From contig QBMK01000007.1 in the NCBI GenBank assembly GCA_003249035.1, positions 62,001 through 126,000 on the forward strand: DNA of 64,000 bases. The letters are read 5' to 3'. This stretch comes from Pseudanabaena sp. (GTDB lineage Bacteria > Cyanobacteriota > Cyanobacteriia > Pseudanabaenales > Pseudanabaenaceae). The position numbers and the translations under genes were made by a program. Under the pieces are notes generated by a model, which saw nothing but the letters and a program-made list of their open reading frames with translations, did not search any database and was not told the DNA's origin. Of the stretch, positions 1 through 64,000 are shown in pieces (positions within the stretch are counted from its first letter, which is position 1; each line of letters starts with the position of its first letter).

Positions 1-287
1 CGTACTTACTCAATACCCAAATAAAAGACTCACTTTGTGGCACAAAAGCAATCTCTCGCCAAAACTATCAAAAGTTAGCCGCAAATCGACACTTCTTTGG
101 AGACTTTGATCCTTTTGGAGACTTTGATCTACTCTTGGGGGCTGCCAAGTTAGGATTAAAAATTATGGATATTCCAGTCCGATACTTCCCTCGCACCTAT
201 GGAAAATCCAACATACGCCACGTAAAAGAAGGGCTGATACTGCTAAAAATGTGTTTTTATGTAGCAAGAAAAAGTAAATTTATATAA
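1..287 (+). CDS. Glycosyltransferase family 2, C-terminal fragment
   Basis: The reading frame is open from the left edge and stops at 285-287, giving about 94 residues of a protein whose N-terminus lies outside the window. The visible part includes SLCGTKA, GDFDPFGDFDLLLGAAKLG and a basic RYFPRTYGKSNI segment. This is the usual C-terminal half of cyanobacterial dolichol-phosphate-mannose-synthase-like GT2 enzymes, which move a sugar from a nucleotide donor to a lipid or glycan acceptor. The doubled GDFD motif is normal for this family. It converges on the methyltransferase gene, with only 6 nt between the two stop codons, and belongs to the glycan cluster that continues to 4 kb. The family call is firm; the substrate is unknown. 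Confidence 0.8.
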   Translation, partial: YLLNTQIKDSLCGTKAISRQNYQKLAANRHFFGDFDPFGDFDLLLGAAKLGLKIMDIPVRYFPRTYGKSNIRHVKEGLILLKMCFYVARKSKFI

Positions 288-293
288 ATAAGT

Positions 294-998
294 TTATATA
301 AATTTCTTGCCGATTAATAGGACTGACTTACCAGCACGATAGCTAATTAGAGGATCGACTAGCCGAGATAGAGAAACCATAAATTTATCCCAAATTAAAA
401 TTTGGTTTGAGCTTGGTTTACTTTGTTTTAGCAAATGTCGATTGCCTAGATTTGCTAAAAGCCCTATAGAGTCTAGATATACAAGTTTAATTATTTGAAT
501 ATTATCGGGCATCACTGCCTTTAATGAGGATTTGTCGTAACGACGAAAATGACCAACGGCAATATCAAAGGGAGAAAACAACCATTGATGGGCAGGGCAT
601 AAAACAATCAAATATCCACCAATATTCAGTCGTTGAACAACCTGCTTAATTTCTTTTTTGTCATCATCAATATGTTCTAGAACATCAAGATATAAAATTG
701 AATCAAATAGCTGCTCCTCAAGTAAATCAATAGTCCCATTTTGAGCTTGGCAATTTTGTATTGAATGAGAGCTAATGGCGATTTGAAGAGCCGCAAATAA
801 TTTGTAATCTGGCTCTAGACAAAGCCATTGAAGGCATTGAGGATTATGAAGCAAATTTGTGTTGCTACCGATTCCTGCTCCTACTTCTAAAATGTTCCCT
901 TTAATATATTTTATTAAGTAATCTTTAATGTATTTTTTCCAGTTTTTGGCCTTGGCAAACAGTTCTAACTCTGTTCCGATATATATAAATTCACTCAT
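294..998 (-). CDS. Class I SAM-dependent methyltransferase
   Basis: A 234-residue protein with a Rossmann-type methyltransferase core. Motif I is ILEVGAGIGS near residues 36-45, an acidic strand-end CLEPD follows, and YLDVLEHIDDD near residues 103-113 is the motif IV/post-IV region. This layout is typical of the Methyltransf_11/23 group, which often modifies glycan or lipid intermediates in surface polysaccharide clusters. It is the last gene of a minus-strand unit, 42 nt after the GT2 gene, and converges with a second GT2 gene. The acceptor cannot be read from sequence. A role in decorating a glycan or polyprenyl-linked intermediate is inferred from the neighbours. Confidence 0.8.
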   Translation of the reverse strand: MSEFIYIGTELELFAKAKNWKKYIKDYLIKYIKGNILEVGAGIGSNTNLLHNPQCLQWLCLEPDYKLFAALQIAISSHSIQNCQAQNGTIDLLEEQLFDSILYLDVLEHIDDDKKEIKQVVQRLNIGGYLIVLCPAHQWLFSPFDIAVGHFRRYDKSSLKAVMPDNIQIIKLVYLDSIGLLANLGNRHLLKQSKPSSNQILIWDKFMVSLSRLVDPLISYRAGKSVLLIGKKFI

Positions 999-1040
999 GA
1001 CTGGTTAGTTGTGATAGTTGATCTAAATTTAGTTAGTGGA

Positions 1041-2030
1041 CTAAAGATTGTGGGTATTTGCATCCTGCAAGATCTTATTACTTAATCCTCCTATTTCTTT
1101 GAGAGTATATATAGGTCGTCTTTTGACTTCTTCGTATATACGACCAATGTACTCACCTAATATGCCAATACAGATAAGTTGTACAGCCCCTAAAAAGAAG
1201 ACGGAGACTGTTATCATTGCAAAGCCTATAAATTGACTATTTGGATCGGTAAGTCGCCAATAGATGACTAGTCCAATCATCACGATCGCAAAGATAGCAG
1301 TAATTAGTCCTAGATAGGTAGCTAATCGGAGTGGAACCCGCGAGAATGAAACGATGCCATCAATGGCTAATGATACAAGTTTTGCGAAAGGATATTTTGA
1401 CTCGCCTGCAAGACGACCGTCACGCTCATAGGAGATTGCTGTCTGTTTAAACCCGGTCCAGGCACGAAGTCCTCTTACATACCTATTTCTCTCTGGCATT
1501 GCATTTAGAGCCTCAATCACCTGTCGATCCATCAAACAGAAATCTCCAGTATCAATGGGAATGTCAACATCTGCTAAACGCCGAAGAATCCGATAAAAAA
1601 GATAAACTGATAAACGCTTAAAACAAGACTCATCTTTTCGGCCTATACGCTGAGCATAGACAATTTTGAAGCCCTCATGCCAAAGCTTTAACATATCAGG
1701 AACTAACTCTGGTGGGTCTTGCAAGTCTGCATCCATAACGATCGCTACTTGTCCTTGAACAAAATTTAGCCCAGCAGTCACAGCGATTTGATGACCAAAA
1801 TTCCGAGCGAAACTGATATATCTAACTCTTGGATCTTTGTTTCTAAGTTCTTGGATCATGTTTAATGAGCGATCGCTACTACCATCATCAACAAGAATTA
1901 TTTCTGACTCAAGGGCTAATTGACTCATTACTTTACTAAGGCGATCGTAAAGTTGCGTGATGGTATCTTCCTCATTGTAGATAGGAATTACTAATGAATA
2001 AATTAGATTAGGATCTTGTGAAGAAATCAT
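1041..2030 (-). CDS. GtrB/DPM1-like glycosyltransferase family 2
   Basis: A GT2 enzyme of about 329 residues with a GT-A fold: [11 protein letters not shown] at the N-terminus, ILVDDGSSD, and a [10 protein letters not shown] segment carrying the metal-binding acidic motif. Two hydrophobic helices near the C-terminus ([18 protein letters not shown] and an [20 protein letters not shown]-like stretch) match the polyprenyl-phosphate sugar transferase type (GtrB, ArnC). These load a sugar on undecaprenyl phosphate at the inner membrane face. I start at the second Met (2030). The upstream Met at 2051 would overlap the preceding gene by 16 nt, and family members normally begin just before [15 protein letters not shown]. 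Its likely partner is the membrane GT-C-like protein directly upstream. Confidence 0.87.
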
Positions 2031-2035
2031 ATTTG

Positions 2036-4036
2036 CTATCTTGGCTCCCATATATTTAGTTCATAATTCTGTAATGTGAATAACATAGGGGATTGTAATG
2101 TTTTAGTTTTTTGATAATATTCCTTAACTAAATCCTCGGAAATAAATGGTGAATAGTTATTTGATAAAACGATGAGATCAAACTGTTTGGTTCTGATACT
2201 TTGATTAATATTTTCTTTATAGTTTTTGAAATGGTCTTGCGATTTTTTGTCTGGGGGAAATGGTATCCCAAAAGTTTTACGAGATTTGATGCCATCGCTA
2301 AAATACTCTGATAATCCTGAATCATATACAGGTTTGTTTTGTTCAACCAGTAAAGATGCGATCGCAGGGGAATTAAATATATTGTTATGTTCCGCAATGA
2401 GATTACGCAAAATCAACCAATCTTCAGTGCCGTAGGTAAATTCAAACAAAAAATCATTAGCAGTAAGAGTAAACAAGTTTAATATGATTAAAGATGAAAA
2501 TACTAAACGATAAAAATTATTTGCGATTGAATTTAGAATCGTTTCTATTCTGGGAATTGAGACTAAACTTGATTGTAGATTTTGGGTTAAAGATATCTTT
2601 AATGGAGATCGCCATTTATCATCGAGAAATTTAAATATCAAGATGATTAAAAAAGGAGAAATGAGCTGATGAATATAGATCAACCAGTTACCTCGATGAT
2701 GCCCCATTCTGGCGAAGAAAATAAACATTGACATGCACAAGCAAAATACAACAAAATCAATATTTAAATTAGGATTTGTATGTTCACCTTGCTCTTGTTT
2801 TTGTGTATTAGCAAGTTTTTTGTTTCTTATAAGCGGCTCATTTAAATTAGCCATATCAAAGCTAACATTAGTAGAAAAAATATTTAAATTAAATTGATTA
2901 GGGCTATTGTGTCTTTTTGTAAGTAGATTTAAGTAAATCAGGAATGTATGTATTAAGTAAATTGAAAATATAGTCAGAGATATAATGCTTAAGCCCATAT
3001 TATGACTTATGTAGCTAGAAAATTGAATAATTGAGAAGTAAGGGTCATTTAGGAGATCATTGCCAATTGGAGCATTTAAATGTGCAAAAAATGTATTGTT
3101 AAAATATGATTCAAATAAAAAATTAGTAGTTAATACTGTTATAAGTAAAGCCACTAGAGACAATAATCCGTATTTGATACTGCTAAGTTTTGACTTAAAT
3201 ATGAATAGATATAAAAATATATAGGGGATTAATAGAAAGAAGTATGGCTTAGTTAATAGCCCTAATATTCCTAATATAATGCTGACTATAAGACTAGTTG
3301 TAGAAAACTGGTATTGCCACGGGATAAATAATCCACATAAAAATATAAATAGCCCTAAGCCATCTGGTCTTGCTAAGGGATTAACTAAATATATAAGTTG
3401 ATAGTATAAGATGATGCTTCCACTCAGGCATAACAAAAATGATATTTTTAGTTGTTTATACATTAGCCAAAATAGACCAATACATGTTGAAATAATAAAA
3501 ATTGCCGTTACTGCTCTATGGACAGGTAAGTTAACACCAAATATTTTGGCAAATGGATAAACAATTAAATGATAAAAAATTCCATATACATTAGTGAACT
3601 GTGGTTGATTTACTAAATCATATAGATTTACTCCAGTAAATAATGATTTAGTACTTAATAAAATTGCACCTTCCCTAAACTCATTTTGAAAAGGATTAAC
3701 AATAATTTTGTAATGATTTAGTAAAAGCTTAACTAAAAAATATCCTAAAACCAAGAAAAAGCATCCTTCAAAAACAGATTGAATCGGCTGTTTATCTATT
3801 TTGGAAAATATATCTCTAGATACTTCTCTATATATATTTGCGGTTTTTCTTCTGATCGTATATATCGCTAGCTGATGTAGAGATCGCCCTCGATCGTTCA
3901 ATATGTTGATTTCGATGAAATGAAAATCACGATCGCACGGAAAAATTTCTTGACAATCAGCACATATATAATGATTTTTGGTGTGTGATTCCCCACAAAT
4001 TATTGCTTCAGTTCCACCACATTGAGGACATTGCAT
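2036..4036 (-). CDS. Multi-pass GT-C-like membrane protein with N-terminal zinc ribbon
   Basis: A 666-residue protein. Residues 3-28 form a zinc ribbon (CPQC then CADC). After a linker of about 60 residues there are ten or so hydrophobic segments from about residue 92 to 535, then a soluble C-terminus of about 130 residues. [11 protein letters not shown] segment after the first membrane helix resembles the acidic first-loop motif of polyprenyl-phosphate-sugar-dependent GT-C transferases (GT39/GT83 type). The family assignment is moderate because similarity is only visible by pattern. It is first in the minus-strand unit with the GT2 and methyltransferase genes, and divergent from hpsA across a 237-nt gap that must hold promoters for both. 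The zinc ribbon fused to this type of transferase is unusual. Confidence 0.65.
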
Positions 4037-4285
4037 ATATTAATCAAATAATTATTTAGGTAATTGAATTACAGCATAGTTGTAATAATTTTTTTCATAT
4101 TAGCTTGCGTCAATGTAAAAATAAAACGAATATTATTCTCACTTGTATCGATCAAAATGTCGCAAGGCGCTTAGTAATTGGCAAGGAGTAGAGTTATTTC
4201 CTTAATATTTAGAAGGAATTATCAAATTACATGCAACTTTTGTAACCTGCTTGGGTAATATATTGCAGTCAGGTTGGTAAAAGTT
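4037..4285. promoter_or_regulatory. Divergent intergenic region before hpsA
   Basis: This AT-rich gap separates two divergent start codons, so promoters for the glycosyltransferase unit and for hpsA should lie here. I could not pick a confident -35/-10 pair. The ribosome binding site for the hpsA ATG at 4286 is weak. Confidence 0.4.
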
Positions 4286-7200
4286 ATGTCTGATTCTAAG
4301 CAAAGCCGTAAAATTAATCGCTTTTTCGCCGAATTTATCGCCAAGTTGAGAAAATGGCTAAATAAGCTAGGCAGCCCAATTCGTATTAGTCGGCGCTTTG
4401 TGCGGCAATTGCTTGGCGCAACCAAGAATCAACGAAAGGGCGGGGCGGCTGGATTCGTATTGCCAACAGTGGTATTGGTTACTTTGGTGGTTACCTTGTT
4501 AGTGGTAACAACTGTATCAACATCTTCTAAACGGGCGGAAACTGCAGCTAGTGGTAGGGTAGAGGCGGTTTTTCAAAGCGCCGGCAAGGCTGTCATCGAT
4601 CGCGCTATAGCCAAAATCGATGGGCTTTTTAGTGATGGCAAATTACCGCGAACCACACCAACTGAACTGACCTTAGACAGTGTGATCACTAGCGATAGTG
4701 GCAAGTATACTTTGTCTGACGAGACTCGCTTACAACTAGTTTATGACTTTAAATCTCCTACCTTGCAAGTTCCGGATGGAAAGATCAACTATACTAATTC
4801 TCAAATCGAGAATAAAGAATATGTCTCCACGGCTTGGAAGTTCCCAATTGATACAGACAACAATGGGCTGTTCGATTCTTATGGCTTATACAGCATTCTC
4901 TTTCGCACTCGGCCCCCATCTGTTAGTGATCGCCCTGTAATAGCTCTCGAGTCAAGAGCATTGCCGATGGATGAGACTACACTCTCAGGCGCTTGTGTCG
5001 CGACTGGCGGGGTTACAAACATTGCTGGGGATGGTGGCTGGACAATCTCTAGTGACAACACCCTTCGTAAATCAATCTTCGTATATGCAGTTACAGTTCC
5101 CATTAAAGATTCGGAAAGTTTTCCTACCGATCCAATTCTTCGTCAAAACTATGAAGTTTATAATGGCGTAAATTCCATTAGTGCTGTCGAACTTCAACAA
5201 GACCGCGCCCGATCGCCTCAAAATAATAATGCGGTTTTCTTTGAAGGAGATACAGAACTCGTTAATATCGCTACTTTCCGTCTGAATGGAAGAATTTATA
5301 GTGCAGGCAACCTCATGGTTGGGGCAGCACAAAGCAACCCGATTACACTTTATCAAGTCAGTAGTTCTGGTGGCACGGCTGCCAATGGAGTTACCGCTGA
5401 CCCCAACCTGTTCGGTTCTTGCTATTACTTGAAAAAGAATAGTGAAATCGTAGTCGCTGGTAACGTGGTAGAAGGAGATGCCGTTATCAGTGATACTGCT
5501 AGCTTGTCTAATACCGCTGCAAAAGTCAACGTGCATCTATTCCGTGGAGCTGGCGTACCGCCTGTAGCAACAGTATTGGGATCCACTGGGATCAAACAAC
5601 TTGATGAAACTAACCAAAGTGTCAATAGCACTGTAGCGGGTAACCTGAGCTCTGACTTAGCACTCAATGACTTTGCATTCAATAATCGAATTGGAGCACT
5701 CGTAGACGCAGCTGTTGCTCTCCGTGGTCAGGCTTCGGTTAGCTTCCCATTACCTGCTAACTTTGGCACTAGCAACCTCAGCTATGTTGGTGTCAAAGAT
5801 CCTACCTCAGTCCAACAAGATCTTGTCAATCGGATTAAAGACGAAGCCCTATCTTCACAGCCAGAGGTAAATACAGCTAGACGTGCAGCTTATGCGGCTT
5901 ATTTTGGCGAACGCATTCGCAAAGTTTCCTTCCGCGAAGTTCCATTTGGACAAGTGGATCCTTTGCTTCCTCCCTCCCTCACTCCAATCCCTGGATCTGA
6001 CGCAACCCAACCGCCAGAGCTCGCACCACCTATTAGATGGATGCTACCTATTTATGCTAATGCTAACTTTGGCAAATCTATTGGTGCTTTTAATCTGGGG
6101 TCGGGGGCTGGATTTGATGTTAATGCTGTAAATAATCGGGCGGTTGCAATTTTAGATGCGGCTACTGGTTTCACATTGCTCAATACAACACCCAGCAGGC
6201 TCGATTTATCTGCTGGCGATCCCACTAACGTTGCTACAGGCAACGAAAAGATGATCGGCGATCGCATTTTGGTCGGGAATGGGTTGCCAGCTAAGTGGCT
6301 AAAGTTCAATACAATTACTAATGTTCTGGAGTTTATAGGTGGCAGCGAATCTAACCCGATCTCTAACAATTCCTCTGTATTTTGGAATGACCCTGATGAA
6401 GGCACATCTGGCACAGAGCCACGCTATCGGGAGACTCGAGCGATTCCTCTTAGCAACCTTGGTGTTTCCGATCGCGGCGGCTTCTGGGAAATATCGGCGA
6501 CGCTCGATCCTGCGGTCACCGATCCCCTAAACCCGGCTGCTTTAACTCCAGACACTTCTCCGAGAGTTGGTGGCTTAAGAGTAGTCACCAATGCAGGTAT
6601 CTACAGTAGCCTTCCAACTAAGACTTTCTTGCCACGTTTCCGAACAGGAGTTCCTGATAATCGCACAAGTGCCACAGCTTCAGTTATCAGCATAGACGAA
6701 TCTAGCGTTCCACTCTGGAATGGCAGACCGATTGACAATCCGATTACAGATATTGATGAGACAAAGTTTGCCCAAGTAAGTGGTTGCAGTGCCACATCAA
6801 CAGCCCCAGACAAAGGCTGTACAGATGATGGCAGAAACTATGTAGTCTGGCCAGACTCGATGCCCATGACAAATAGTGACACCACTGACGCGCGCAAGGG
6901 CGATCTGCAAATGCGCGCCACGGCAGTCTATCACTACAAATTTGACGCTTATAATCCGATCGGTGCACCAACTAATTACCAAACCCCGATTGCTTGTGTC
7001 AGCAGTTATTACGATCCTTCAACTCCAACAACCGCCAAAAATGCATCTACGGCTCCATGGAATAATGCAGTAGGAGGACGCTCTAACAACGGGCTTGTTT
7101 ACACTGTTGATAGGACTGCATCTTCCACAGATGTCTCCTTTAGTGGCATCGCATACGATGCTGCATCTGGATTGTTTTATAACACTTCAGTTAGTACACC

Positions 7201-10200
7201 TGCTACTGGGGTCTTTAAGTTTAATAATATAGCTAGAGATCCTTCATTCGGCACGAATACTTCCAATCCATATGGGGAGAGACTCGCCTATCAAGCTAAT
7301 CTGATCTTCCCTAATGGAAGATTTGCGAACGAGCCATTAAGAGAGGTTCTCAAGAAAATTATTGTTGATAAAGCTGTGACTAATGCTCCTGCAGCAGGAC
7401 TGACGCTTCCCCAGCAATCCACCCTTGACTCAAATCTCTGTGCTTTACAGATTCTAGATGGCACTGTCACGCTTGCAAATACAAGTTCCACTTCTGCCAA
7501 TATTACATTAAGCCCCCTAACCTTACTTGAGATACCTCATGGAACTTTCCGTGAAAGCTCCTTTTTAGATGGCAGAGAAGTCAAGTCGCTGAACCGTAAC
7601 GAATCACTTACCGAGGGTGCTAATGGTAATAGTGCCAATGGATTAGCTAGCGCTGCTAAAAATCGTGGCGACATCTACGATCTTGAAGTTGAGCAACGCC
7701 AACCTCTCGAAATTCGCGCTACAGACATTGATTTTGATCGACTCAGAGGCTCGAAGGTAACTGGTGGCAATAATACTGGTGTACCGACAGACTATCTACT
7801 ACCTTACAGTGGCATCGTTTATGCCACTCGTGAAGATGCTCTCGAAGACCGTAGCTATTTCTCTAGGGCTACTGCTGCACAGACCTGCCCCAATCCTACG
7901 GCGCTTAATCCTAATCCTAATCCTAAAGTACCCGCTATTGACGATCCTTGTCCAACTTCTGACGATGTACGCAAAAACCTTAGCTCCACTGATTTCCTAC
8001 TCGATCCAACTCGTAAACCCAGCAGCATTCGCTTGATTAATGGCTATCGACTCTGGCGTAGCTCTCTCAACACGGCTAATCTTAATCTGCCTAATAATGT
8101 AGCGGTTTCTAGTACGACTTATGCTAGTTTCCCTTGGACAGAAGCAACTAAGGGTGAAAAAGGCTTAACTCTCGTTTCTAATTTGCCAGTATATGTCAAG
8201 GCTCAGTTCGATCCAACTCAAACCTTTACAGCTTCGCCGACAGACGAAACTAATACAACTATTCCTGGATTTAATAAGCATACAAAACAAGAGTTTACAA
8301 AGCTACTCAAGGAGGACACAGCAGATCTTACAAATGTCTGGAGTAACTTCTATGAGAGACATGCTAACAACGGGGCTAATGATAAACTCGATCCTAACTT
8401 TGCTTGTCGCCCTAGCTCTAATCCCAACTGTACAGTAGGAGATCAATGGCGACCTGCTACGGTTTTGGCTGATGCCGTAACCGTCTTATCAGCGAACTTT
8501 CGTGATGGCTACCGTACTGATGGTGACTACGATCTTCGCAACAACTCCAATACCTCTACTAGCTTGAACTGGCAATCGCAGCTTAATCCTATCGCAGAGA
8601 AAATCAAAGACAGCAGCTATGTAATCGACTCGCGCAGGATTGGCTTCTTTAATAACAGTTTTGTAACTAGCTCGAATTGGCTCAGTGCTACTAATTCTGA
8701 TGGTCTGACAGGCACAACTTCGCCTCTATGGATGGGCAATCCTAATGCTACGATTCCTGTCAATGGGAACCTAGCTAGCTACAATGCTAATGGCGTTTCT
8801 CCTGTTCAGCGTCGTCTCAACTTTAATGAATACGGCATGGAAATTTGCCGCAAAATTCCTCTGAGTGAATGTACTTTTTCTGATTGGGTCAAGGATGGTG
8901 CTGGTACAACTGTATTACCCACAGCTACTACTGCAGCACCTACTCCGCCAACTTCCAATGGCGCACCTCGCTATGTTTCACCTGTTGATTCGCGTTATGC
9001 CCGTCGCGTTTCTTTCTTGCGATTTGACGATCTTTACAAAGATGGCAATCAACAGTTGATATTCTCAAATTCCTGCCCTTCTAATAATGCGAGTTTGACA
9101 TGGCCATTGGTTATTGGGGTCTCCAGTGGTGACTCTGCTGCTGGATATACTTATCCTCAAATTTTAGGTGGACTTACGGGACCTTTTGATTTAACTACTG
9201 GGGTGCGAAGAAATAGTTATGGCACTGTGCCATGTCCTGAGCAAGGAACCACAATTAGTTTAGGAGGCGACGTAAATTTGGTAGAAGGTCGCCGTCGCGA
9301 TCAAAACATTAACCTTTTAAATGGAAATGTACTACAGACCTTAGAAGCTCAGCTTGGAAGCGATAGTTTGCCTGTCCCTGACTTTTTAAATGCAACAAGT
9401 GTTACAAATGCTAACGACACTCCAACCAGTACAGTCCCTCCGTTACCAACTAATCGTGGAAACCGCAGTACCAATAATGCTGTTTACAGACGTTTTGATT
9501 TTACGGTGAGCATTGCTGATCGTAGTATTTTACCTGCTGGACAATCTGCGCGAGTCAGAGTAACCGTCATTCCCACTACTGCTGTACCTGGTGAGATCGG
9601 ACCAGTCACAGGGCTTCCAACATCAGGGCTGCCCATAACATTCCCCTCAATGGCAGACTCAATAGCAACTGCGCAAACCAAAGCTGACTACGTCAATCGT
9701 CTTTACAATCCTAATCCTCAGGCTCTAAGCTTGAATACACCAACATTGGTCAATATCCAATCAGGTGCTGGTGGAAGCGTTACTGTTGCCCCAACTGCGA
9801 TCTCCAGTCCGATCGCAGTGCCTGCTAATGGTGGGCAATATCCTCGACTCAGAGTTGGTACTAGTACTGGTCTTAATAATGGCAGTCTTGAAACTGTAAA
9901 CCCTGAAGATGCCGTATGTCCTGTGAATCAATATTGTACAGTTGTTACTTGGACTGGACCAACGAATACAACATCCGATCCTCAGACCAAAACTTTATCA
10001 GTCTTAGTTGTTCGAGATAGCGCTAATGAGTCAACAGGTAATGCTACTGATGATTTTATAATACGCATTGACAACCTCAAAGCACCGCTAGTTGGTTATG
10101 GAATTCGACAAGTAACAGGTCGCATTCAGCCTGCTAACGAAGTTCCCGGTTGCGGCACAGGGACTACCTTCACCAACAATGACGATCGCATCATTGCACC

Positions 10201-13200
10201 TGTCGCTTGTGCAACACCAACACCAACGCCAACACCAACACCGACACCAACAATTACACCAACACCAACACCAACGCCAACACCAACGCCGACACCAACA
10301 CCGACACCAACACCGACACCAACACCAACACCGACTCCAATCATTATTCAAACTCTACCGAGCTTCCCTCGCTATAGTTTTTCCCATGGAGCGTTTGGTC
10401 TGCCATTCTCTCTCATAAATTCACCAGCCGCTGCATATCCTTATTACCATGCAAGTGGCGACACCACATTCCGAGGATTTCAACCACCTTCTTTGACAGT
10501 GCCAGTGGCAGGTTCTGAGGTAGGACGATATGTTTGGGGTAACGACATCTTAGTAGATGGTGTTAATGGCGATCTTACTCAAAATGCCGGTGAATCAGAT
10601 AGAGTCTTCCCCGATCTGCCTCCTCGCCCTCAAACATTGGGCGAAGTTCCCATGCTGCCAGGCAATCTAGCAGCAGCTGCGGCTGCGGCTGACCAGATGA
10701 CCACCACCAGACCATCCTCCGTTGATAGGGCTTTGTGGTATAGAACATCAAATAGCGATAGTAACTACATGGGAGAATCGGTCAATATTAGTGTGGGCTC
10801 CGGAAACCTGTTTATTAACAATCCGAGCTTCCCTAATATTGGTACTGGTCCATCTAATTTAAGTAGCACAGGCAGGCTGGTCTTACCTGACACAGATTGT
10901 ATCGATATAAATACTGGGCTTGTAGATGCTCTCTGTTCTAGTAAGACTTATACCTTTGGGAATAATGCGCCTACGGATGCAACTAGCAATCTTCTCAACC
11001 TCAATCTCCCCTATAACCCACACTACCCAAGTGATGCTGCTGGTGCAACCGGCACAAGCTCTACCCAACCAGCCTCAGCTTTTGCGGTATGTGGAGGAAC
11101 TGGTCGCTCATTCGGCTATCAGTCTATTGAGCGAGCGGGACAAACCAATATAACGGGTACAGGTTGCGTGCCAACGACTGCGATCGCTCCGCCGACCAAC
11201 AGACCGGATGAAGCAATTAGGAACTTCCTCGGCACTACAACTACTGGAGGAGTGAGTGGAGCTTTGACAGGAGGTACAGGACTGCGAAGTGCCAAGTTAA
11301 TTCCTGGTAATACTGGTGCTGATGCTTTTGTGGGCTTAGTTCCTGATAGCAGTAGTAGTTCAACCAATGTAGATGTAAATGGTCAACCCATAGCTACTTC
11401 CACGGGCAAAGGAACAATTGCATTTACAGTAAATGCTTCTACTGATACCCTCACAGCATTCCAACCAAATCCGCCAAGTGCTCCTGTTCCTGATTTTGTA
11501 TTTACAAATGGTCAAAAAATTACTTTATATGCTAACGGCGGTAGTACATTACCCAGCCCGCTAGTCTCAGCACCATTGACTCCATACTATGTGCGCGATG
11601 TAGACGCCACTGGCAAAATATTTAGACTTGCGACAACACTAGGTGGACCTGCGATCGACATTACTGATATTGGAGATGGCAACAACAATAATTTTGGTAT
11701 TGGTATCGATCTCTCCTTGAGAGCTACCAACACTTATGCCAATAACCGCGTTCACGTCTATAACCTTGCTCCTAGCAATTTGATTAATGATAAGAATGTT
11801 CTTGGTACAGCTATAGGTGGCTCTCGCACACTTGCGGGCACGCTTACTCTTAGAGCAAACTGTGTCACTGTTAATACAGCGACAGGTGCTGACATTCCTA
11901 GTACTTGTTCGCCAACAAGTATTCGCAGAGGTCCTAGCCCTGTATTCATTTTGATGGGAGATGCAGGCGAAGACTATGTATTGAATGGATTGCGCGTAAG
12001 ACTAGACGGAGTAAATCCTAATGATGTTTTCTGGGTCTTCCCAAGAACTGATACACCACTTGCGACCGTTAGTGCAAATGCAAACGTAAATACTGCCACT
12101 GGCGTAATAACTGTTGCTAATAGCTACAGCGCAGGAAAACCTGTTGTTGTTTCTGGCACTAATATTCCTGCTCCTTTAAGTGCAGGAACTACATACTATG
12201 TTACTAACCCAACTGCAACTACTCTTCAACTTTCAGCCACGCTAAGAGGTACTCCTATTACCTTTAGCCCTATTGTTGGCACTGTCAATCTTACAATTGG
12301 CTCCGAGTCGAATTTGGCTTTTGTTAGTCAATTGGTTAGTAAGGAGACATCTTTTACACCTGCTAATGTAGATATTGCTGCTAATGCTATCTCGTATACC
12401 GCTAGCAATGTGTTAACAGATGCATTTGTTAACGGCGAGCAAGTAACAGTTCTTCCTCCTCCTGTCCCTGGGACTATTCCAGCAGGTCTAACCCCAGGAA
12501 CTACTTACTTTGTAGTTGGAGCCAACGCAACTAGGTTTAGTCTCTCAGCAACGTTAAACGGAACTCCTATTGACATCACTAGTACGGGAACAGCTCCGTT
12601 TACAGTCGCTACTGCAACAAACTCCAGCCGTCCAGCAAATCCAAACATCGTTACTGGCAACTTTATCGGTTCGATACCGACTATAAATAGCTCAGCATCA
12701 AATACAACCAAACTGGCAGTAAAGGATGCTAACTCATCCTTCCGTGGTGTCCGTTTCTTAGGCTTCTTTGGCACTACCTCTACAATCAATACCTCTACGC
12801 TGTTTACAGCGATGACATCAGTTGATCAGCCTGCATTGTTGCCAGTACTCCAGCTTCAAGCGCCAAATGGGACGTTAGGATCGCTCAATCAACCTGGGGC
12901 TGGTAGTGGAGTTAGTGGTACTAACGGAACACCGACAAGTACTACAGGTCAATGGACAATTCGTCCTACTAAGACCGAAGTGAACGTTTATTTTGTTGCT
13001 GGTAGTACACCCTCTAGAAATCGAGTGAGTTATACACTCTCTAACACCGTTAACACTATTGCTGGTATAGCTGCTGGTACTCCAGTTACGAATGCTGGCG
13101 AAACTGGAGGAGGGTTACCCAACTTTATCCGATTGCTAGAAAATTGGCAGAATGTTCCTCTCAAGATTTTGGGTGGATTTATTCAAAATACCAAAAGTAA

Positions 13201-13741
13201 GTTTGCAACGGGTCCCTATGCTTCTACAGGACCTTCTTATCTAAGTTCAAATCCTGCTAATGGATTTAATAGTGATATAACAACAATTTTCTTCAATCCT
13301 TTGGCTCCTACTGCATCTAATATGTCTGGATTTGACCTTCGCTATCAATCTGTAACTTTGGGAAGTCAAAGGCTAGCGTACTTCTCCCCACCGATTCGTC
13401 TATGGGGATATGATGTAGGTCTGCTGACACAACAACCTGAGCGCTTTGCTGTCCCCATTGCTGGTTCGAATGAGTTCTTTAGAGAAATCAGTGCTGACGA
13501 TCCTTGGGTTGAGTCGTTGCTCTGTGCCTTGGAGCCAATCGATCCAACAGCAACTAATGTGGCTGCTCCTGGTGCAATTAATGTTGGTAGACCGAAAAAA
13601 GAAGGTGCTGCTCCGCCTGAATATGTCAGACGCGCTTTGCGTGGCAGCGATCGCCGAGCTGCTTGTGATGCTCCAAAGTACGGTAAAGTACCACCGGTAT
13701 TACCAACTGATAATACTATCCCAGTTGGTGTGTATGAATAA
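4286..13741 (+). CDS. hpsA: Hormogonium polysaccharide protein HpsA, giant form
   Basis: A 3151-residue protein when started at the ATG at 4286; a TTG four codons upstream is possible. A basic N-terminus precedes one hydrophobic helix at about residues 57-76, set up like a prepilin (AAG then FVLPTVVLV) but with Thr instead of the usual Glu at position 5. The rest is a very long Ser/Thr/Asn-rich extracytoplasmic region. A Thr-Pro repeat spans residues 1977-2018 (10214-10339). After it come three diverged copies of a TTYYVxxxxATxxxLSATLxGTPI-like module. The C-terminus contains PEYVRRALRGSDRRAACD, as I recall for HpsA proteins. HpsA is needed for surface motility and polysaccharide release in Nostoc hormogonia. 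Linkage to pseudopilin genes directly downstream supports the call. It appears longer than the HpsA proteins I know. Confidence 0.82.
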   Translation: MSDSKQSRKINRFFAEFIAKLRKWLNKLGSPIRISRRFVRQLLGATKNQRKGGAAGFVLPTVVLVTLVVTLLVVTTVSTSSKRAETAASGRVEAVFQSAGKAVIDRAIAKIDGLFSDGKLPRTTPTELTLDSVITSDSGKYTLSDETRLQLVYDFKSPTLQVPDGKINYTNSQIENKEYVSTAWKFPIDTDNNGLFDSYGLYSILFRTRPPSVSDRPVIALESRALPMDETTLSGACVATGGVTNIAGDGGWTISSDNTLRKSIFVYAVTVPIKDSESFPTDPILRQNYEVYNGVNSISAVELQQDRARSPQNNNAVFFEGDTELVNIATFRLNGRIYSAGNLMVGAAQSNPITLYQVSSSGGTAANGVTADPNLFGSCYYLKKNSEIVVAGNVVEGDAVISDTASLSNTAAKVNVHLFRGAGVPPVATVLGSTGIKQLDETNQSVNSTVAGNLSSDLALNDFAFNNRIGALVDAAVALRGQASVSFPLPANFGTSNLSYVGVKDPTSVQQDLVNRIKDEALSSQPEVNTARRAAYAAYFGERIRKVSFREVPFGQVDPLLPPSLTPIPGSDATQPPELAPPIRWMLPIYANANFGKSIGAFNLGSGAGFDVNAVNNRAVAILDAATGFTLLNTTPSRLDLSAGDPTNVATGNEKMIGDRILVGNGLPAKWLKFNTITNVLEFIGGSESNPISNNSSVFWNDPDEGTSGTEPRYRETRAIPLSNLGVSDRGGFWEISATLDPAVTDPLNPAALTPDTSPRVGGLRVVTNAGIYSSLPTKTFLPRFRTGVPDNRTSATASVISIDESSVPLWNGRPIDNPITDIDETKFAQVSGCSATSTAPDKGCTDDGRNYVVWPDSMPMTNSDTTDARKGDLQMRATAVYHYKFDAYNPIGAPTNYQTPIACVSSYYDPSTPTTAKNASTAPWNNAVGGRSNNGLVYTVDRTASSTDVSFSGIAYDAASGLFYNTSVSTPATGVFKFNNIARDPSFGTNTSNPYGERLAYQANLIFPNGRFANEPLREVLKKIIVDKAVTNAPAAGLTLPQQSTLDSNLCALQILDGTVTLANTSSTSANITLSPLTLLEIPHGTFRESSFLDGREVKSLNRNESLTEGANGNSANGLASAAKNRGDIYDLEVEQRQPLEIRATDIDFDRLRGSKVTGGNNTGVPTDYLLPYSGIVYATREDALEDRSYFSRATAAQTCPNPTALNPNPNPKVPAIDDPCPTSDDVRKNLSSTDFLLDPTRKPSSIRLINGYRLWRSSLNTANLNLPNNVAVSSTTYASFPWTEATKGEKGLTLVSNLPVYVKAQFDPTQTFTASPTDETNTTIPGFNKHTKQEFTKLLKEDTADLTNVWSNFYERHANNGANDKLDPNFACRPSSNPNCTVGDQWRPATVLADAVTVLSANFRDGYRTDGDYDLRNNSNTSTSLNWQSQLNPIAEKIKDSSYVIDSRRIGFFNNSFVTSSNWLSATNSDGLTGTTSPLWMGNPNATIPVNGNLASYNANGVSPVQRRLNFNEYGMEICRKIPLSECTFSDWVKDGAGTTVLPTATTAAPTPPTSNGAPRYVSPVDSRYARRVSFLRFDDLYKDGNQQLIFSNSCPSNNASLTWPLVIGVSSGDSAAGYTYPQILGGLTGPFDLTTGVRRNSYGTVPCPEQGTTISLGGDVNLVEGRRRDQNINLLNGNVLQTLEAQLGSDSLPVPDFLNATSVTNANDTPTSTVPPLPTNRGNRSTNNAVYRRFDFTVSIADRSILPAGQSARVRVTVIPTTAVPGEIGPVTGLPTSGLPITFPSMADSIATAQTKADYVNRLYNPNPQALSLNTPTLVNIQSGAGGSVTVAPTAISSPIAVPANGGQYPRLRVGTSTGLNNGSLETVNPEDAVCPVNQYCTVVTWTGPTNTTSDPQTKTLSVLVVRDSANESTGNATDDFIIRIDNLKAPLVGYGIRQVTGRIQPANEVPGCGTGTTFTNNDDRIIAPVACATPTPTPTPTPTPTITPTPTPTPTPTPTPTPTPTPTPTPTPTPIIIQTLPSFPRYSFSHGAFGLPFSLINSPAAAYPYYHASGDTTFRGFQPPSLTVPVAGSEVGRYVWGNDILVDGVNGDLTQNAGESDRVFPDLPPRPQTLGEVPMLPGNLAAAAAAADQMTTTRPSSVDRALWYRTSNSDSNYMGESVNISVGSGNLFINNPSFPNIGTGPSNLSSTGRLVLPDTDCIDINTGLVDALCSSKTYTFGNNAPTDATSNLLNLNLPYNPHYPSDAAGATGTSSTQPASAFAVCGGTGRSFGYQSIERAGQTNITGTGCVPTTAIAPPTNRPDEAIRNFLGTTTTGGVSGALTGGTGLRSAKLIPGNTGADAFVGLVPDSSSSSTNVDVNGQPIATSTGKGTIAFTVNASTDTLTAFQPNPPSAPVPDFVFTNGQKITLYANGGSTLPSPLVSAPLTPYYVRDVDATGKIFRLATTLGGPAIDITDIGDGNNNNFGIGIDLSLRATNTYANNRVHVYNLAPSNLINDKNVLGTAIGGSRTLAGTLTLRANCVTVNTATGADIPSTCSPTSIRRGPSPVFILMGDAGEDYVLNGLRVRLDGVNPNDVFWVFPRTDTPLATVSANANVNTATGVITVANSYSAGKPVVVSGTNIPAPLSAGTTYYVTNPTATTLQLSATLRGTPITFSPIVGTVNLTIGSESNLAFVSQLVSKETSFTPANVDIAANAISYTASNVLTDAFVNGEQVTVLPPPVPGTIPAGLTPGTTYFVVGANATRFSLSATLNGTPIDITSTGTAPFTVATATNSSRPANPNIVTGNFIGSIPTINSSASNTTKLAVKDANSSFRGVRFLGFFGTTSTINTSTLFTAMTSVDQPALLPVLQLQAPNGTLGSLNQPGAGSGVSGTNGTPTSTTGQWTIRPTKTEVNVYFVAGSTPSRNRVSYTLSNTVNTIAGIAAGTPVTNAGETGGGLPNFIRLLENWQNVPLKILGGFIQNTKSKFATGPYASTGPSYLSSNPANGFNSDITTIFFNPLAPTASNMSGFDLRYQSVTLGSQRLAYFSPPIRLWGYDVGLLTQQPERFAVPIAGSNEFFREISADDPWVESLLCALEPIDPTATNVAAPGAINVGRPKKEGAAPPEYVRRALRGSDRRAACDAPKYGKVPPVLPTDNTIPVGVYE
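10214..10339 (+). repeat. ACACCN hexanucleotide tract coding a Thr-Pro linker
   Basis: Inside hpsA, 42 codons alternate ACA/ACG/ACT and CCA/CCG/CCC-type codons to give an almost pure (Thr-Pro)n run with one Thr-Ile break. It separates the N-terminal two thirds from the C-terminal third. Such runs act as stiff extended spacers in surface proteins. The low complexity leaves other frames open on both strands, which creates false ORFs (His-Gln rich on plus, Val-Gly rich on minus). Confidence 0.9.
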
Positions 13742-13878
13742 AAAGCCCTTAATTCCTACCCATTCTCCTGTACGAGAAAGAGATAATAGGACATTGTTAG
13801 CTTTGCTTTCTAACTTTAAACTATTAAAATCTATTAAACTTTAATTGCGTTTTCCTTGTTCTTTGATGATGGTGGATT

Positions 13879-14718
13879 ATGTTAAATCTAAATTGCAAAT
13901 CTGTGGATGATAAGTCTCGCAACCTCCATATTGCCGCCCCCTCTTTTGCGAGTTATCTGTCCAATATCCTCAAGACAAGGAAATCGATTGAGTTGGAAGA
14001 GGCTGGCTTCACCTTGCTAGAGTCACTGGTGGCGGCAGCGGTAGTCGGTATTTTGATAGTGTCGATCGCGCCGATGGTCGCATTATCCACTTCAGCAAGA
14101 GTGAATGCCAGAAGGATCGATCAGGCGACTCAAGCAGCAAGGTCATATATTGATGCTGTTAGAGGTGGAGTCATTGACGTTACTAACTTCCCAAACACTC
14201 TAGTTATAAGTAAGGCAAATGCTCAAGCTCAATATGTATTTGAAGATCCAGCTGCTCCACTCGATCCAACTAAAACGGTTCAGCCACCAACTATTGCTAG
14301 TTTTCCACCTAACAAAATTTGCGAAAATAGCGTTGTAACTAACGCAGATAATGTTCCGGGAGGAATAGTTCCAGCTATCTGCGTAGATGCTAACGGCAAT
14401 GGTTTTAGTATCAACGATCCACAGGACTTCTTTATCCAACCAATGCGAAGTGGCCCCCTTAAATCAGTTCCAACCGTAGCTACTGACCTCAGAAATCAAG
14501 GTTTCTGGTTAGCAATTAGAGTTTATCGCGCCGATGCGCTTGCGGGACCTGGACCGCTTAGAACTGGCACAGAGTCTACATGTGTTCAGAGCAAATCACC
14601 ATTTGCAAGCACAGGGTCGAGCACCTGCCCGATTGTGACAATGCGATCGCAGATTTTTCTGCCTACAGTCAATCCCAAAAATATTGATGACGTCAAAAAA
14701 GGCATTGGTTCAAACTAA
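13879..14718 (+). CDS. hpsB: Pseudopilin HpsB
   Basis: A 279-residue prepilin-like protein. A long leader ends at EAG43, followed by FTLLE with Glu at position 5 of the predicted mature protein and a hydrophobic helix (SLVAAAVVGILIVSIAPMVA). This is the class III signal processed by prepilin peptidase PilD. The C-terminal domain is about 200 residues, with Cys residues that could form disulfides and an ICVDANGNGFSI segment. It lies 137 nt after hpsA and 21 nt before hpsC. In Nostoc, hpsBCD encode pseudopilins of a type II secretion-like machine for polysaccharide release. The gene order matches, so the symbol is reasonably safe. Confidence 0.8.
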   Translation: MLNLNCKSVDDKSRNLHIAAPSFASYLSNILKTRKSIELEEAGFTLLESLVAAAVVGILIVSIAPMVALSTSARVNARRIDQATQAARSYIDAVRGGVIDVTNFPNTLVISKANAQAQYVFEDPAAPLDPTKTVQPPTIASFPPNKICENSVVTNADNVPGGIVPAICVDANGNGFSINDPQDFFIQPMRSGPLKSVPTVATDLRNQGFWLAIRVYRADALAGPGPLRTGTESTCVQSKSPFASTGSSTCPIVTMRSQIFLPTVNPKNIDDVKKGIGSN

Positions 14719-14739
14719 TCAAGCAAGGCAATCTGTCCT

Positions 14740-16137
14740 ATGAAAAAACCTCTCCATAAAATCGTGACATTTCTGAAGCGCAAAGGTATATTGCGATTGC
14801 CAAAATCTCGACATAGTCAAGGTTTTGCATCTGGGTTTACCTTGATTGAGTTGTTAGTGTCGGCACTGATTGCCTCGGTTTTGGTTTCTATTATGTTGGC
14901 ATTTCTGGTCGGTGTGCTAGAAAGCGATCGGAAAGAGACAGTTAAGACCAATGCTCAAGAAGAACTTCAAGCTGCAATTAGTTACATATCTGATGATCTT
15001 CAAGAAGCGATCTATATTTACGGTGCAGCTGGAATCGTTGGAATCAACGATAAACTCCCGCATACCCAAATCACAAATCCCAGTAGTGAATGTAATCCTA
15101 CAACTAACACATGCACTCCAATCTTAGTTTTTTGGAAAAGATCTGCATTTAATCCTGACGCAACTGCAAGATATAGTGCAAATGCAACATCTGAAATTAT
15201 TGGCTGTATGCCTTATGGCGATACTCCAGCATCATCACTAGCACAATTGACAGCTTGTCGGGCTAATAGTCAGGCGAATAATAGAGCTTTTGGTAGAGAC
15301 TCATATACCTATTCGCTTGTAGCCTATTATCTCAAAAACGATACTGCAAATCCAGTAAATAGTGGCTGGTCAAATACTGCTCGGATTTTGAGATGGGAGA
15401 TCAAAGATGGCTATGTGGCTTATTGCGCCTCTCCAGTACCTAATGGCTCTGCTAGCATCACTAAAAATCCTGCTACTAACGCAATTACTAGTCCTGCTGG
15501 TTGTCCTGCGGTTGCAAATCTAAGCTTTAGAGCGAATTCTCCGCTCATATTACTTCCTATACCTTTGGCTGATCCCAATGTTTACTTTGTGCTACCATCA
15601 ACAGGCTTTAATCGACCTGACTTCAAGACAGATGGGGGGCTACTCTCGTGGCAGAAGTTTGATAACTACGATTTTAGTGCCAATCCATTTGTAACTCTTG
15701 TAGACTTTATGGATGACACAGACTTCAATGGAACAGTACAAGGAGGGAACGCTGTAGCAACAGGGACAATACCAGCAGCAACTGGTGTACCTAGAATTAC
15801 TATTGGTAGGAATGATGCTTCCAATAGAAATCTAGATTGTGATGATCCTTCTGTAGGAGTCGGTACAACAGATCCAGTAAATAACATCACGCAACGAGTT
15901 CCTGCTGATTTCGCTAACTCAGATGGCAGTAATCCTTCTCGTCTAAGTAGTTTTTATGCTTGTATTTCGCCAAATACAGTTACCGCAAGAATATTCATGC
16001 GTGGTAATGCGATCGCGCGGTTGACTTCTCCAGCGATCGATAGAGCGAGGAGAACGCCAAACGTAAATAATATTACGTTTTTCCCAACTGCTGATGTACG
16101 AAGCTTTGGGCGAAGTCAAATCGGTTTAGGTAAGTAG
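14740..16137 (+). CDS. hpsC: Pseudopilin HpsC
   Basis: A 465-residue prepilin-type protein with leader and cleavage motif SG32 then FTLIE, and a hydrophobic segment LLVSALIASVLVSIMLAFLVGV. It is much longer than a usual minor pilin; the soluble part (about 400 residues) is Asn/Thr/Ser-rich and carries several Cys pairs. It starts 21 nt after hpsB, and the next pseudopilin gene begins 7 nt after its stop, so these genes are probably cotranscribed. Size and order match HpsC. The protein should sit in the inner membrane as an initiator or tip-type pseudopilin; that is family knowledge, not visible here. Confidence 0.8.
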   Translation: MKKPLHKIVTFLKRKGILRLPKSRHSQGFASGFTLIELLVSALIASVLVSIMLAFLVGVLESDRKETVKTNAQEELQAAISYISDDLQEAIYIYGAAGIVGINDKLPHTQITNPSSECNPTTNTCTPILVFWKRSAFNPDATARYSANATSEIIGCMPYGDTPASSLAQLTACRANSQANNRAFGRDSYTYSLVAYYLKNDTANPVNSGWSNTARILRWEIKDGYVAYCASPVPNGSASITKNPATNAITSPAGCPAVANLSFRANSPLILLPIPLADPNVYFVLPSTGFNRPDFKTDGGLLSWQKFDNYDFSANPFVTLVDFMDDTDFNGTVQGGNAVATGTIPAATGVPRITIGRNDASNRNLDCDDPSVGVGTTDPVNNITQRVPADFANSDGSNPSRLSSFYACISPNTVTARIFMRGNAIARLTSPAIDRARRTPNVNNITFFPTADVRSFGRSQIGLGK

Positions 16138-16144
16138 TAATAAG

Positions 16145-16873
16145 GTGAAATCAAAAAAAATGTTTACTTCCAATTTTTTTAGTAACCTTCCTAGAAATTT
16201 GTCAAACTTCTTCCGAAGATTGATTGCCACAAATCAGCGTAAATTTCTAGCATTTACAACTCCCAAAAAACGCCGCGATCGCTATTCTAAATCTCTAGGT
16301 TTCACGCTTATAGAGGTTCTAGTAGTTATGATCATGGTGGGCATCCTCAGTGCGATCGCGGCTCCATCTTGGCTTGGTTTTGTCAATAACCAGCGCATTA
16401 ACGCTTCTCAAACCAATATCTTCCAAGCGATTAAAGGTGCCCAATCAGATGCAAAAATCCGTAGTAATAACAGTAGTAGACCCAGAATTTCTTTTACTCT
16501 TAACCAAACTAACAGTGCTTTTAGACTAGACAATGTAAGGACTAATGCTTATAGGTTAAATGGTATACGAACTGATAAATTAGGGCTTGGTGGTCAACAA
16601 TCTCTGGAGCCAGGAGTAACGATCTCCAGCATAACTCCGAACACTCTTCTTACTGTTCCTATTTCTCCTCCTAATTTTCTTGCTACCGATCCTGATGTTG
16701 GCAAACCCTATATCGAGTTTGATTCACGAGGGCTTGTATACGATCCTAATAATCAAATGACTTATCCTATTTGCATTAATTTATCAGTATCTAACAGCCC
16801 TAAAGTTAGATGGATTGCTATTAAAACTATACTTGGAGCCGTTGTAACAGGTTCTGAAGGCAATTGCTTATAG
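16145..16873 (+). CDS. GspH-type pseudopilin, first of a tandem pair (HpsD-like)
   Basis: A 242-residue protein beginning with GTG at 16145; an ATG five codons later is an alternative. The leader of 52 residues is basic and long, followed by FTLIE and a helix ending in GILSAIAAPSWLGFVNN. This is a GspH/FimT-type prepilin. The mature N-terminal region is nearly the same as that of the following gene (PSWLGFVNNQRxN shared), whereas the globular parts differ. It starts 7 nt after hpsC. One of this pair should correspond to hpsD of Nostoc, but I cannot decide which. Confidence 0.8.
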   Translation: MKSKKMFTSNFFSNLPRNLSNFFRRLIATNQRKFLAFTTPKKRRDRYSKSLGFTLIEVLVVMIMVGILSAIAAPSWLGFVNNQRINASQTNIFQAIKGAQSDAKIRSNNSSRPRISFTLNQTNSAFRLDNVRTNAYRLNGIRTDKLGLGGQQSLEPGVTISSITPNTLLTVPISPPNFLATDPDVGKPYIEFDSRGLVYDPNNQMTYPICINLSVSNSPKVRWIAIKTILGAVVTGSEGNCL

Positions 16874-16930
16874 GAATATACGCAATTATCAAAAAATATT
16901 ATAATTGCCAGATAATTATAGTTAAAAGTC

Positions 16931-17521
16931 ATGATACGGATTGTGAAAGGTTATCCAAAGCGAAGGCACGATCGCCGTTCTGCAATCATTGGGTTTACCC
17001 TGATCGAAGTCCTTGTCGTGATGGCAATGATTGGAATTTTGTCTGCGATCGCCGCACCATCTTGGCTAGGTTTTGTGAATAACCAAAGGCTTAACTCCGC
17101 TCAAAGTCAAGCACTTAGTACTCTGCGCTTAGCTCAAAGTAACGCTAAACGCACTCAGGTCATGTGGCAAGCAACTTTTAGAAATATGCCTAACTTTGCC
17201 CAATACGCAGTACACCAAGCTCCGCCATCATCAATGACTAAGGCATATTGGGACAATCTACCTTGGCAAAATTTTGATGAGGGAGTGCGAATTGTTGAGA
17301 ATACGGAAGCGCAACCTAGGACAACATTTACACAGCTTACGGCAGTTCCAGATCCAAACGTATATCGTGTTCAGTTTAAATCTCAGGGAAATCCCAATGG
17401 TCTGGGTGAGATGGGAAGAATAACTTTTGTGGGTAGATCTGGCGATCGTAAAAAATGCGTAATTATTTCGACATTACTAGGCGCAATGCGTCAAGCGGAA
17501 AACTCAGACTGCAACCAATGA
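16931..17521 (+). CDS. GspH-type pseudopilin, second of a tandem pair (HpsD-like)
   Basis: A 196-residue prepilin with a short basic leader (21 residues, ending IIG), then FTLIEVLVVMAMIGILSAIA and PSWLGFVNNQR. The C-terminus ends with a KKCVIISTLLGAMRQAENSDC segment that resembles the end of the preceding paralogue. Fifty-seven nucleotides separate the two genes. The pair probably arose by tandem duplication with divergence of the globular domain. It likely closes the hps unit, since the next gene is of an unrelated type. Confidence 0.8.
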   Translation: MIRIVKGYPKRRHDRRSAIIGFTLIEVLVVMAMIGILSAIAAPSWLGFVNNQRLNSAQSQALSTLRLAQSNAKRTQVMWQATFRNMPNFAQYAVHQAPPSSMTKAYWDNLPWQNFDEGVRIVENTEAQPRTTFTQLTAVPDPNVYRVQFKSQGNPNGLGEMGRITFVGRSGDRKKCVIISTLLGAMRQAENSDCNQ

Positions 17522-17533
17522 TAGAATCTCGCA

Positions 17534-18409
17534 ATGATCGATAACATCTGTAAATTTCTTGCCGAGACCTTCTCCAACGACTTTGCGAGCTGGATATTAG
17601 GAAAATCCATTACTCTAACCAAACTTGAACCATCGGAACTCTCAGTCGAGCCGATCCGCGCTGACTCAATTATATTTCTAGAATCAACTGAACTGATCCT
17701 GCATATTGAATTTCAAACCGAACCAAATAGAACTATTCCCTTTCGTATGGCTGACTATCGACTGCGGCTATATCGGAGATTTCCTGAAAGGGAGATTCAT
17801 CAAGTAGTTATTTACCTCACCCCCAGCCAATCACCCTTAGTTTATGAAAACACATTCAATTTAAGAGAACTAAATCATCAATTCAACGTAATCCGTCTCT
17901 GGGAGCAGCCAACCGAAATATTTCAAAAATATGCGGGGCTTTTACCATTTGCTACACTATCCCAGACCGACAACCCCGAAGAAACATTAAGAAAAGTTGC
18001 AAGGCAAATTGAAAATATTACCGATAAGCAAGTCCAAAGTAATGTAGCCGCCTCGACAGCTATAATATCTGGTATAGCCCTAAACAAAGAAATCATCCAA
18101 AGACTTTTAAGGAGCGAAATCATGAAAGAATCAGTGATTTATCAAGAAATTCTGCTTGAAGGCAAGGCTGAAGGCAAAGCTGAAGGCAAAGCTGAAGGCA
18201 AGGCTGAAGGCATAGCTGAAGGTAAGACTAATGCAAGAAACCAAATCGCCATAAACATGATGCGTTCCAACGTTTCCATTGATTTAGTTGCCCAGTTTAC
18301 AGGGTTAACCCTAAAACAAGTTAAAAAACTACAACTCATCCAGACAAAACAGTCCCAGATTCCTAATGCGTCAAAAGTAAAGCGTTCCTCAAAAAAACTA
18401 AAAGAATAG
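17534..18409 (+). CDS. Rpn/PD-(D/E)XK nuclease-family protein
   Basis: A 291-residue protein. The N-terminal part (MIDNICKFLAE, EPIRADSIIFLES, LILHIEFQTEPN, PFRMADYRLRLYRRF) matches the cyanobacterial Rpn-like, transposase-associated PD-(D/E)XK nuclease group. Asp in RADSI and Glu-x-Gln in HIEFQ fit the usual D...ExQ active-site pattern. Near residues 209-232 an AEGK-type repeat is encoded by six 12-nt units, then comes a short helical C-terminus with a helix-turn-helix-like SIDLVAQFTGLTLKQVKKLQ. These genes are multicopy and mobile in cyanobacteria; their biological role is poorly known. It follows the pseudopilins by 12 nt but is unlikely to be functionally related to them. Confidence 0.8.
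   Translation: MIDNICKFLAETFSNDFASWILGKSITLTKLEPSELSVEPIRADSIIFLESTELILHIEFQTEPNRTIPFRMADYRLRLYRRFPEREIHQVVIYLTPSQSPLVYENTFNLRELNHQFNVIRLWEQPTEIFQKYAGLLPFATLSQTDNPEETLRKVARQIENITDKQVQSNVAASTAIISGIALNKEIIQRLLRSEIMKESVIYQEILLEGKAEGKAEGKAEGKAEGIAEGKTNARNQIAINMMRSNVSIDLVAQFTGLTLKQVKKLQLIQTKQSQIPNASKVKRSSKKLKE
18158..18229 (+). repeat. Six tandem 12-nt units within the Rpn-like gene
   Basis: Unit consensus GAAGGCAAGGCT, copies at 18158, 18170, 18182, 18194, 18206 and 18218; the last two are slightly changed. It encodes (Glu-Gly-Lys-Ala)n. Being in frame and a multiple of three, copy number can change by slippage without breaking the protein. Confidence 0.95.
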
Positions 18410-18435
18410 ATGCGGTGCTTTGTGCCGCATCTATT
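18405..18435. terminator. Convergent stem-loop terminator
   Basis: Perfect 11-bp arms AATAGATGCGG and CCGCATCTATT surround a 9-nt loop. It overlaps the Rpn-like stop codon and lies just past the ubiD stop, so it can serve both converging genes. Confidence 0.65.
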
Positions 18436-18443
18436 AAGATTAT

Positions 18444-19961
18444 CTAGCGAATGTCATAACCAAACAAATTAGGATCCGCTCCGTCAAGTTTTAAATCAGC
18501 TAAACCGTATTCAGACCAACGGCGCGTTACCATATCCGCCACATCAGGATCGCTCTCTAACGGATCTCCCCAATCGCGATCGGTTTCAGGGTAGATTTTA
18601 GTCGTAGCATCAATGCCCATACGTCCGCCGAGACCTTCCTTCTCACAGGCAAAATCAAGGCTATCAAAGGGATTGTCGGGCAGAATAAATACATCGCGAG
18701 TGGGGTCAACTTTGGAACTCAATGCCCAAACTACTAAACGTGGATCGCGAATATTAATAGTGTGGTCAACGACGATCACAAATTTGGTATATGTAAATTG
18801 TGGTAAAGCGCTCCAGAATGCGAGGGCGGCACGTCTAGCTTGCCCAGGATAAGCCTTTTTGATCGAGATAATCGCTGCTTTATAGGAAAGCGCTTCCATT
18901 GGCAAGAAGAAATCGGTGATTTCGGAAACCTGTTGCCGAAGGATCGGGGTATAGATTCGATTTAACGCGATCGCGATCATCGCTTCTTCTTTGGGAGGTA
19001 AGCCGCTAAAGGTGGTCAGATAGATCGGATCTTTGCGGTGAGTCATGCAATTGAATCGAATCAGTGGCGCTTGATCGTTAATACCGCCGTAATAGCCCAT
19101 GTGATCGCCAAATGGCCCATCAGTTCCAACTTCATGGGGGGTAATCGTTCCTTCTAAAACATATTCCGCACAAGCGGGAACTTCTAAATTAAGGGTTTTA
19201 CACTTAGTAAGCTGTACGCCTTCATTGCCATAGAGTCCCGCAAAAATCCATTCTGATAGATCTATAGGAATGGGAGTTGCAGCCGCCATGATCAGAACTG
19301 GATCGACCCCGATCGCGATCGCAATTTCGAGCTTCTTTCCTGCTTCAGTCGCTTTGCGTAAATGTCTTGCGCCACCACGTACTGACAGCCATTGCACCGT
19401 CATCGTGTTTTTAGATTGCTGTTGCAAGCGATATACACCGACATTGGGAATGCCATTCTCGACATCTCTGGTGATTACTAGGGCAAGAGTCACTGCCCGA
19501 CCACCATCTTTAGGATAGGGCTTGAGAATGGGAATCTGATCGAGATCGACATCATCACCATGCAAGACGACTTCTTGACAAGGTGCATTGCCAAAGAGAA
19601 CTTTTTGAGGACGGGACTTAACTACATCAAAGAGAATCTTGCCGAACTCGATCGCTTGAGAGATTTTCTTCGGTGGTTTTGGGCTTTGTAGTTTTCCTAA
19701 TTTTACGCCGAGTACTTCTAATTCCGATTGTTCTTTCATGCCCATTGCCCAGCAGACGCGCTCCACTGTACCCAATAGATTTACAGCAACTGGAGTTTTG
19801 TAACCCTTGACATTCTCGAATAGCAGTGCTGGTCCCGCCGACTGTAAAAGACGATTGCTAATTTCTGCAATTTCTAATTCAGGATCGACAAGGGCTTTAA
19901 CGCGATGAAGTTGTTTGCGCTCTTCGAGCAGATTGAGAAACGATCGCAGGTCACGGGTCAT
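18444..19961 (-). CDS. ubiD: UbiD-family decarboxylase
   Basis: A 505-residue enzyme of the UbiD family, which uses prenylated FMN to decarboxylate aromatic or unsaturated acids. In cyanobacteria the member of this length is assigned to removal of the carboxyl group of 4-hydroxy-3-solanesylbenzoate in plastoquinone synthesis. Recognisable are the N-terminal RDLRSFLNLLEE, the central EVGTDGPFGDHMGYYGG signature and the C-terminal GIDATTKIYPETDRDWGDP region. The length fits the family. It is transcribed toward the Rpn-like gene and ends at a shared stem-loop. No prenyltransferase (ubiX) partner is visible in the window. Confidence 0.88.
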   Translation of the reverse strand: MTRDLRSFLNLLEERKQLHRVKALVDPELEIAEISNRLLQSAGPALLFENVKGYKTPVAVNLLGTVERVCWAMGMKEQSELEVLGVKLGKLQSPKPPKKISQAIEFGKILFDVVKSRPQKVLFGNAPCQEVVLHGDDVDLDQIPILKPYPKDGGRAVTLALVITRDVENGIPNVGVYRLQQQSKNTMTVQWLSVRGGARHLRKATEAGKKLEIAIAIGVDPVLIMAAATPIPIDLSEWIFAGLYGNEGVQLTKCKTLNLEVPACAEYVLEGTITPHEVGTDGPFGDHMGYYGGINDQAPLIRFNCMTHRKDPIYLTTFSGLPPKEEAMIAIALNRIYTPILRQQVSEITDFFLPMEALSYKAAIISIKKAYPGQARRAALAFWSALPQFTYTKFVIVVDHTINIRDPRLVVWALSSKVDPTRDVFILPDNPFDSLDFACEKEGLGGRMGIDATTKIYPETDRDWGDPLESDPDVADMVTRRWSEYGLADLKLDGADPNLFGYDIR

Positions 19962-20034
19962 AGGAATTTAATGGTGCTTTGGCAATTAGTCAGTAGCTTA
20001 TTGTAACTAAATGTTACGCCTCCCAATCCAAAAA

Positions 20035-20071
20035 AAGAGGAAAGGCGGCGCGAAGCGCCGCCTTTCCTCTT
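20035..20071. terminator. GC-core stem-loop downstream of the TPR gene
   Basis: A 17-bp perfect stem with a GAA loop; the central 19 nt (20044-20062) read GGCGGCGCGAAGCGCCGCC, outer arms AAGAGGAAA and TTTCCTCTT. On the minus strand it follows the TPR gene stop by a few bases and ends in a T-rich stretch (AAAAAAA on plus at 20030-20036). It is one of four places in the window with this core. Confidence 0.8.
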
Positions 20072-20393
20072 ATAGCCCTAAAGTTTTGGCGTATTCACAG
20101 TCAGCATTGGCTCCTTCAGCATCACCAAGTTTTGCCTTGGCTAAGCCCCGATTAAAATAGGCTGGTGCAGCGTCGAGAGCAAGTTCGATCACCTTGTTAT
20201 AATCCTCGATCGCACCAGCATAGTCTTCGATTTCAGAGCGATCGTAGGCGCGGTTGTAGTATGCCTCTGCATAGTTTGGATCGATGGCGATCGCGGCGGT
20301 ATAGTCAGCGATCGCACCTGCAAAATCTTCATTTTCGGCACGTTCCATGCCGCGATCGTTGTAGGCTTCTGCGGAATCAAGTTTGTCCGTCAT
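20070..20393 (-). CDS. Small TPR protein
   Basis: A 107-residue protein built almost wholly of three tetratricopeptide repeats (YNDRGMERAENEDFAGAIADYTAAIAIDP, then two more with A-Y-Y-N-R-A and A-Y-F-N-R-G starts). There is no signal peptide. TPR units form helical scaffolds for protein contacts, so the partner decides the function and nothing nearby identifies it. The gene is monocistronic, flanked downstream by a strong stem-loop and divergent from ictB across 107 nt. Confidence 0.85.
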   Translation of the reverse strand: MTDKLDSAEAYNDRGMERAENEDFAGAIADYTAAIAIDPNYAEAYYNRAYDRSEIEDYAGAIEDYNKVIELALDAAPAYFNRGLAKAKLGDAEGANADCEYAKTLGL

Positions 20394-20500
20394 TGCTTTA
20401 AAAAATAATTACTTCCTGTGTTTTTCTTCTAAGATACAAGGTGTGAGGTCTGTTAGACCTAATATTTTTTGCACTGACTATCACCAGTTAATTCTCTAGT

Positions 20501-21844
20501 ATGAATTCCAAGCTCAAACTACCATTTGTCCATGTCTACAATAAATTTTTGCAGTTAATAAGCCCATTACAGGCATGGCGCGATAGTAGCCAATTATTAG
20601 GTGCGAAATTTTTGGGCGGTTTGTTAGTTATTCTCATCGCCACTTTGCCTTTTCTAGAGAATGCTCAAACTGGGGTAATTGGGGCGGCTGTAGCGATCGC
20701 ATGGTTGATGATGTGGCTTAGCGATCGGCGTAATGCCGAAGATCAATCAGTACCAATTTGGACACCGATTCATTTACCTTTGATTAGCTATTGGGCGATC
20801 GCGCTTATTGCCACACTGCTCTCACCTGTGCGTGTAGCTGCGCTCGACGGCATGTTGAAGCTAACCATCTATATGCTTACCTTCGTGTCGATGAGTCGGA
20901 TGATGCGCTTGGGTTGGCGATCGGTTTTTGTCGGTACATATTTGGTAACCACATTGCTAGTTTGTGCATACGCAGTGCAGCAATGGTATCTCGGTGCACC
21001 TGAATTAGCAACATGGACTGATATTACTTCCGAGACAGCGGGAATTACTCGCGTCTATAGTTTCCTTGGTAATCCTAATTTGCTTGCTGGATATCTCATG
21101 CCAGCTTTACCTCTAGGAGCGATCGCCGCCATTCATTGGCGCAGTTGGGGAATGAAGATATTGGGCGCGATCGTTGCCATATTGGGCGCATTTTGTATTA
21201 CTCAGACCCAAAGCCGTGGTGGACTATTGGGATTGGCTGCTGAAAGCTTTGCCCTAGTGCTTCTATTAGTTTACTGGTGGGGCAAGCGTTTACCAACTTG
21301 GACTTTGCCAGCTACTTTCGGCGGAACCGCAGGTGCGATAGCTTTAGGAACAGTGCTTGTTCCGACTTTGCGTAAGCGCGTTTTCAGTATTTTTGGAACT
21401 GAAGATAGCAGTAATGCTTTTCGGGTCAATGTTTGGATGTCAGTGTTAAATATGATCAAAGCCAAACCAATTTTAGGAATCGGACCCGGAAATAAAGCTT
21501 TTAACCTAGTTTATCCGCTCTATCAGCGATCTGGATATAGTGCTCTCGGTGCTTATTCGGTTCCATTAGAGTTAACCGTAGAGACAGGTATTGTCGGCGT
21601 AATTTGTTATGGCTGGATGATTTTCACTGTCTTTCGCCAAGCATGGATAGCACTGAATCGATTAAGAATTGATCGCGATGCCAATGGGTTGTGGATTATC
21701 GCCGCGATCGCGACTATCGTTGGCATGATGACGCATGGCTTATTCGATACGGTTTGGTATCGACCTCAAGTGCAATTACTCTGGTGGCTTGCGATCGCCA
21801 TCATTAGCAGTTTCTATATTGCTCCAATCAAAATCAAACAATAG
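20501..21844 (+). CDS. ictB: IctB-family membrane protein (O-antigen ligase fold)
   Basis: A 447-residue integral membrane protein with about ten hydrophobic helices and a Wzy/O-antigen-ligase type periplasmic loop (ILGIGPGNKAFNLVYPLYQRSGYSALGAYSVPLELTVETG). The N-terminal HVYNKFLQLISPLQAWRDSSQLLG and FLENAQTGVIG segments are characteristic of IctB. It was named for an effect on inorganic carbon accumulation in Synechococcus, but the fold is that of glycan ligases and transport is not proven. It stands alone between the TPR gene and a terminator at 21840. Confidence 0.9.
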   Translation: MNSKLKLPFVHVYNKFLQLISPLQAWRDSSQLLGAKFLGGLLVILIATLPFLENAQTGVIGAAVAIAWLMMWLSDRRNAEDQSVPIWTPIHLPLISYWAIALIATLLSPVRVAALDGMLKLTIYMLTFVSMSRMMRLGWRSVFVGTYLVTTLLVCAYAVQQWYLGAPELATWTDITSETAGITRVYSFLGNPNLLAGYLMPALPLGAIAAIHWRSWGMKILGAIVAILGAFCITQTQSRGGLLGLAAESFALVLLLVYWWGKRLPTWTLPATFGGTAGAIALGTVLVPTLRKRVFSIFGTEDSSNAFRVNVWMSVLNMIKAKPILGIGPGNKAFNLVYPLYQRSGYSALGAYSVPLELTVETGIVGVICYGWMIFTVFRQAWIALNRLRIDRDANGLWIIAAIATIVGMMTHGLFDTVWYRPQVQLLWWLAIAIISSFYIAPIKIKQ

Positions 21845-21876
21845 AAAAAGAGTCGCTACGCGCCCCTTTTTCTATT
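21840..21876. terminator. Stem-loop terminator after ictB
   Basis: Eleven-bp arms AATAGAAAAAG and CTTTTTCTATT enclose a 15-nt loop containing GTCGCTACGCG. The stem begins at the ictB stop codon and ends in a T-rich arm on the plus strand. It also faces the converging cyaC-like gene. Confidence 0.75.
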
Positions 21877-21894
21877 AGTAGCGGCAGCTATAAC

Positions 21895-24800
21895 TTAACT
21901 ATCTACAAAAAAGGTGATTACAGCTTCATCAATGCCTTTAAGTTTAAGCGGTTCACGCTTGCGAAGCTCCTCATCATTGAGATAATCTGCAACCGCCGCC
22001 GAAACGAGAATACAATCAGGTTCTGCCGCAGCTTGGATACGTGCAGCAATATTTACCGTGGGACCGATCGCTGTATAGTCCGATCGCTCCGCACTACCAA
22101 ACATCCCCACCACTGCCGTACCTTGATGAATGCCACAGCGAAAACTGACTGTGGGAATGCCCTGAGAAGCCCATTGCTTATTGAGTACTGCAAGCGATCG
22201 CTGCATATGTTTGGCTGTCTGAACGGCACGACGTACTTGTTCGTAAGGGCTGCAATCTTCAGGCGCACCAAAGAGAGCCATGATGCCATCACCCATAAAC
22301 TTATCAACCGTGCCACTATTTGCAAAAATTGCTTCAGTCATAGCAGCGAGATATTGATTAAGAAGTTCCGCAACACGACGCGATCGCAAGGTATTGGAAA
22401 GGGGCGTAAAACCGACAATATCTGTAAATAGAACTGTAATCATCCTTGGCTCAGGACGCAGATCGAGGTTGAGTTCTCCGGTAGCAGCTTTGGAAACAAG
22501 ACTAGGTGGTAGAAAGCGTTTAAGAACTGATTCAGTTAAATAGAGATTAAGCTGAGCAACGCGGCGTTCATTCGTTTTAAGGGCTAACAAATTGCGAACT
22601 GCCGCTAATAATTCGCGATCGTTAAATGGCTTAGTTAAGTATGCATCAGCTCCCATTTCTGTCCCTTCGATGCGAGTCTCTTCATTGGCTTTAGCGGTTA
22701 GCAAAATCATGGGAGTGCCTGATAGTTTTGGATCTTGGCGAATCATGGCAATTAAGTCTAACCCAGAGACTTGAGGCATCATCAAATCGGTGACGATTAA
22801 ATCAGGGCTATGCTCTTGAGCTTGAGTATAGCCATGTGCGCCGTTATGAGCCGAGATCACACTATAGCCTGCCTGATTGAGAACGCGCCTTAAATACCCA
22901 CGCAGATCGCGATTGTCATCAACAATTAAAATTTTGCCTGTAAAAATATCCAATGAGTCTTCATCTTTAATATCGATGATTGTTTCATCTTGTATACCCA
23001 AATCAGTTTCTAGATCTGCTAGTTCCACAGATGCTCTCGATAGTTGCAAATCCGCAGGAAGGCTGGTAACTTGATCGGCTGGTAAATGTTGTTTGCCAGT
23101 GGGAATCGCGATCGCAAAGGTAGTGCCAAAGCCATAGTCTGAGGTGACTGATATATTGCCCCCGTGGAGATCCACCAATTCTTTGACCAGTGATAAACCT
23201 AAACCACTGCCCTCATAGCTACGATTAACAGAACCTTCGGCTTGACGAAACCGATCAAACAGGAAGGGAATTTGATCTTGACGAATTCCAATCCCAGTAT
23301 CTTGTACGCATAGAATACATTGTTTGCCATCAGGATCGGCAGAAATACTGACAGTAATACTACCGTTACTAGGAGTGAATTTCATCGCATTTGACAGTAG
23401 ATTATAGAGAACCTTGTCAAACTTCTCTAAGTCTAGATAGATCTCTGGACATTCATTAAGATCGCTAAATAGATGAATATTTTTGCGATCGCAATAAGGG
23501 CGAAAGGACTCGATGGTTTGACTTGTAAATTCGACAAGGTTGCAAGGACGGAAACAAGCTTGCATTTTGCCAGCGTCAAGGCGTTGGATGTCGAGTAGCT
23601 GATTAACTAAACGCAACAAACGACGACAGTTTCGCAAGGCAATGACAGATTGCTCATAGGGAAGTCCAAAGGATTGCTCGATCGCTGATTCTAAGGGACC
23701 AATGGTAAGGGTGAGGGGTGTACGGAATTCATGGGAGAGGTTTTGAAAAAATTCAGTTTTTTGGCGATCGAGTTCTAGAAGTTGCTGCGCTTGTTGGCGA
23801 GTTTTTTGAAAGAGATTGGCTTGTTGGACTGCGATTGCCGCCTGAGATGCTACTGCCTGTACTAAAGAGACCTCTTCAGGTTGCCATTGCCGAGGAAGCT
23901 TATTTTGCCGCATAGAAATACTACCAATAATCTTGCCATCGGCTAATAATGGAACCATCAGTAAAGAACGTGCAATGGAGCGCAATGGTAGGTCAATAAT
24001 GTTCCATTCAGGATCCTCATGCAAATCAGAGATTGCGACAGGTTGCTTTGATTCGATTAAAGCCTGAAAGACTGGATTGACAGATATATTTACAATCGAT
24101 TGTGGTAATGATGGTTCGCCAGAAATTGACTTATCATGAACTACTTCATTAGGTTCAAGCAAATGTAATCCCACACAGCGCAAAAAATGATCTTCTTCAG
24201 TCCAAAGAGACAAGGCACAACTGTCAGAATTTAAGGCCTGTCCTAATTGTTGCGTAATAGATGCAAAAATCTTTTGAGGATCGAGACTGGAGCGGATTGT
24301 GCTGGTAATCGTATTGAGTAAAGATTCTCTTTGAGCAAGTTCCTGAATGCGATCGTAGGCTCTGGCACGGGAACTGACGATTGCCGCTTGATCGGCTGCT
24401 AATTCAATTAAGGCTAATTCATCACTACTCCATATATGTGGGCTTTCACTGTGATAGAGGGCTAGCATTGCTAAACATTCTTTTTGGACTTCTAAAGGAA
24501 CGAATAGGACTGATTTAACGTTCGCTTGGGCATAGATCGATTTATCAGCTTCAGAAACATGCCGATCATCATCGATGTTACTAATGGCAGTAATCTGCGA
24601 TCGCAAGGTGATAATTTTAGATAGCTGAGGCAAAATAGAGATCGGATCACTACTATAAGCAAAATAGTTCTCTGAAATCATTCCATTCTCAACCAATTGC
24701 AAAATGCTGCCTGAAGCATCAAAATTACGAGCGATAGATTCGGCGATCACGGAAAGAATTTCTTGATATGGTGCGTCACTATCTGCTGACGAAGCGATCG

Positions 24801-25248
24801 CATTCAGGAGCGATTGTTGACGCAGAGTGCGACGCAACTCAGCAGTACGGCTTCGCAAAATATTATGGGTGTCAATGGCTTGACGGACTAGATTTTTTAG
24901 CTCTGCTTCGTTCCAGGGTTTAGAGACATATTTGAATACTTTGCAAGTATTAACTGCCTCAACCAAATCCGCAACGTCAGTATAACCAGTCAAAATTATC
25001 CGCATCGTGTCGGGATATTTAACCGCCATTTTGCCCAAGAATTCGGTTCCACTCATTATCGGCATTCTTTGATCAGAAATAATCACCGCGACTTCCCCTT
25101 CGCGATCAAGTAATTCTAATGCTTCCAAACCACCATTGGCACGTAAGACTTTATAATCTCGATAAAAAATCCGAAACAGCAAATCCAAGTTATCAGGTTC
25201 ATCATCGATAACTAGCAACTTAGGTTTTGGGGCGATTTGCAAACCCAT
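21895..25248 (-). CDS. CyaC-like hybrid kinase with class III adenylate cyclase
   Basis: A 1117-residue soluble signalling protein. Domain order: receiver (acceptor D59, ISDQRMP, Lys in VSKPW), two GAF domains (about 155-300 and 315-480), HisKA (phospho-acceptor H506 in NLSHEFRTPL), HATPase (N-box LLSNAMKFTP near 617-626, DTGIGI, GSGLGL), second receiver (D821, TKP), and a C-terminal class III cyclase (from about 935). The cyclase has both metal aspartates (D943, D987), the adenine-selecting Lys983 and D1057/T1059, and the N1066/R1070 pair, so it should be active on ATP. This order resembles CyaC of Anabaena and Spirulina, where phosphorelay controls cAMP output. The GAF ligands are not predictable from the sequence. 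Confidence 0.9.
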   Translation of the reverse strand: MGLQIAPKPKLLVIDDEPDNLDLLFRIFYRDYKVLRANGGLEALELLDREGEVAVIISDQRMPIMSGTEFLGKMAVKYPDTMRIILTGYTDVADLVEAVNTCKVFKYVSKPWNEAELKNLVRQAIDTHNILRSRTAELRRTLRQQSLLNAIASSADSDAPYQEILSVIAESIARNFDASGSILQLVENGMISENYFAYSSDPISILPQLSKIITLRSQITAISNIDDDRHVSEADKSIYAQANVKSVLFVPLEVQKECLAMLALYHSESPHIWSSDELALIELAADQAAIVSSRARAYDRIQELAQRESLLNTITSTIRSSLDPQKIFASITQQLGQALNSDSCALSLWTEEDHFLRCVGLHLLEPNEVVHDKSISGEPSLPQSIVNISVNPVFQALIESKQPVAISDLHEDPEWNIIDLPLRSIARSLLMVPLLADGKIIGSISMRQNKLPRQWQPEEVSLVQAVASQAAIAVQQANLFQKTRQQAQQLLELDRQKTEFFQNLSHEFRTPLTLTIGPLESAIEQSFGLPYEQSVIALRNCRRLLRLVNQLLDIQRLDAGKMQACFRPCNLVEFTSQTIESFRPYCDRKNIHLFSDLNECPEIYLDLEKFDKVLYNLLSNAMKFTPSNGSITVSISADPDGKQCILCVQDTGIGIRQDQIPFLFDRFRQAEGSVNRSYEGSGLGLSLVKELVDLHGGNISVTSDYGFGTTFAIAIPTGKQHLPADQVTSLPADLQLSRASVELADLETDLGIQDETIIDIKDEDSLDIFTGKILIVDDNRDLRGYLRRVLNQAGYSVISAHNGAHGYTQAQEHSPDLIVTDLMMPQVSGLDLIAMIRQDPKLSGTPMILLTAKANEETRIEGTEMGADAYLTKPFNDRELLAAVRNLLALKTNERRVAQLNLYLTESVLKRFLPPSLVSKAATGELNLDLRPEPRMITVLFTDIVGFTPLSNTLRSRRVAELLNQYLAAMTEAIFANSGTVDKFMGDGIMALFGAPEDCSPYEQVRRAVQTAKHMQRSLAVLNKQWASQGIPTVSFRCGIHQGTAVVGMFGSAERSDYTAIGPTVNIAARIQAAAEPDCILVSAAVADYLNDEELRKREPLKLKGIDEAVITFFVDS

Positions 25249-25717
25249 GGAGCTACTTCTTCCTAAAATTTTGACTTCGGATGAATCTAGATTTACGGAC
25301 TAGTGGTAAGTGATACCGTTAATCCTAATTCTATTAATAAATATTCTGAAAAAAGTATCACTGGATATTGATGTGAATGAGCTTAAAGTTAAAAATCGCT
25401 GATTGATTCTGAATATATTTCTTTTAACATCATAACCGAATATTCCTTATGCTAAAACACAAAATTGCCATGACATTTTGTGTTTTTAAAGCCCCTACTG
25501 GATTTGATTTTCAATTCGCAAAAGCGTGACGATACTCTTGTGAATTGGTGTTGAGAGTTTTTCTAGAAATCAACCATTGTTTCTCACTATGGCACTCTTA
25601 AAATTATCGGAAACATAATAAACTCCTATAAACTTTTTCAAACGCTATGCAAAGCATCAAGTTTGAAAAAAATATTGAATCGAGTTTGAGCATAAAGTGC
25701 TGTAGAGATGAAGCCAA
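25249..25717. other. Gap between murE and the cyclase gene
   Basis: There is no coding frame of interest. One stem-loop with 12-bp arms AAAACACAAAAT / ATTTTGTGTTTT and a 9-nt loop lies at 25454-25486. It could end minus-strand transcripts from murE; otherwise the gap should hold the cyclase gene promoter. Confidence 0.5.
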
Positions 25718-27214
25718 CTATCGAGTCAAGTTTAGTCGGTTGATTAAAGCTGATTGAGCCTCTTCGCGATCATCGAAATGAATTTTTTCCCTCCCGATAA
25801 TTTGATAGTCTTCATGTCCTTTCCCAGCAATCAAAATTGTATCGCCTGATTGAGCCTCAGAAATAGCTATTTGGATACATTTATGCCGATCTCCCTCGAC
25901 CTTAATTGGCTTATCGCCAATATGTGTATTGACTCCCACGACAACATCATTGAGGATTTTCTGAGGATCTTCTGTGCGCGGATTATCGGAAGTCACATAA
26001 ACGCGATCTGCTAGTCTTGCAGCGATGCCGCCCATTAATGGACGTTTGGTGCGATCGCGATCGCCACCACAACCAAAGACACAAATTAATTCGCGCTGGG
26101 TAAAGGGACGCATCGCCTTCAATAGGTTTTCGAGACTGTCAGGAGTATGGGCATAGTCCACCACGACCGTCACATCTTGATCATCGCTGACCTGCACTCG
26201 TTCCACACGACCAGGGACATTTTTAAATTCTGGTAAGCGGCTCACCACCTCAGTCAAACTCATCCCCATATGCAGAGCTGTAGCGATCGCTGCCAAGATA
26301 TTCTCGACATTAAAGCGCCCAACCAGTGGTGAGGTAAAAGCGATCGCCCCCTGCGGAGTATGTAAGGTTCCCGTAGCGCCATTGGGCAAATAGATCAAAT
26401 TCTCAGTATAAAAATCCGCTTGAGAATTGCTAATGCTATATGTCCAGATCGGCTTATCAGTCATTTGCACCAAACGCTGCCCAAAAGGATCATCAAAATT
26501 GATAATTGCCCTGCTTTGCAAATAGGTATCACTAAACAGCAGAGCTTTTGCCTGAAAATAAGACTCTAAGTCTTTGTGATAGTCCAAATGATCTTGGGTC
26601 AAATTGGTAAATACTGCTACCTCGAAAGGACAACCTAATACTCGCTGTTGGTCTAAAGCATGGGAGCTAACCTCCATCAATCCCACATCACAGCCTGCGG
26701 CGATCGCTTCGGCAAGTTGTGCCTGCAATTCTACGGCAAAGGGCGTAGTATGGCTTGCCGTCTTAGAGTAGCCAGCCCAACGGGTATATAACGTCCCAAA
26801 TAGCGCTGCCGCGTATTGAGTTTGCAGTAAAAACTCGATCAGGTGAGTGGTAGTAGTTTTCCCATTTGTCCCAGTCACTCCCACTAATTTCAGCTTTTGA
26901 GCTGGATAATCATAAAATGCGGTGGCAATTTTACTGCAAGCAACAACCACATCATCAACAGCGATCGCAGTTAACTGATTTTGCTTAGATAAATTATCAA
27001 AAGCCTCATGGGAAACGATTGCGGCGATTGCCCCCTGTGAGATTGCCTGCGGCGCAAATTTTCCGCCATCTACCTGAGTCCCCGTCATCCCAATAAACAA
27101 GTCACCCGATTGACAAGCACGCGAATCGGTAATTACACGCTTTACTTCTAGGCTATCTAGTTCAGGATAATTATTTTGATACCCTGCCAATGCTAGCAAT
27201 TGTCCTAAAAGCAT
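25718..27214 (-). CDS. murE: UDP-MurNAc-tripeptide synthetase MurE
   Basis: Mur ligase that adds the third amino acid to UDP-MurNAc-L-Ala-D-Glu in the cytoplasm. The ATP-binding loop GTNGKTT lies at about residues 115-121. The DNPR motif in TSDNPRTEDPQK is the mark of meso-diaminopimelate-specific enzymes. I start at the Met at 27214 (MLLGQLLALAGY), which gives 498 residues, the normal length. The longer frame beginning at 27283 adds 23 residues without family resemblance. Conserved HTTP, SSHALDQ and FTNLTQDHLDYH motifs are present. The gene is isolated from other mur genes and divergent from the desaturase gene. Confidence 0.93.
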   Translation of the reverse strand: MLLGQLLALAGYQNNYPELDSLEVKRVITDSRACQSGDLFIGMTGTQVDGGKFAPQAISQGAIAAIVSHEAFDNLSKQNQLTAIAVDDVVVACSKIATAFYDYPAQKLKLVGVTGTNGKTTTTHLIEFLLQTQYAAALFGTLYTRWAGYSKTASHTTPFAVELQAQLAEAIAAGCDVGLMEVSSHALDQQRVLGCPFEVAVFTNLTQDHLDYHKDLESYFQAKALLFSDTYLQSRAIINFDDPFGQRLVQMTDKPIWTYSISNSQADFYTENLIYLPNGATGTLHTPQGAIAFTSPLVGRFNVENILAAIATALHMGMSLTEVVSRLPEFKNVPGRVERVQVSDDQDVTVVVDYAHTPDSLENLLKAMRPFTQRELICVFGCGGDRDRTKRPLMGGIAARLADRVYVTSDNPRTEDPQKILNDVVVGVNTHIGDKPIKVEGDRHKCIQIAISEAQSGDTILIAGKGHEDYQIIGREKIHFDDREEAQSALINRLNLTR

Positions 27215-27372
27215 AATTTCTCGATCCTTCTCAAAAGCACAAAATATCTCAGAATTCTTACACAAAATCTTGATTTGTGACAACTGTATTTGCTGCGATC
27301 GCCATTTTAGTGAAAGTATATTGCCACAAGTTTAATCGTATAGATTCTGGCACTAGTCTTTGGGAAAATCAA

Positions 27373-27423
27373 AACCTAAGAATTAATTGGCGATGCAAAG
27401 CGCCGCCAACTAATTCTTAGGTT
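27373..27423. repeat. GC-core stem-loop between divergent murE and desaturase genes
   Basis: Arms of 16 nt (AACCTAAGAATTAATT against AACTAATTCTTAGGTT, one mismatch) flank GGCGATGCAAAGCGCCGCC at 27389-27407, a version of the core seen at 20044, 38287 and 59424. It lies upstream of both neighbouring start codons, so it is not a terminator for either gene. The rest of the gap (27215-27729) includes the short palindrome ATTCCCTTGTCAAGGGAAT at 27451-27469. Confidence 0.75.
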
Positions 27424-27729
27424 CAAGCTATAAAGAACAGTCTAATTCCCTTGTCAAGGGAATTTGCAAGGGAATCATGTAATATCAGGAATATAACGCG
27501 ATCGCTGATCAAAAGGCTTTGCACTATCAAAAAATAAGTTTTTGCCAAATAAAAACCGAATTTGAGTTTAAATTCTAATTTTTAAGAGTTTTGTTACACT
27601 TTTGGGAAATTAGCGTTAAGAGAACTTCATAGACTAAATGATCCCAAAATTCTTGCGGTCATTATTGGATTTTTTTAGATCTTTATTAGCAAAAATTATA
27701 AATACGAAATTGATTGGAAATGGTAAAAG

Positions 27730-28848
27730 ATGCAAGATCGGTATGAATCTCAGCAATTTGTGATTAGTCAAGATAAAGAACCAGCAAAAAAAATAAAATT
27801 CGCCAAGAATAGTGGATTTCAGAATGAACTAAGACGACGGGTTGACGAACTTTTTCAAGGTGGCGATCTTAAGGAGCGTGATTGTCCACAAATGTATGCC
27901 AAGACTGCGATCTTGTTGCTGAGTTTTTTTGGATTATATTCTGTATTAGTATTTCTTGCTCAGACATGGTGGCAGATAGTTCCGCTTTGTATTGCCCTCG
28001 GCATTGTCACAGCAGGAATTGGGTTTAGTATTCAGCACGATGGCGCACACCATGCATATTCAAATTTTGCTTGGGTAAACAAGCTGATGTCGATGAGCTT
28101 AGATTTAATCGGCGGGAGTTCTTATATCTGGCATTGGAAACATGATGTGCTGCATCACACCTACGTAAATATTGCTGGCTACGATATGGATCTAGAGGTA
28201 GGGATTTTTGGCAGACTTTCTCCTTCTCATGAGCGACTTCCATTTCATCGTTGGCAACATTATTATCTTTGGTTGCTATATGGTTTGTTAGCAATCAAAT
28301 GGCATTTATACGATGATTTTTATTGTCTGATCGCTGGCAAAATAGGCGATCGCACTTATCCTCGTCCAACAAAGAACAATCTCACGATATTCTTTGGTGG
28401 CAAGCTCATCTTTTTCACGATTGCCTTTGCAATTCCCTTACTATTTCACTCAGTATGGATGGTCTTAGCTAGTTATGCTTTAGTCGCGGTAACTTTAGGC
28501 ATAGTACTTAGTGTTGTATTTCAATTAGCACATGTAGTCGAACAAGCAAATTTTCCGATTCCCATTGAGCAGGCTAACACCATCGAGAATGATTGGGCAG
28601 TACATCAAATTGAGACGACGGTGAATTTCTCCCGTAATAGTCCGTTTGTGACATGGCTATTAGGTGGTTTGAATTTCCAAGTTGAGCATCACCTCTTTCC
28701 AAATATTTGTCACGTCAATTATCCAGCAATTTCCAAAGTGGTCGAGCAAACGTGTCAAGAATTTGGGGTGAGATACAACTATCACAATTCTTTTTGGGCA
28801 GGTTGCCTCTCTCATTTTCATTGGTTGCGTCGCATGGGCATCTCCTAA
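27730..28848 (+). CDS. DesD-like acyl-lipid fatty acid desaturase
   Basis: A 372-residue membrane di-iron desaturase. The three histidine boxes are HDGAHH (103-108), HDVLHH (138-143) and QVEHH (317-321). The Gln in the third box is typical of front-end (delta-6 type) desaturases such as cyanobacterial DesD. Hydrophobic segments near 60-100 and 225-270 fit the usual four-helix layout. The N-terminus (KIKFAKNSGFQNELRRRVDE) matches that family too. The substrate is probably a glycerolipid-bound C18 acyl chain with electrons from ferredoxin; position specificity cannot be proven by sequence. It is monocistronic, with IS debris directly downstream. Confidence 0.87.
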   Translation: MQDRYESQQFVISQDKEPAKKIKFAKNSGFQNELRRRVDELFQGGDLKERDCPQMYAKTAILLLSFFGLYSVLVFLAQTWWQIVPLCIALGIVTAGIGFSIQHDGAHHAYSNFAWVNKLMSMSLDLIGGSSYIWHWKHDVLHHTYVNIAGYDMDLEVGIFGRLSPSHERLPFHRWQHYYLWLLYGLLAIKWHLYDDFYCLIAGKIGDRTYPRPTKNNLTIFFGGKLIFFTIAFAIPLLFHSVWMVLASYALVAVTLGIVLSVVFQLAHVVEQANFPIPIEQANTIENDWAVHQIETTVNFSRNSPFVTWLLGGLNFQVEHHLFPNICHVNYPAISKVVEQTCQEFGVRYNYHNSFWAGCLSHFHWLRRMGIS

Positions 28849-28953
28849 AAGCGAAAAGAGAGCAATGCACTTTTTGTTGCATTACGTTGCGCTAAAACTA
28901 GAAACGAGATGTTGGATAATGGTGCTGCACAGCATTACCATTACCCAAAATTG

Positions 28954-29516
28954 GGCGTTGCACCAATGAAGGATTAAATATAAAGATAACGAGTTTAAGC
29001 AATGAAAAATAATGAAATGTCCAAAGTGTGGTTCAACACATATTCGTAAAAACGGGAAACGAGGAGACAAACAAAATCATATTTGTGCTGATTGCAGTCT
29101 TCAGTTCATAGATCATTACTCAGAGCTTGGATATTCCCAAGATGTCAAAAAAATATGCCTAAAAATGCACTGCAACGGCATGGGATTTAGACAGATTGAG
29201 AGATGCATTGATGTTAGCCACAACTCGGTAATCAACTGGGTAAAAGAAGTAGCCCAGCAATTACCAGAGCATCCACCGATTGAGACTATTCCTGATGTCG
29301 GAGAACTGGATGAACACCAAACTTTTGTTGGGATAAAAAAACTTAATTTGGCTCTGGACTGCGGTAAATCATTTTAGCCAAGGTATATTGGCTTGGGTAT
29401 TAGGGGACAGGAGTAGTAAAACCTTTGAACCTCTATAGACATTGATTAAGGTTTGGCAATTCAAGTACAAATCGATTCCCACCTTTTCTTGATTCATCTT
29501 TCATTTGTGCAACGCC
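28954..29516 (+). mobile_element. Deleted IS1-family element with both terminal repeats
   Basis: Left end GGCGTTGCACCAATGAAGGAT (28954-28974, shown as 21 positions) matches the inverted right end at 29496-29516 in 19 of 21 positions. Between them lies the InsA-like reading frame and a short remainder of InsB. At 563 bp it is shorter than a normal IS1-type element of roughly 700-770 bp, and the missing part is the 3' half of the catalytic region. No target duplication is seen at the ends. Confidence 0.75.
29012..29480 (+). pseudogene. IS1-family transposase, broken
   Basis: The first 110 codons read as an IS1-type transposase: zinc ribbon CPKCGSTHIRKNGKR with CADC, then a helix-turn-helix and the start of the DDE domain (ELDEHQTFVG). 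At the A7 run at 29335-29341 the frame must change by one base to continue as LIWLWTAVNHFSQGILAWVLGDRSSKTFEPL. That second frame then meets a TAG where family members have Trp, and matching sequence ends near 29480. The combination of frameshift, nonsense codon and truncation means it is dead. The A-run is where functional IS1 elements use programmed frameshifting, so the shift itself may be ancestral. Confidence 0.8.
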
Positions 29517-30088
29517 AGATTTTTAACTTTGTTATGTGGTTTGCAGCCAGGCGCCCTTGTTCCTTTTCTTGACCTAGACCTTGCATAAGTCCTAGCCATA
29601 TTTAGGTTTGTGCCTGACTCATCGATAAACATCAGATTATTGGTTTCGATTGCCCACATAATCAGTTGATATTCTAGTCTTAACTGTTTGACTGCTTCAA
29701 TTTCTTGTTTGTCGGCATGAAAAGTTTTTTTGCGGGTTAACTCGATTTCCTGTAAGGCTCGACAAATCCTGGACTGACTTACTAATATCTCTGTCTTTTC
29801 CGCGAACCTTTGCCTGATTTCTAGCAAGGTTACGTCGTTTTGACCATCAATGATTGCTTCTAGAATTGGGTAATGGGTTGAGTTGACTTTGGCTACTGCT
29901 CCATGGGGTTTTGCCGACACACTCCCTGTTTGTTTTTGTCTTTGCACCAGATTATTGACCCAGCTTCGACTTACCGCAAACCTATTTGCTACTTCTTTCA
30001 TCGTGGTTTTTCCTTTTTGATAGCCTGCGATTACTCGTTCTCTAAAATCCAGTGAATACGCTTTTCCTGTTTGTATTTTGTCTCCATT
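29517..30088 (-). pseudogene. IS630-family transposase remnant
   Basis: The minus-strand frame reads YSLDFRERVIAGYQKGKTTMKEVANRF...SRSWVNNL (N-terminal HTH of IS630 transposases), then VKQLRLEYQ and the first catalytic block FIDESGTNLNMARTYARS. The frame has no in-frame start: an ATG at 30087 is one base out of frame. The frame runs into the IS1 right end at 29516, so the rest of the DDE domain is absent and was not found left of the IS1 copy. An internal Met at 30001 gives an open frame of 166 codons that is unlikely to be functional. Confidence 0.8.
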
Positions 30089-30111
30089 TTACCTTGCTCA
30101 TGCTCATTTGA

Positions 30112-30279
30112 AAACCGCTATATTGTCGAAATCTGGGTATTCGGATTACGGCTCCGCCTTTTGGCAGACCTGTACTCGATGATTTGGCGACTATTCGCAA
30201 GCAAACTCTCGAAGACGCTATGATTCGTAATCAAGTTGAAGGGAAATTTGGACTGGCTAAACGACGGTTCAGTTTTTAA
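30112..30279 (+). pseudogene. IS5-family transposase C-terminal fragment
   Basis: A 55-codon stretch reads YCRNLGIRITAPPFGRP, then MIRNQVEGKFGLAKRRFSF and a stop at 30277-30279. The R-N-x-x-E-G-K-F-G-x-x-K-R-R-F motif is the last catalytic block of IS5/IS1182-type transposases. Nothing upstream continues the gene. The following 270 nt to the SNF2 start contain no recognised feature. Confidence 0.7.
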
Positions 30280-30548
30280 TTAACCGTCAGGTTTTGCCGA
30301 GCAATCGCCGTTAGATGTGAAGAATTTAGGTGATTTCCCTGTATTTATACTGATAGACGATGAAAAATATAACCAAGATAAAAGCATGATCATCATGGCG
30401 ATCGCACAAATAGATAACCGTATTCTTCACCTCATCAACGCATTATGTTGCAAAAACCAGATTTTTGCTAATATTAACGTTTGGCAACAGTGTTTTTGCC
30501 GCTGATCGCAAATTCTGTTAATCATCTAGTAACAATAAAAACCCTGAT

Positions 30549-33500
30549 ATGCCTGATTCTCTAGCTGATTCTTCCAAGATCTATGAAAAACTGACCACAA
30601 TTTATAGCAAGTTGTCAGTACTAGAAAAACAGATGATCCAAGTATTTGCGATCGCCTATGAGCCAATCAATCGCAGTGTATATTTTGATTGTTTGCTTCA
30701 GCTTGGACTTAAAGATAGGGAAAATAAGCATTTTACGGGCATCAGTTTAAAGGTATATATAGATCGCTTTTTAAAATTACAATTACTCACTCAAGACCGC
30801 TCTCAAGGGACGCAATGCAATACCTATTTAATGGATATTGCTGTCCGCGATTCTGTGCAATCAGGGAATTTCGAGAAGATTGTCAGTGCGATCGAATTAC
30901 ACATTCCTGTACCATCCTACGGCAGAGTTGACTCGCGTAGTTTTCGCAGTGAATCACAATTTATTCGCGAAGTTCGGATTGGCATTTATCGCCAAGATAT
31001 GAAATTTGTCACGAAGCAATTTGAAGACTTTTATCGATATGGATATCCCCAACAGAGAATCACCCTAGACATGATTTTGTATCAGGTCTCTAATAATCCC
31101 TCTGATTCCAGGTGGTTTCAGTCACTAAAGCCAGAATTTTATGAAATCGCTTTGGCAACAATTTTGACGAATGGAATGCTCAAGCTAAAGCAAACCGATG
31201 AGGCTTGGACATTAATACTTAAGAATCTTCAAAAAGATGTTCCACCGCAGGTTGAGGATCAAGAACATAACTTTGCGGATGCTTTGCTATTGATTTTAAT
31301 GGAGCAGGGACTTTTGCGAGGGGACTTAGAAACTACTCAAGCAGCCTATGATCGCTTATCTCTAGATTATAAAGAAGCGGGGAATGCCATATTAGCATGG
31401 CTAAACTTTCTGAAAGGCGATCGCGAGTTAGCGATCGTTCACTTTCGACAATCTCTGAAGGCGATTAAAAAAGCCACTGGCAAACGTCAAATCTATTTCA
31501 GTGGGGAACCAGGGCTGTTTTTTATACTCGCGTTAATTCAGGAAGGTACTGCCGAGAGTATGCGCGAAGCCGAAGGTTATACCGCGATCATGGCAAAGCA
31601 GACAAACCATTGGTTGCAAGTTACTTATAGTAGATTGCAAAAGGTCTTAAAGTTCCAATTGGGTGATATCCCGCAAAAGGATTTGCTCAGCGCTGAATAT
31701 ATCCACAATCACACCGAAAGCCATTGTCTAGAAGCATTTTTTAGCGCACTTTGTCTTTATTGGGTAAATCCTGAAAAAGCGAGAATTGAGTTGCCAAAAA
31801 TTCTTGAGCCAATGCTTAAGCAATCGGTTAATGCTGGATATCATTGGCTATCAATGGAAACAGCAGAATTACTCGGAGAACTGGCAACTAATTCTATTCA
31901 TCAGAAACATGCTCAAAAATTACGACAAGGGAACCAAATTCCTACGCTTGTCAATCTGATTCGTCCTCAAGAGACTTGGGAACTGAGCTTAAATGCTTTA
32001 CTGAATCTCAGCAAATCGCCACAGGAACAGACTAAATCAGTTAATAATTCTCCACAGCGTTTGGTATGGTTTATTACCTTTAATAAGGGCATATGTACAA
32101 TCCAACCGAGAGAACAGAAAATCAACGCTAAGGGCATATGGAGTGCAGGTAGGAATATCGCAGTAAAGCGACTGAAAGAATCGGTGCACGAGTTTCCCTA
32201 CATGACTCCGCAAGATGTTATAGTCTGCTCCCATGTGCAGGTCTATTCCTATCATGGATATTATGGTCAGAGCCAATATGAATTTGATGAAGATACGATC
32301 TGTGCCTTAGTTGGACATCCGTTAGTGTTTTGGGAAGATTCACCGACTACTCGTGTCGATATTGCCAAGGGCGAACCAGAGTTATTAGTCAAGGCAGGAA
32401 AAGGCGATCGCCTAATTTTAGAATTTTCGCCACAATTAAAGGATGGGCAAAATTTTGTCGTCACCAAGGAAAGCCCCACGCGCCTAAAAGTGACACAGGT
32501 GAATGAATCCCATCGCCGCATCACCGAAATTATTGGCAGAAAAAACCGCCTCGAAATTCCTGTAGCTGCTAAGGATAAAGTACTTGCGGCGATTCATGGT
32601 ATCTCTTCGATTGTGACTGTGCATTCCGATATTGGTGGTGGTGTAAGTGACGCTGAGGAAGTGCCATCGGATAGCAAGCCCCATGTCCATATTTTACCTG
32701 CGGGGAATGGATTGAAGGTGGCTATATTAGCGCGTCCCTTTGCTAATGCAGGGGCATACTATCGTCCAGGGGCAGGTGGCGCAACAGTGCTAGCGGAAAT
32801 CGATGGTAAGCGTTTGCAAGCAACTCGTAATTTAAAAGAAGAGAAAAAACTTGCAAATGAAGCGATCGCTGCTTGTCTGACATTAGAAAATTTTGAAGAG
32901 CATGAGAGCGAATGGACGATTGACGATCCTGAATTTTGTTTGGAATTATTACTGGAACTGCAAGCATTAGGCGATCGCATTGTCTTGGAATGGCCAGAAG
33001 GCGAGAAGATGAAAATTAGTCATCGGGCTGGCTTTGGTGATTTCAGAATGTCGATTAACCAAAGCCGTGATTGGTTTTCGGCTGAAGGCGAATTACGCTT
33101 GGGCGATGACAAGGTGCTAGATATGCAGCGCCTATTGGAACTACTTGATAAAACTCCTAGCCGTTTTATTCCCCTTGGTGATGGTCAGTTTATTGCTCTA
33201 ACTCAACAGTTTCGCAATCGTCTCGATGAGTTTCGCCGTCTATCGGAGAAATATGGCAAAGGCACGAGATTCCATCCTCTAGCTGCATTGGCTCTAGAAG
33301 ATTTTGTGGATGAAATTGATGACCTTAAAGCTGACAAGCATTGGAAAGCTCATGTTAAAAGAATCAAGGAAATGCGGAACTATGAGCCACAGTTACCATC
33401 GACATTGCTTGCCGATTTACGAGATTACCAAATCGATGGATTTGCTTGGTTAGCAAGGCTGGCGCATTGGGGTGTTGGGGCTTGCTTAGCCGATGACATG

Positions 33501-34793
33501 GGCTTAGGCAAAACCTTGCAATCTCTTGCCTTGATCCTCACTCGCGCTCCGCAAGGTCCAACGATGATTGTCGCGCCAACTTCTGTTTGTATGAACTGGA
33601 TCGGTGAAGCCGCTAAATTTGCGCCAACATTGAATGTGATTGTGTTTGGTACAGGCGATCGCAAAAAGGTTCTCGACAATCTCCAGCCCTTTGATATGGT
33701 GATTTGTAGCTATGGCTTGCTCCAACAAGAAGAAGTTGGAGACATGCTCGCCAAAGTCGAATGGCAGACGGTTGTACTTGATGAGGCACAAGCAATTAAG
33801 AACACGGCAACTAAGCGATCGCAAGCAGCGATGAATCTCCAAAGCGGTTTCAAGCTAATCACCACTGGCACGCCAATCGAGAACCATCTCGGCGAACTTT
33901 GGAATCTATTTCGGTTTATTAACCCAGGGCTACTAGGTTCCCTTGATAATTTCAATACGAACTATGCTAACCCCATCGAGCGATCGCAGGACAAAGAAGC
34001 CCGCAATCAACTCAAAAAATTAATCCAGCCATTCATTCTCCGTCGCACTAAAAATCAAGTACTGCAAGAGCTACCATCGCGCACGGAAGTAACTCTGCAA
34101 GTGGAACTAACTAAAGAAGAACTCGCCTTTTATGAAGCCCTGCGTCGTGAGGCTGTCGCAAAGCTAACTAGTACTGAGGCAAATGCCGGACAGAAACATT
34201 TACAAGTTCTCGCCGAAATCATGAAATTGCGTCGCGCCTGCTGCAATACCAAGCTGGTCAGACCCGATATTCCTTTGCCAAGTTCTAAGCTTCAGCTTTT
34301 CGGCGAAGTGGTTAGCGAGTTGCTGGATAATAAGCACAAGGCGCTAGTATTCAGCCAATTTGTCGATCATCTACATATCATTCGTGATTATCTCGATTCG
34401 CAAAAGATCAGCTATCAATATCTCGATGGCAGCACTCCCGCCAAAGACCGCAAAAAGCGCGTAGAAGCTTTCCAAGCAGGTGAAGGTGACGTCTTCCTCA
34501 TTAGCCTCAAAGCTGGCGGCACAGGGCTAAATCTCACTGCTGCTGATTATGTGATTCATATGGATCCTTGGTGGAATCCTGCGGTGGAAGATCAAGCTAG
34601 CGATCGTGCCCATCGCATCGGTCAAAAGCGCCCTGTCACGATTTATCGCCTTGTTGCAAAGGGAACGATCGAGGAGAAGATTGTCGATCTACACACTCAT
34701 AAGCGGGATCTGGCGGATAGCTTGCTAGAAGGTACGGATATGAGCGGCAAGGTGACGACTGATGCGTTGCTGCAATTGATTAATGAAATTTAG
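30549..34793 (+). CDS. SNF2-family DEAD/DEAH-box helicase
   Basis: A 1414-residue Swi2/Snf2 ATPase. The C-terminal 450 residues hold the two RecA-like lobes: YQIDGFAWL and Walker A DDMGLGKT near 980, DEAQ box (LDEAQAIKN) near 1077, TGTPIENHLGELW, KALVFSQF near 1265, and motif VI HRIGQKRPVTIYRL near 1355. The first 450 residues are a helical region suggestive of TPR-like repeats, and a middle region (about 500-930) resembles the SNF2 N-terminal domain of large bacterial homologues. Such proteins translocate on duplex DNA and may free RNA polymerase or DNA-bound proteins; the client is unknown. It stands alone after the IS graveyard. Confidence 0.88.
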   Translation: MPDSLADSSKIYEKLTTIYSKLSVLEKQMIQVFAIAYEPINRSVYFDCLLQLGLKDRENKHFTGISLKVYIDRFLKLQLLTQDRSQGTQCNTYLMDIAVRDSVQSGNFEKIVSAIELHIPVPSYGRVDSRSFRSESQFIREVRIGIYRQDMKFVTKQFEDFYRYGYPQQRITLDMILYQVSNNPSDSRWFQSLKPEFYEIALATILTNGMLKLKQTDEAWTLILKNLQKDVPPQVEDQEHNFADALLLILMEQGLLRGDLETTQAAYDRLSLDYKEAGNAILAWLNFLKGDRELAIVHFRQSLKAIKKATGKRQIYFSGEPGLFFILALIQEGTAESMREAEGYTAIMAKQTNHWLQVTYSRLQKVLKFQLGDIPQKDLLSAEYIHNHTESHCLEAFFSALCLYWVNPEKARIELPKILEPMLKQSVNAGYHWLSMETAELLGELATNSIHQKHAQKLRQGNQIPTLVNLIRPQETWELSLNALLNLSKSPQEQTKSVNNSPQRLVWFITFNKGICTIQPREQKINAKGIWSAGRNIAVKRLKESVHEFPYMTPQDVIVCSHVQVYSYHGYYGQSQYEFDEDTICALVGHPLVFWEDSPTTRVDIAKGEPELLVKAGKGDRLILEFSPQLKDGQNFVVTKESPTRLKVTQVNESHRRITEIIGRKNRLEIPVAAKDKVLAAIHGISSIVTVHSDIGGGVSDAEEVPSDSKPHVHILPAGNGLKVAILARPFANAGAYYRPGAGGATVLAEIDGKRLQATRNLKEEKKLANEAIAACLTLENFEEHESEWTIDDPEFCLELLLELQALGDRIVLEWPEGEKMKISHRAGFGDFRMSINQSRDWFSAEGELRLGDDKVLDMQRLLELLDKTPSRFIPLGDGQFIALTQQFRNRLDEFRRLSEKYGKGTRFHPLAALALEDFVDEIDDLKADKHWKAHVKRIKEMRNYEPQLPSTLLADLRDYQIDGFAWLARLAHWGVGACLADDMGLGKTLQSLALILTRAPQGPTMIVAPTSVCMNWIGEAAKFAPTLNVIVFGTGDRKKVLDNLQPFDMVICSYGLLQQEEVGDMLAKVEWQTVVLDEAQAIKNTATKRSQAAMNLQSGFKLITTGTPIENHLGELWNLFRFINPGLLGSLDNFNTNYANPIERSQDKEARNQLKKLIQPFILRRTKNQVLQELPSRTEVTLQVELTKEELAFYEALRREAVAKLTSTEANAGQKHLQVLAEIMKLRRACCNTKLVRPDIPLPSSKLQLFGEVVSELLDNKHKALVFSQFVDHLHIIRDYLDSQKISYQYLDGSTPAKDRKKRVEAFQAGEGDVFLISLKAGGTGLNLTAADYVIHMDPWWNPAVEDQASDRAHRIGQKRPVTIYRLVAKGTIEEKIVDLHTHKRDLADSLLEGTDMSGKVTTDALLQLINEI

Positions 34794-35280
34794 GTTTAAC
34801 TAATGTCAACAATGGGCTATCAGTTACTGGTCAGTTAATTAGGAATGAGTGCTGAAATGTACATTTCAGCCAAACAAAAAAGGCACAAATACTTCGATCA
34901 CGTTTGTGGCGATCGCAACGTAAATATTGCCAATCGAACATGTCTCTAAATAAAGACAAAAAGCAAGCTTAATCATCGAACTATTTTGCCAAGGGAAACA
35001 GGAAACTTTGTCATGGCATGTCTGACGATTGATGCAAACTGCTTTCTCCCATTTTGACTTTTCACCTACTTTCCCAGATGGACGAGCGATAAATGATAAT
35101 CGCTGGTTGTATGCGCAGCAACTTAGAACTGTTTATGGGGTTTTGATGAAAGTATGTCAACCGCATACTTTCATCAAAACCGTTTTTTATAATGAGAATT
35201 GCTTTTGTATGAGATGAAAAATTTATCTATAAGATTGTTGATGCTAAGATATCAAGTGATATTTTGTTAGGAAACAATAT
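34794..35280. other. Gap with a short palindrome and a terminator-like hairpin
   Basis: No convincing gene. The 20-nt palindrome GCTGAAATGTACATTTCAGC lies at 34851-34870, 58 nt past the SNF2 stop, and may end that transcript. A much stronger stem lies at 35139-35181. The 62-codon frame at 35029-35217 lacks any recognisable motif. Confidence 0.5.
35139..35188 (+). terminator. Strong intrinsic terminator
   Basis: Perfect 18-bp arms (GGTTTTGATGAAAGTATG, 35139-35156, against 35164-35181) around a 7-nt loop TCAACCG, followed by TTTTTT at 35183-35188 on the plus strand. It is 350 nt past the SNF2 stop, far for that gene, so it may end an unannotated short RNA. Confidence 0.7.
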
Positions 35281-35514
35281 ATGGCAACTAGACGCAGCGA
35301 TAGCGCTTTTCCCATTGGTTATAACCGAGATACTGATAGCTTGATTGAAGGAATGACTAAACGTGAATATTTTGCGATTATGATCATGCAGGGTTACACA
35401 ACGGCAAATGCTAAGTTCGAAGATGAGTACCAAAAAGCACGTCTATCAGTTGCCGAAGCGGATGCCTTGATCGATATTCTTGCATACGAAGCTAATCCAT
35501 TAAAACCAGAATAA
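35281..35514 (+). CDS. Small phage-like hypothetical protein
   Basis: A 77-residue protein. The central LIEGMTKREYFAIMIMQGY followed by an Ala-rich helix (SVAEADALIDILAYE) resembles small proteins common in phage and prophage gene sets, where the core reads G-M-T-x-R-D-Y-F-A-x-x-A-M-Q-G. Their function is not known to me. There are no other phage genes in the neighbourhood. A GTTAGGAAACAATAT stretch gives a weak Shine-Dalgarno 10 nt before the ATG. The codon pattern looks real and the start is supported by conservation of the motif. Confidence 0.6.
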   Translation: MATRRSDSAFPIGYNRDTDSLIEGMTKREYFAIMIMQGYTTANAKFEDEYQKARLSVAEADALIDILAYEANPLKPE

Positions 35515-35601
35515 CTTTTTTTAAAATTGATACAGGGTGCAAATCTCACCTCAGCAATTTTGCAATTTATGTGACAACTGCAACAGGTAATCAATTAATC
35601 T

Positions 35602-36162
35602 ATGTTTGCCCGATCGCTTAACAAAATCTTTAATCAAAATCCTCAAAAGCTAACTGTATATCAACTTGGCAATCCAGCTTTGAGGGAAGTTGCCAAGCCG
35701 ATCGATGATGTTCATGATCGCGAAATTCAACAGTTAATTGATCAGATGCTAGTTACCCTAAAGGATAGTAATGGGGTTGGTCTAGCCGCCCCTCAGGTTG
35801 GGCGATCGCTACAATTAGTTATTGTTGCCTCTCATCCAAATCAGCGCTATCCTCATGCGCCACAAATGGAACCAACAGCAATGATCAATCCCAAGATTAT
35901 TTCTCGCTCAGGTGAAACTGAAAAAGGTTGGGAAGGTTGCCTCTCAGTGCCGATGATTCGGGGGCTTGTGTCTCGCGATCGCCAAATCGAAGTTGAATAT
36001 ACAGATCGGCATGGCGATCTCAAAGTTACGAGACTAACTGATTTTGTAGCAAGAATCTTTCAACACGAATATGATCATCTTGAAGGAAAAGTTTTTTTAG
36101 ATCGTGTAGAAAACACTCTCGATCTTGCTACTGAAGAGGAATATCAAAAATTATGGCAGTAA
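35602..36162 (+). CDS. def: Peptide deformylase
   Basis: A 186-residue metalloenzyme that removes the formyl group from nascent proteins. All three motifs are present: GVGLAAPQ (58-65), EGCLS (111-115; metal ligand C113) and QHEYDHLEG (H155, E156, H159). The protein is the usual length. The stop overlaps the start of the DUF2237 gene by 10 nt, which suggests translational coupling. Confidence 0.95.
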   Translation: MFARSLNKIFNQNPQKLTVYQLGNPALREVAKPIDDVHDREIQQLIDQMLVTLKDSNGVGLAAPQVGRSLQLVIVASHPNQRYPHAPQMEPTAMINPKIISRSGETEKGWEGCLSVPMIRGLVSRDRQIEVEYTDRHGDLKVTRLTDFVARIFQHEYDHLEGKVFLDRVENTLDLATEEEYQKLWQ

Positions 36163-36515
36163 TCAAAAATGTTTTGGGCGAAAATCTAGAGCTATGTTGC
36201 TCATCGCCTGTAACAGGATTCTATCGTGATGGATTTTGTCAAACAGGCGATCGCGACTTAGGAGTGCATGTTATTTGCGCTGAAGTCACCGATGAATTTC
36301 TTGTTTATACCAAATCTCAAGGTAACGATTTGGGGACTCCTGCGCCAATGTTTAGTTTCCCCGGACTAAAGGCAGGCGATCGTTGGTGTTTATGTGCTTC
36401 GCGATGGAAAGAAGCACTAGAAGCTGGCTTTGCCCCACCCGTATATCTGTCCGCTACCCATGAGACAGCTTTAAAAATAGTGTCTCTTGAGCAATTACAA
36501 CAACACGCAATTTAA
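36153..36515 (+). CDS. DUF2237 family protein
   Basis: A 120-residue protein covering the complete DUF2237 domain: NVLGENLELCCSSPVTGFYRDGFCQTGDRDLG, then HVICAEVTDEFLVYTKSQGNDL and a GDRWCLCASRW block. Conserved Cys residues (two adjacent near the start, one in DGFC, two in WCLC) suggest metal or redox chemistry, but no function has been established as far as I know. Overlaps def by 10 nt. Confidence 0.88.
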   Translation: MAVIKNVLGENLELCCSSPVTGFYRDGFCQTGDRDLGVHVICAEVTDEFLVYTKSQGNDLGTPAPMFSFPGLKAGDRWCLCASRWKEALEAGFAPPVYLSATHETALKIVSLEQLQQHAI

Positions 36516-36623
36516 AAACGCACAAGACTTGCAAATCAATTCTTTTGCTCGATGCAATTTATACTAATTCCTTTTAATCAAGATCAGCTAAAAATCAGCA
36601 AGCAGAATGCGTACAATCAAAGT

Positions 36624-37223
36624 ATGAAATTTTCTACATTAGTCATAATTGTTGGTGCGATCGCTCTTCCTTTTGCATTCTTTGCCGTAAAAAAAGCCAT
36701 GTCAGCTCCGCTACCCGTTGGATTTCCTGCCCCTACGACTCACAACACGATCGAAGTTAAGCAATATCCTGCCTATCGCTCAGGAACCTACACCTATGAA
36801 GGCAACCTAAGCGAAGCCACCAGTAATTCCTTTAACCCACTATTTCGTCATATCAGTAGTAATAATATTTCCATGACTTCCCCTGTGGAGGCACGTTACC
36901 CGATCTCTACTATCGATCAGCCTTTACAACAAGGTAAGGCAAAAGTTTCATTCTTGTACAACAATAATGAAATAAATCCCCAGCAAGTATCTTCTGATAT
37001 TCAAGTTGAAGATCACCCACCGATGCTAGTTGTCAGCCTCGGCATACAAGGAGCGTATGGCTATGGGAGCTACCCAGAACATATTGCGAAGTTAAAGCAA
37101 TGGTTAGCAAATCATCCAGAGTATGAAATCGTCGGTGAGCCAAGAGAATTTCTCTACGACTCGCCATACACTCCTTCGCCATTAAAACGCCGCGAAGTAC
37201 AAATTCCCATTCGCAAGCGATAA
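36624..37223 (+). CDS. SOUL/HBP heme-binding family protein, membrane-anchored
   Basis: About 199 residues from the Met at 36624; a Met at 36552 adds 24 polar residues before the hydrophobic segment. The N-terminal FSTLVIIVGAIALPFAFFAV is an uncleaved anchor or signal. The remainder is a SOUL domain: IEVKQYPAYRSGTYTYEG, FNPLFRHISSNNISMTSPVEARYP and a C-terminal WLANHPEYEIVGEPREFLYDSPYTP. SOUL proteins bind tetrapyrroles weakly or act as scavengers; heme binding here is inferred. It ends at a convergent stem-loop shared with the aldo/keto reductase. Confidence 0.88.
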   Translation: MKFSTLVIIVGAIALPFAFFAVKKAMSAPLPVGFPAPTTHNTIEVKQYPAYRSGTYTYEGNLSEATSNSFNPLFRHISSNNISMTSPVEARYPISTIDQPLQQGKAKVSFLYNNNEINPQQVSSDIQVEDHPPMLVVSLGIQGAYGYGSYPEHIAKLKQWLANHPEYEIVGEPREFLYDSPYTPSPLKRREVQIPIRKR

Positions 37224-37237
37224 ATATTAAAATCCCA

Positions 37238-37284
37238 AACCAGAGTGTGAGTCGCTCGCTACGCAGGCAACTCACACTCTGGTT
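37238..37284. terminator. Convergent stem-loop terminator
   Basis: Fifteen-bp perfect arms (AACCAGAGTGTGAGT / ACTCACACTCTGGTT) with a 17-nt loop CGCTCGCTACGCAGGCA. It lies between the convergent SOUL and aldo/keto reductase genes. The loop contains GCTACGC as in the ictB terminator. Confidence 0.75.
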
Positions 37285-37285
37285 G

Positions 37286-38233
37286 TTAAGGTTGCTTATT
37301 GCTTTTGAGGCGCAGTATTTCTACTTCTTCGGGTGTTAATGCCCAACCTAAAGCACCAGCGTTTTGTTTGGCTTGATTGGCATTCTTAGCTCCAGGAATA
37401 GGAATTACGTTGCCTTGAGAAATTAGCCAATTCAAGGAAATCTGAGCGGGAGTCTTATCGTATTTTCCAGAAAGGTCTTTTAGGGTTGAGAATAGAGGTT
37501 CTAGCTTTTGTAAACCTTTAGGACTAAAGCGAGGATCAATACGTCGCGCCCCTTGAAGAGATTTCACAGTCTCAGCAGTGTATTTACCAGTTAATAAACC
37601 TTGAGCAAGCGGACTGTAGGCGAGAATAGTCACACCCAATTGTTTAGCCTTTTCGAGAACACCATTCTGTTCAATTTGTCTAGTTAATAGAGAATAAGGA
37701 ACTTGATTCACAGCCAGAGGAATACCTTTTTCGGCAAGATATTGATGCGCTAAAGACATCTGAGCTGCCGAATAATTGCTCACTCCCACCGATTGAATTC
37801 TACCTTTTTTAACTTCTGTGGCGAGAACTTCCATAAAGTCTTTAGTCTTGAGTATAAATTCTAGGGGCCAGTGAATTTGATATAAGCTAATTTGTTGAGT
37901 TTGCAGACGTTCTAGGCTAGCGGTTAGAGCATCCGCGATCGCAGATCGATTCCATCGCCAAGGGAGTGGGAAATACTTGGTTGCAATCTGAACAGATTGA
38001 GAGGTTTGCTTGCAAAACTTACCAATCAGGCGTTCTGACTCGCCAAACCCGTAAACTTCAGCAGTATCAAAAAATGTGACTCCTGCATCAACAGAAGCTT
38101 TAAATGCTTCAGCTACATCTTCTGCACCAAAATCTTTCCCATAAGCCCAAAACATGGTGTCACCCCACGCCCATGTTCCTACACCTAGGGCTGTTACAGT
38201 TGGGCCATCGGCTCCGAGCTTGATAGTTTGCAT
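37286..38233 (-). CDS. Aldo/keto reductase
   Basis: About 315 residues from the Met at 38233 (MQTIKLGADGPTVTALGVGTWAWGD). The longer frame from 38278 would begin inside a hairpin and is unlikely. The TIM-barrel signatures are present: VTFFDTAEVYG (catalytic Asp and Tyr), QIATKYF (Lys) and YQIHWPLE (His). The C-terminal VIPIPGAKNANQAKQN is the NADPH-binding part. These enzymes reduce carbonyl substrates with NADPH; the substrate is not predictable. It converges on the SOUL gene. Confidence 0.9.
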   Translation of the reverse strand: MQTIKLGADGPTVTALGVGTWAWGDTMFWAYGKDFGAEDVAEAFKASVDAGVTFFDTAEVYGFGESERLIGKFCKQTSQSVQIATKYFPLPWRWNRSAIADALTASLERLQTQQISLYQIHWPLEFILKTKDFMEVLATEVKKGRIQSVGVSNYSAAQMSLAHQYLAEKGIPLAVNQVPYSLLTRQIEQNGVLEKAKQLGVTILAYSPLAQGLLTGKYTAETVKSLQGARRIDPRFSPKGLQKLEPLFSTLKDLSGKYDKTPAQISLNWLISQGNVIPIPGAKNANQAKQNAGALGWALTPEEVEILRLKSNKQP

Positions 38234-38274
38234 ATGTCTTTGATTAAACTTTTCTAAATGATTATAGCAATCAC

Positions 38275-38317
38275 CCAAAAGAGAATGGCGGCGCGAAGCG
38301 CCGCCATTCTCTTTTGG
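38275..38317. terminator. GC-core stem-loop after the GT4 gene
   Basis: A 20-bp perfect stem with GAA loop; core GGCGGCGCGAAGCGCCGCC at 38287-38305, identical to that at 20044-20062, but the outer arms are CCAAAAGAGAAT / ATTCTCTTTTGG. It lies 10 nt past the GT4 stop on the minus strand and upstream of the aldo/keto reductase start. Confidence 0.8.
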
Positions 38318-38326
38318 CTAACTAAT

Positions 38327-39415
38327 TCAAGCATTGCTATAGTTTGCAATTAGTTTGTCAAACCATTTCTCTAGGCGATCGCCCCATACTTCTAGAGAAT
38401 ACTCAGCTTCAAGTTGCTGGCGACAGGTAAAGCGATCGATTTGGTCTAATTTAGAAATTGCTTCAATCAAACCAGACACACTTCCCATTTCCACAAGAAA
38501 TCCTGTTTTGCCATGCCGAACGATCTCAGTAAGTCCTCCAGAACGATAGGATATTACAGGTACACCGCAGGCAAACGCCTCGATCGCAGCGTTTCCAAAT
38601 GCTTCAACCCAACGTGGTGTCATTAATAAAGCACTACATTGTCCTAGTTTTTGTTGTAACCCATCCGTAGATAAAAATCCTTCATAATGAAGTTCTGCTT
38701 TAGGAAAAGATGCTTGAATATTCAGCCAATAGCTCTGATCTTGGATTAATCCAAAAATATGTAAAGGGAATCCACTTTCCTGTGCTGCCTCTACAGAGTC
38801 TTCTAGTCCTTTCTCAGGAGAGATCCGTCCAACCCATGCAAGGCTCGGTTTGTCTGGCTTAGCAACAAAATTATATTGAGTCACATCAATCCCCTTACCC
38901 ATAATCATCAAGCGATCGCCATGGGTAAAAGTGTCAGCACAGGCGCGAGTATTCACCGCGATCGCATCAGGACAGAGCTGTGAGGTTTTGGACACCATCG
39001 CATCCATCACTGGGGAAAGTGACGACATACTGATCCAATGTGCGATCGGACAATTAAAAAATGGGGTCAGGTATAGAGGTAGCCAATCGTAGGCAAAGTT
39101 AAATAATAAATCGAACTGATTTTGCGATTCTCTAGCATAGCTCCACATGTTTTCAAGAACCGAGTTTTGTGGAATGACAACTATGTCAGCACCAACTTGA
39201 GTTTGGGCTGAAGTTTGAATATTACCAGCAATTTGGGTGAGCTTTGTGACATTGGTAACTGAACCTTCTGGCGCGACGATTTCCACTTCATGCCCTTTTG
39301 CCATCAGCGCCTTAGCCGCATTTTGCAAGGTCAATTCCACGCCTCCACCGATTCCTGATCCAAGTGCTCCCACAGGAGTAGACAAAAATAGCAATCGATA
39401 ATTTTTATTAGTCAT
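38327..39415 (-). CDS. Glycosyltransferase family 4 (tetrahydrobiopterin glucosyltransferase-like)
   Basis: A 362-residue GT-B enzyme. The N-terminal LLFLSTPVGALGSGIGGGVELTLQN is very close to what I recall for the cyanobacterial UDP-glucose:tetrahydrobiopterin glucosyltransferase group. The C-terminal half has LAWVGRISPEKGLEDSVEAA and EAFGNAAIEAFACGVPVISYRSGGLTEIV, the GT4 donor-binding motif with the EX7E pair. The proposed product is a glucosylated pterin, common in cyanobacteria. The family call is strong and the pterin substrate moderate. No pterin biosynthesis gene is adjacent. Confidence 0.82.
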   Translation of the reverse strand: MTNKNYRLLFLSTPVGALGSGIGGGVELTLQNAAKALMAKGHEVEIVAPEGSVTNVTKLTQIAGNIQTSAQTQVGADIVVIPQNSVLENMWSYARESQNQFDLLFNFAYDWLPLYLTPFFNCPIAHWISMSSLSPVMDAMVSKTSQLCPDAIAVNTRACADTFTHGDRLMIMGKGIDVTQYNFVAKPDKPSLAWVGRISPEKGLEDSVEAAQESGFPLHIFGLIQDQSYWLNIQASFPKAELHYEGFLSTDGLQQKLGQCSALLMTPRWVEAFGNAAIEAFACGVPVISYRSGGLTEIVRHGKTGFLVEMGSVSGLIEAISKLDQIDRFTCRQQLEAEYSLEVWGDRLEKWFDKLIANYSNA

Positions 39416-39557
39416 AGAACCTACGCATCAATTATGAAATCTTAGGGGCAATTTATGAATCCCCCTAAGATTTACTTTTAACGAATTACAGCAATTATCC
39501 ATCAAGCGGTCAAAAAAATTCTTGATTTGGGTTTGGGCGCAAAGCACGAACTATACT

Positions 39558-40685
39558 CTATTTCATCCCGATTAAACCTTTGGTAAGTCGTTTAATGGCA
39601 GCTCCAGCGACATCGCGATAACGTAGCTCACCACAGAGGATTTTACCCATACGTTGACTGGCACTGGGGCGCTTCACTCCCATTTTGTAACCAAAACTAG
39701 GGATGCGATAGAAAATATTGGCAATGCGCTGCGCCCATACCATGTCTTCACCCCATTCCTCTTGGACTTTGAGAGTATATTGCTTGAGTGCGTCAGTGTT
39801 ACCGCCGATCGCTTGATCGATCGCTTGACCTGCATACATACCAGTTAAGAGCGATGGACGAATACCTTCAGCAGTGAAAGGATCGACAATACAGGCTGAT
39901 TCACCAGTAAGTAGTGCATTTTGAGTATGCAGTGGTTGATTGCCATCCCATAGACAAATCGGATGTCCAAATTGCTTCATAGAAGTAACATTAATTCCAA
40001 ATTCCTGAGCATATTTAGCGGCAATCTCCTTCAGATTTTGCTTTTCGCCGCCAATAAAGGTTCCAGCACCGATGGAATATCCATCAGCTTTAGGGAAGTT
40101 CCAAATATATCCATTTTGAACGGAACCAAAATCAAAGTGAGCGGCACTAGTATCAGGATCAGGATGTGGGGCTTCGACTTCGAGTGCTGCTCCCATGCGA
40201 CGCTTACGTTCTTTAAACCCTAGCCATTTTGCCATGGAGCCTTTTGCCCCATCAGCGGCAATCACATATTTGGCTTCAAAAACATCATTTTCGGTTTTGA
40301 CTAACCAGCGATCGCTTTTCCACTCAATGCCTGTAACTCCAGTATTATCGCGAAGCTCAACCCCTAGTTTTTGGGCTTGTTGCACGAGGTAATGATCAAA
40401 AACATCGCGGCGCACCATCCAGACTGGTTCTTTAGTTTCTAGGGCGACGAGTTCAGGATCGCCCATTTGCCATGTGTAGCGAATTTGTTGGACTGTCAAA
40501 GAAACTGCTGGCGAAAAGTCAAAGTCAAACCACTCCTGTACCATTGGCGAAACGCCACCACCACAAGGCTTATAGCGAGGCAGGCTCTCTTTTTCGAGTA
40601 ACAAAACCGAACGTCCGCGTTTTGCCAAATGATAGGATGCTGAACCACCAGATGGGCCTGCTCCCACAACAATGCAGTCGTACAT
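39558..40685 (-). CDS. Geranylgeranyl-reductase-family FAD oxidoreductase
   Basis: A 375-residue flavoprotein. The N-terminal dinucleotide motif VVGAGPSGGSASYHLAKRG is followed by LLLEKESLPRYKPCGGGVS, the signature of the geranylgeranyl reductase family. A VIAADGAKGSMAKWLG block and GESACIVDPFTAEGIRPSLLTG supply the other FAD contacts. It is shorter and different from ChlP at its ends, so I do not assign chlP. Likely role: reduction of prenyl double bonds or a related oxidation in lipid metabolism. It lies 142 nt upstream of the GT4 gene on the same strand. Confidence 0.85.
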   Translation of the reverse strand: MYDCIVVGAGPSGGSASYHLAKRGRSVLLLEKESLPRYKPCGGGVSPMVQEWFDFDFSPAVSLTVQQIRYTWQMGDPELVALETKEPVWMVRRDVFDHYLVQQAQKLGVELRDNTGVTGIEWKSDRWLVKTENDVFEAKYVIAADGAKGSMAKWLGFKERKRRMGAALEVEAPHPDPDTSAAHFDFGSVQNGYIWNFPKADGYSIGAGTFIGGEKQNLKEIAAKYAQEFGINVTSMKQFGHPICLWDGNQPLHTQNALLTGESACIVDPFTAEGIRPSLLTGMYAGQAIDQAIGGNTDALKQYTLKVQEEWGEDMVWAQRIANIFYRIPSFGYKMGVKRPSASQRMGKILCGELRYRDVAGAAIKRLTKGLIGMK

Positions 40686-41001
40686 AAGAAGAAATTGTTT
40701 TTAGGTGAAAGTACAAGAAAATCCCCTAGATTCTAACCCTAAATAGTAAAGTAACGTGCGATCGCCATTGCACATACTGAAATTTCAACTTATTAGCGAC
40801 ATAAATTGTCCAATTTTGAGACAATTTATGTCTCATTGAATTTTTCTTAAATCCTTAAATTGTCCCAAAGTTGAAGAATTAATTTTTATCTACATATCCT
40901 GACATTACCTACTATCCATGTCTTTTGATATCGCCCAGTTTCGGATCTGTAAGTTATTTTCGTGAAGACTTTATTTAGATAGAATCTAAGTATTTCAAAG
41001 A
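40686..41001. other. Gap with an inverted repeat
   Basis: Thirteen-bp perfect arms GACATAAATTGTC (40798-40810) and GACAATTTATGTC (40820-40832) with a 9-nt loop. No T-run follows on the minus strand, so a terminator role for the upstream pair is uncertain; an operator for the flavoprotein gene is an alternative. Nothing else recognised. Confidence 0.5.
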
Positions 41002-41385
41002 TTAGCTGACCTGTTGCTTGAGAAAACTTGGAATGTCAATCTGTCTTCGGGAATTCATTCGCGAGTTGTTTGTATAGAGCAGACTTTCGGATACAGCAGA
41101 GAGTATCTCAGGATCTTGAGTAGAGGATCTAACTAAATTAAGGAACAACCTCTCAATTTTTTGCATTGACTCAATAACTCGGTGCTTAATCTTGATCTGG
41201 TCGGTAGCTGACCAGAAAAATTCAGATTCATCGACTGAGCAGTTAGTCATGAGAAGCTTAATCTCATCCATTAAATAATTCACATACATAGCACCATCTT
41301 GCGGCTGATCAAAATCATCCTGCACCAATCGAGGCTGAAATTGATGCGTATAGATAGGGGGAGTAGGGAAGGCATCACTTTGCAT
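41002..41385 (-). CDS. Hypothetical protein, tandem paralogue B
   Basis: A 127-residue protein of unknown function from the Met at 41385; a GGAG (41391-41394) sits 5 nt ahead of it and inside the 10-nt gap to the preceding gene. The earlier Met at 41427 would overlap that gene. A Pro-rich N-terminus is followed by a helical block LMDEIKLLMTNCSVDESEFFWSA (core near residues 40-62) and by KIERLFLNLVRSS, with no membrane segment. The core resembles that of the gene upstream. Probably cotranscribed with it. Confidence 0.65.
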   Translation of the reverse strand: MQSDAFPTPPIYTHQFQPRLVQDDFDQPQDGAMYVNYLMDEIKLLMTNCSVDESEFFWSATDQIKIKHRVIESMQKIERLFLNLVRSSTQDPEILSAVSESLLYTNNSRMNSRRQIDIPSFLKQQVS

Positions 41386-41395
41386 ATATACTCCG

Positions 41396-41803
41396 TTAAT
41401 TATGTGTTGCAAGGTCGGAATTAACATTACGTCTGCGACGATCGCCTTTGTGTTTAGCTAGTTGTGTAGACAGATGCAGCTTAGGATAAGGTAAATCTGC
41501 TAAGACCTCTAAAAGTCGCGAAAAATCTCTCTGTTTACGTCTACCACTAAGAAATTGAGGCACTTCTGATGGGTTTGTAGTTTTTTGCAAGCAATGACGG
41601 AGATTCGCGATCGCATTCCAAAAGCTACACAGCTCTTCGTAAGTACAGACTAATAAAAATGATTCGATCTCGCTCATCAAATGAGAAAAACGATCTGCAA
41701 TACTAGGCCGAACATCAAACTGTGATGTTTGAGATGGTGAACTAGGTAATGAACTAGATATTACATTTAGGTGACGTTTGGGTAATTTTTTTGGGGCGCT
41801 CAT
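41396..41803 (-). CDS. Hypothetical protein, tandem paralogue A
   Basis: A 135-residue basic protein of unknown function. A low-complexity Ser/Lys-rich N-terminus is followed by LMSEIESFLLVCTYEELCSFWNA and then SRLLEVLADLP. The first block aligns with the next gene at L-M-x-E-I, C-S/T, E and F-W-x-A. A Shine-Dalgarno (AGGAA) lies 8 nt ahead of the ATG. No domain recognised, no signal peptide. The C-terminus is strongly basic (KHKGDRRRR), which could bind nucleic acid, but that is guesswork. Confidence 0.62.
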   Translation of the reverse strand: MSAPKKLPKRHLNVISSSLPSSPSQTSQFDVRPSIADRFSHLMSEIESFLLVCTYEELCSFWNAIANLRHCLQKTTNPSEVPQFLSGRRKQRDFSRLLEVLADLPYPKLHLSTQLAKHKGDRRRRNVNSDLATHN

Positions 41804-42649
41804 GTTTCAATTCCTATATTTGTGAATTTATACGAGAAGTAAAAGTCTTTTTTTGTCGTAAAAAATATTTTCCTATTGCTATATATGCTTCCCAGTGATA
41901 CAAGAGTTAAATACTTCTGTAGGTATAGGTAGGTGCGTCGAACAGGTATTGCGATGGTCTTGAAGACGAATAAATCAATTTCTTATTCTTTGATGACGAA
42001 TAGTTTACGCTTCAAGCTCCAATTTGCACACCAGAAAAGATAGTATTTTTTGTCAGTAAATACATGAATAGAATCAAGAATATTAATTAGGAATACGATT
42101 AAAACTTTGCAGTTAAATTAATCTAAAGACATTCTGTTAATTGTTTGTAAATTTAGAAGTTGCAATTGTATTGATTTAAAAAATAATTATTAATTTCAAA
42201 GATTCTTGTTCAATTCGCTAGGTCATTTCGCTAGATGCGTTGTAGAAATTCAAAATCAAGATTTTATATTTGTAAATTTTAGATTTAGCTGAACTTGTTA
42301 CTAATCTGGGAGCCATGAGCCTCTATTAGATAGTCGTATCCCAATTTGGTGAATAATTGCTGAGGTCGCTGCAATGCTTCCTTTTGGCAATTGTTCTTTT
42401 TTGCAATAACTATGTTTTGATGCAAAGAGAATATCAGAAAAGACAAGAAAAAATTGGCTTTTATCCAAGCCAATGTCAGACTAAATCATGATCAAGTAAA
42501 AATTTAGATAAATCTATTGCAAATGCAAAAATATATGTTATTTATCTAGCTTGAAAAACATGAAAATGCTTATTAAATTATCCGTAAATTGTAATAGTTA
42601 GTCATTGATCGATGGTGATTAATTTAACCGCAGGATAATTTGTTAGTAC
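41804..42649. other. AT-rich gap upstream of the NB-ARC gene
   Basis: About 850 nt of low-GC sequence with no supported gene. The 62-codon minus-strand frame at 42285-42473 has no recognisable motif and no Shine-Dalgarno I can defend. It should contain the promoters for the paralogue pair (minus) and for the NB-ARC gene (plus). Confidence 0.45.
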
Positions 42650-42781
42650 ATGACAAATCCAGAAGATGATCAATTTTTCTTTGGATTTTATATGGATTAT
42701 GAGATTTCAATAGCAAAAGACTGTTCTAACTTTTGCTACTTCATAACCCGACACATTCCGGCAACGAGACATAAAATTTAG
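42650..42781 (+). CDS. Possible 43-codon leader ORF before the NB-ARC gene
   Basis: An ATG at 42650 opens a short frame (MTNPEDDQFFFGFYMDYEIS...) ending with TAG at 42779-42781. The stop overlaps the first base of the GAGGAG Shine-Dalgarno of the NB-ARC gene, 13 nt before its ATG. The peptide is acidic and aromatic, with no known relative. Placement suggests a leader or small partner; chance cannot be excluded in AT-rich DNA. Confidence 0.25.
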   Translation: MTNPEDDQFFFGFYMDYEISIAKDCSNFCYFITRHIPATRHKI

Positions 42782-42786
42782 AGGAG
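42781..42786 (+). promoter_or_regulatory. Strong Shine-Dalgarno for the NB-ARC gene
   Basis: GAGGAG is followed by 8 nt and then ATG at 42795. It is among the best ribosome binding sites in the window and fixes this start codon. Confidence 0.8.
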
Positions 42787-42794
42787 TTACGAGT

Positions 42795-44885
42795 ATGACT
42801 ACGATAGCTTGTGAGGAAGCGATCAAAGTTCTTGATGCGGTAATGGGCAAAAAACGCCTAAGCGACATTGAAGATCAAGTGTTCCGTCAAACATTGGAAG
42901 GTGAGACTTATCAAAAGATTGCTGTAAGATGCGGATACGATGCTTCATATATTCGCGATGTTGGTTATCGCCTATGGAAAAAATTGTCTGCTGCCTTTGG
43001 TGAGCATGTAAGCAAGAAGAATCTACAAGTTGTGTTGAGAGCTCAGTCCAATAAGTTGCAGAATAAGGTTGTGCCAGAGCAATCGATCTCACCCAACCTT
43101 CACAATGCTAATCCGATCGCTGTTGATGTGAATGCCAAAAGATGCGATTGGGGTAATGCGATCGATACCACAATTTTTTATGGTCGTAATGAAGAACTTA
43201 CCACAGCCAAAAATTGGGTTCTCAGCGATGGTTGCCGTCTCTTAAGCGTGATTGGAATGGGTGGCATCGGTAAAACTGCTTTTGCAACAAAGCTTGTAGA
43301 AGAGATGCAATCACAATTCACTTTGATTGTTTGGAAATCTCTCCGCAATGCACCGACCATAGAAACTGTACTTGCCGAATTGGTAAGCTTTTTGACAAAT
43401 CAGGAGATCTCAACCTTACCGCAAGATTTAAATGGGCTGTTGGGAATATTCATTCCAGTACTAAAGCAATCGCGCTGCTTGATTGTGTTGGATAATGTCG
43501 AGTCAATCCTCCGCAGTGGTGAGACCACAGGACGCTATAGTCTAGGATATGAAGGCTATAGTGAGTTATTTCGTCAAGTTGGCGAAGTGCGCCATCAAAG
43601 TTGTTTGATTCTGACCAGTCGAGAGAAGCCCCATAATGTGCTTCCTCCTGATAGCAACGATCGTATGGTCCGTTCTCTACAATTGGATGGCTTAAAAGAA
43701 GAAGCGTTATATCTATTTCAAACAGGATTGGAGATCACCTCAGAAACTCGCAAGTTGCTCGACATTTATGGTGGCAATCCCCAATCTCTGAAGGTAGTTG
43801 CACGTTCTATCCAAAGCACATTCAATGGTGATATACAAGAATTTCTCGATCATGACGCGAGTGTTTTCGGTGCTATTCGCGATCTCCTCGATCAACAGTA
43901 TGATCGTCTCTCTGCACGCGAGCAGGAGGTGATGTTTTGGCTAGCGATCGAGCGTGAACCAATCACTACCGACAATCTCCGTCAGGACATCGTGCCAATA
44001 GTTTCTAAATCCCAAATTTTTGACTCAGTGGATTCTCTGCGTTGGCGATCTCTAATCGAAAAGAATGCCAATAGCTACACTCAGCAGCCTATGGTAATGG
44101 AGTATATGACAGATCTCTTGATCGAGATGACCTACAACGAAGTAGTTGAGCGCAACCCTGACTTCTTGATGAGCTATGCCCTTGTTCAACATCGCGCCGA
44201 AGACTACATCCGCGAGACTCAGATTCATCAAATTTTGCAACCACTCACCAATCGACTCTTGGCGCACTATGGCAATGTCGATACTATGAAACGTGAGTTA
44301 CATAGCATCATTGAGGCTTTAAATGATCGTAAAACTGCTATCGGCTATGCGCAATCCAATATTATGAATCTGCTTAGAGCATCGCAAACCGATCTCGCTA
44401 AAAGCTTTTGTCGATTCCCAGAACAGGTGACCGAGCATTCTGATCTGCAAATTTTAGAGAGACTGCTTGAAAGCGATCGCGCGGGTGGACTTGCCACATG
44501 GGATCATCGTATTCCTTGGGCAAATAATCCTCTTGCTCAACAAACGTCTGAATCAAAAACAAAAATTCGCAGCAAGAATATCTATTATCAATGGACAGAA
44601 GGTTCTCTCGAACAGTTGAAACAAGAACTGAAGCAGCAGCCCAAACTCCGCAAGCGTTACTACGCTTGGTTGAACGAGACAGAATTTGCAAAGATCGATG
44701 CTAATTTTGAAGCTGTTAAAATTACGGATACGCTCAATCAAACCGTTGATGCTAGGTTGGTCTTTATCAATGAAGTCAATATTGTTGAGCCTCCCGTAGG
44801 ATTGCCAACCCCTAGCGATCGTCGTGACCAAGCTCGGAAAAACAAGCAAGATATGCGAGCTAATCGTCTTAAAAAGCACTGTTAA
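42795..44885 (+). CDS. STAND NTPase: vMAP-type HTH plus NB-ARC, atypical C-terminus
   Basis: A 696-residue protein. Residues 1-85 resemble the vWA-MoxR-associated N-terminal HTH domain (LSDIEDQVFRQTLEGETYQKIA...YIRDVGYRLWKKLS). An NB-ARC NTPase follows: YGRNEEL, Walker A GMGGIGKT (154-161), Walker B LIVLDNVE (229-236), LILTSREKP (271-279), then winged-helix and helical regions to about 520. In cyanobacterial relatives this part normally leads into pentapeptide or WD40 repeats. Here the last 170 residues contain neither; they are charged, with YYQWTEGSLEQLKQELKQQ, and end in a basic tail. STAND proteins are signal switches that oligomerise on ligand binding, and some act in phage defence. The ligand and output here are unknown. 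Confidence 0.82.
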   Translation: MTTIACEEAIKVLDAVMGKKRLSDIEDQVFRQTLEGETYQKIAVRCGYDASYIRDVGYRLWKKLSAAFGEHVSKKNLQVVLRAQSNKLQNKVVPEQSISPNLHNANPIAVDVNAKRCDWGNAIDTTIFYGRNEELTTAKNWVLSDGCRLLSVIGMGGIGKTAFATKLVEEMQSQFTLIVWKSLRNAPTIETVLAELVSFLTNQEISTLPQDLNGLLGIFIPVLKQSRCLIVLDNVESILRSGETTGRYSLGYEGYSELFRQVGEVRHQSCLILTSREKPHNVLPPDSNDRMVRSLQLDGLKEEALYLFQTGLEITSETRKLLDIYGGNPQSLKVVARSIQSTFNGDIQEFLDHDASVFGAIRDLLDQQYDRLSAREQEVMFWLAIEREPITTDNLRQDIVPIVSKSQIFDSVDSLRWRSLIEKNANSYTQQPMVMEYMTDLLIEMTYNEVVERNPDFLMSYALVQHRAEDYIRETQIHQILQPLTNRLLAHYGNVDTMKRELHSIIEALNDRKTAIGYAQSNIMNLLRASQTDLAKSFCRFPEQVTEHSDLQILERLLESDRAGGLATWDHRIPWANNPLAQQTSESKTKIRSKNIYYQWTEGSLEQLKQELKQQPKLRKRYYAWLNETEFAKIDANFEAVKITDTLNQTVDARLVFINEVNIVEPPVGLPTPSDRRDQARKNKQDMRANRLKKHC

Positions 44886-44934
44886 ACATTGCGAAAAAAA
44901 GCTTCTCTTTAGGAAGCTTTTTTTCGCAATGTTT
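44884..44934 (+). terminator. Terminator of the NB-ARC gene
   Basis: Perfect 22-bp arms (44884-44905 and 44913-44934) around TCTTTAG; the stem includes GAAAAAAAGCTTC/GAAGCTTTTTTTC and starts on the stop codon. Confidence 0.85.
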
Positions 44935-44948
44935 GGCTTGAGCCTAAT

Positions 44949-45096
44949 CTAAAAAAACTAAGTACAGGACAAAAAGCTTGAAACGCGCTCCCAGCAAGGG
45001 CTTGAGGCAATATACCCAAAAGCCTTACCTAGTAACGGTTTCAGGGGATTTTGGCGTTCTATTTTTGATTTTTTGTCCTGTACTTAGCTAAAAAAA
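44949..45096. mobile_element. 130-bp MITE with 18-bp terminal repeats and 9-bp target duplication
   Basis: The element at 44958-45087 has perfect inverted ends CTAAGTACAGGACAAAAA (44958-44975) and its complement at 45070-45087. It is flanked on both sides by the direct repeat CTAAAAAAA (44949-44957 and 45088-45096). There is no coding capacity. These are the marks of a miniature inverted-repeat transposable element moved in trans. The parent transposase is not in the window. Confidence 0.88.
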
Positions 45097-45222
45097 TTTA
45101 AAAAGTATTGCAAATTAATGCCTTTAATTTTGGGGCGGCACTTTTGAGTGTTAATCTCTGTTTTTAAATTTATGGTCAAACTCAAATTAGAGTTTGACTT
45201 TGTCCGATTATCCTTGAGATTA

Positions 45223-45304
45223 TATAGCAATGAAAGCTTTGCTTGGGACATAAAACCCAAATAAAGCTTTCATTGCTATAGATATAGCGGAAGCTATATC
45301 TATA
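45223..45304. repeat. Dispersed repeat TATAGCAATGAAAG, copy 1, with two overlapping hairpins
   Basis: Perfect 18-bp arms TATAGCAATGAAAGCTTT (45223-45240) and 45263-45280, with an inner TTGGG/CCCAA stem. A second stem (TATAGATATAGC, 45277-45288, with 45293-45304) shares 45277-45280 with the first. The sequence 45221-45265 is closely repeated at 59373-59419. Located between the MITE and the epimerase stop; no gene. Confidence 0.75.
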
Positions 45305-45375
45305 GGACATAGGCTGATTCATGAATTGTTCCTTATTAAAATAAGTCTTTCAAGTTATTTCTGTGTAAGTCCTTC

Positions 45376-46311
45376 TCATTTAACCTCAGCAAGCAAATTT
45401 CCTAAACGAGGATATTTGGAAACCAAACCAAAGGTTTCAGGAGAGACAACATCATAAGTGAAGTCTCTTTGAGCAATGCAAAAACGATCCCATTCCGCGA
45501 CTTCGATCCGAAATAATTTAATCACGGTATCAACCAAGAATGGAGTTAATTCAAATTGCCAACCAACCTTTAGATTTAAATATTCGCAAAATTGTGCGAT
45601 TAAATCCTGAGCGGTTAAGCGTTGCATTCCCAAGACAAGACGGGCAGGAGATTGTAAGTCTGAGTGTGTGGTAAGCAGATATGTAACGACCTGAGCAATA
45701 TCGATCGCATGAACAAAATGGAAACTACCATCGGCTTTTAAAAATCTCGCGTAGGGTACATATTTGAGAATATCTTTGAGCCCTTTGGAGAGATGCGAAT
45801 AGGGTTTATCAGATGCTCCACCAAAAACTAGAGTGGGGAAAACGGTAATTAAGCGATCGCGGATAATCGAATTTTCCACGGTTTCTAGACAAGCATATTT
45901 TGAGGCTATGTAAGGTGTGCCAATTTGTCCTGCTTCAGGAATAATCTGATTATGAGAATCAAGAATGCTTGCTGTGGAGAAGTAGATGGCGCGTTCGCAC
46001 ACTTGTGGGTCGAGCATCGAAAATAGCTCAATGGTTTTATCTCGGTTAACTACAAAAGCTTCTTCTCCCCCCCAAGCAGCGGCGGTACTCACCACAAATT
46101 CCATCGTGCAGAGCAGGTCTTTGTAATTGCCGATATTCTGCATAGAGTCTTCGATAACATGGACATTAGGGCGATCGCTGAGGCTGATTTGTAATTTATT
46201 GCGATCGCGTACCAGTAGATATAGCTCATAATCAGTTTTTGATAAAAGCATCTCGATCAAATAATGACCAACGCATCCACTCGCACCTGTAATAAAGACT
46301 TTTTTTGGCAT
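45376..46311 (-). CDS. NAD-dependent epimerase/dehydratase (extended SDR)
   Basis: About 311 residues from the Met at 46311 (MPKKVFITGASGCVGHYL); a frame start at 46347 adds 12 residues without family resemblance. The nucleotide loop TGASGCVG lies at 8-15, and the catalytic YxxxK is Y134/K138 in YIASK. Ser residues of FSTAS precede it. The substrate-binding C-terminal part has VHAIDIAQVVTYLL. Substrate unknown: sugar-nucleotide epimerase, dihydroflavonol-type reductase or sterol-type dehydrogenase are all possible. It stands alone. Confidence 0.85.
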   Translation of the reverse strand: MPKKVFITGASGCVGHYLIEMLLSKTDYELYLLVRDRNKLQISLSDRPNVHVIEDSMQNIGNYKDLLCTMEFVVSTAAAWGGEEAFVVNRDKTIELFSMLDPQVCERAIYFSTASILDSHNQIIPEAGQIGTPYIASKYACLETVENSIIRDRLITVFPTLVFGGASDKPYSHLSKGLKDILKYVPYARFLKADGSFHFVHAIDIAQVVTYLLTTHSDLQSPARLVLGMQRLTAQDLIAQFCEYLNLKVGWQFELTPFLVDTVIKLFRIEVAEWDRFCIAQRDFTYDVVSPETFGLVSKYPRLGNLLAEVK

Positions 46312-47037
46312 TCTCTTAAATAATTGAATTTTAATAATGGTTAACAAAAATGGCGCAAAGTACCACTTTTATTAATTATCCGAACGATTAATATATCCTT
46401 CACGACAGGTTGAATTCTTATTTGCTAAGTAGTTGGGCTTAATTAAAAACCAGAGCTAAAACCATTTGCGAGAGCTGCGCGTTCGCAACAGGTTTTAGAG
46501 TTTTATATAATTGCTCCTAGCTAATTAGAATTGTTTTCGACTTGATTAAATCAAAAATTTCGACAAACCTAGCGAAGTTTGATTATCTATTTTTTCACGC
46601 TTTATGACTCTTTTTTACTTTCCAACATGTCTAAAATACCAGTCCAATTGGACAATAGGGATTTTAATCTTTTATCACTCTATCTTCTACACATAGAGAT
46701 TCTGAGACTCTTGACAAAGTTTCAAACCCTATGCCAGATTGAGTTTCATTTTTTGCCAGTTGACAAATAGCTCTGGTTTATACACCTTGAACATGGCAAA
46801 TATGTAGTTTAAAAATCCTCATTATTCTAAAGATTGGTTGTGATAAATATAGACACATGACTGGCTTTAATCAAAAGTAGTCATTATATTTTCAGTACTG
46901 TATGCGCGGTTAAATTATCACTCTTAAAATTGCTAGATTCTTGAAACCCTCATTAATAGGCTAATATAAAAGATTAAGCAAACTTTTAATCATTGTTGCT
47001 AATAAATTTATAAGTATATTTACTCAGGCAGACCTGC
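46312..47037. other. Gap between divergent epimerase and helicase genes
   Basis: About 725 nt. A stem-loop lies at 46456-46498: CTAAAACC/GGTTTTAG outer arms and an inner TTGCGA/TCGCAA stem around GAGCTGCGCGT. No gene supported; the 63-codon frame at 46579-46770 shows no motif. Confidence 0.5.
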
Positions 47038-49662
47038 GTGCAAGCAATAGACCCACAAGAATTATATCCCTTTGAACTTGACCAGTTTCAATTACAGGCG
47101 ATCGCCGCATTGCAAGCTGGTAAGTCGGTCGTTGTTTGTGCGCCAACTGGTTCAGGCAAAACTTTAATCGGCGAATATGCGATCCATGCGGCATTAGCAG
47201 GTAATCGTCGCGTTTTCTACACCACCCCCCTCAAGGCTCTTTCCAATCAAAAATTGCGAGACTTTCGGCAGCAGTTTGGCGATGATAATGTGGGCTTACT
47301 TACTGGTGATACATCTGTAAATCGCGATGCGCCGATCTTGGTGATGACTACCGAGATTTTTCGGAATATGCTCTATGGTACGCCTATCGGTGAAGTCGGC
47401 ACTTCGTTGACAGATGTTGAAGTGGTGGTGCTAGATGAATGTCACTACATGAACGATCGCCAACGGGGAACGGTATGGGAAGAGTCGATAGTGTACTGTC
47501 CTGCGGGAGTGCAACTAGTCGCGCTCTCGGCTACTGTAGCAAATAGTCAGCAACTCACCGACTGGATTCACAAAGTCCATGGCGATACAGAATTAATCTA
47601 TTCTGATTTCCGCCCCGTGCCGCTTGAGCATTCCTTCTGTAATAACAAAGGCTTTTTCCCATTGCTAGATAGCTCGAGTGAGAAGATTAATCCGCGACTG
47701 AAGCCGCTCACTAATAAGCCAGCCTCAAAAGAAGAAAGACATAAAATCGTTCCCCAGATTGGGGCTGTAATTTCCCATCTGCGCCAGCGTGATATGCTCC
47801 CAGCGATTTACTTTATCTTCAGTCGTCGAGGTTGCGATAAGTCGGTAACCGACTTGGGGAATGTCTCTCTCGTTACTCCGACCGAAGCCCTGAGATTGAA
47901 GCCCCAAATCGATGCCTTTGTGGCAGCAAATCCTGAGATTGGAAAACCTACACATATTGATGCTCTCTATCGTGGCATTGCTGCTCATCACGCAGGGATT
48001 TTACCTGCATGGAAAGGCTTCGTCGAGGAACTCTTCCAACAGGGCTTGATCAAAGTCGTATTCGCGACGGAAACTCTTGCCGCAGGAATTAATATGCCTG
48101 CAAGAACTACGGTAATCTCTAGCATTTCCAAACGTACCGATCGCGGACATCGTTTGCTTAATGCTTCGGAGTTTCTGCAAATGGCAGGAAGGGCAGGACG
48201 ACGAGGTATGGATGAAGTTGGCTATGTTGTGACTGTACAGACTCCCTTTGAAGGGGCCAAAGAAGCGGCGCATCTCGCCACATCTGGAGCCGATCCTCTG
48301 GTTAGTCAATTTGCACCGAGTTACGGAATGGTCATGAACTTGTTGCAAACCCATTCCCTTGATCAAGCTAGGGATTTGGTGGAACGGAGCTTTGGGCAAT
48401 ATCTAGCAGATCTTAATCTCGCGCCACAAATCCAGAATCTCGAATTAATAATCGAACAAATATCTAAGCTAGAGCACGATCTTGCCAATATAGATTTGAA
48501 GCAATTGGAAATATATGACAAGCTGCGCGATCGCCTCCGCGAAGAAAAGCGACTTCTAAAAATGCTCGCTCAGCAAGCGGAAGAGATGCGCTTGAACGAT
48601 TTGTCATCCTACGCGCCCTATTTGCTATCAGGCTCTCCGCTCACAATCCGCACTAATAAGGGCTTGATTGTGCATACAGTTCTCGCTGCAAAAGTACAAG
48701 GCTCTGGGCAATTTCCTTGGTTTGTCTGTCTTGGTCGCGATAATCGTTGGTATACGGTTGGGTACAAAGATATTGTCCAAGTCGGCACTGATTTGTTGCT
48801 TGATGGAGACATCGAATATCCTGCAAAGCTGCCATTGCGCCCAGGACAATCGATCGATGGAGATGAAGCCAGCTTTGCGATCGCCCAAAAAATTACACCA
48901 TTACCAGATCCAGAACTTACTCCTGAAGTAATTAAACAACAGTCGAGAGTAATAGCGATCGAGTCAGAAATGAATCAACATCCTGTCTCAAAAATGACCG
49001 ATCGCGGTGCTGTTTTCAAAAAAGTTAGTCGGCTCGAACAATTGCAACGGCAGATTGAGTTTCAGCAGAAAGTGGTCAATGAGCGCCGCCAAAGACATTG
49101 GCAAGAGTTTATGAGCTTAGTGAATATCTTGCAATTCTACGGATGTCTTGAAGATACCCAACCCACCGATAAAGGTAAGGTCGTAGCAGCACTGCGTGGT
49201 GAAAATGAACTATGGTTGGCACTATGTCTAATGTCTGGAGAGTTAGATAACCTAGCTCCCCACCACCTCGCCACCGTCTGCGCTGCGATCGTCAGCGAAA
49301 ACAGTCGTCCTGATAACTGGATCAAATTTGGTTTATCCCCAACGGTGGAAGATGCCCTTGATGGTTTACGCGATCGCCGTCGAGAATTGATGCCAGTCCA
49401 ACGCCGACATTTAGTCGATATTCCTGCATGGTTAGACTATGAGCTAACAGGACTGGTGGAACAATGGGCATTGGGAATGGAATGGTCGGAGCTATGCCAA
49501 AATACGAATCTTGATGAGGGCGATATTGTCCGTTTGATGCGCCGCACAATCGATTTGCTATATCAAATTCCCCATGTACCGAATTTGCCTTCGCAAATTT
49601 ATTCATCGGCAAAGCAAGCCGCACAAATGATCGATCGCTTCCCTGTTAATGAGGTAATTTGA
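47038..49662 (+). CDS. Ski2/Mtr4-type DEAD/DEAH RNA helicase
   Basis: An 874-residue helicase starting at GTG (47038). Motifs: FELDQFQLQAIAAL (Q-like), Walker A CAPTGSGKT near 35, Ia TTPLKALSNQKL, DECH box VLDECHYMND near 133, SAT (ALSATVAN), and motif VI MAGRAGRRGMD near 381. After the two RecA lobes come an arch-like insertion and a C-terminal DSHCT-type helical domain (WALGMEWSELCQNTNLDEGDIVRLMRRTIDLL). Cyanobacteria and chloroplasts (ISE2) have such proteins for RNA turnover and processing. A peroxiredoxin-like gene follows after 16 nt. Confidence 0.92.
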   Translation: MQAIDPQELYPFELDQFQLQAIAALQAGKSVVVCAPTGSGKTLIGEYAIHAALAGNRRVFYTTPLKALSNQKLRDFRQQFGDDNVGLLTGDTSVNRDAPILVMTTEIFRNMLYGTPIGEVGTSLTDVEVVVLDECHYMNDRQRGTVWEESIVYCPAGVQLVALSATVANSQQLTDWIHKVHGDTELIYSDFRPVPLEHSFCNNKGFFPLLDSSSEKINPRLKPLTNKPASKEERHKIVPQIGAVISHLRQRDMLPAIYFIFSRRGCDKSVTDLGNVSLVTPTEALRLKPQIDAFVAANPEIGKPTHIDALYRGIAAHHAGILPAWKGFVEELFQQGLIKVVFATETLAAGINMPARTTVISSISKRTDRGHRLLNASEFLQMAGRAGRRGMDEVGYVVTVQTPFEGAKEAAHLATSGADPLVSQFAPSYGMVMNLLQTHSLDQARDLVERSFGQYLADLNLAPQIQNLELIIEQISKLEHDLANIDLKQLEIYDKLRDRLREEKRLLKMLAQQAEEMRLNDLSSYAPYLLSGSPLTIRTNKGLIVHTVLAAKVQGSGQFPWFVCLGRDNRWYTVGYKDIVQVGTDLLLDGDIEYPAKLPLRPGQSIDGDEASFAIAQKITPLPDPELTPEVIKQQSRVIAIESEMNQHPVSKMTDRGAVFKKVSRLEQLQRQIEFQQKVVNERRQRHWQEFMSLVNILQFYGCLEDTQPTDKGKVVAALRGENELWLALCLMSGELDNLAPHHLATVCAAIVSENSRPDNWIKFGLSPTVEDALDGLRDRRRELMPVQRRHLVDIPAWLDYELTGLVEQWALGMEWSELCQNTNLDEGDIVRLMRRTIDLLYQIPHVPNLPSQIYSSAKQAAQMIDRFPVNEVI

Positions 49663-49678
49663 AACTTTATTTAAACTC

Positions 49679-50491
49679 ATGTATCAAAACACTTACGAAA
49701 TCATTAGCCAAAATCAACGGCAACGTATAAGCGATGGTGCGATCGCCTCAATCTTTGACGGTTGTGAGACTGCTCAACGCCAACTAATTTTGTTGTTACC
49801 CCAGTTAGGCGATTTTGATAGCCTTGAATATATTTGGTGGATACAAAGAGAAATCGATCGCATTAAAGCAGAAGGGATTGCAGTTCGAGCTATTGGCATC
49901 GGCAATCGCCAATCTGGAGAATATTTTTGTAAATTTACTGGATTCGATCAAAACTGGCTATTCGTTGATCCAACAGGCGAATTACATCGTCAATTACATC
50001 TCTATTCAGGATTAACCACTAAATTTCCTCTACTGTCATCAGGACAGAGTGCATGGGTTAACCTGATGCTGATGTGTGCAGGGTTAGGCAGCCAAGGTAC
50101 ATTAGCTGAAGTATTTCGTGGCTACCGAGGCGATCACAACGCGCCGCAACTAATCGGCGATGAAGAAGTTATTAAAGCCGCACCATTGCCCTCATTAAAA
50201 GGTTCTTTCTTTAAATGGGCTGGTGGTAGTGGATTTCAACGCCCCTTTGAACTCGCAACTTTACGACTGCGAAATATGGCTGAAGTGTTAGGCAATTGGA
50301 ATGCCTATGTTCCCGATGCCTCTTTCATGACCCAACGTGGCGGAACTTTTATGTTTGATGCTCAACACGAATTAACCTACGAACATCGCGATCTCGGCAT
50401 TTTAGGCTTTGCGGCAAATCCAAGTTATCCCCTGTCATTTTTATTTGCCGATCTACCAGCTACTCAAAACAACCAGCTACTCAAAAGATAG
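49679..50491 (+). CDS. Peroxiredoxin-like (AhpC/TSA-type) protein
   Basis: A 270-residue protein of the cyanobacterial AhpC/TSA-like family: LILLLPQLGDFDSLEYIWWIQ, GIAVRAIGIGN, WLFVDPTGELHRQL, then a C-terminal part with FMTQRGGTFMFD. The place where active peroxiredoxins have a peroxidatic Cys (after the PxxG-type segment) reads DFDS, so that residue is missing. Peroxidase activity is therefore doubtful. It is 16 nt downstream of the helicase gene and probably cotranscribed. Confidence 0.8.
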   Translation: MYQNTYEIISQNQRQRISDGAIASIFDGCETAQRQLILLLPQLGDFDSLEYIWWIQREIDRIKAEGIAVRAIGIGNRQSGEYFCKFTGFDQNWLFVDPTGELHRQLHLYSGLTTKFPLLSSGQSAWVNLMLMCAGLGSQGTLAEVFRGYRGDHNAPQLIGDEEVIKAAPLPSLKGSFFKWAGGSGFQRPFELATLRLRNMAEVLGNWNAYVPDASFMTQRGGTFMFDAQHELTYEHRDLGILGFAANPSYPLSFLFADLPATQNNQLLKR

Positions 50492-50498
50492 CCAAATC

Positions 50499-51056
50499 CT
50501 AGTCTTTTTCTTCAAAGTCAGGTGCATAGGCTTGGAGTAGGTTGCTAAGCTGCGAAAGTACAGAATCTTTGTTTATCGAACCAAAACTAGAGCGATCGGG
50601 GAAGAATTCAGGACGATCTAGGTTGCGATCTATCGCTTCCTTGACCTGCTGAGCGATCAAATGCTGTAGATCGGCAAGTGCTCGGTCGCGTTGATAATTT
50701 GCCCCTTGCTCACTGGTGGCATACAAAGGTGGTAAACGGTTAAGTGCGTAGGCAGCAATATCCCCCAAATCCAAAACTTTATTACTGCTTGCCTCGATCT
50801 CTGCGACTCTTGCCACAGCCTCACTCAGTACTAATTCTTCCATGACATTGATAAATTGCTTGCGGGGAACTGCAACCACTTCTCCCGTAAGCAAAGCACC
50901 CATCAGGCGATCTAGCGCCATATACTCTTCAACTGATAGCTCAAAAGCACTATCACAAATCCGCCCCACCTCGGCTTCCATGGCTGGAGTTAGGTAGCCA
51001 TCTAGCAAAGCCTGTTCGACAATTGACTCAATGCTGGTTTTTTCTAGTTTTTCCAC
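50499..51056 (-). CDS. ComFB-family protein
   Basis: A 185-residue protein. The FINVMEELVLSEAVARV and DLGDIAAYALNRLPPLYATSEQG segments are characteristic of cyanobacterial ComFB. Homologues have been reported to bind cyclic dinucleotides and to influence natural competence, pili and cell size. The N-terminal region (residues 1-65) is an acidic helical extension. It converges on the peroxiredoxin-like gene with 7 nt between stops and lies 35 nt after the GH57 gene on the same strand. Confidence 0.85.
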   Translation of the reverse strand: MEKLEKTSIESIVEQALLDGYLTPAMEAEVGRICDSAFELSVEEYMALDRLMGALLTGEVVAVPRKQFINVMEELVLSEAVARVAEIEASSNKVLDLGDIAAYALNRLPPLYATSEQGANYQRDRALADLQHLIAQQVKEAIDRNLDRPEFFPDRSSFGSINKDSVLSQLSNLLQAYAPDFEEKD

Positions 51057-51091
51057 TGTTATCTCTTTAATAACGCATTAATAACGCAACA

Positions 51092-53311
51092 CTAAGGTAC
51101 TTCAATAGGAATAATCGTATACTCAGGTAGCGACATCTGGAAATGCCCTTTTTGGCTTAGCAGGATCACTAGTCTTGCTAAAGACTGTGGCTTTACTGCC
51201 AAATCGCTCCAAGGTATCGCAATTTCGAGACATTGGCCAAAACCTATTTTTGTGTGAGTAGCGATAGTTTCCCACGTAAATTGCTCTGTAGATTCTTGAA
51301 GCTGGACTGACTTATCCGCAAAATCGATCGCTAGGTGATGGCGAAATAAATAATTTAGCGGCGACACATCAGGCATATCAAGGAGTTTTACAGGGCTATT
51401 TGCATGAATCCGACTAGGATAAAACCACAACAAATGTAATTTACTTTCGGCGATGCTCTCTAGATTACTAAATTCTAGGCGCAAGTAGCAATAAAAATGA
51501 TCGTAACCATACCATAGTCTCTTAGCAGGGGTATTTTGGTGCATCGCTCCCCTTGCGCCACTAATTTCGATTTTGCCAGCACCTTGCCAATCATCGTTCT
51601 CAAATCGGCCATTAATCATTGGCTCAATTAGGCTAGTGGGTCGATCGCTAGTAGAGACATCATGAGGCTCAAGTGGATATAGCAAAGCGTGAGGAACAGG
51701 CTCATTGAGAGCACGATAAATCACTTGCAAATGCTCGCGAAATAGACGATCAAACATTGCGTCATCATTGGAGCTATGTCCCTCGCCAAACCACCAAAAC
51801 CAATCCGAGCCTTCGGCTGCCATCAGATTTTCCCAAGCTTCAGGATTATTCTCTGTAGTGGCTTCGGGGTGATTCGCTAAGACTTGTCTTGCCTCACTGA
51901 GTAATTCCCAAGCACGATTTTTTACGGGATCGCCAATCCATGTGGTGAAGCTAGAGTCAATCCATGAACCGCTATGCAACTGGTGCGGTGGAATTTTATC
52001 GATGGGAGGGAATTTTTCTAAATATTCTGAGGGCGTAACCAGTTTGAGATTTTCATTATTGGAAAGATTTTCGTAAAGTGTTTGCAAGAATGGGTTGCCA
52101 TCTTGAGGATAAAATTCCCAGCAATTTTCGCCGTCGAGGGCGATCGTCACTAGCCAAGGCTTTCCTTCAGGATGCTCTGCTAGATATTCATTTTGCTGAT
52201 TTTGAATAGTCATCAAGCGATCGCATAAATCATCGCTAGCAGCTTGAGGCAAAAGTGCACCATAACTAAAACCAATCAAATCCGAGAGTAGGCGATCGCG
52301 GAAAATAATTGCTAAGTCCCCATGTATAGTTTCAAGGCGATAGGGTTGATAGAGCAAATGCGGCGCATCAATCGCTCCGCGCTCATCCCGACGAAAATAA
52401 TGTCCAAGGCTCCAACCTAATACACCTTCATCAGAACATAACCAAGAGAATCCCTGCTTAGAAACATAGGGCAAGATGGCAGGGCTAACGGACTGCTCTG
52501 AGGGCCATAAACCTCTGGGATCGCAGCTAAAGTGCTGACGATAAACTTCTTTGGCTTTTTCTAGATGCAGATTAATGTCTGGCTCATGGCGAAATCGATA
52601 ATTGGGGAGATCCATCTGAGGCACAGCGATCCGACCTGCTTGTGTGTCGGCTAAAAGCGGCATGATCGGATGTGTGTAGGGCGTAGTAGTAATTTCGAGT
52701 TGCCCATTTTTTTGCATTTTTCGATGCTGGGGTAAAATCTGGGAAATAATATCTCGCTGCTTGCTATAAATTCTTTGCCGATCAGCGAGGGTAAAATCTT
52801 TACCGCGATCGTACCATTCAGCAATTTCGGGATCGGCGTCCCGAAATAGAGGATCGATCCATGCCAAGTTATGCCATGCAAGTAAATCACTAAAATCTGG
52901 TGCTAGCCAATTATTGACACACCATTCGATGCCATAAGCTTGTCTTTGTGCTAGTAAATCAGCATAGCGATTGTATGGTTCGATCATCGTCTGATGATTA
53001 GCATCAAAAAAATGCTCAACAATGAAATGTTTTTGCGATCGCGTTAAGGTGTCGACAGGTGTTAAAGTCAAAGCCAAGTATGGATCAAACGCATTTCCTT
53101 CAACGTAATCTTGCAATTGCAAGATAAGCGATGGCACAAGATTGATCGTTTGATGTAGCTTTGGATATCTTGACAACATCAACGCTAAATCTAAATAATC
53201 TTTTACGCCATGCAACCTCACCCAAGGCAAATGATACTTGCCTGCGATCGCGCTTTTGTAGAGGGGTTGATGTTGGTGCCAGATAAATGCGATATGAAGA
53301 GGATATGACAT
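51092..53311 (-). CDS. Glycoside hydrolase family 57
   Basis: About 739 residues from the Met at 53311 (MSYPLHIAFIWHQHQPLYKS). The frame upstream to 53476 adds 55 residues that do not look like a family sequence and overlaps the divergent gene. GH57 regions are visible: HQHQP at the N-terminus, GLWPSEQSV with its conserved Glu, LCSDEGVLG, and LDGENCWEFYPQDG. These enzymes act on alpha-glucans (amylase, branching or amylopullulanase types). The C-terminal 200 residues are a beta-rich extension seen in cyanobacterial members. Substrate within glycogen metabolism is likely but not proven. Confidence 0.9.
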   Translation of the reverse strand: MSYPLHIAFIWHQHQPLYKSAIAGKYHLPWVRLHGVKDYLDLALMLSRYPKLHQTINLVPSLILQLQDYVEGNAFDPYLALTLTPVDTLTRSQKHFIVEHFFDANHQTMIEPYNRYADLLAQRQAYGIEWCVNNWLAPDFSDLLAWHNLAWIDPLFRDADPEIAEWYDRGKDFTLADRQRIYSKQRDIISQILPQHRKMQKNGQLEITTTPYTHPIMPLLADTQAGRIAVPQMDLPNYRFRHEPDINLHLEKAKEVYRQHFSCDPRGLWPSEQSVSPAILPYVSKQGFSWLCSDEGVLGWSLGHYFRRDERGAIDAPHLLYQPYRLETIHGDLAIIFRDRLLSDLIGFSYGALLPQAASDDLCDRLMTIQNQQNEYLAEHPEGKPWLVTIALDGENCWEFYPQDGNPFLQTLYENLSNNENLKLVTPSEYLEKFPPIDKIPPHQLHSGSWIDSSFTTWIGDPVKNRAWELLSEARQVLANHPEATTENNPEAWENLMAAEGSDWFWWFGEGHSSNDDAMFDRLFREHLQVIYRALNEPVPHALLYPLEPHDVSTSDRPTSLIEPMINGRFENDDWQGAGKIEISGARGAMHQNTPAKRLWYGYDHFYCYLRLEFSNLESIAESKLHLLWFYPSRIHANSPVKLLDMPDVSPLNYLFRHHLAIDFADKSVQLQESTEQFTWETIATHTKIGFGQCLEIAIPWSDLAVKPQSLARLVILLSQKGHFQMSLPEYTIIPIEVP

Positions 53312-53314
53312 AAG

Positions 53315-53944
53315 ATGACTGGCAATATGACTGGCAATACTTCTAGAAATTGTGACATACCTAATCATAGTTCGATCCAAATACTTTGTATAAAACTTTG
53401 TACGGTTAGCCTCAGTCTGTGTTTGATGGGCTGTGCACCTGTTTCTAGCGATGCAGCTAAAACCCCTACTTCGCAATCGATCCCCGCAACATCATCACCA
53501 CAAGCTGTTGCACCACAAGCTAAACCCAAGCCAGCTTCAGAGCTAGCTCAATATTTGCCAATTACTGCCGCAGCAACAATTTCAGGACGCGAAATTCAGC
53601 TTGAGGTAGCCAATACGCCCAAGGAACTAGAAAAAGGCTTAATGTTTCGCCCTCCTTTAGCTGACGATCGCGGGATGTTGTTTATCTTTAAGCCTGCGCG
53701 TCCCGTTGCATTTTGGATGAAAAATACGCCTTCGCCCCTTGATATTATTTTCTTGCTTGATGGGGAGGTTAAGGCGATCGCCCGCAATGCTACAACTTGC
53801 AAAAGCGATCCCTGTCCAATTTATCCTGAGGGTGGAGTTGTCGCCGATAATGTGATTGAAGTACGAGCGGGACTAAGCAAAGAAATTGGTTTGCAGGCAG
53901 GCGATCGGATCTCCGTGAAATTCTTGTTGCCAAAAAATCAATAA
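53315..53944 (+). CDS. DUF192 family lipoprotein
   Basis: A 209-residue protein. The N-terminus has a hydrophobic segment ending LCLMGC, a lipobox that places the mature protein on a membrane. A Pro/Ala-rich linker is followed by DUF192: VANTPKELEKGLMFRPPLADDRGMLFIF, FWMKNTPSPLDIIFLL and the C-terminal ADNVIEVRAGLSKEIGLQAGD. The function of DUF192 is not firmly known. Two in-frame ATGs at 53315 and 53327 lie in a direct duplication of ATGACTGGCAAT. The divergent GH57 start is only 3 nt away, so promoters must lie inside the neighbouring genes. Confidence 0.85.
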   Translation: MTGNMTGNTSRNCDIPNHSSIQILCIKLCTVSLSLCLMGCAPVSSDAAKTPTSQSIPATSSPQAVAPQAKPKPASELAQYLPITAAATISGREIQLEVANTPKELEKGLMFRPPLADDRGMLFIFKPARPVAFWMKNTPSPLDIIFLLDGEVKAIARNATTCKSDPCPIYPEGGVVADNVIEVRAGLSKEIGLQAGDRISVKFLLPKNQ

Positions 53945-54139
53945 TCACTATAATTCTAGAGGTCGAAATTATTTGCCAATGAAAATACTTTCAAAGCAAT
54001 AATTAAAATCAATAATTAAAAGCAACATTTACAAACAATAGTAAATAAATTGCAAAATGTTCAAAACTAATTAGTATTTTCTTTCTGAAAGTGCTAAAAG
54101 TAGCAGTGGTGAATCTTGAGTGAATGAAGAGTTAACAAA

Positions 54140-54640
54140 ATGACAGCTAGCAGAGCAAGAAGCCCTGAACCGCAGAGAAACCCTCAACCTCTTGAGCGCA
54201 AGAATAAACCCGTCTCAACAAGTCGTTTACCAGTTAGTAACCGCAATGTTAAGAGGTTGCCGAGGACTAACTCTTTCCCTCTTCCTCTATGGTTGAGGGT
54301 CTTGATGACCACTCAGAAACTTTCCATCGCCGCCACTGTTTTATTCACCATTTCAGTATTCGTGATATATGGCTGGACAGTATATTCACAAGAGCAATGG
54401 AATCAACAATATAAAAAGCTCGAACAGCTCAAGCGCCAAGAACGACAACTGACCAATGCTGCGGGTTCTTTTGATAATGAGATGCTGCAAACAATTCAAA
54501 AGAAACCTGGGGATCTAGTTCGCGAAAGTTCCGAGAAATCAATTTTCTTGCAAGCTGCTCCTCTCCGGCCAAAGCGTGAAGTCCCATCTACTGTGTCAGA
54601 ACTTCCTAAGAATAAACATAATGAAAGTCTAGGCTATTAA
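54140..54640 (+). CDS. Bitopic membrane protein, FtsL-like layout
   Basis: A 166-residue protein with a basic Pro/Arg-rich cytoplasmic region (1-60), one helix (SIAATVLFTISVFVIYGWTVY, about 64-84), then a short coiled coil (WNQQYKKLEQLKRQERQL) and a C-terminal tail. This arrangement is that of FtsL/DivIC divisome proteins; cyanobacterial FtsL is poorly conserved, so the call is by architecture only. It precedes glmS by 87 nt, with a strong hairpin between. Confidence 0.6.
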   Translation: MTASRARSPEPQRNPQPLERKNKPVSTSRLPVSNRNVKRLPRTNSFPLPLWLRVLMTTQKLSIAATVLFTISVFVIYGWTVYSQEQWNQQYKKLEQLKRQERQLTNAAGSFDNEMLQTIQKKPGDLVRESSEKSIFLQAAPLRPKREVPSTVSELPKNKHNESLGY

Positions 54641-54660
54641 TGCAGGAACTTCACATGGTT

Positions 54661-54711
54661 AAATACGATCATAATTCCGTGCGCGTCGCGCACGGAATTA
54701 TGATCGTATTT
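54661..54711. terminator. 51-nt perfect palindrome between ftsL-like gene and glmS
   Basis: Arms of 25 nt meet at T54686; the inner part reads GTGCGCG T CGCGCAC and the outer part AAATACGATCATAATTCC on one side. It lies 20 nt past the upstream stop and 16 nt before glmS. A terminator or attenuator role is likely. Confidence 0.75.
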
Positions 54712-54727
54712 ATTTCAACTTGACATT

Positions 54728-56611
54728 ATGTGTGGAATTGTTGGCTACATCGGACATCGCTCGGCAAATGAAGTTTTAATCTCAGGATTGCGCAAGCTCG
54801 AATATCGCGGCTATGACTCCGCGGGCGTTGCTACAATTCCCTTTCTCGATCATCCAGCCGATCGCAGTTTGCATCGAGTCAGAGCGAAAGGCAAGCTGAT
54901 CCAGCTCGAAGAAAAGTTAAATTCCGATACAGCCCCGCAAGCACCAATTGGCATTGGACACACCCGATGGGCAACCCACGGCAAGCCTGAGGAGCATAAT
55001 GCTCATCCCCACACCAATACGACAGGAAATCTTGCGGTTGTGCAGAACGGGATTGTTGAGAACTACCATATTCTTCGCACTGAGTTAAAACAGCTTGGTC
55101 ATATTTTTGTCAGCGAAACTGATACCGAAGTAATTCCCCATATGATTGCCGAATTTCTAACTCAGTTGGAAAAGCAAGGCAATATGATTCCCGACAAGTC
55201 GCCTTCAGTGCTGTTTGAAGCAGTACGACTGACGATCGCAAAATTGCAAGGAGCCTATGCGATCGCAGTTATCCATGCCGATTACCCTGATGAATTAGTT
55301 GTAGTGCGCCAACAAGCACCGCTAGTTATTGGTATTGGCAAAGACGAGAATTTTTGTGCTTCGGATACACCTGCGCTAGTCGCCTATACACGCACCGTGA
55401 TTTCTCTAGAAAATGGTGAAATTGCGCGACTGACTAGAGAATCGGTACAGGTCTATAACGCCAAAGGCGATCGCCTCCGACGTGCGCCCCAAACTCTCAA
55501 CTGGAATCCCACCATGGTTGAGAAGCAAGGCTTTAAGCACTATATGCTCAAGGAAATCTATGAGCAACCTGGGGTGTTTCGGACAGGATTGGCAAGTTAC
55601 GTTAGTGAAGCTAATAAAGTTGATTTAGGGCTACCCACAGGTTTTATCGAGCAGATTGAAAGGGTGGAGATTATTGCCTGTGGAACCAGTTGGCACGCAT
55701 CTCTTGTGGGCAAGTATTTGCTAGAGCAGCTTGCAGGTGTACCAACTAGCGTTCAATATGCATCTGAATATCGCTATTCGCCACCTCCTTCTTTAAAGAA
55801 TACCCTTGTGATTGGAGTGACGCAGTCGGGGGAAACTGCGGATACTCTCGCGGCGTTGGAGCTTGCCAAATCAAGAGGCGATCGCTGTCTTGGAATTACC
55901 AATCGTGTTGAAAGCTCAATAGGAAGAATTTCGGATGCCGTGATTGATACTCAAGCAGGAATTGAGATTGGAGTAGCGGCGACAAAAACCTTTGTGGCTC
56001 AATTGCTGATGTTCTATTTACTTGCCTTAGAGTTTGGCACTGCTAAAAGCACATTATCCGAAGTCAGAACTCAAGAATTAATCGAGGGATTGCGACAACT
56101 TCCTGCCTATATGGAACGGATTCTCGAAAGCCAAGAGCGTTATATTGAGGAACTTTCACGCCAGTTTACCCATACCAAAGATTTTATTTTCTTAGGGCGT
56201 GGCATTAACTTCCCGATCGCTCTTGAAGGTGCTCTTAAACTCAAAGAAATCAGCTACATTCATGCTGAGGGCTATCCCGCGGGTGAAATGAAGCATGGGC
56301 CGATCGCATTGCTTGATGAAGATGTACCTGTAGTTGCGATCGCAACTCCTGGGTCGGTCTACGAGAAGGTTCTTTCTAATTCTCAAGAAGCGAAAGCGCG
56401 GGGCGCAAAATTAATTGGTGTTGCGCCACTTGACGATCCAGCGGCGCACGAGGTATTTGACTACATTTTACCGATTCCAGTAGTTGACGAGATTTTCTCG
56501 CCTATTCTCACAGTGATTCCTTTGCAATTACTGTCCTATCATGTGGCGGCGCATCGTGGCTTAGATGTCGATCAACCCCGAAATCTCGCTAAATCTGTCA
56601 CAGTTGAATAG
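54728..56611 (+). CDS. glmS: Glutamine--fructose-6-phosphate aminotransferase (isomerizing)
   Basis: A 627-residue enzyme making glucosamine-6-phosphate for cell wall and lipid precursors. The N-terminal MCGIVGYIG exposes the nucleophile Cys2 after Met removal; the glutaminase domain includes HTRWATHG and VQNGIVENY. Two SIS domains follow (ACGTSWHASLVGKYLLEQLAGVP; TQSGETADTLAALELA; GRGINFPIALEGALKLKEISYIHAEGY). The C-terminus DQPRNLAKSVTVE is the conserved end. The next gene starts 5 nt later. Confidence 0.97.
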   Translation: MCGIVGYIGHRSANEVLISGLRKLEYRGYDSAGVATIPFLDHPADRSLHRVRAKGKLIQLEEKLNSDTAPQAPIGIGHTRWATHGKPEEHNAHPHTNTTGNLAVVQNGIVENYHILRTELKQLGHIFVSETDTEVIPHMIAEFLTQLEKQGNMIPDKSPSVLFEAVRLTIAKLQGAYAIAVIHADYPDELVVVRQQAPLVIGIGKDENFCASDTPALVAYTRTVISLENGEIARLTRESVQVYNAKGDRLRRAPQTLNWNPTMVEKQGFKHYMLKEIYEQPGVFRTGLASYVSEANKVDLGLPTGFIEQIERVEIIACGTSWHASLVGKYLLEQLAGVPTSVQYASEYRYSPPPSLKNTLVIGVTQSGETADTLAALELAKSRGDRCLGITNRVESSIGRISDAVIDTQAGIEIGVAATKTFVAQLLMFYLLALEFGTAKSTLSEVRTQELIEGLRQLPAYMERILESQERYIEELSRQFTHTKDFIFLGRGINFPIALEGALKLKEISYIHAEGYPAGEMKHGPIALLDEDVPVVAIATPGSVYEKVLSNSQEAKARGAKLIGVAPLDDPAAHEVFDYILPIPVVDEIFSPILTVIPLQLLSYHVAAHRGLDVDQPRNLAKSVTVE

Positions 56612-56616
56612 AACAA

Positions 56617-57474
56617 ATGGTTAAGCCAAACTCAAATCTACCAATACCAGCTCGGCTAATCACAATACCTGTTAGCCATTACTGCGAAAAAACTCGATGG
56701 GCTTTAACAAGGCTACAAATTCCGTTTGTAGAAGAGCGGCATATGCCACCTTTTCATCGATTTGCAACCCGAAGCATCGTCAAACGAATGAGTTCAGATG
56801 ACATGTCAGAGGCAGAGCGGAATTTGTCACCGATCAATCGATTTATTGGGCAGCAAGTTGGCGGACAATCCGTTCCAGTTTTGATTACGCCAGCGGAAAT
56901 ACTGAAAGATTCAGATGAAATTTTAAGATACGTTGATGCGATCGCATCGGAAGATCAGAAGCTATATCCCACCAATCCCGAACATCGTCAGCAAGTCGAG
57001 AACCTTGTAAAATCCTTTAATTCTGTCCTTGGTCCTGCGGTTCGTCTATGGGCTTATTTTTATATTATGGATCGACCTGATCTACTTCAACCCCTTTGGT
57101 GTCAAGGAGTCCCTTGGTTTGAGCGTCTTCTATTTCCAATGGCTTTTCCGTGGATGCGCTCCAATGTACTTCAGATGTATAACATTAGCGAGGCATCTGC
57201 GATCGCAGCACATGAGTCGATTTGTAAGACTTTTGAGATAGTTGAAAACCTGCTTGCAGATGGTCGAACTTATTTAGTCGGCGATCAATTTTCAGCGGCA
57301 GATCTGACCTTTGCGACTCTTGCCGCCGCCGTTGTGATGCCAGTAGGTTATGGAGTGAAGCTTCCAGATATCAGCGAATTACCAACTGCCATGGAGACCA
57401 GTATCCAACAATTGCGCAAAACAGTTTCTGGGGAATTTGTATTCCGCCTGTATCAAGAACGAGATGCGATTTAA
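56617..57474 (+). CDS. Glutathione S-transferase family protein
   Basis: A 285-residue protein. The thioredoxin-like N-domain begins ARLITIPVSHYCEKTRWAL, in which the SHYCEK segment holds a possible catalytic Ser/Cys pair. A VPVLIT segment with cis-Pro follows. The helical C-domain ends with LADGRTYLVGDQFSAADLTFATLAA, the typical N-capping box of GSTs. An insertion of about 50 residues (MPPFHRFATRSIVKRMSSDD...) distinguishes it from short GSTs. It starts 5 nt after glmS and is probably cotranscribed. Confidence 0.85.
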   Translation: MVKPNSNLPIPARLITIPVSHYCEKTRWALTRLQIPFVEERHMPPFHRFATRSIVKRMSSDDMSEAERNLSPINRFIGQQVGGQSVPVLITPAEILKDSDEILRYVDAIASEDQKLYPTNPEHRQQVENLVKSFNSVLGPAVRLWAYFYIMDRPDLLQPLWCQGVPWFERLLFPMAFPWMRSNVLQMYNISEASAIAAHESICKTFEIVENLLADGRTYLVGDQFSAADLTFATLAAAVVMPVGYGVKLPDISELPTAMETSIQQLRKTVSGEFVFRLYQERDAI

Positions 57475-57542
57475 TAAGGAACCAGTTTCCATGGAGCGGC
57501 TTCGCCTCACCACAAAAAACTGGTTCCTTATTTCGTTTACAA
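57473..57542. terminator. Stem-loop terminator after the GST gene
   Basis: Perfect 16-bp arms AATAAGGAACCAGTTT (57473-57488) and 57527-57542 with a 38-nt loop containing GCGGCTTCGCC. It begins on the GST stop codon and probably ends the glmS-GST transcript. The following 180 nt to the next gene hold no recognised feature. Confidence 0.75.
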
Positions 57543-57724
57543 AGCACCACAACCTACATTCAGTAGGTGTTTTTTGAGAATTAGAATTTATTGGAGAAAA
57601 CCTTATAAAAAAAGCTTTGCTGAATGTAGTCAGAATGGAGTTGTGACAGTATCTACATCTCATTCTTTCGCAGTAAATATTTTTTTGCCCAGATCACCTA
57701 CTGAATGTATGTTGCAAACAAATT

Positions 57725-59158
57725 ATGGATAAATATAATCGTCGCAAATTTTTACTTCAGGCTCGCAACTTGACCTATGCAGGAGCGACAAGTTGGCTTT
57801 GTGGATGTGGAGGTGCATTGAGCAACTCTGACGATTGCTCAGCCAATCCATCGCCAAAAGATAGCAAAGATAAAGAGCAGATCATTGTCATTGGTGCAGG
57901 TATTGCAGGAATCACGGCGGCTAAAAAATTGCAAGATCAAGGATATCGGGTAATTATCCTAGAAGGTCGCGATCGCATCGGGGGGAGAATTTGGACAGAT
58001 AATTCTTTAGGCTTTCCTTTGGATCTTGGCGCTGCATGGATTCATACCGTTGACGGTAATCCGATCACTCCTTTAGTCAAACAATTTGGTATCCAGACTG
58101 TCATCTCTGATCTAAAATCGCAATGGAACTATAAAGGTGTCAATCAACTACTAAGTGAATCTGATGAACTGCGCATAGACTCAGCTTTCCAATCATTTAT
58201 GAACAGGATTAACAAGCTAAAAAAAGGCTCTTCATTGTCGCAGCAGCTCACTCTAGCGGATATCGCTCAACAAATAATTGACTCAGAAGAACTCACAGGA
58301 TTAACTCTTAAAGGATTTCGGGCAACCCTATCTTCGACAATTGAAAGTGAAGTTGGCGAGGATATTGCGAATTTGGGAATCAAAGGTTTCGATGAAGATT
58401 CAGAATTTTCAGGAGCAGATGTAGTTTTTCCACAAGGCTATACGCAGCTTGTACAAGCTCTATCCAAAGATTTAGATATTCGGACTAAGCATCTTGTGCA
58501 GCAGGTTGCCTATGATGATAATGGTGTACAAGTGACTACCGATCGCGGAGTTTTTAATGGCTCAAGGGTGATTGTCACAGTTCCATTAGGTGTGTTGAAA
58601 CGTGGTTCTGTTAAGTTTTCACCAGAATTGCCAGAAGTGAAGTTAGCAGCAATTGAACAATTGGGCATGGGAGCATTAAACAAATTAGTATTAAAATTCC
58701 CTAAACAGTTTTGGCCATCACAGCCTCACACCATGGCATATGTCAATGGCAATATTCCCGATCGCTATGTTGAATTTTACAACTGGCAGAAATATATTCA
58801 GCAGCCGATTTTAGTCGCCATGTTTAGCGGTAGTTTTTCGCGATCGCTATCACAAATGTCGCAATCTGAGGCAGTGCAGAACATCATGTCTGACTTGCAA
58901 GCGATGTTTGGCAAAGACATTCCGTTACCAACCGCCACATTATTGACCAAATGGCATGATGCCCCCTTTGCCTATGGTTCGTATTCCACATTTTCGATAA
59001 ATGGCAATATTCAAGACTGCGATCGCTTAGCGAAACCTATAGGCGATCGCATATTTTTTGCTGGTGAGGCAACCTATGGTAAACACTTAGGAACTGTGCA
59101 TGGAGCTTTATTGAGTGGAGAGAGAGAAGCCAATAGAATCATCAGAATCGATAAATGA
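57725..59158 (+). CDS. Exported flavin monoamine oxidase family protein
   Basis: A 477-residue flavoprotein. The N-terminus has a twin-Arg motif (NRRKFL) and an LCGC Cys that could be lipidated, so Tat export as an anchored protein is likely. The FAD motif IIVIGAGIAGITAAKKLQDQG begins near 52, followed by EGRDRIGGRIWT and LDLGAAWIHTVDGNP. The C-terminal IFFAGEATYGKHLGTVHGALLSGEREA is the second FAD signature. Substrates may be L-amino acids or amines; unresolved. It is monocistronic. Confidence 0.87.
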   Translation: MDKYNRRKFLLQARNLTYAGATSWLCGCGGALSNSDDCSANPSPKDSKDKEQIIVIGAGIAGITAAKKLQDQGYRVIILEGRDRIGGRIWTDNSLGFPLDLGAAWIHTVDGNPITPLVKQFGIQTVISDLKSQWNYKGVNQLLSESDELRIDSAFQSFMNRINKLKKGSSLSQQLTLADIAQQIIDSEELTGLTLKGFRATLSSTIESEVGEDIANLGIKGFDEDSEFSGADVVFPQGYTQLVQALSKDLDIRTKHLVQQVAYDDNGVQVTTDRGVFNGSRVIVTVPLGVLKRGSVKFSPELPEVKLAAIEQLGMGALNKLVLKFPKQFWPSQPHTMAYVNGNIPDRYVEFYNWQKYIQQPILVAMFSGSFSRSLSQMSQSEAVQNIMSDLQAMFGKDIPLPTATLLTKWHDAPFAYGSYSTFSINGNIQDCDRLAKPIGDRIFFAGEATYGKHLGTVHGALLSGEREANRIIRIDK

Positions 59159-59692
59159 CATGACAACTTGTGGAAATCCATACAAAAAAATACAGTAACA
59201 GAAGTTTCTAGATTAATTTCACCACTCATTTTCATAGGAATAGTCGATCGCTGTTAGATGTTGGGGGAATAGTTGCTTGAGCCATTAGTTTTGCGGATAA
59301 TGACGCAACTCATCGACTCTTTTGCAAATAAAAAATGTCGAGTAAAAAAATCAAGTGATCTAAGGAAAACTTAATATATAGCAATGAAAGTTTTGCTTAG
59401 GACATAAAACCCAAATAAATGAAGGCGGCGCAAAGCGCCGCCTTCATTTATTTGGGTTTTGATTTGTCCTAGATATCTCTTTCATTGTTATATAAATGTT
59501 GAAAGTAGCATGGCTGAATATGAATTAGTAGAAGCTTTTTGTTGAGATTTGTGATGTTGAGTGAATAGTTTCGATTAGGCTATCAATAAGCATCAATAAG
59601 TTTTATTTAAGCAATCGGGTATTGTGATGATTGCTAGTTCCCAACAGTCAGTAAACTAGAGATAGCCGTCTAGAATTTGGGAGAACGCGATC
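59159..59692. other. Gap with nested inverted repeats
   Basis: No gene found in about 530 nt. The central part is occupied by the nested hairpin at 59375-59494. It must contain the promoter of the flavodiiron gene. Confidence 0.55.
59375..59494. repeat. Dispersed repeat copy 2 containing a GC-core hairpin
   Basis: Outer arms TATATAGCAATGAAAG (59375-59390) and CTTTCATTGTTATATA (59479-59494, one mismatch). Nested inside is a perfect 26-bp stem, 59406-59431 with 59435-59460, whose centre GGCGGCGCAAAGCGCCGCC (59424-59442) is the recurrent core with a GAA to AAA loop. The sequence up to AAAACCCAAATAAA matches copy 1 at 45221-45265 almost base for base, then diverges where the core begins. Confidence 0.8.
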
Positions 59693-61393
59693 TTGATTAG
59701 TACTAAGCCCCGCGATGTTCAAGCAATTTATATTGCCGATGAAACCTTTGCCCTGCGATCGCGCAGTTGGAATCGCCTGCGGTTTGAAATTGAATATGCG
59801 CTCGAAAAAGGAACAACAGCAAACTCTTTCTTGATTCAAGGCAATTTGTTAGCGCTAATCGATCCCCCTGGGGAGACTTTCGCTGCGATTTATCTAGAAG
59901 AATTGCGTAAGCGCATTAACATTATCGATATCAGTTACGTAATTCTTGGTCATGTTAACCAAAACCGTATCGTGACATTAAAGGCATTGCTCGAGATTAA
60001 TAGTCGCATCACCTTTATTTGTACTAATCCGGGTGCGATCGCGCTCCGCCAAAGCCTAGGCGAAAAAGTCAAAATTCAAGTTGTACGGGGTGAGGAAACC
60101 CTTGATCTAGGTAAAGGTCACATTCTCAAATTTATCCCTACTTCTACACCGCGCCATCCTGACGAACTTTGCACATATGACTCGAAAACGCAGATTTTAT
60201 ATACCGATAAATTCTTTGGATCGCATATCTGTGGCGATCAAGTCTTTGATGAGGGTTGGAGTCAGCTATTAGGCGATCGCCGTTATTATTTCGACAGCAC
60301 GATGGCAAACCAAGTCCGCCAAGTTGAGGCAGCTCTCGAAAAGTTAACCGTGATGCCTGCGGTGTTTTATGCTCCTGGTCATGGGCCAATGTTGAAGCAT
60401 GGCTTGCACGAACTGGTTAATCTCTATCGTCAATGGAGCGAAGCTCAGAAGCAGCAAAATATCTCAGTAGCGTTGCTGTTTGCTTCAGCATATGGCAATA
60501 CGACAACGATCGCGAATGCTTTGGCAAGAGGAATCACCAAGGCAGGAGTCTCTGTCGAGCTCATTAATTGCGAGAATGCAGAGCCTGAAGAAATCAAAAG
60601 GGCGATCGAGAAATCCTCTGGCTTCTTGATTGGTTCGCCAACATTGGGTGGACATTTGCCAACACAGGTGCAAACGGCTCTGGGCATAGTTTTATCTACA
60701 GCGACTAAGAGCTATCAAGCAGGTGTATTTGGCTCCTATGGATGGAGTGGTGAAGCTGTGGATATTATTTCGGGAAAGCTGAAGGATGCTGGCTATACTC
60801 TTGCCTTTGAGCCGATTCGGATTAAGTTCACGCCTACCGAAGCAACTTTACAAATTTGTGAAGAGACGGGAACTGATTTTGCTCAAGCACTGAAGCAATC
60901 CAAAAAAGTTCGGACAACCCTGAATCCAGGCAGTACTGTAGAGCAAGCCGTAGGGCGAATTGTTGGTTCCCTATGTGTCTTGACTGTCAAACGCGATGAA
61001 ATCTCGACAGCGATGCTAGCATCCTGGGTTGCCCAAGCCTCATTCAATCCTCCAGGTTTAACGATCGCTGTCGCCAAAGATCGTGCCATCGAGACTTATT
61101 TGTTTGAAGGCGATCGCTTTGTCCTGAATATCCTCGAACAGGGTAAGCAACTCCGCAAACATTTTATGAAAAAATTTGCACCTGGGGAAGATCGCTTTAC
61201 GGATATACTGGTGGAAACAACGGAAGGTGGTCTGATCTTGTCTGATGGATTGGCATATTTGGAATGTAGCGTAATGCAACGAATGGAATGTGGCGATCAC
61301 TGGCTTATCTATGCGATCGTAGAGAATGGCAAGCTATTGCAAGCTAATGGCTTAACGGCAATTCACCACCGCAAAACAGCAAGTAATTATTAA
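59693..61393 (+). CDS. Flavodiiron protein, Flv1/Flv2 class
   Basis: A 566-residue three-domain protein beginning with TTG. The order is beta-lactamase-like diiron domain (1-260), flavodoxin domain (VALLFASAYGNTTTIANAL from about 264) and a C-terminal flavin reductase domain (VGRIVGSLCVLTV). This is the cyanobacterial NAD(P)H:oxygen oxidoreductase architecture. The diiron loop HxExDH is replaced by H87-V-N89-Q-N91-R92, and the next His site reads TPRHPDE. Such loss of ligands is characteristic of Flv1 and Flv2, which pair with canonical Flv3 or Flv4. No partner gene lies nearby. Flv1 is more likely because the flv4-flv2 operon context is absent. Confidence 0.87.
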   Translation: MISTKPRDVQAIYIADETFALRSRSWNRLRFEIEYALEKGTTANSFLIQGNLLALIDPPGETFAAIYLEELRKRINIIDISYVILGHVNQNRIVTLKALLEINSRITFICTNPGAIALRQSLGEKVKIQVVRGEETLDLGKGHILKFIPTSTPRHPDELCTYDSKTQILYTDKFFGSHICGDQVFDEGWSQLLGDRRYYFDSTMANQVRQVEAALEKLTVMPAVFYAPGHGPMLKHGLHELVNLYRQWSEAQKQQNISVALLFASAYGNTTTIANALARGITKAGVSVELINCENAEPEEIKRAIEKSSGFLIGSPTLGGHLPTQVQTALGIVLSTATKSYQAGVFGSYGWSGEAVDIISGKLKDAGYTLAFEPIRIKFTPTEATLQICEETGTDFAQALKQSKKVRTTLNPGSTVEQAVGRIVGSLCVLTVKRDEISTAMLASWVAQASFNPPGLTIAVAKDRAIETYLFEGDRFVLNILEQGKQLRKHFMKKFAPGEDRFTDILVETTEGGLILSDGLAYLECSVMQRMECGDHWLIYAIVENGKLLQANGLTAIHHRKTASNY

Positions 61394-61427
61394 AAGCAAG
61401 AAAGCGCGTTATGCGCTTTCTTGCTTT
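61393..61427. terminator. Terminator after the flavodiiron gene
   Basis: Perfect 15-bp stem AAAGCAAGAAAGCGC with a 5-nt loop GTTAT; starts on the stop codon. It also faces the converging 116-residue membrane protein gene. Confidence 0.75.
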
Positions 61428-61523
61428 GCTTGAGAGAATCATAGCGATTCTACTGGTAGGGGTTTGTTTCTCATGCAAAGGCGGCGAAACAAACTTCTGT
61501 ATCTTTATTGCTTGAAAAGTGAA

Positions 61524-61874
61524 CTAGAAATCACTACCTGATTGATCGAGATTAGATGGATTATCAGGAGATGATTCGTTAGAAGAACTATCATTTTTGA
61601 AGTGAGCGCTCACATAATCTTGTAAATGTGGGCGAAGTACATTTGTGGTAATGAGACCAAAAATCCCACCCCCAAGACCACCACCAATTGCTGCACCAAT
61701 TATTCCAAATCTTGAACCGACAGCAGCAAGAATTCCTAACGCAAATAGACTTACCCAACTTTGCCAATGTTTGAAAGCATATTTTTTGTAGCAAAATTGC
61801 CACGCTTGTTTTGTCTGTTCTGGCGATAGACCTTGTAGCTCAGGAATTTGATTGATTGTCCAAAAAAATTGCAT
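61524..61874 (-). CDS. Small membrane protein with glycine-rich hairpin
   Basis: A 116-residue protein of unknown function. An amphipathic N-terminal region (PELQGLSPEQTKQAWQFCYKKYAFKHWQ) leads to two closely spaced membrane segments, the second rich in glycine (GIIGAAIGGGLGGGIFGLI), of the glycine-zipper type. The tail is Ser/Asn/Asp rich. It may be a membrane-inserting or scaffold protein; I do not recognise a family. It is flanked by terminators. Confidence 0.6.
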   Translation of the reverse strand: MQFFWTINQIPELQGLSPEQTKQAWQFCYKKYAFKHWQSWVSLFALGILAAVGSRFGIIGAAIGGGLGGGIFGLITTNVLRPHLQDYVSAHFKNDSSSNESSPDNPSNLDQSGSDF

Positions 61875-62072
61875 AGTTTTGCCTTAAACTTAGTATTTTT
61901 CTAGTACCTCAGCATAATTAAAAGCCCAGAGACAAAACCTGAATTACCCACATAGAAGGCAGTTCAGGTTTTACGCTTTTATGTTTAATTGTGCCTAACT
62001 ACTGACTGGTTTCAGCAGCACATTATATAGACATATCGCAATTCTAATTCATTTGTTAGACTGTTCTTTTAC
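61875..62072. other. Gap with a weak inverted repeat
   Basis: Ten-bp arms AAAACCTGAA (61934-61943) and TTCAGGTTTT (61973-61982) followed by T-rich sequence on the minus strand. It may end the CHASE2 cyclase transcript. Confidence 0.4.
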
Positions 62073-64000
62073 TCATTGCGCGGTTGGTAACTGACCTTTT
62101 TTGAGGAGGTCGATTACTGCAGTATGTCGCTTGAGATCGCTGTGGACTTGATCATAAATTTGGCGATCGCTACCTTTTAACCCAATCACACCATAGAGCC
62201 TTACATTCCCAACTCTACCTTTGAGCGCATGATCTCCAAAATCAACAACATCAATTTCCTCCTTGACTATTTCGTATAGCGAACCAGTAATTACAATATC
62301 TGTCCCAAGTTCCTTAGTCATGCCCTCGACTCGACTTGCCACATTGACCGTATCACCAATTACCGCATATTCGAGACGGCGTGAAGAGCCAATATTGCCG
62401 ACGGTTATTTCTCCGTAGTTTATTCCAATTCCATTAGAGAAAGGGATTTTGTTCTCAGCTTGCCAGACATTACGAAGCTCCATTAACGCGGATCGCATAT
62501 TTAGGGCTGCATGGATCGCATTCATCGCATCAGCTTTCTCTCCCCGCGAAACTGGCGAGCCAAATTCCGCCATAATTGCGTCACCGATAAATTTATCAAT
62601 TGTGCCTTGATATTCCAGAATTGCGTCCACCATACCGCCAAGATAGGTATTTAGTTGGAGGATTAGTAGCTTTGCAGGAAGACGACTAGAGAGCGTAGTA
62701 AAGCCACGAATATCAGAAAAGAGAACCGCAGCTTTGATTGTCCGCCCTTCTAATAGATCGCGAAAACTTTCGGGTTGGTTGACAATCTCTTCCACAATTG
62801 GCGCAGCAACATAACGCTCTAGGGTTCGCCGCAGTAAGATTTTATCAATTTGGGCAGCGATTGAGCCTGTAGTTAAAAGTGTAATTCCATTTAAACCGAT
62901 CGAGATCGCCGGAATCGCCACAGGTAGGATCGTACTGGTGTAAATAAAGCAAACGTAGCCAATCCCAAACCAAGCGATCGCAATGCCAAAAGCCGTTAAT
63001 ATCTGAGTAGTTGGGCGTTTAAATAAGCAGAGGATTCCGCCCGAAATTCCAACAAATAGCAACGTAAAGATGCCTTTTTGGATAGGGTTGGCAAATAGAT
63101 CGGCCATGCTTTTGTCTAGCATGAGAGTCGCGATTGCATTGGCATGGATTTCAATTCCCGCCATTCTACCCATTGCTGAGTTTTGAATATCTTGTTTTGA
63201 CGCAGCCGTTGCACCAATTAGAACAATTTTATCTTTAAAGAATTTACCACCCTGAAGTTGTTCGCTATTCCAATTGGCTGGATCGACTACAAAATAAAAG
63301 GGAATCTGTTGTTGAGCATTTGCCCATGTATCCGCACCACCAAAAAAATAAATTCCATCGCCCTTTGGTTTGGGATAACTGATTTTTGCAACATTTAGGA
63401 TTGAAGCCGCAAAAGTTGGCACAATTGGTAACCCACTATCAGCTGGTGGCTGCACGCCTAATCGATGAATATTATCAGTAACTTCAGGTCGAAAATTAAT
63501 TAATCCTAATGTATTTGGTTTTATTTTAAAAGTTCCATCAGGGGAGGCAAGCTGCATAATACTCGCTTCACCGATTTGCGTAAATTCATAACTAGCCGCA
63601 AATACTGCTCGCTCACCATATTTAGTAATCGCTGCTTGAAACTTATCGTCATCAGCGGCACCATGATCTCCAGGTGTCACGAACAATATGTCAAATGCAA
63701 CTACTTTTGCCCCTGCTTTAACCAATTTTTCTAGGACTTGGGCGTAAACCACCCGCTTCCATGTGGTTGTGCGAAAAGGTTCTAAGAAGGGGCGGGTTTT
63801 AGGGTCATAAAATTCGCCTTGACGTAAGGAAAGATCATCGATCGCTAAAATCACAATATTCTTGGGAGGTGCAATTGTACCGCGCCAGTTAAAAAATGCT
63901 GATTGCGTCTGTCGTTCGAGATTTTGTACTTCATTTAGTTCCAAGCCCGTTGCGATCGCACTTAATAATGCGATCGCGCCAACCATTAAATAGCCAATAG
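62073..64000 (-). CDS. CHASE2-domain adenylate cyclase, 5' end cut by window
   Basis: The frame runs open to the right edge. A Met at 63986 would fall inside the first membrane helix (IGYLMVGAIALLSAIATGLEL), so the true start probably lies outside. Order: one helix, extracytoplasmic CHASE2 domain (about 25-290 from that Met; IVILAIDDLSLRQGEF, VVAFDILFVTPGDHGA, DKIVLIGATA), three helices (about 303-377) and a class III cyclase. The cyclase has metal aspartates D425 (FSDIRGF) and D469 (IGDAIMAEFG), Lys465 for adenine and a DTVNVASR segment, so it should make cAMP. It probably reports an extracytoplasmic signal. It is the second cyclase in the window. Confidence 0.9.
   Translation of the reverse strand, partial: IGYLMVGAIALLSAIATGLELNEVQNLERQTQSAFFNWRGTIAPPKNIVILAIDDLSLRQGEFYDPKTRPFLEPFRTTTWKRVVYAQVLEKLVKAGAKVVAFDILFVTPGDHGAADDDKFQAAITKYGERAVFAASYEFTQIGEASIMQLASPDGTFKIKPNTLGLINFRPEVTDNIHRLGVQPPADSGLPIVPTFAASILNVAKISYPKPKGDGIYFFGGADTWANAQQQIPFYFVVDPANWNSEQLQGGKFFKDKIVLIGATAASKQDIQNSAMGRMAGIEIHANAIATLMLDKSMADLFANPIQKGIFTLLFVGISGGILCLFKRPTTQILTAFGIAIAWFGIGYVCFIYTSTILPVAIPAISIGLNGITLLTTGSIAAQIDKILLRRTLERYVAAPIVEEIVNQPESFRDLLEGRTIKAAVLFSDIRGFTTLSSRLPAKLLILQLNTYLGGMVDAILEYQGTIDKFIGDAIMAEFGSPVSRGEKADAMNAIHAALNMRSALMELRNVWQAENKIPFSNGIGINYGEITVGNIGSSRRLEYAVIGDTVNVASRVEGMTKELGTDIVITGSLYEIVKEEIDVVDFGDHALKGRVGNVRLYGVIGLKGSDRQIYDQVHSDLKRHTAVIDLLKKGQLPTAQ

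Follow-up and report, generated by a model that had tools for sequence, protein, structure and literature searches.

A core STAND NTPase of Pseudanabaena with a predicted divergent PAS domain in place of C-terminal repeats

The prevailing picture of STAND/NLR proteins, a switch family that includes plant disease-resistance proteins, is one of repeat-sensing switches of defence or cell death, and superstructure-forming repeats at the C-terminus are usual, if not essential, for STAND NTPases of the NB-ARC clade. A gene in the 64,000-nucleotide stretch of Pseudanabaena sp. DNA analysed here (the window) encodes an NB-ARC protein in which these repeats are missing and a C-terminus of another kind stands in their place, which raises the question of what this C-terminus is and what such a protein does. 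The open reading frame encodes 696 aa from its ATG, and we refer to it as STAND-PAS for reasons given below. Its layout is as follows:

42795..44885, plus strand: STAND-PAS gene, 696 aa (open reading frame; orthologues)
42795..43034, plus strand: N-terminal HTH, residues 1-80, sigma-r4/LuxR-like by weak family matches (helices in the AlphaFold2 model with pLDDT about 85; conserved)
43140..43724, plus strand: NB-ARC NTPase core, residues 116-310, motifs intact (Pfam NB-ARC, 1.6e-9; alignment)
43725..44366, plus strand: ARC2, winged-helix and helical region, residues 311-524, common to the WD40-type paralogues (also AlphaFold2)
44436..44798, plus strand: predicted divergent PAS domain, residues about 548-668 (bridged profiles; AlphaFold2; PDB structure matches)
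44805..44882, plus strand: variable basic tail, residues 671-696 (66% mean identity within the genus)

The conserved GMGGIGKT (P-loop), LIVLDNVES, TSRE and GNP motifs, together with the Pfam match, place the NTPase core in the NB-ARC clade of STAND NTPases, a membership that is independent of the repeats. Paralogues from the same and related genomes align to residues ~4-535 only, with ~37-44% identity and the same HTH, NTPase and helical region; most of them extend to about 1150-1250 aa, and those whose sequence was read continue into pentapeptide and WD40 repeats beyond ~535, whereas STAND-PAS ends in its C-terminal domain at 696 aa. The order of HTH, NB-ARC, helical region and distinct C-terminus that an earlier note on this DNA had proposed is thus borne out, with the similarity to paralogues ending near residue 530, and so is its statement that another domain replaces the usual repeat sensor, as no Pfam repeat family was found in the C-terminus. 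Its naming of the HTH as 'vMAP-type' was not confirmed: the matches, all of them weak, point to HTHs of the LuxR and sigma-70 region 4 kinds. VMAP proteins belong to the vWA-MoxR ternary conflict system, which is marked by neighbouring MoxR AAA+ and vWA genes (PMC7159879); among the adjoining open reading frames, read by eye, we saw neither, only two small genes (s135 and s141) and reductase-like, glycosyltransferase-like and SDR-like genes. A stand-alone paralogue of the HTH, of ~180 aa and with ~50-56% identity over residues 3-107 (e.g. L174:1869-2405), occurs in several genomes of the genus and adjoins a purD-like gene in one of them (G002).

Direct searches gave no name to the C-terminus: residues 525-696 matched no significant family in Pfam, NCBIfam or PHROGs. 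Matches to YkoP and SWAP70 (E 0.04-0.1) were taken as chance, and in a PDB sequence search with the C-terminus profile the coiled-coil-rich PPP1R21 (E 0.0025) was taken as compositional, all others having an E of at least 1. The sole outside match worth following was that of the genus profile to a 227-aa open reading frame of another family (E 2.7e-4), which itself has sub-threshold Pfam PAS matches. Used as a query in its turn, this protein matched the STAND C-termini in ten Pseudanabaena genomes (7e-5 to 7e-4), the STAND-PAS fusion of a sister genus (G467; 2e-6) and two more proteins of ~235 aa. Landmarks along the domain, NQPMA/NNPLA and RYQAWLN/KYHAWLN among them, are common to the bridging proteins and the STAND C-termini. 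The bridged profile matches many ~1000-aa open reading frames across the class, and in all five that were inspected a Pfam PAS domain lies at the matched place. Aligned by hhalign to a cyanobacterial PAS profile, which was built from the same large open reading frames that the bridged profile had matched, the bridged alignment scored 42.2, and 150 column shuffles reached 15.4 at most; the STAND C-termini on their own scored 17.7, a value that two of the 150 shuffles matched or exceeded. In sequence profiles, the PAS assignment is therefore reached only through the bridging sequences.

The predicted structure points the same way. AlphaFold2, run without templates on 19 sequences of the C-terminal domain that included the bridging proteins and no canonical PAS, returned a model with pLDDT 92.6 and pTM 0.84 in which the elements follow the PAS order (H8-20, E24-29, a short second strand, H39-45, H49-53, H57-60, H65-75, E78-86, E92-105 and E111-125), that is, a sheet of five strands in which helices separate the second strand from the third, as in the PAS fold. 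A full-length model from genus sequences only was poor in the C-terminus and too weak to use there. All of the 50 top matches listed by Foldseek against the PDB were PAS/LOV-type domains. A structural comparison by VIA put 3mfx_B first, with a Z of 12.1 and an rmsd of 3.0 across 111 residues, and its hit list includes EL222, PpsR and a LuxR-family PAS regulator. The reading of residues ~548-668 as a divergent PAS domain is thus well supported by the predicted fold and the bridged profile taken together, although the bridging proteins are indispensable to the case from sequence and also entered the alignment that was modelled. The earlier note had seen here a possible new sensor or effector module; the sensor was a good guess, and the novelty of the domain did not survive, bridged profiles, AlphaFold2 and PDB matches all indicating a divergent PAS. 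It would not be a LOV domain, the PAS subfamily in which the GxNCRFLQ motif carries the flavin-binding cysteine: the motif is absent, the Pseudanabaena orthologues that were read have no cysteine within the PAS, and neither a flavin nor a heme motif was recognised in the sequence.

We give next to no credence to the view that sees in the C-terminus an array of degenerate repeats or what truncation has left of a longer protein. The paralogues do end in WD40 or pentapeptide repeats at the same point, as it would predict, but length and sequence are the same across the genus (87-92% identity), no longer orthologue and no repeat family were found, and a PAS fold is predicted with pLDDT 92.6, so that this view falls unless the predicted fold is wrong.

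How the gene is distributed bears on whether it is an accessory defence locus, as had been suggested from its surroundings. The C-terminus was found in 25 of 26 Pseudanabaena genomes (in one of the 25 as 29 residues only, at a contig end) and is fused to STAND wherever the contig permits a view; the fusion is also present in the sister genus. An apparent stand-alone C-terminus (G009) proved to be a gene cut by contig ends, and a weak match elsewhere (G000:C43, E 0.2) was rejected because it runs antisense to an apparent ECF-type sigma factor. Mean pairwise identity within the genus is 92% for one half of the C-terminal domain, 87% for the other and 79-85% for the HTH, NB-ARC and helical parts; identity to the sister genus is 68.6% for the PAS, 46.9% for the NB-ARC and 50% for the HTH. 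The PAS is thus the most conserved part of the protein. Divergence at fourfold sites in the C-terminus is like that in the rest of the gene, which indicates that the constraint acts on the protein and rules out overlapping antisense reading frames as its cause.

The gene is therefore core to the genus, with conserved neighbours and apparently vertical inheritance, and the accessory defence locus is not borne out: a 'sensor' that is the slowest-evolving part of its protein is the opposite of an arms-race receptor. That STAND-PAS might nevertheless be an accessory defence or cell-death protein, with the C-terminus as sensor of an invader or as effector, finds some footing in the NB-ARC STAND architecture and in a weak match of residues 410-529 to a PADLOC candidate model (E 6e-4). 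We consider it highly improbable, as the patchy, mobile distribution and the effector domain of anti-phage STANDs are both missing here: the gene is syntenic and slow-evolving throughout the genus, no effector domain was recognised by Pfam, and the phage and plasmid collections searched held no copy of the C-terminus.

Upstream of the gene, on the opposite strand, lie the two small genes, and between them and STAND-PAS a divergent intergenic region of roughly 990 bp with two conserved noncoding blocks:

41002..41385, minus strand: s141, with a conserved start MQSDAFPTPPIY and a core paralogous to s135 (synteny; hhalign E 3e-6)
41396..41803, minus strand: s135, first gene of the divergent pair, of no family (synteny)
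41804..42075, minus strand: conserved region upstream of s135, putative promoter or leader, which moves with s135 in G416
42436..42595, plus strand: conserved block upstream of the STAND gene, which stays with STAND in G416; similar sequence precedes the sister-genus gene

The isolated, AT-rich gap described earlier is AT-rich indeed, with 32% GC at 42000-42999 against mostly 39-47% in neighbouring coding stretches; the gap itself is largely this divergent region with its conserved blocks. The small genes of no known family said to lie beside STAND are real and linked to it: the pair adjoins the STAND gene, divergently, in 21 of the 22 genus genomes examined (window included), and in the sister genus the arrangement is the same but for one inserted gene. 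The likeness of s135 and s141 lies in a 34-residue core, and the two also gave a cross-match in the profile search. Neither matched a Pfam family, and in a sample of 292 genomes of the phylum they found matches outside the family only at E 5e-4 or worse. In the one exception to the linkage (G416), s135 and s141 have been relocated together, and the relocation split the intergenic region, ~320 bp having left with s135 and ~320 bp having remained with STAND, each ~82% identical to G020. Because of this split, each block behaves like a promoter or leader that belongs to its own gene. We also considered a small RNA that would end in the terminator-like hairpin at 42453-42474 and rejected it, since relatives do not keep the hairpin, and the 42436-42595 block is for this reason also read as promoter or leader DNA. 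The block next to s135 contains a conserved CTGACAAAAAATACTATTTTTTCTGGTGTGCAAAT (minus strand) and a similar GACAAAAAA box near the s135 start, and the two are possible operator repeats.

In the other genera checked, the pair is present or absent together with the fusion. Four relatives in the family (G459, G508, G524 and G548) gave no PAS fusion with the bridged profile, apart from a weak match of 0.02 in G548, and s135 was not found in them. One of these genomes (G459) holds many NB-ARC STAND paralogues, with 19 matching stretches, most of them in ~1200-aa open reading frames. Short forms in G508 and G548 group with the sister-genus fusion in the tree of the shared region (support 96/95, long branches).

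Two natural versions of the protein lack one of its parts. In a genome from another genus of the family (G544; L144:4731-6296), which carries the s135-s141 pair elsewhere in the genome, the frame joins the equivalent of residue 89 directly to residue 365, residues 90-364 being absent, and the version consists of HTH, winged helix and PAS without NB-ARC; this in-frame absence of the whole NB-ARC is read from a single draft assembly, in which a run of N follows the domain. In Pseudanabaena mucicola (G017), the 570-aa frame keeps HTH and NB-ARC and the PAS is absent. In the tree of the shared region, its protein is placed next to that of the window and nests within the genus (support 87/92, long branch), a position that suggests loss of the PAS; as the species retains the pair beside its STAND gene, the PAS is unnecessary for the linkage. 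All versions seen retain the HTH, even that without the NTPase.

From domain order, conservation and gene linkage, we infer that STAND-PAS is a transcription regulator that senses by its PAS, is gated by its NTPase and works with or on s135 and s141, a reading to which we assign a probability of roughly 60%. The protein would act as a cytoplasmic one-protein switch, with the PAS in place of WD40, TPR or pentapeptide repeats. The PAS might bind a small ligand, a cofactor or a partner protein such as s135 or s141 and so alter its own contact with the winged-helix region; the NB-ARC would then exchange ADP for ATP, the protein would oligomerise, and the HTH would bind DNA, most likely the divergent region shared with s135 and s141, which could be targets, co-regulators or the source of the input. 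The NTPase-less HTH-PAS form (G544) supports this reading, and so do relatives of the PAS part that lie beside RHH- or HTH-like small genes (see below). Counting against it are the weak PAS score of the STAND C-termini on their own, the use of bridging proteins in the confident model, the absence of an evident cofactor motif, the reading of NB-ARC loss from a single draft assembly, the weak family matches of the HTH and the PAS-less STAND of P. mucicola with its pair.

The last of these also weighs on the other explanation, in which the PAS is a protein-interaction domain that docks s135 and s141 or another invariant partner, STAND being held in an assembly that would control the small proteins or some other process and have no output in transcription. 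The very strong conservation of the PAS is what contact with an invariant partner would produce, the domain has no cofactor motif, and the pair is linked to the fusion and co-occurs with it. However, P. mucicola retains pair and STAND without the PAS, the two loci can be apart (G416, G544), and an HTH that persists even where the NTPase is gone favours DNA binding as the output. We therefore judge docking to be unlikely, though less so than a defence role.

Among known systems, sigma-70-domain proteins of cyanobacteria have been reported to carry NB-ARC and WD40 as accessory domains (PMC11119718). What appears to be new here is a predicted PAS as the sensor of a STAND protein, and we found no paper in which NB-ARC or STAND is joined to a PAS sensor, which, for a search of the open-access literature only, is weak evidence. 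Regulators of the MalT/AfsR/LAL type likewise combine a STAND NTPase with a DNA-binding domain and a sensor, but MalT has a C-terminal HTH and a TPR sensor, whereas STAND-PAS has an N-terminal HTH and a putative PAS sensor. One-component PAS transcription factors such as EL222 and PpsR have, as here, a PAS sensor and an HTH output in one soluble protein, and the G544 version comes close to them; unlike these factors, nearly all STAND-PAS members have an NB-ARC NTPase between HTH and PAS. It is about an even call whether all this amounts to a core regulatory system of a single cyanobacterial family. An NLR-type switch would here have been rewired to PAS and joined by two dedicated partners, small paralogous proteins of no known family, and NTPase and PAS, each lost in a different lineage, would show a STAND protein turning into or out of a one-component PAS regulator. 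A core STAND that apparently senses by PAS, with natural versions lacking NTPase or PAS, offers a clean test of what each part contributes, and s135 and s141, two small families without known relatives, gain a testable partner.

Outside the family, the PAS part is closest in sequence, among the relatives found, to cyanobacterial proteins of ~230 aa (L080, L096, L098 and L138), which consist of an N-terminal domain and a PAS-like domain not named by Pfam, with no NTPase or HTH in the chain, both of which STAND-PAS has. In all four cases checked, the gene of such a relative overlaps an upstream small RHH- or HTH-like gene, one of which matches Pfam RHH_1 at 1.5e-6. Gene pairs of this kind, in which a small RHH/HTH-like gene overlaps that of a ~230-aa PAS-like protein, were seen at the cyanobacterial loci L113, L111, L112 and L150.
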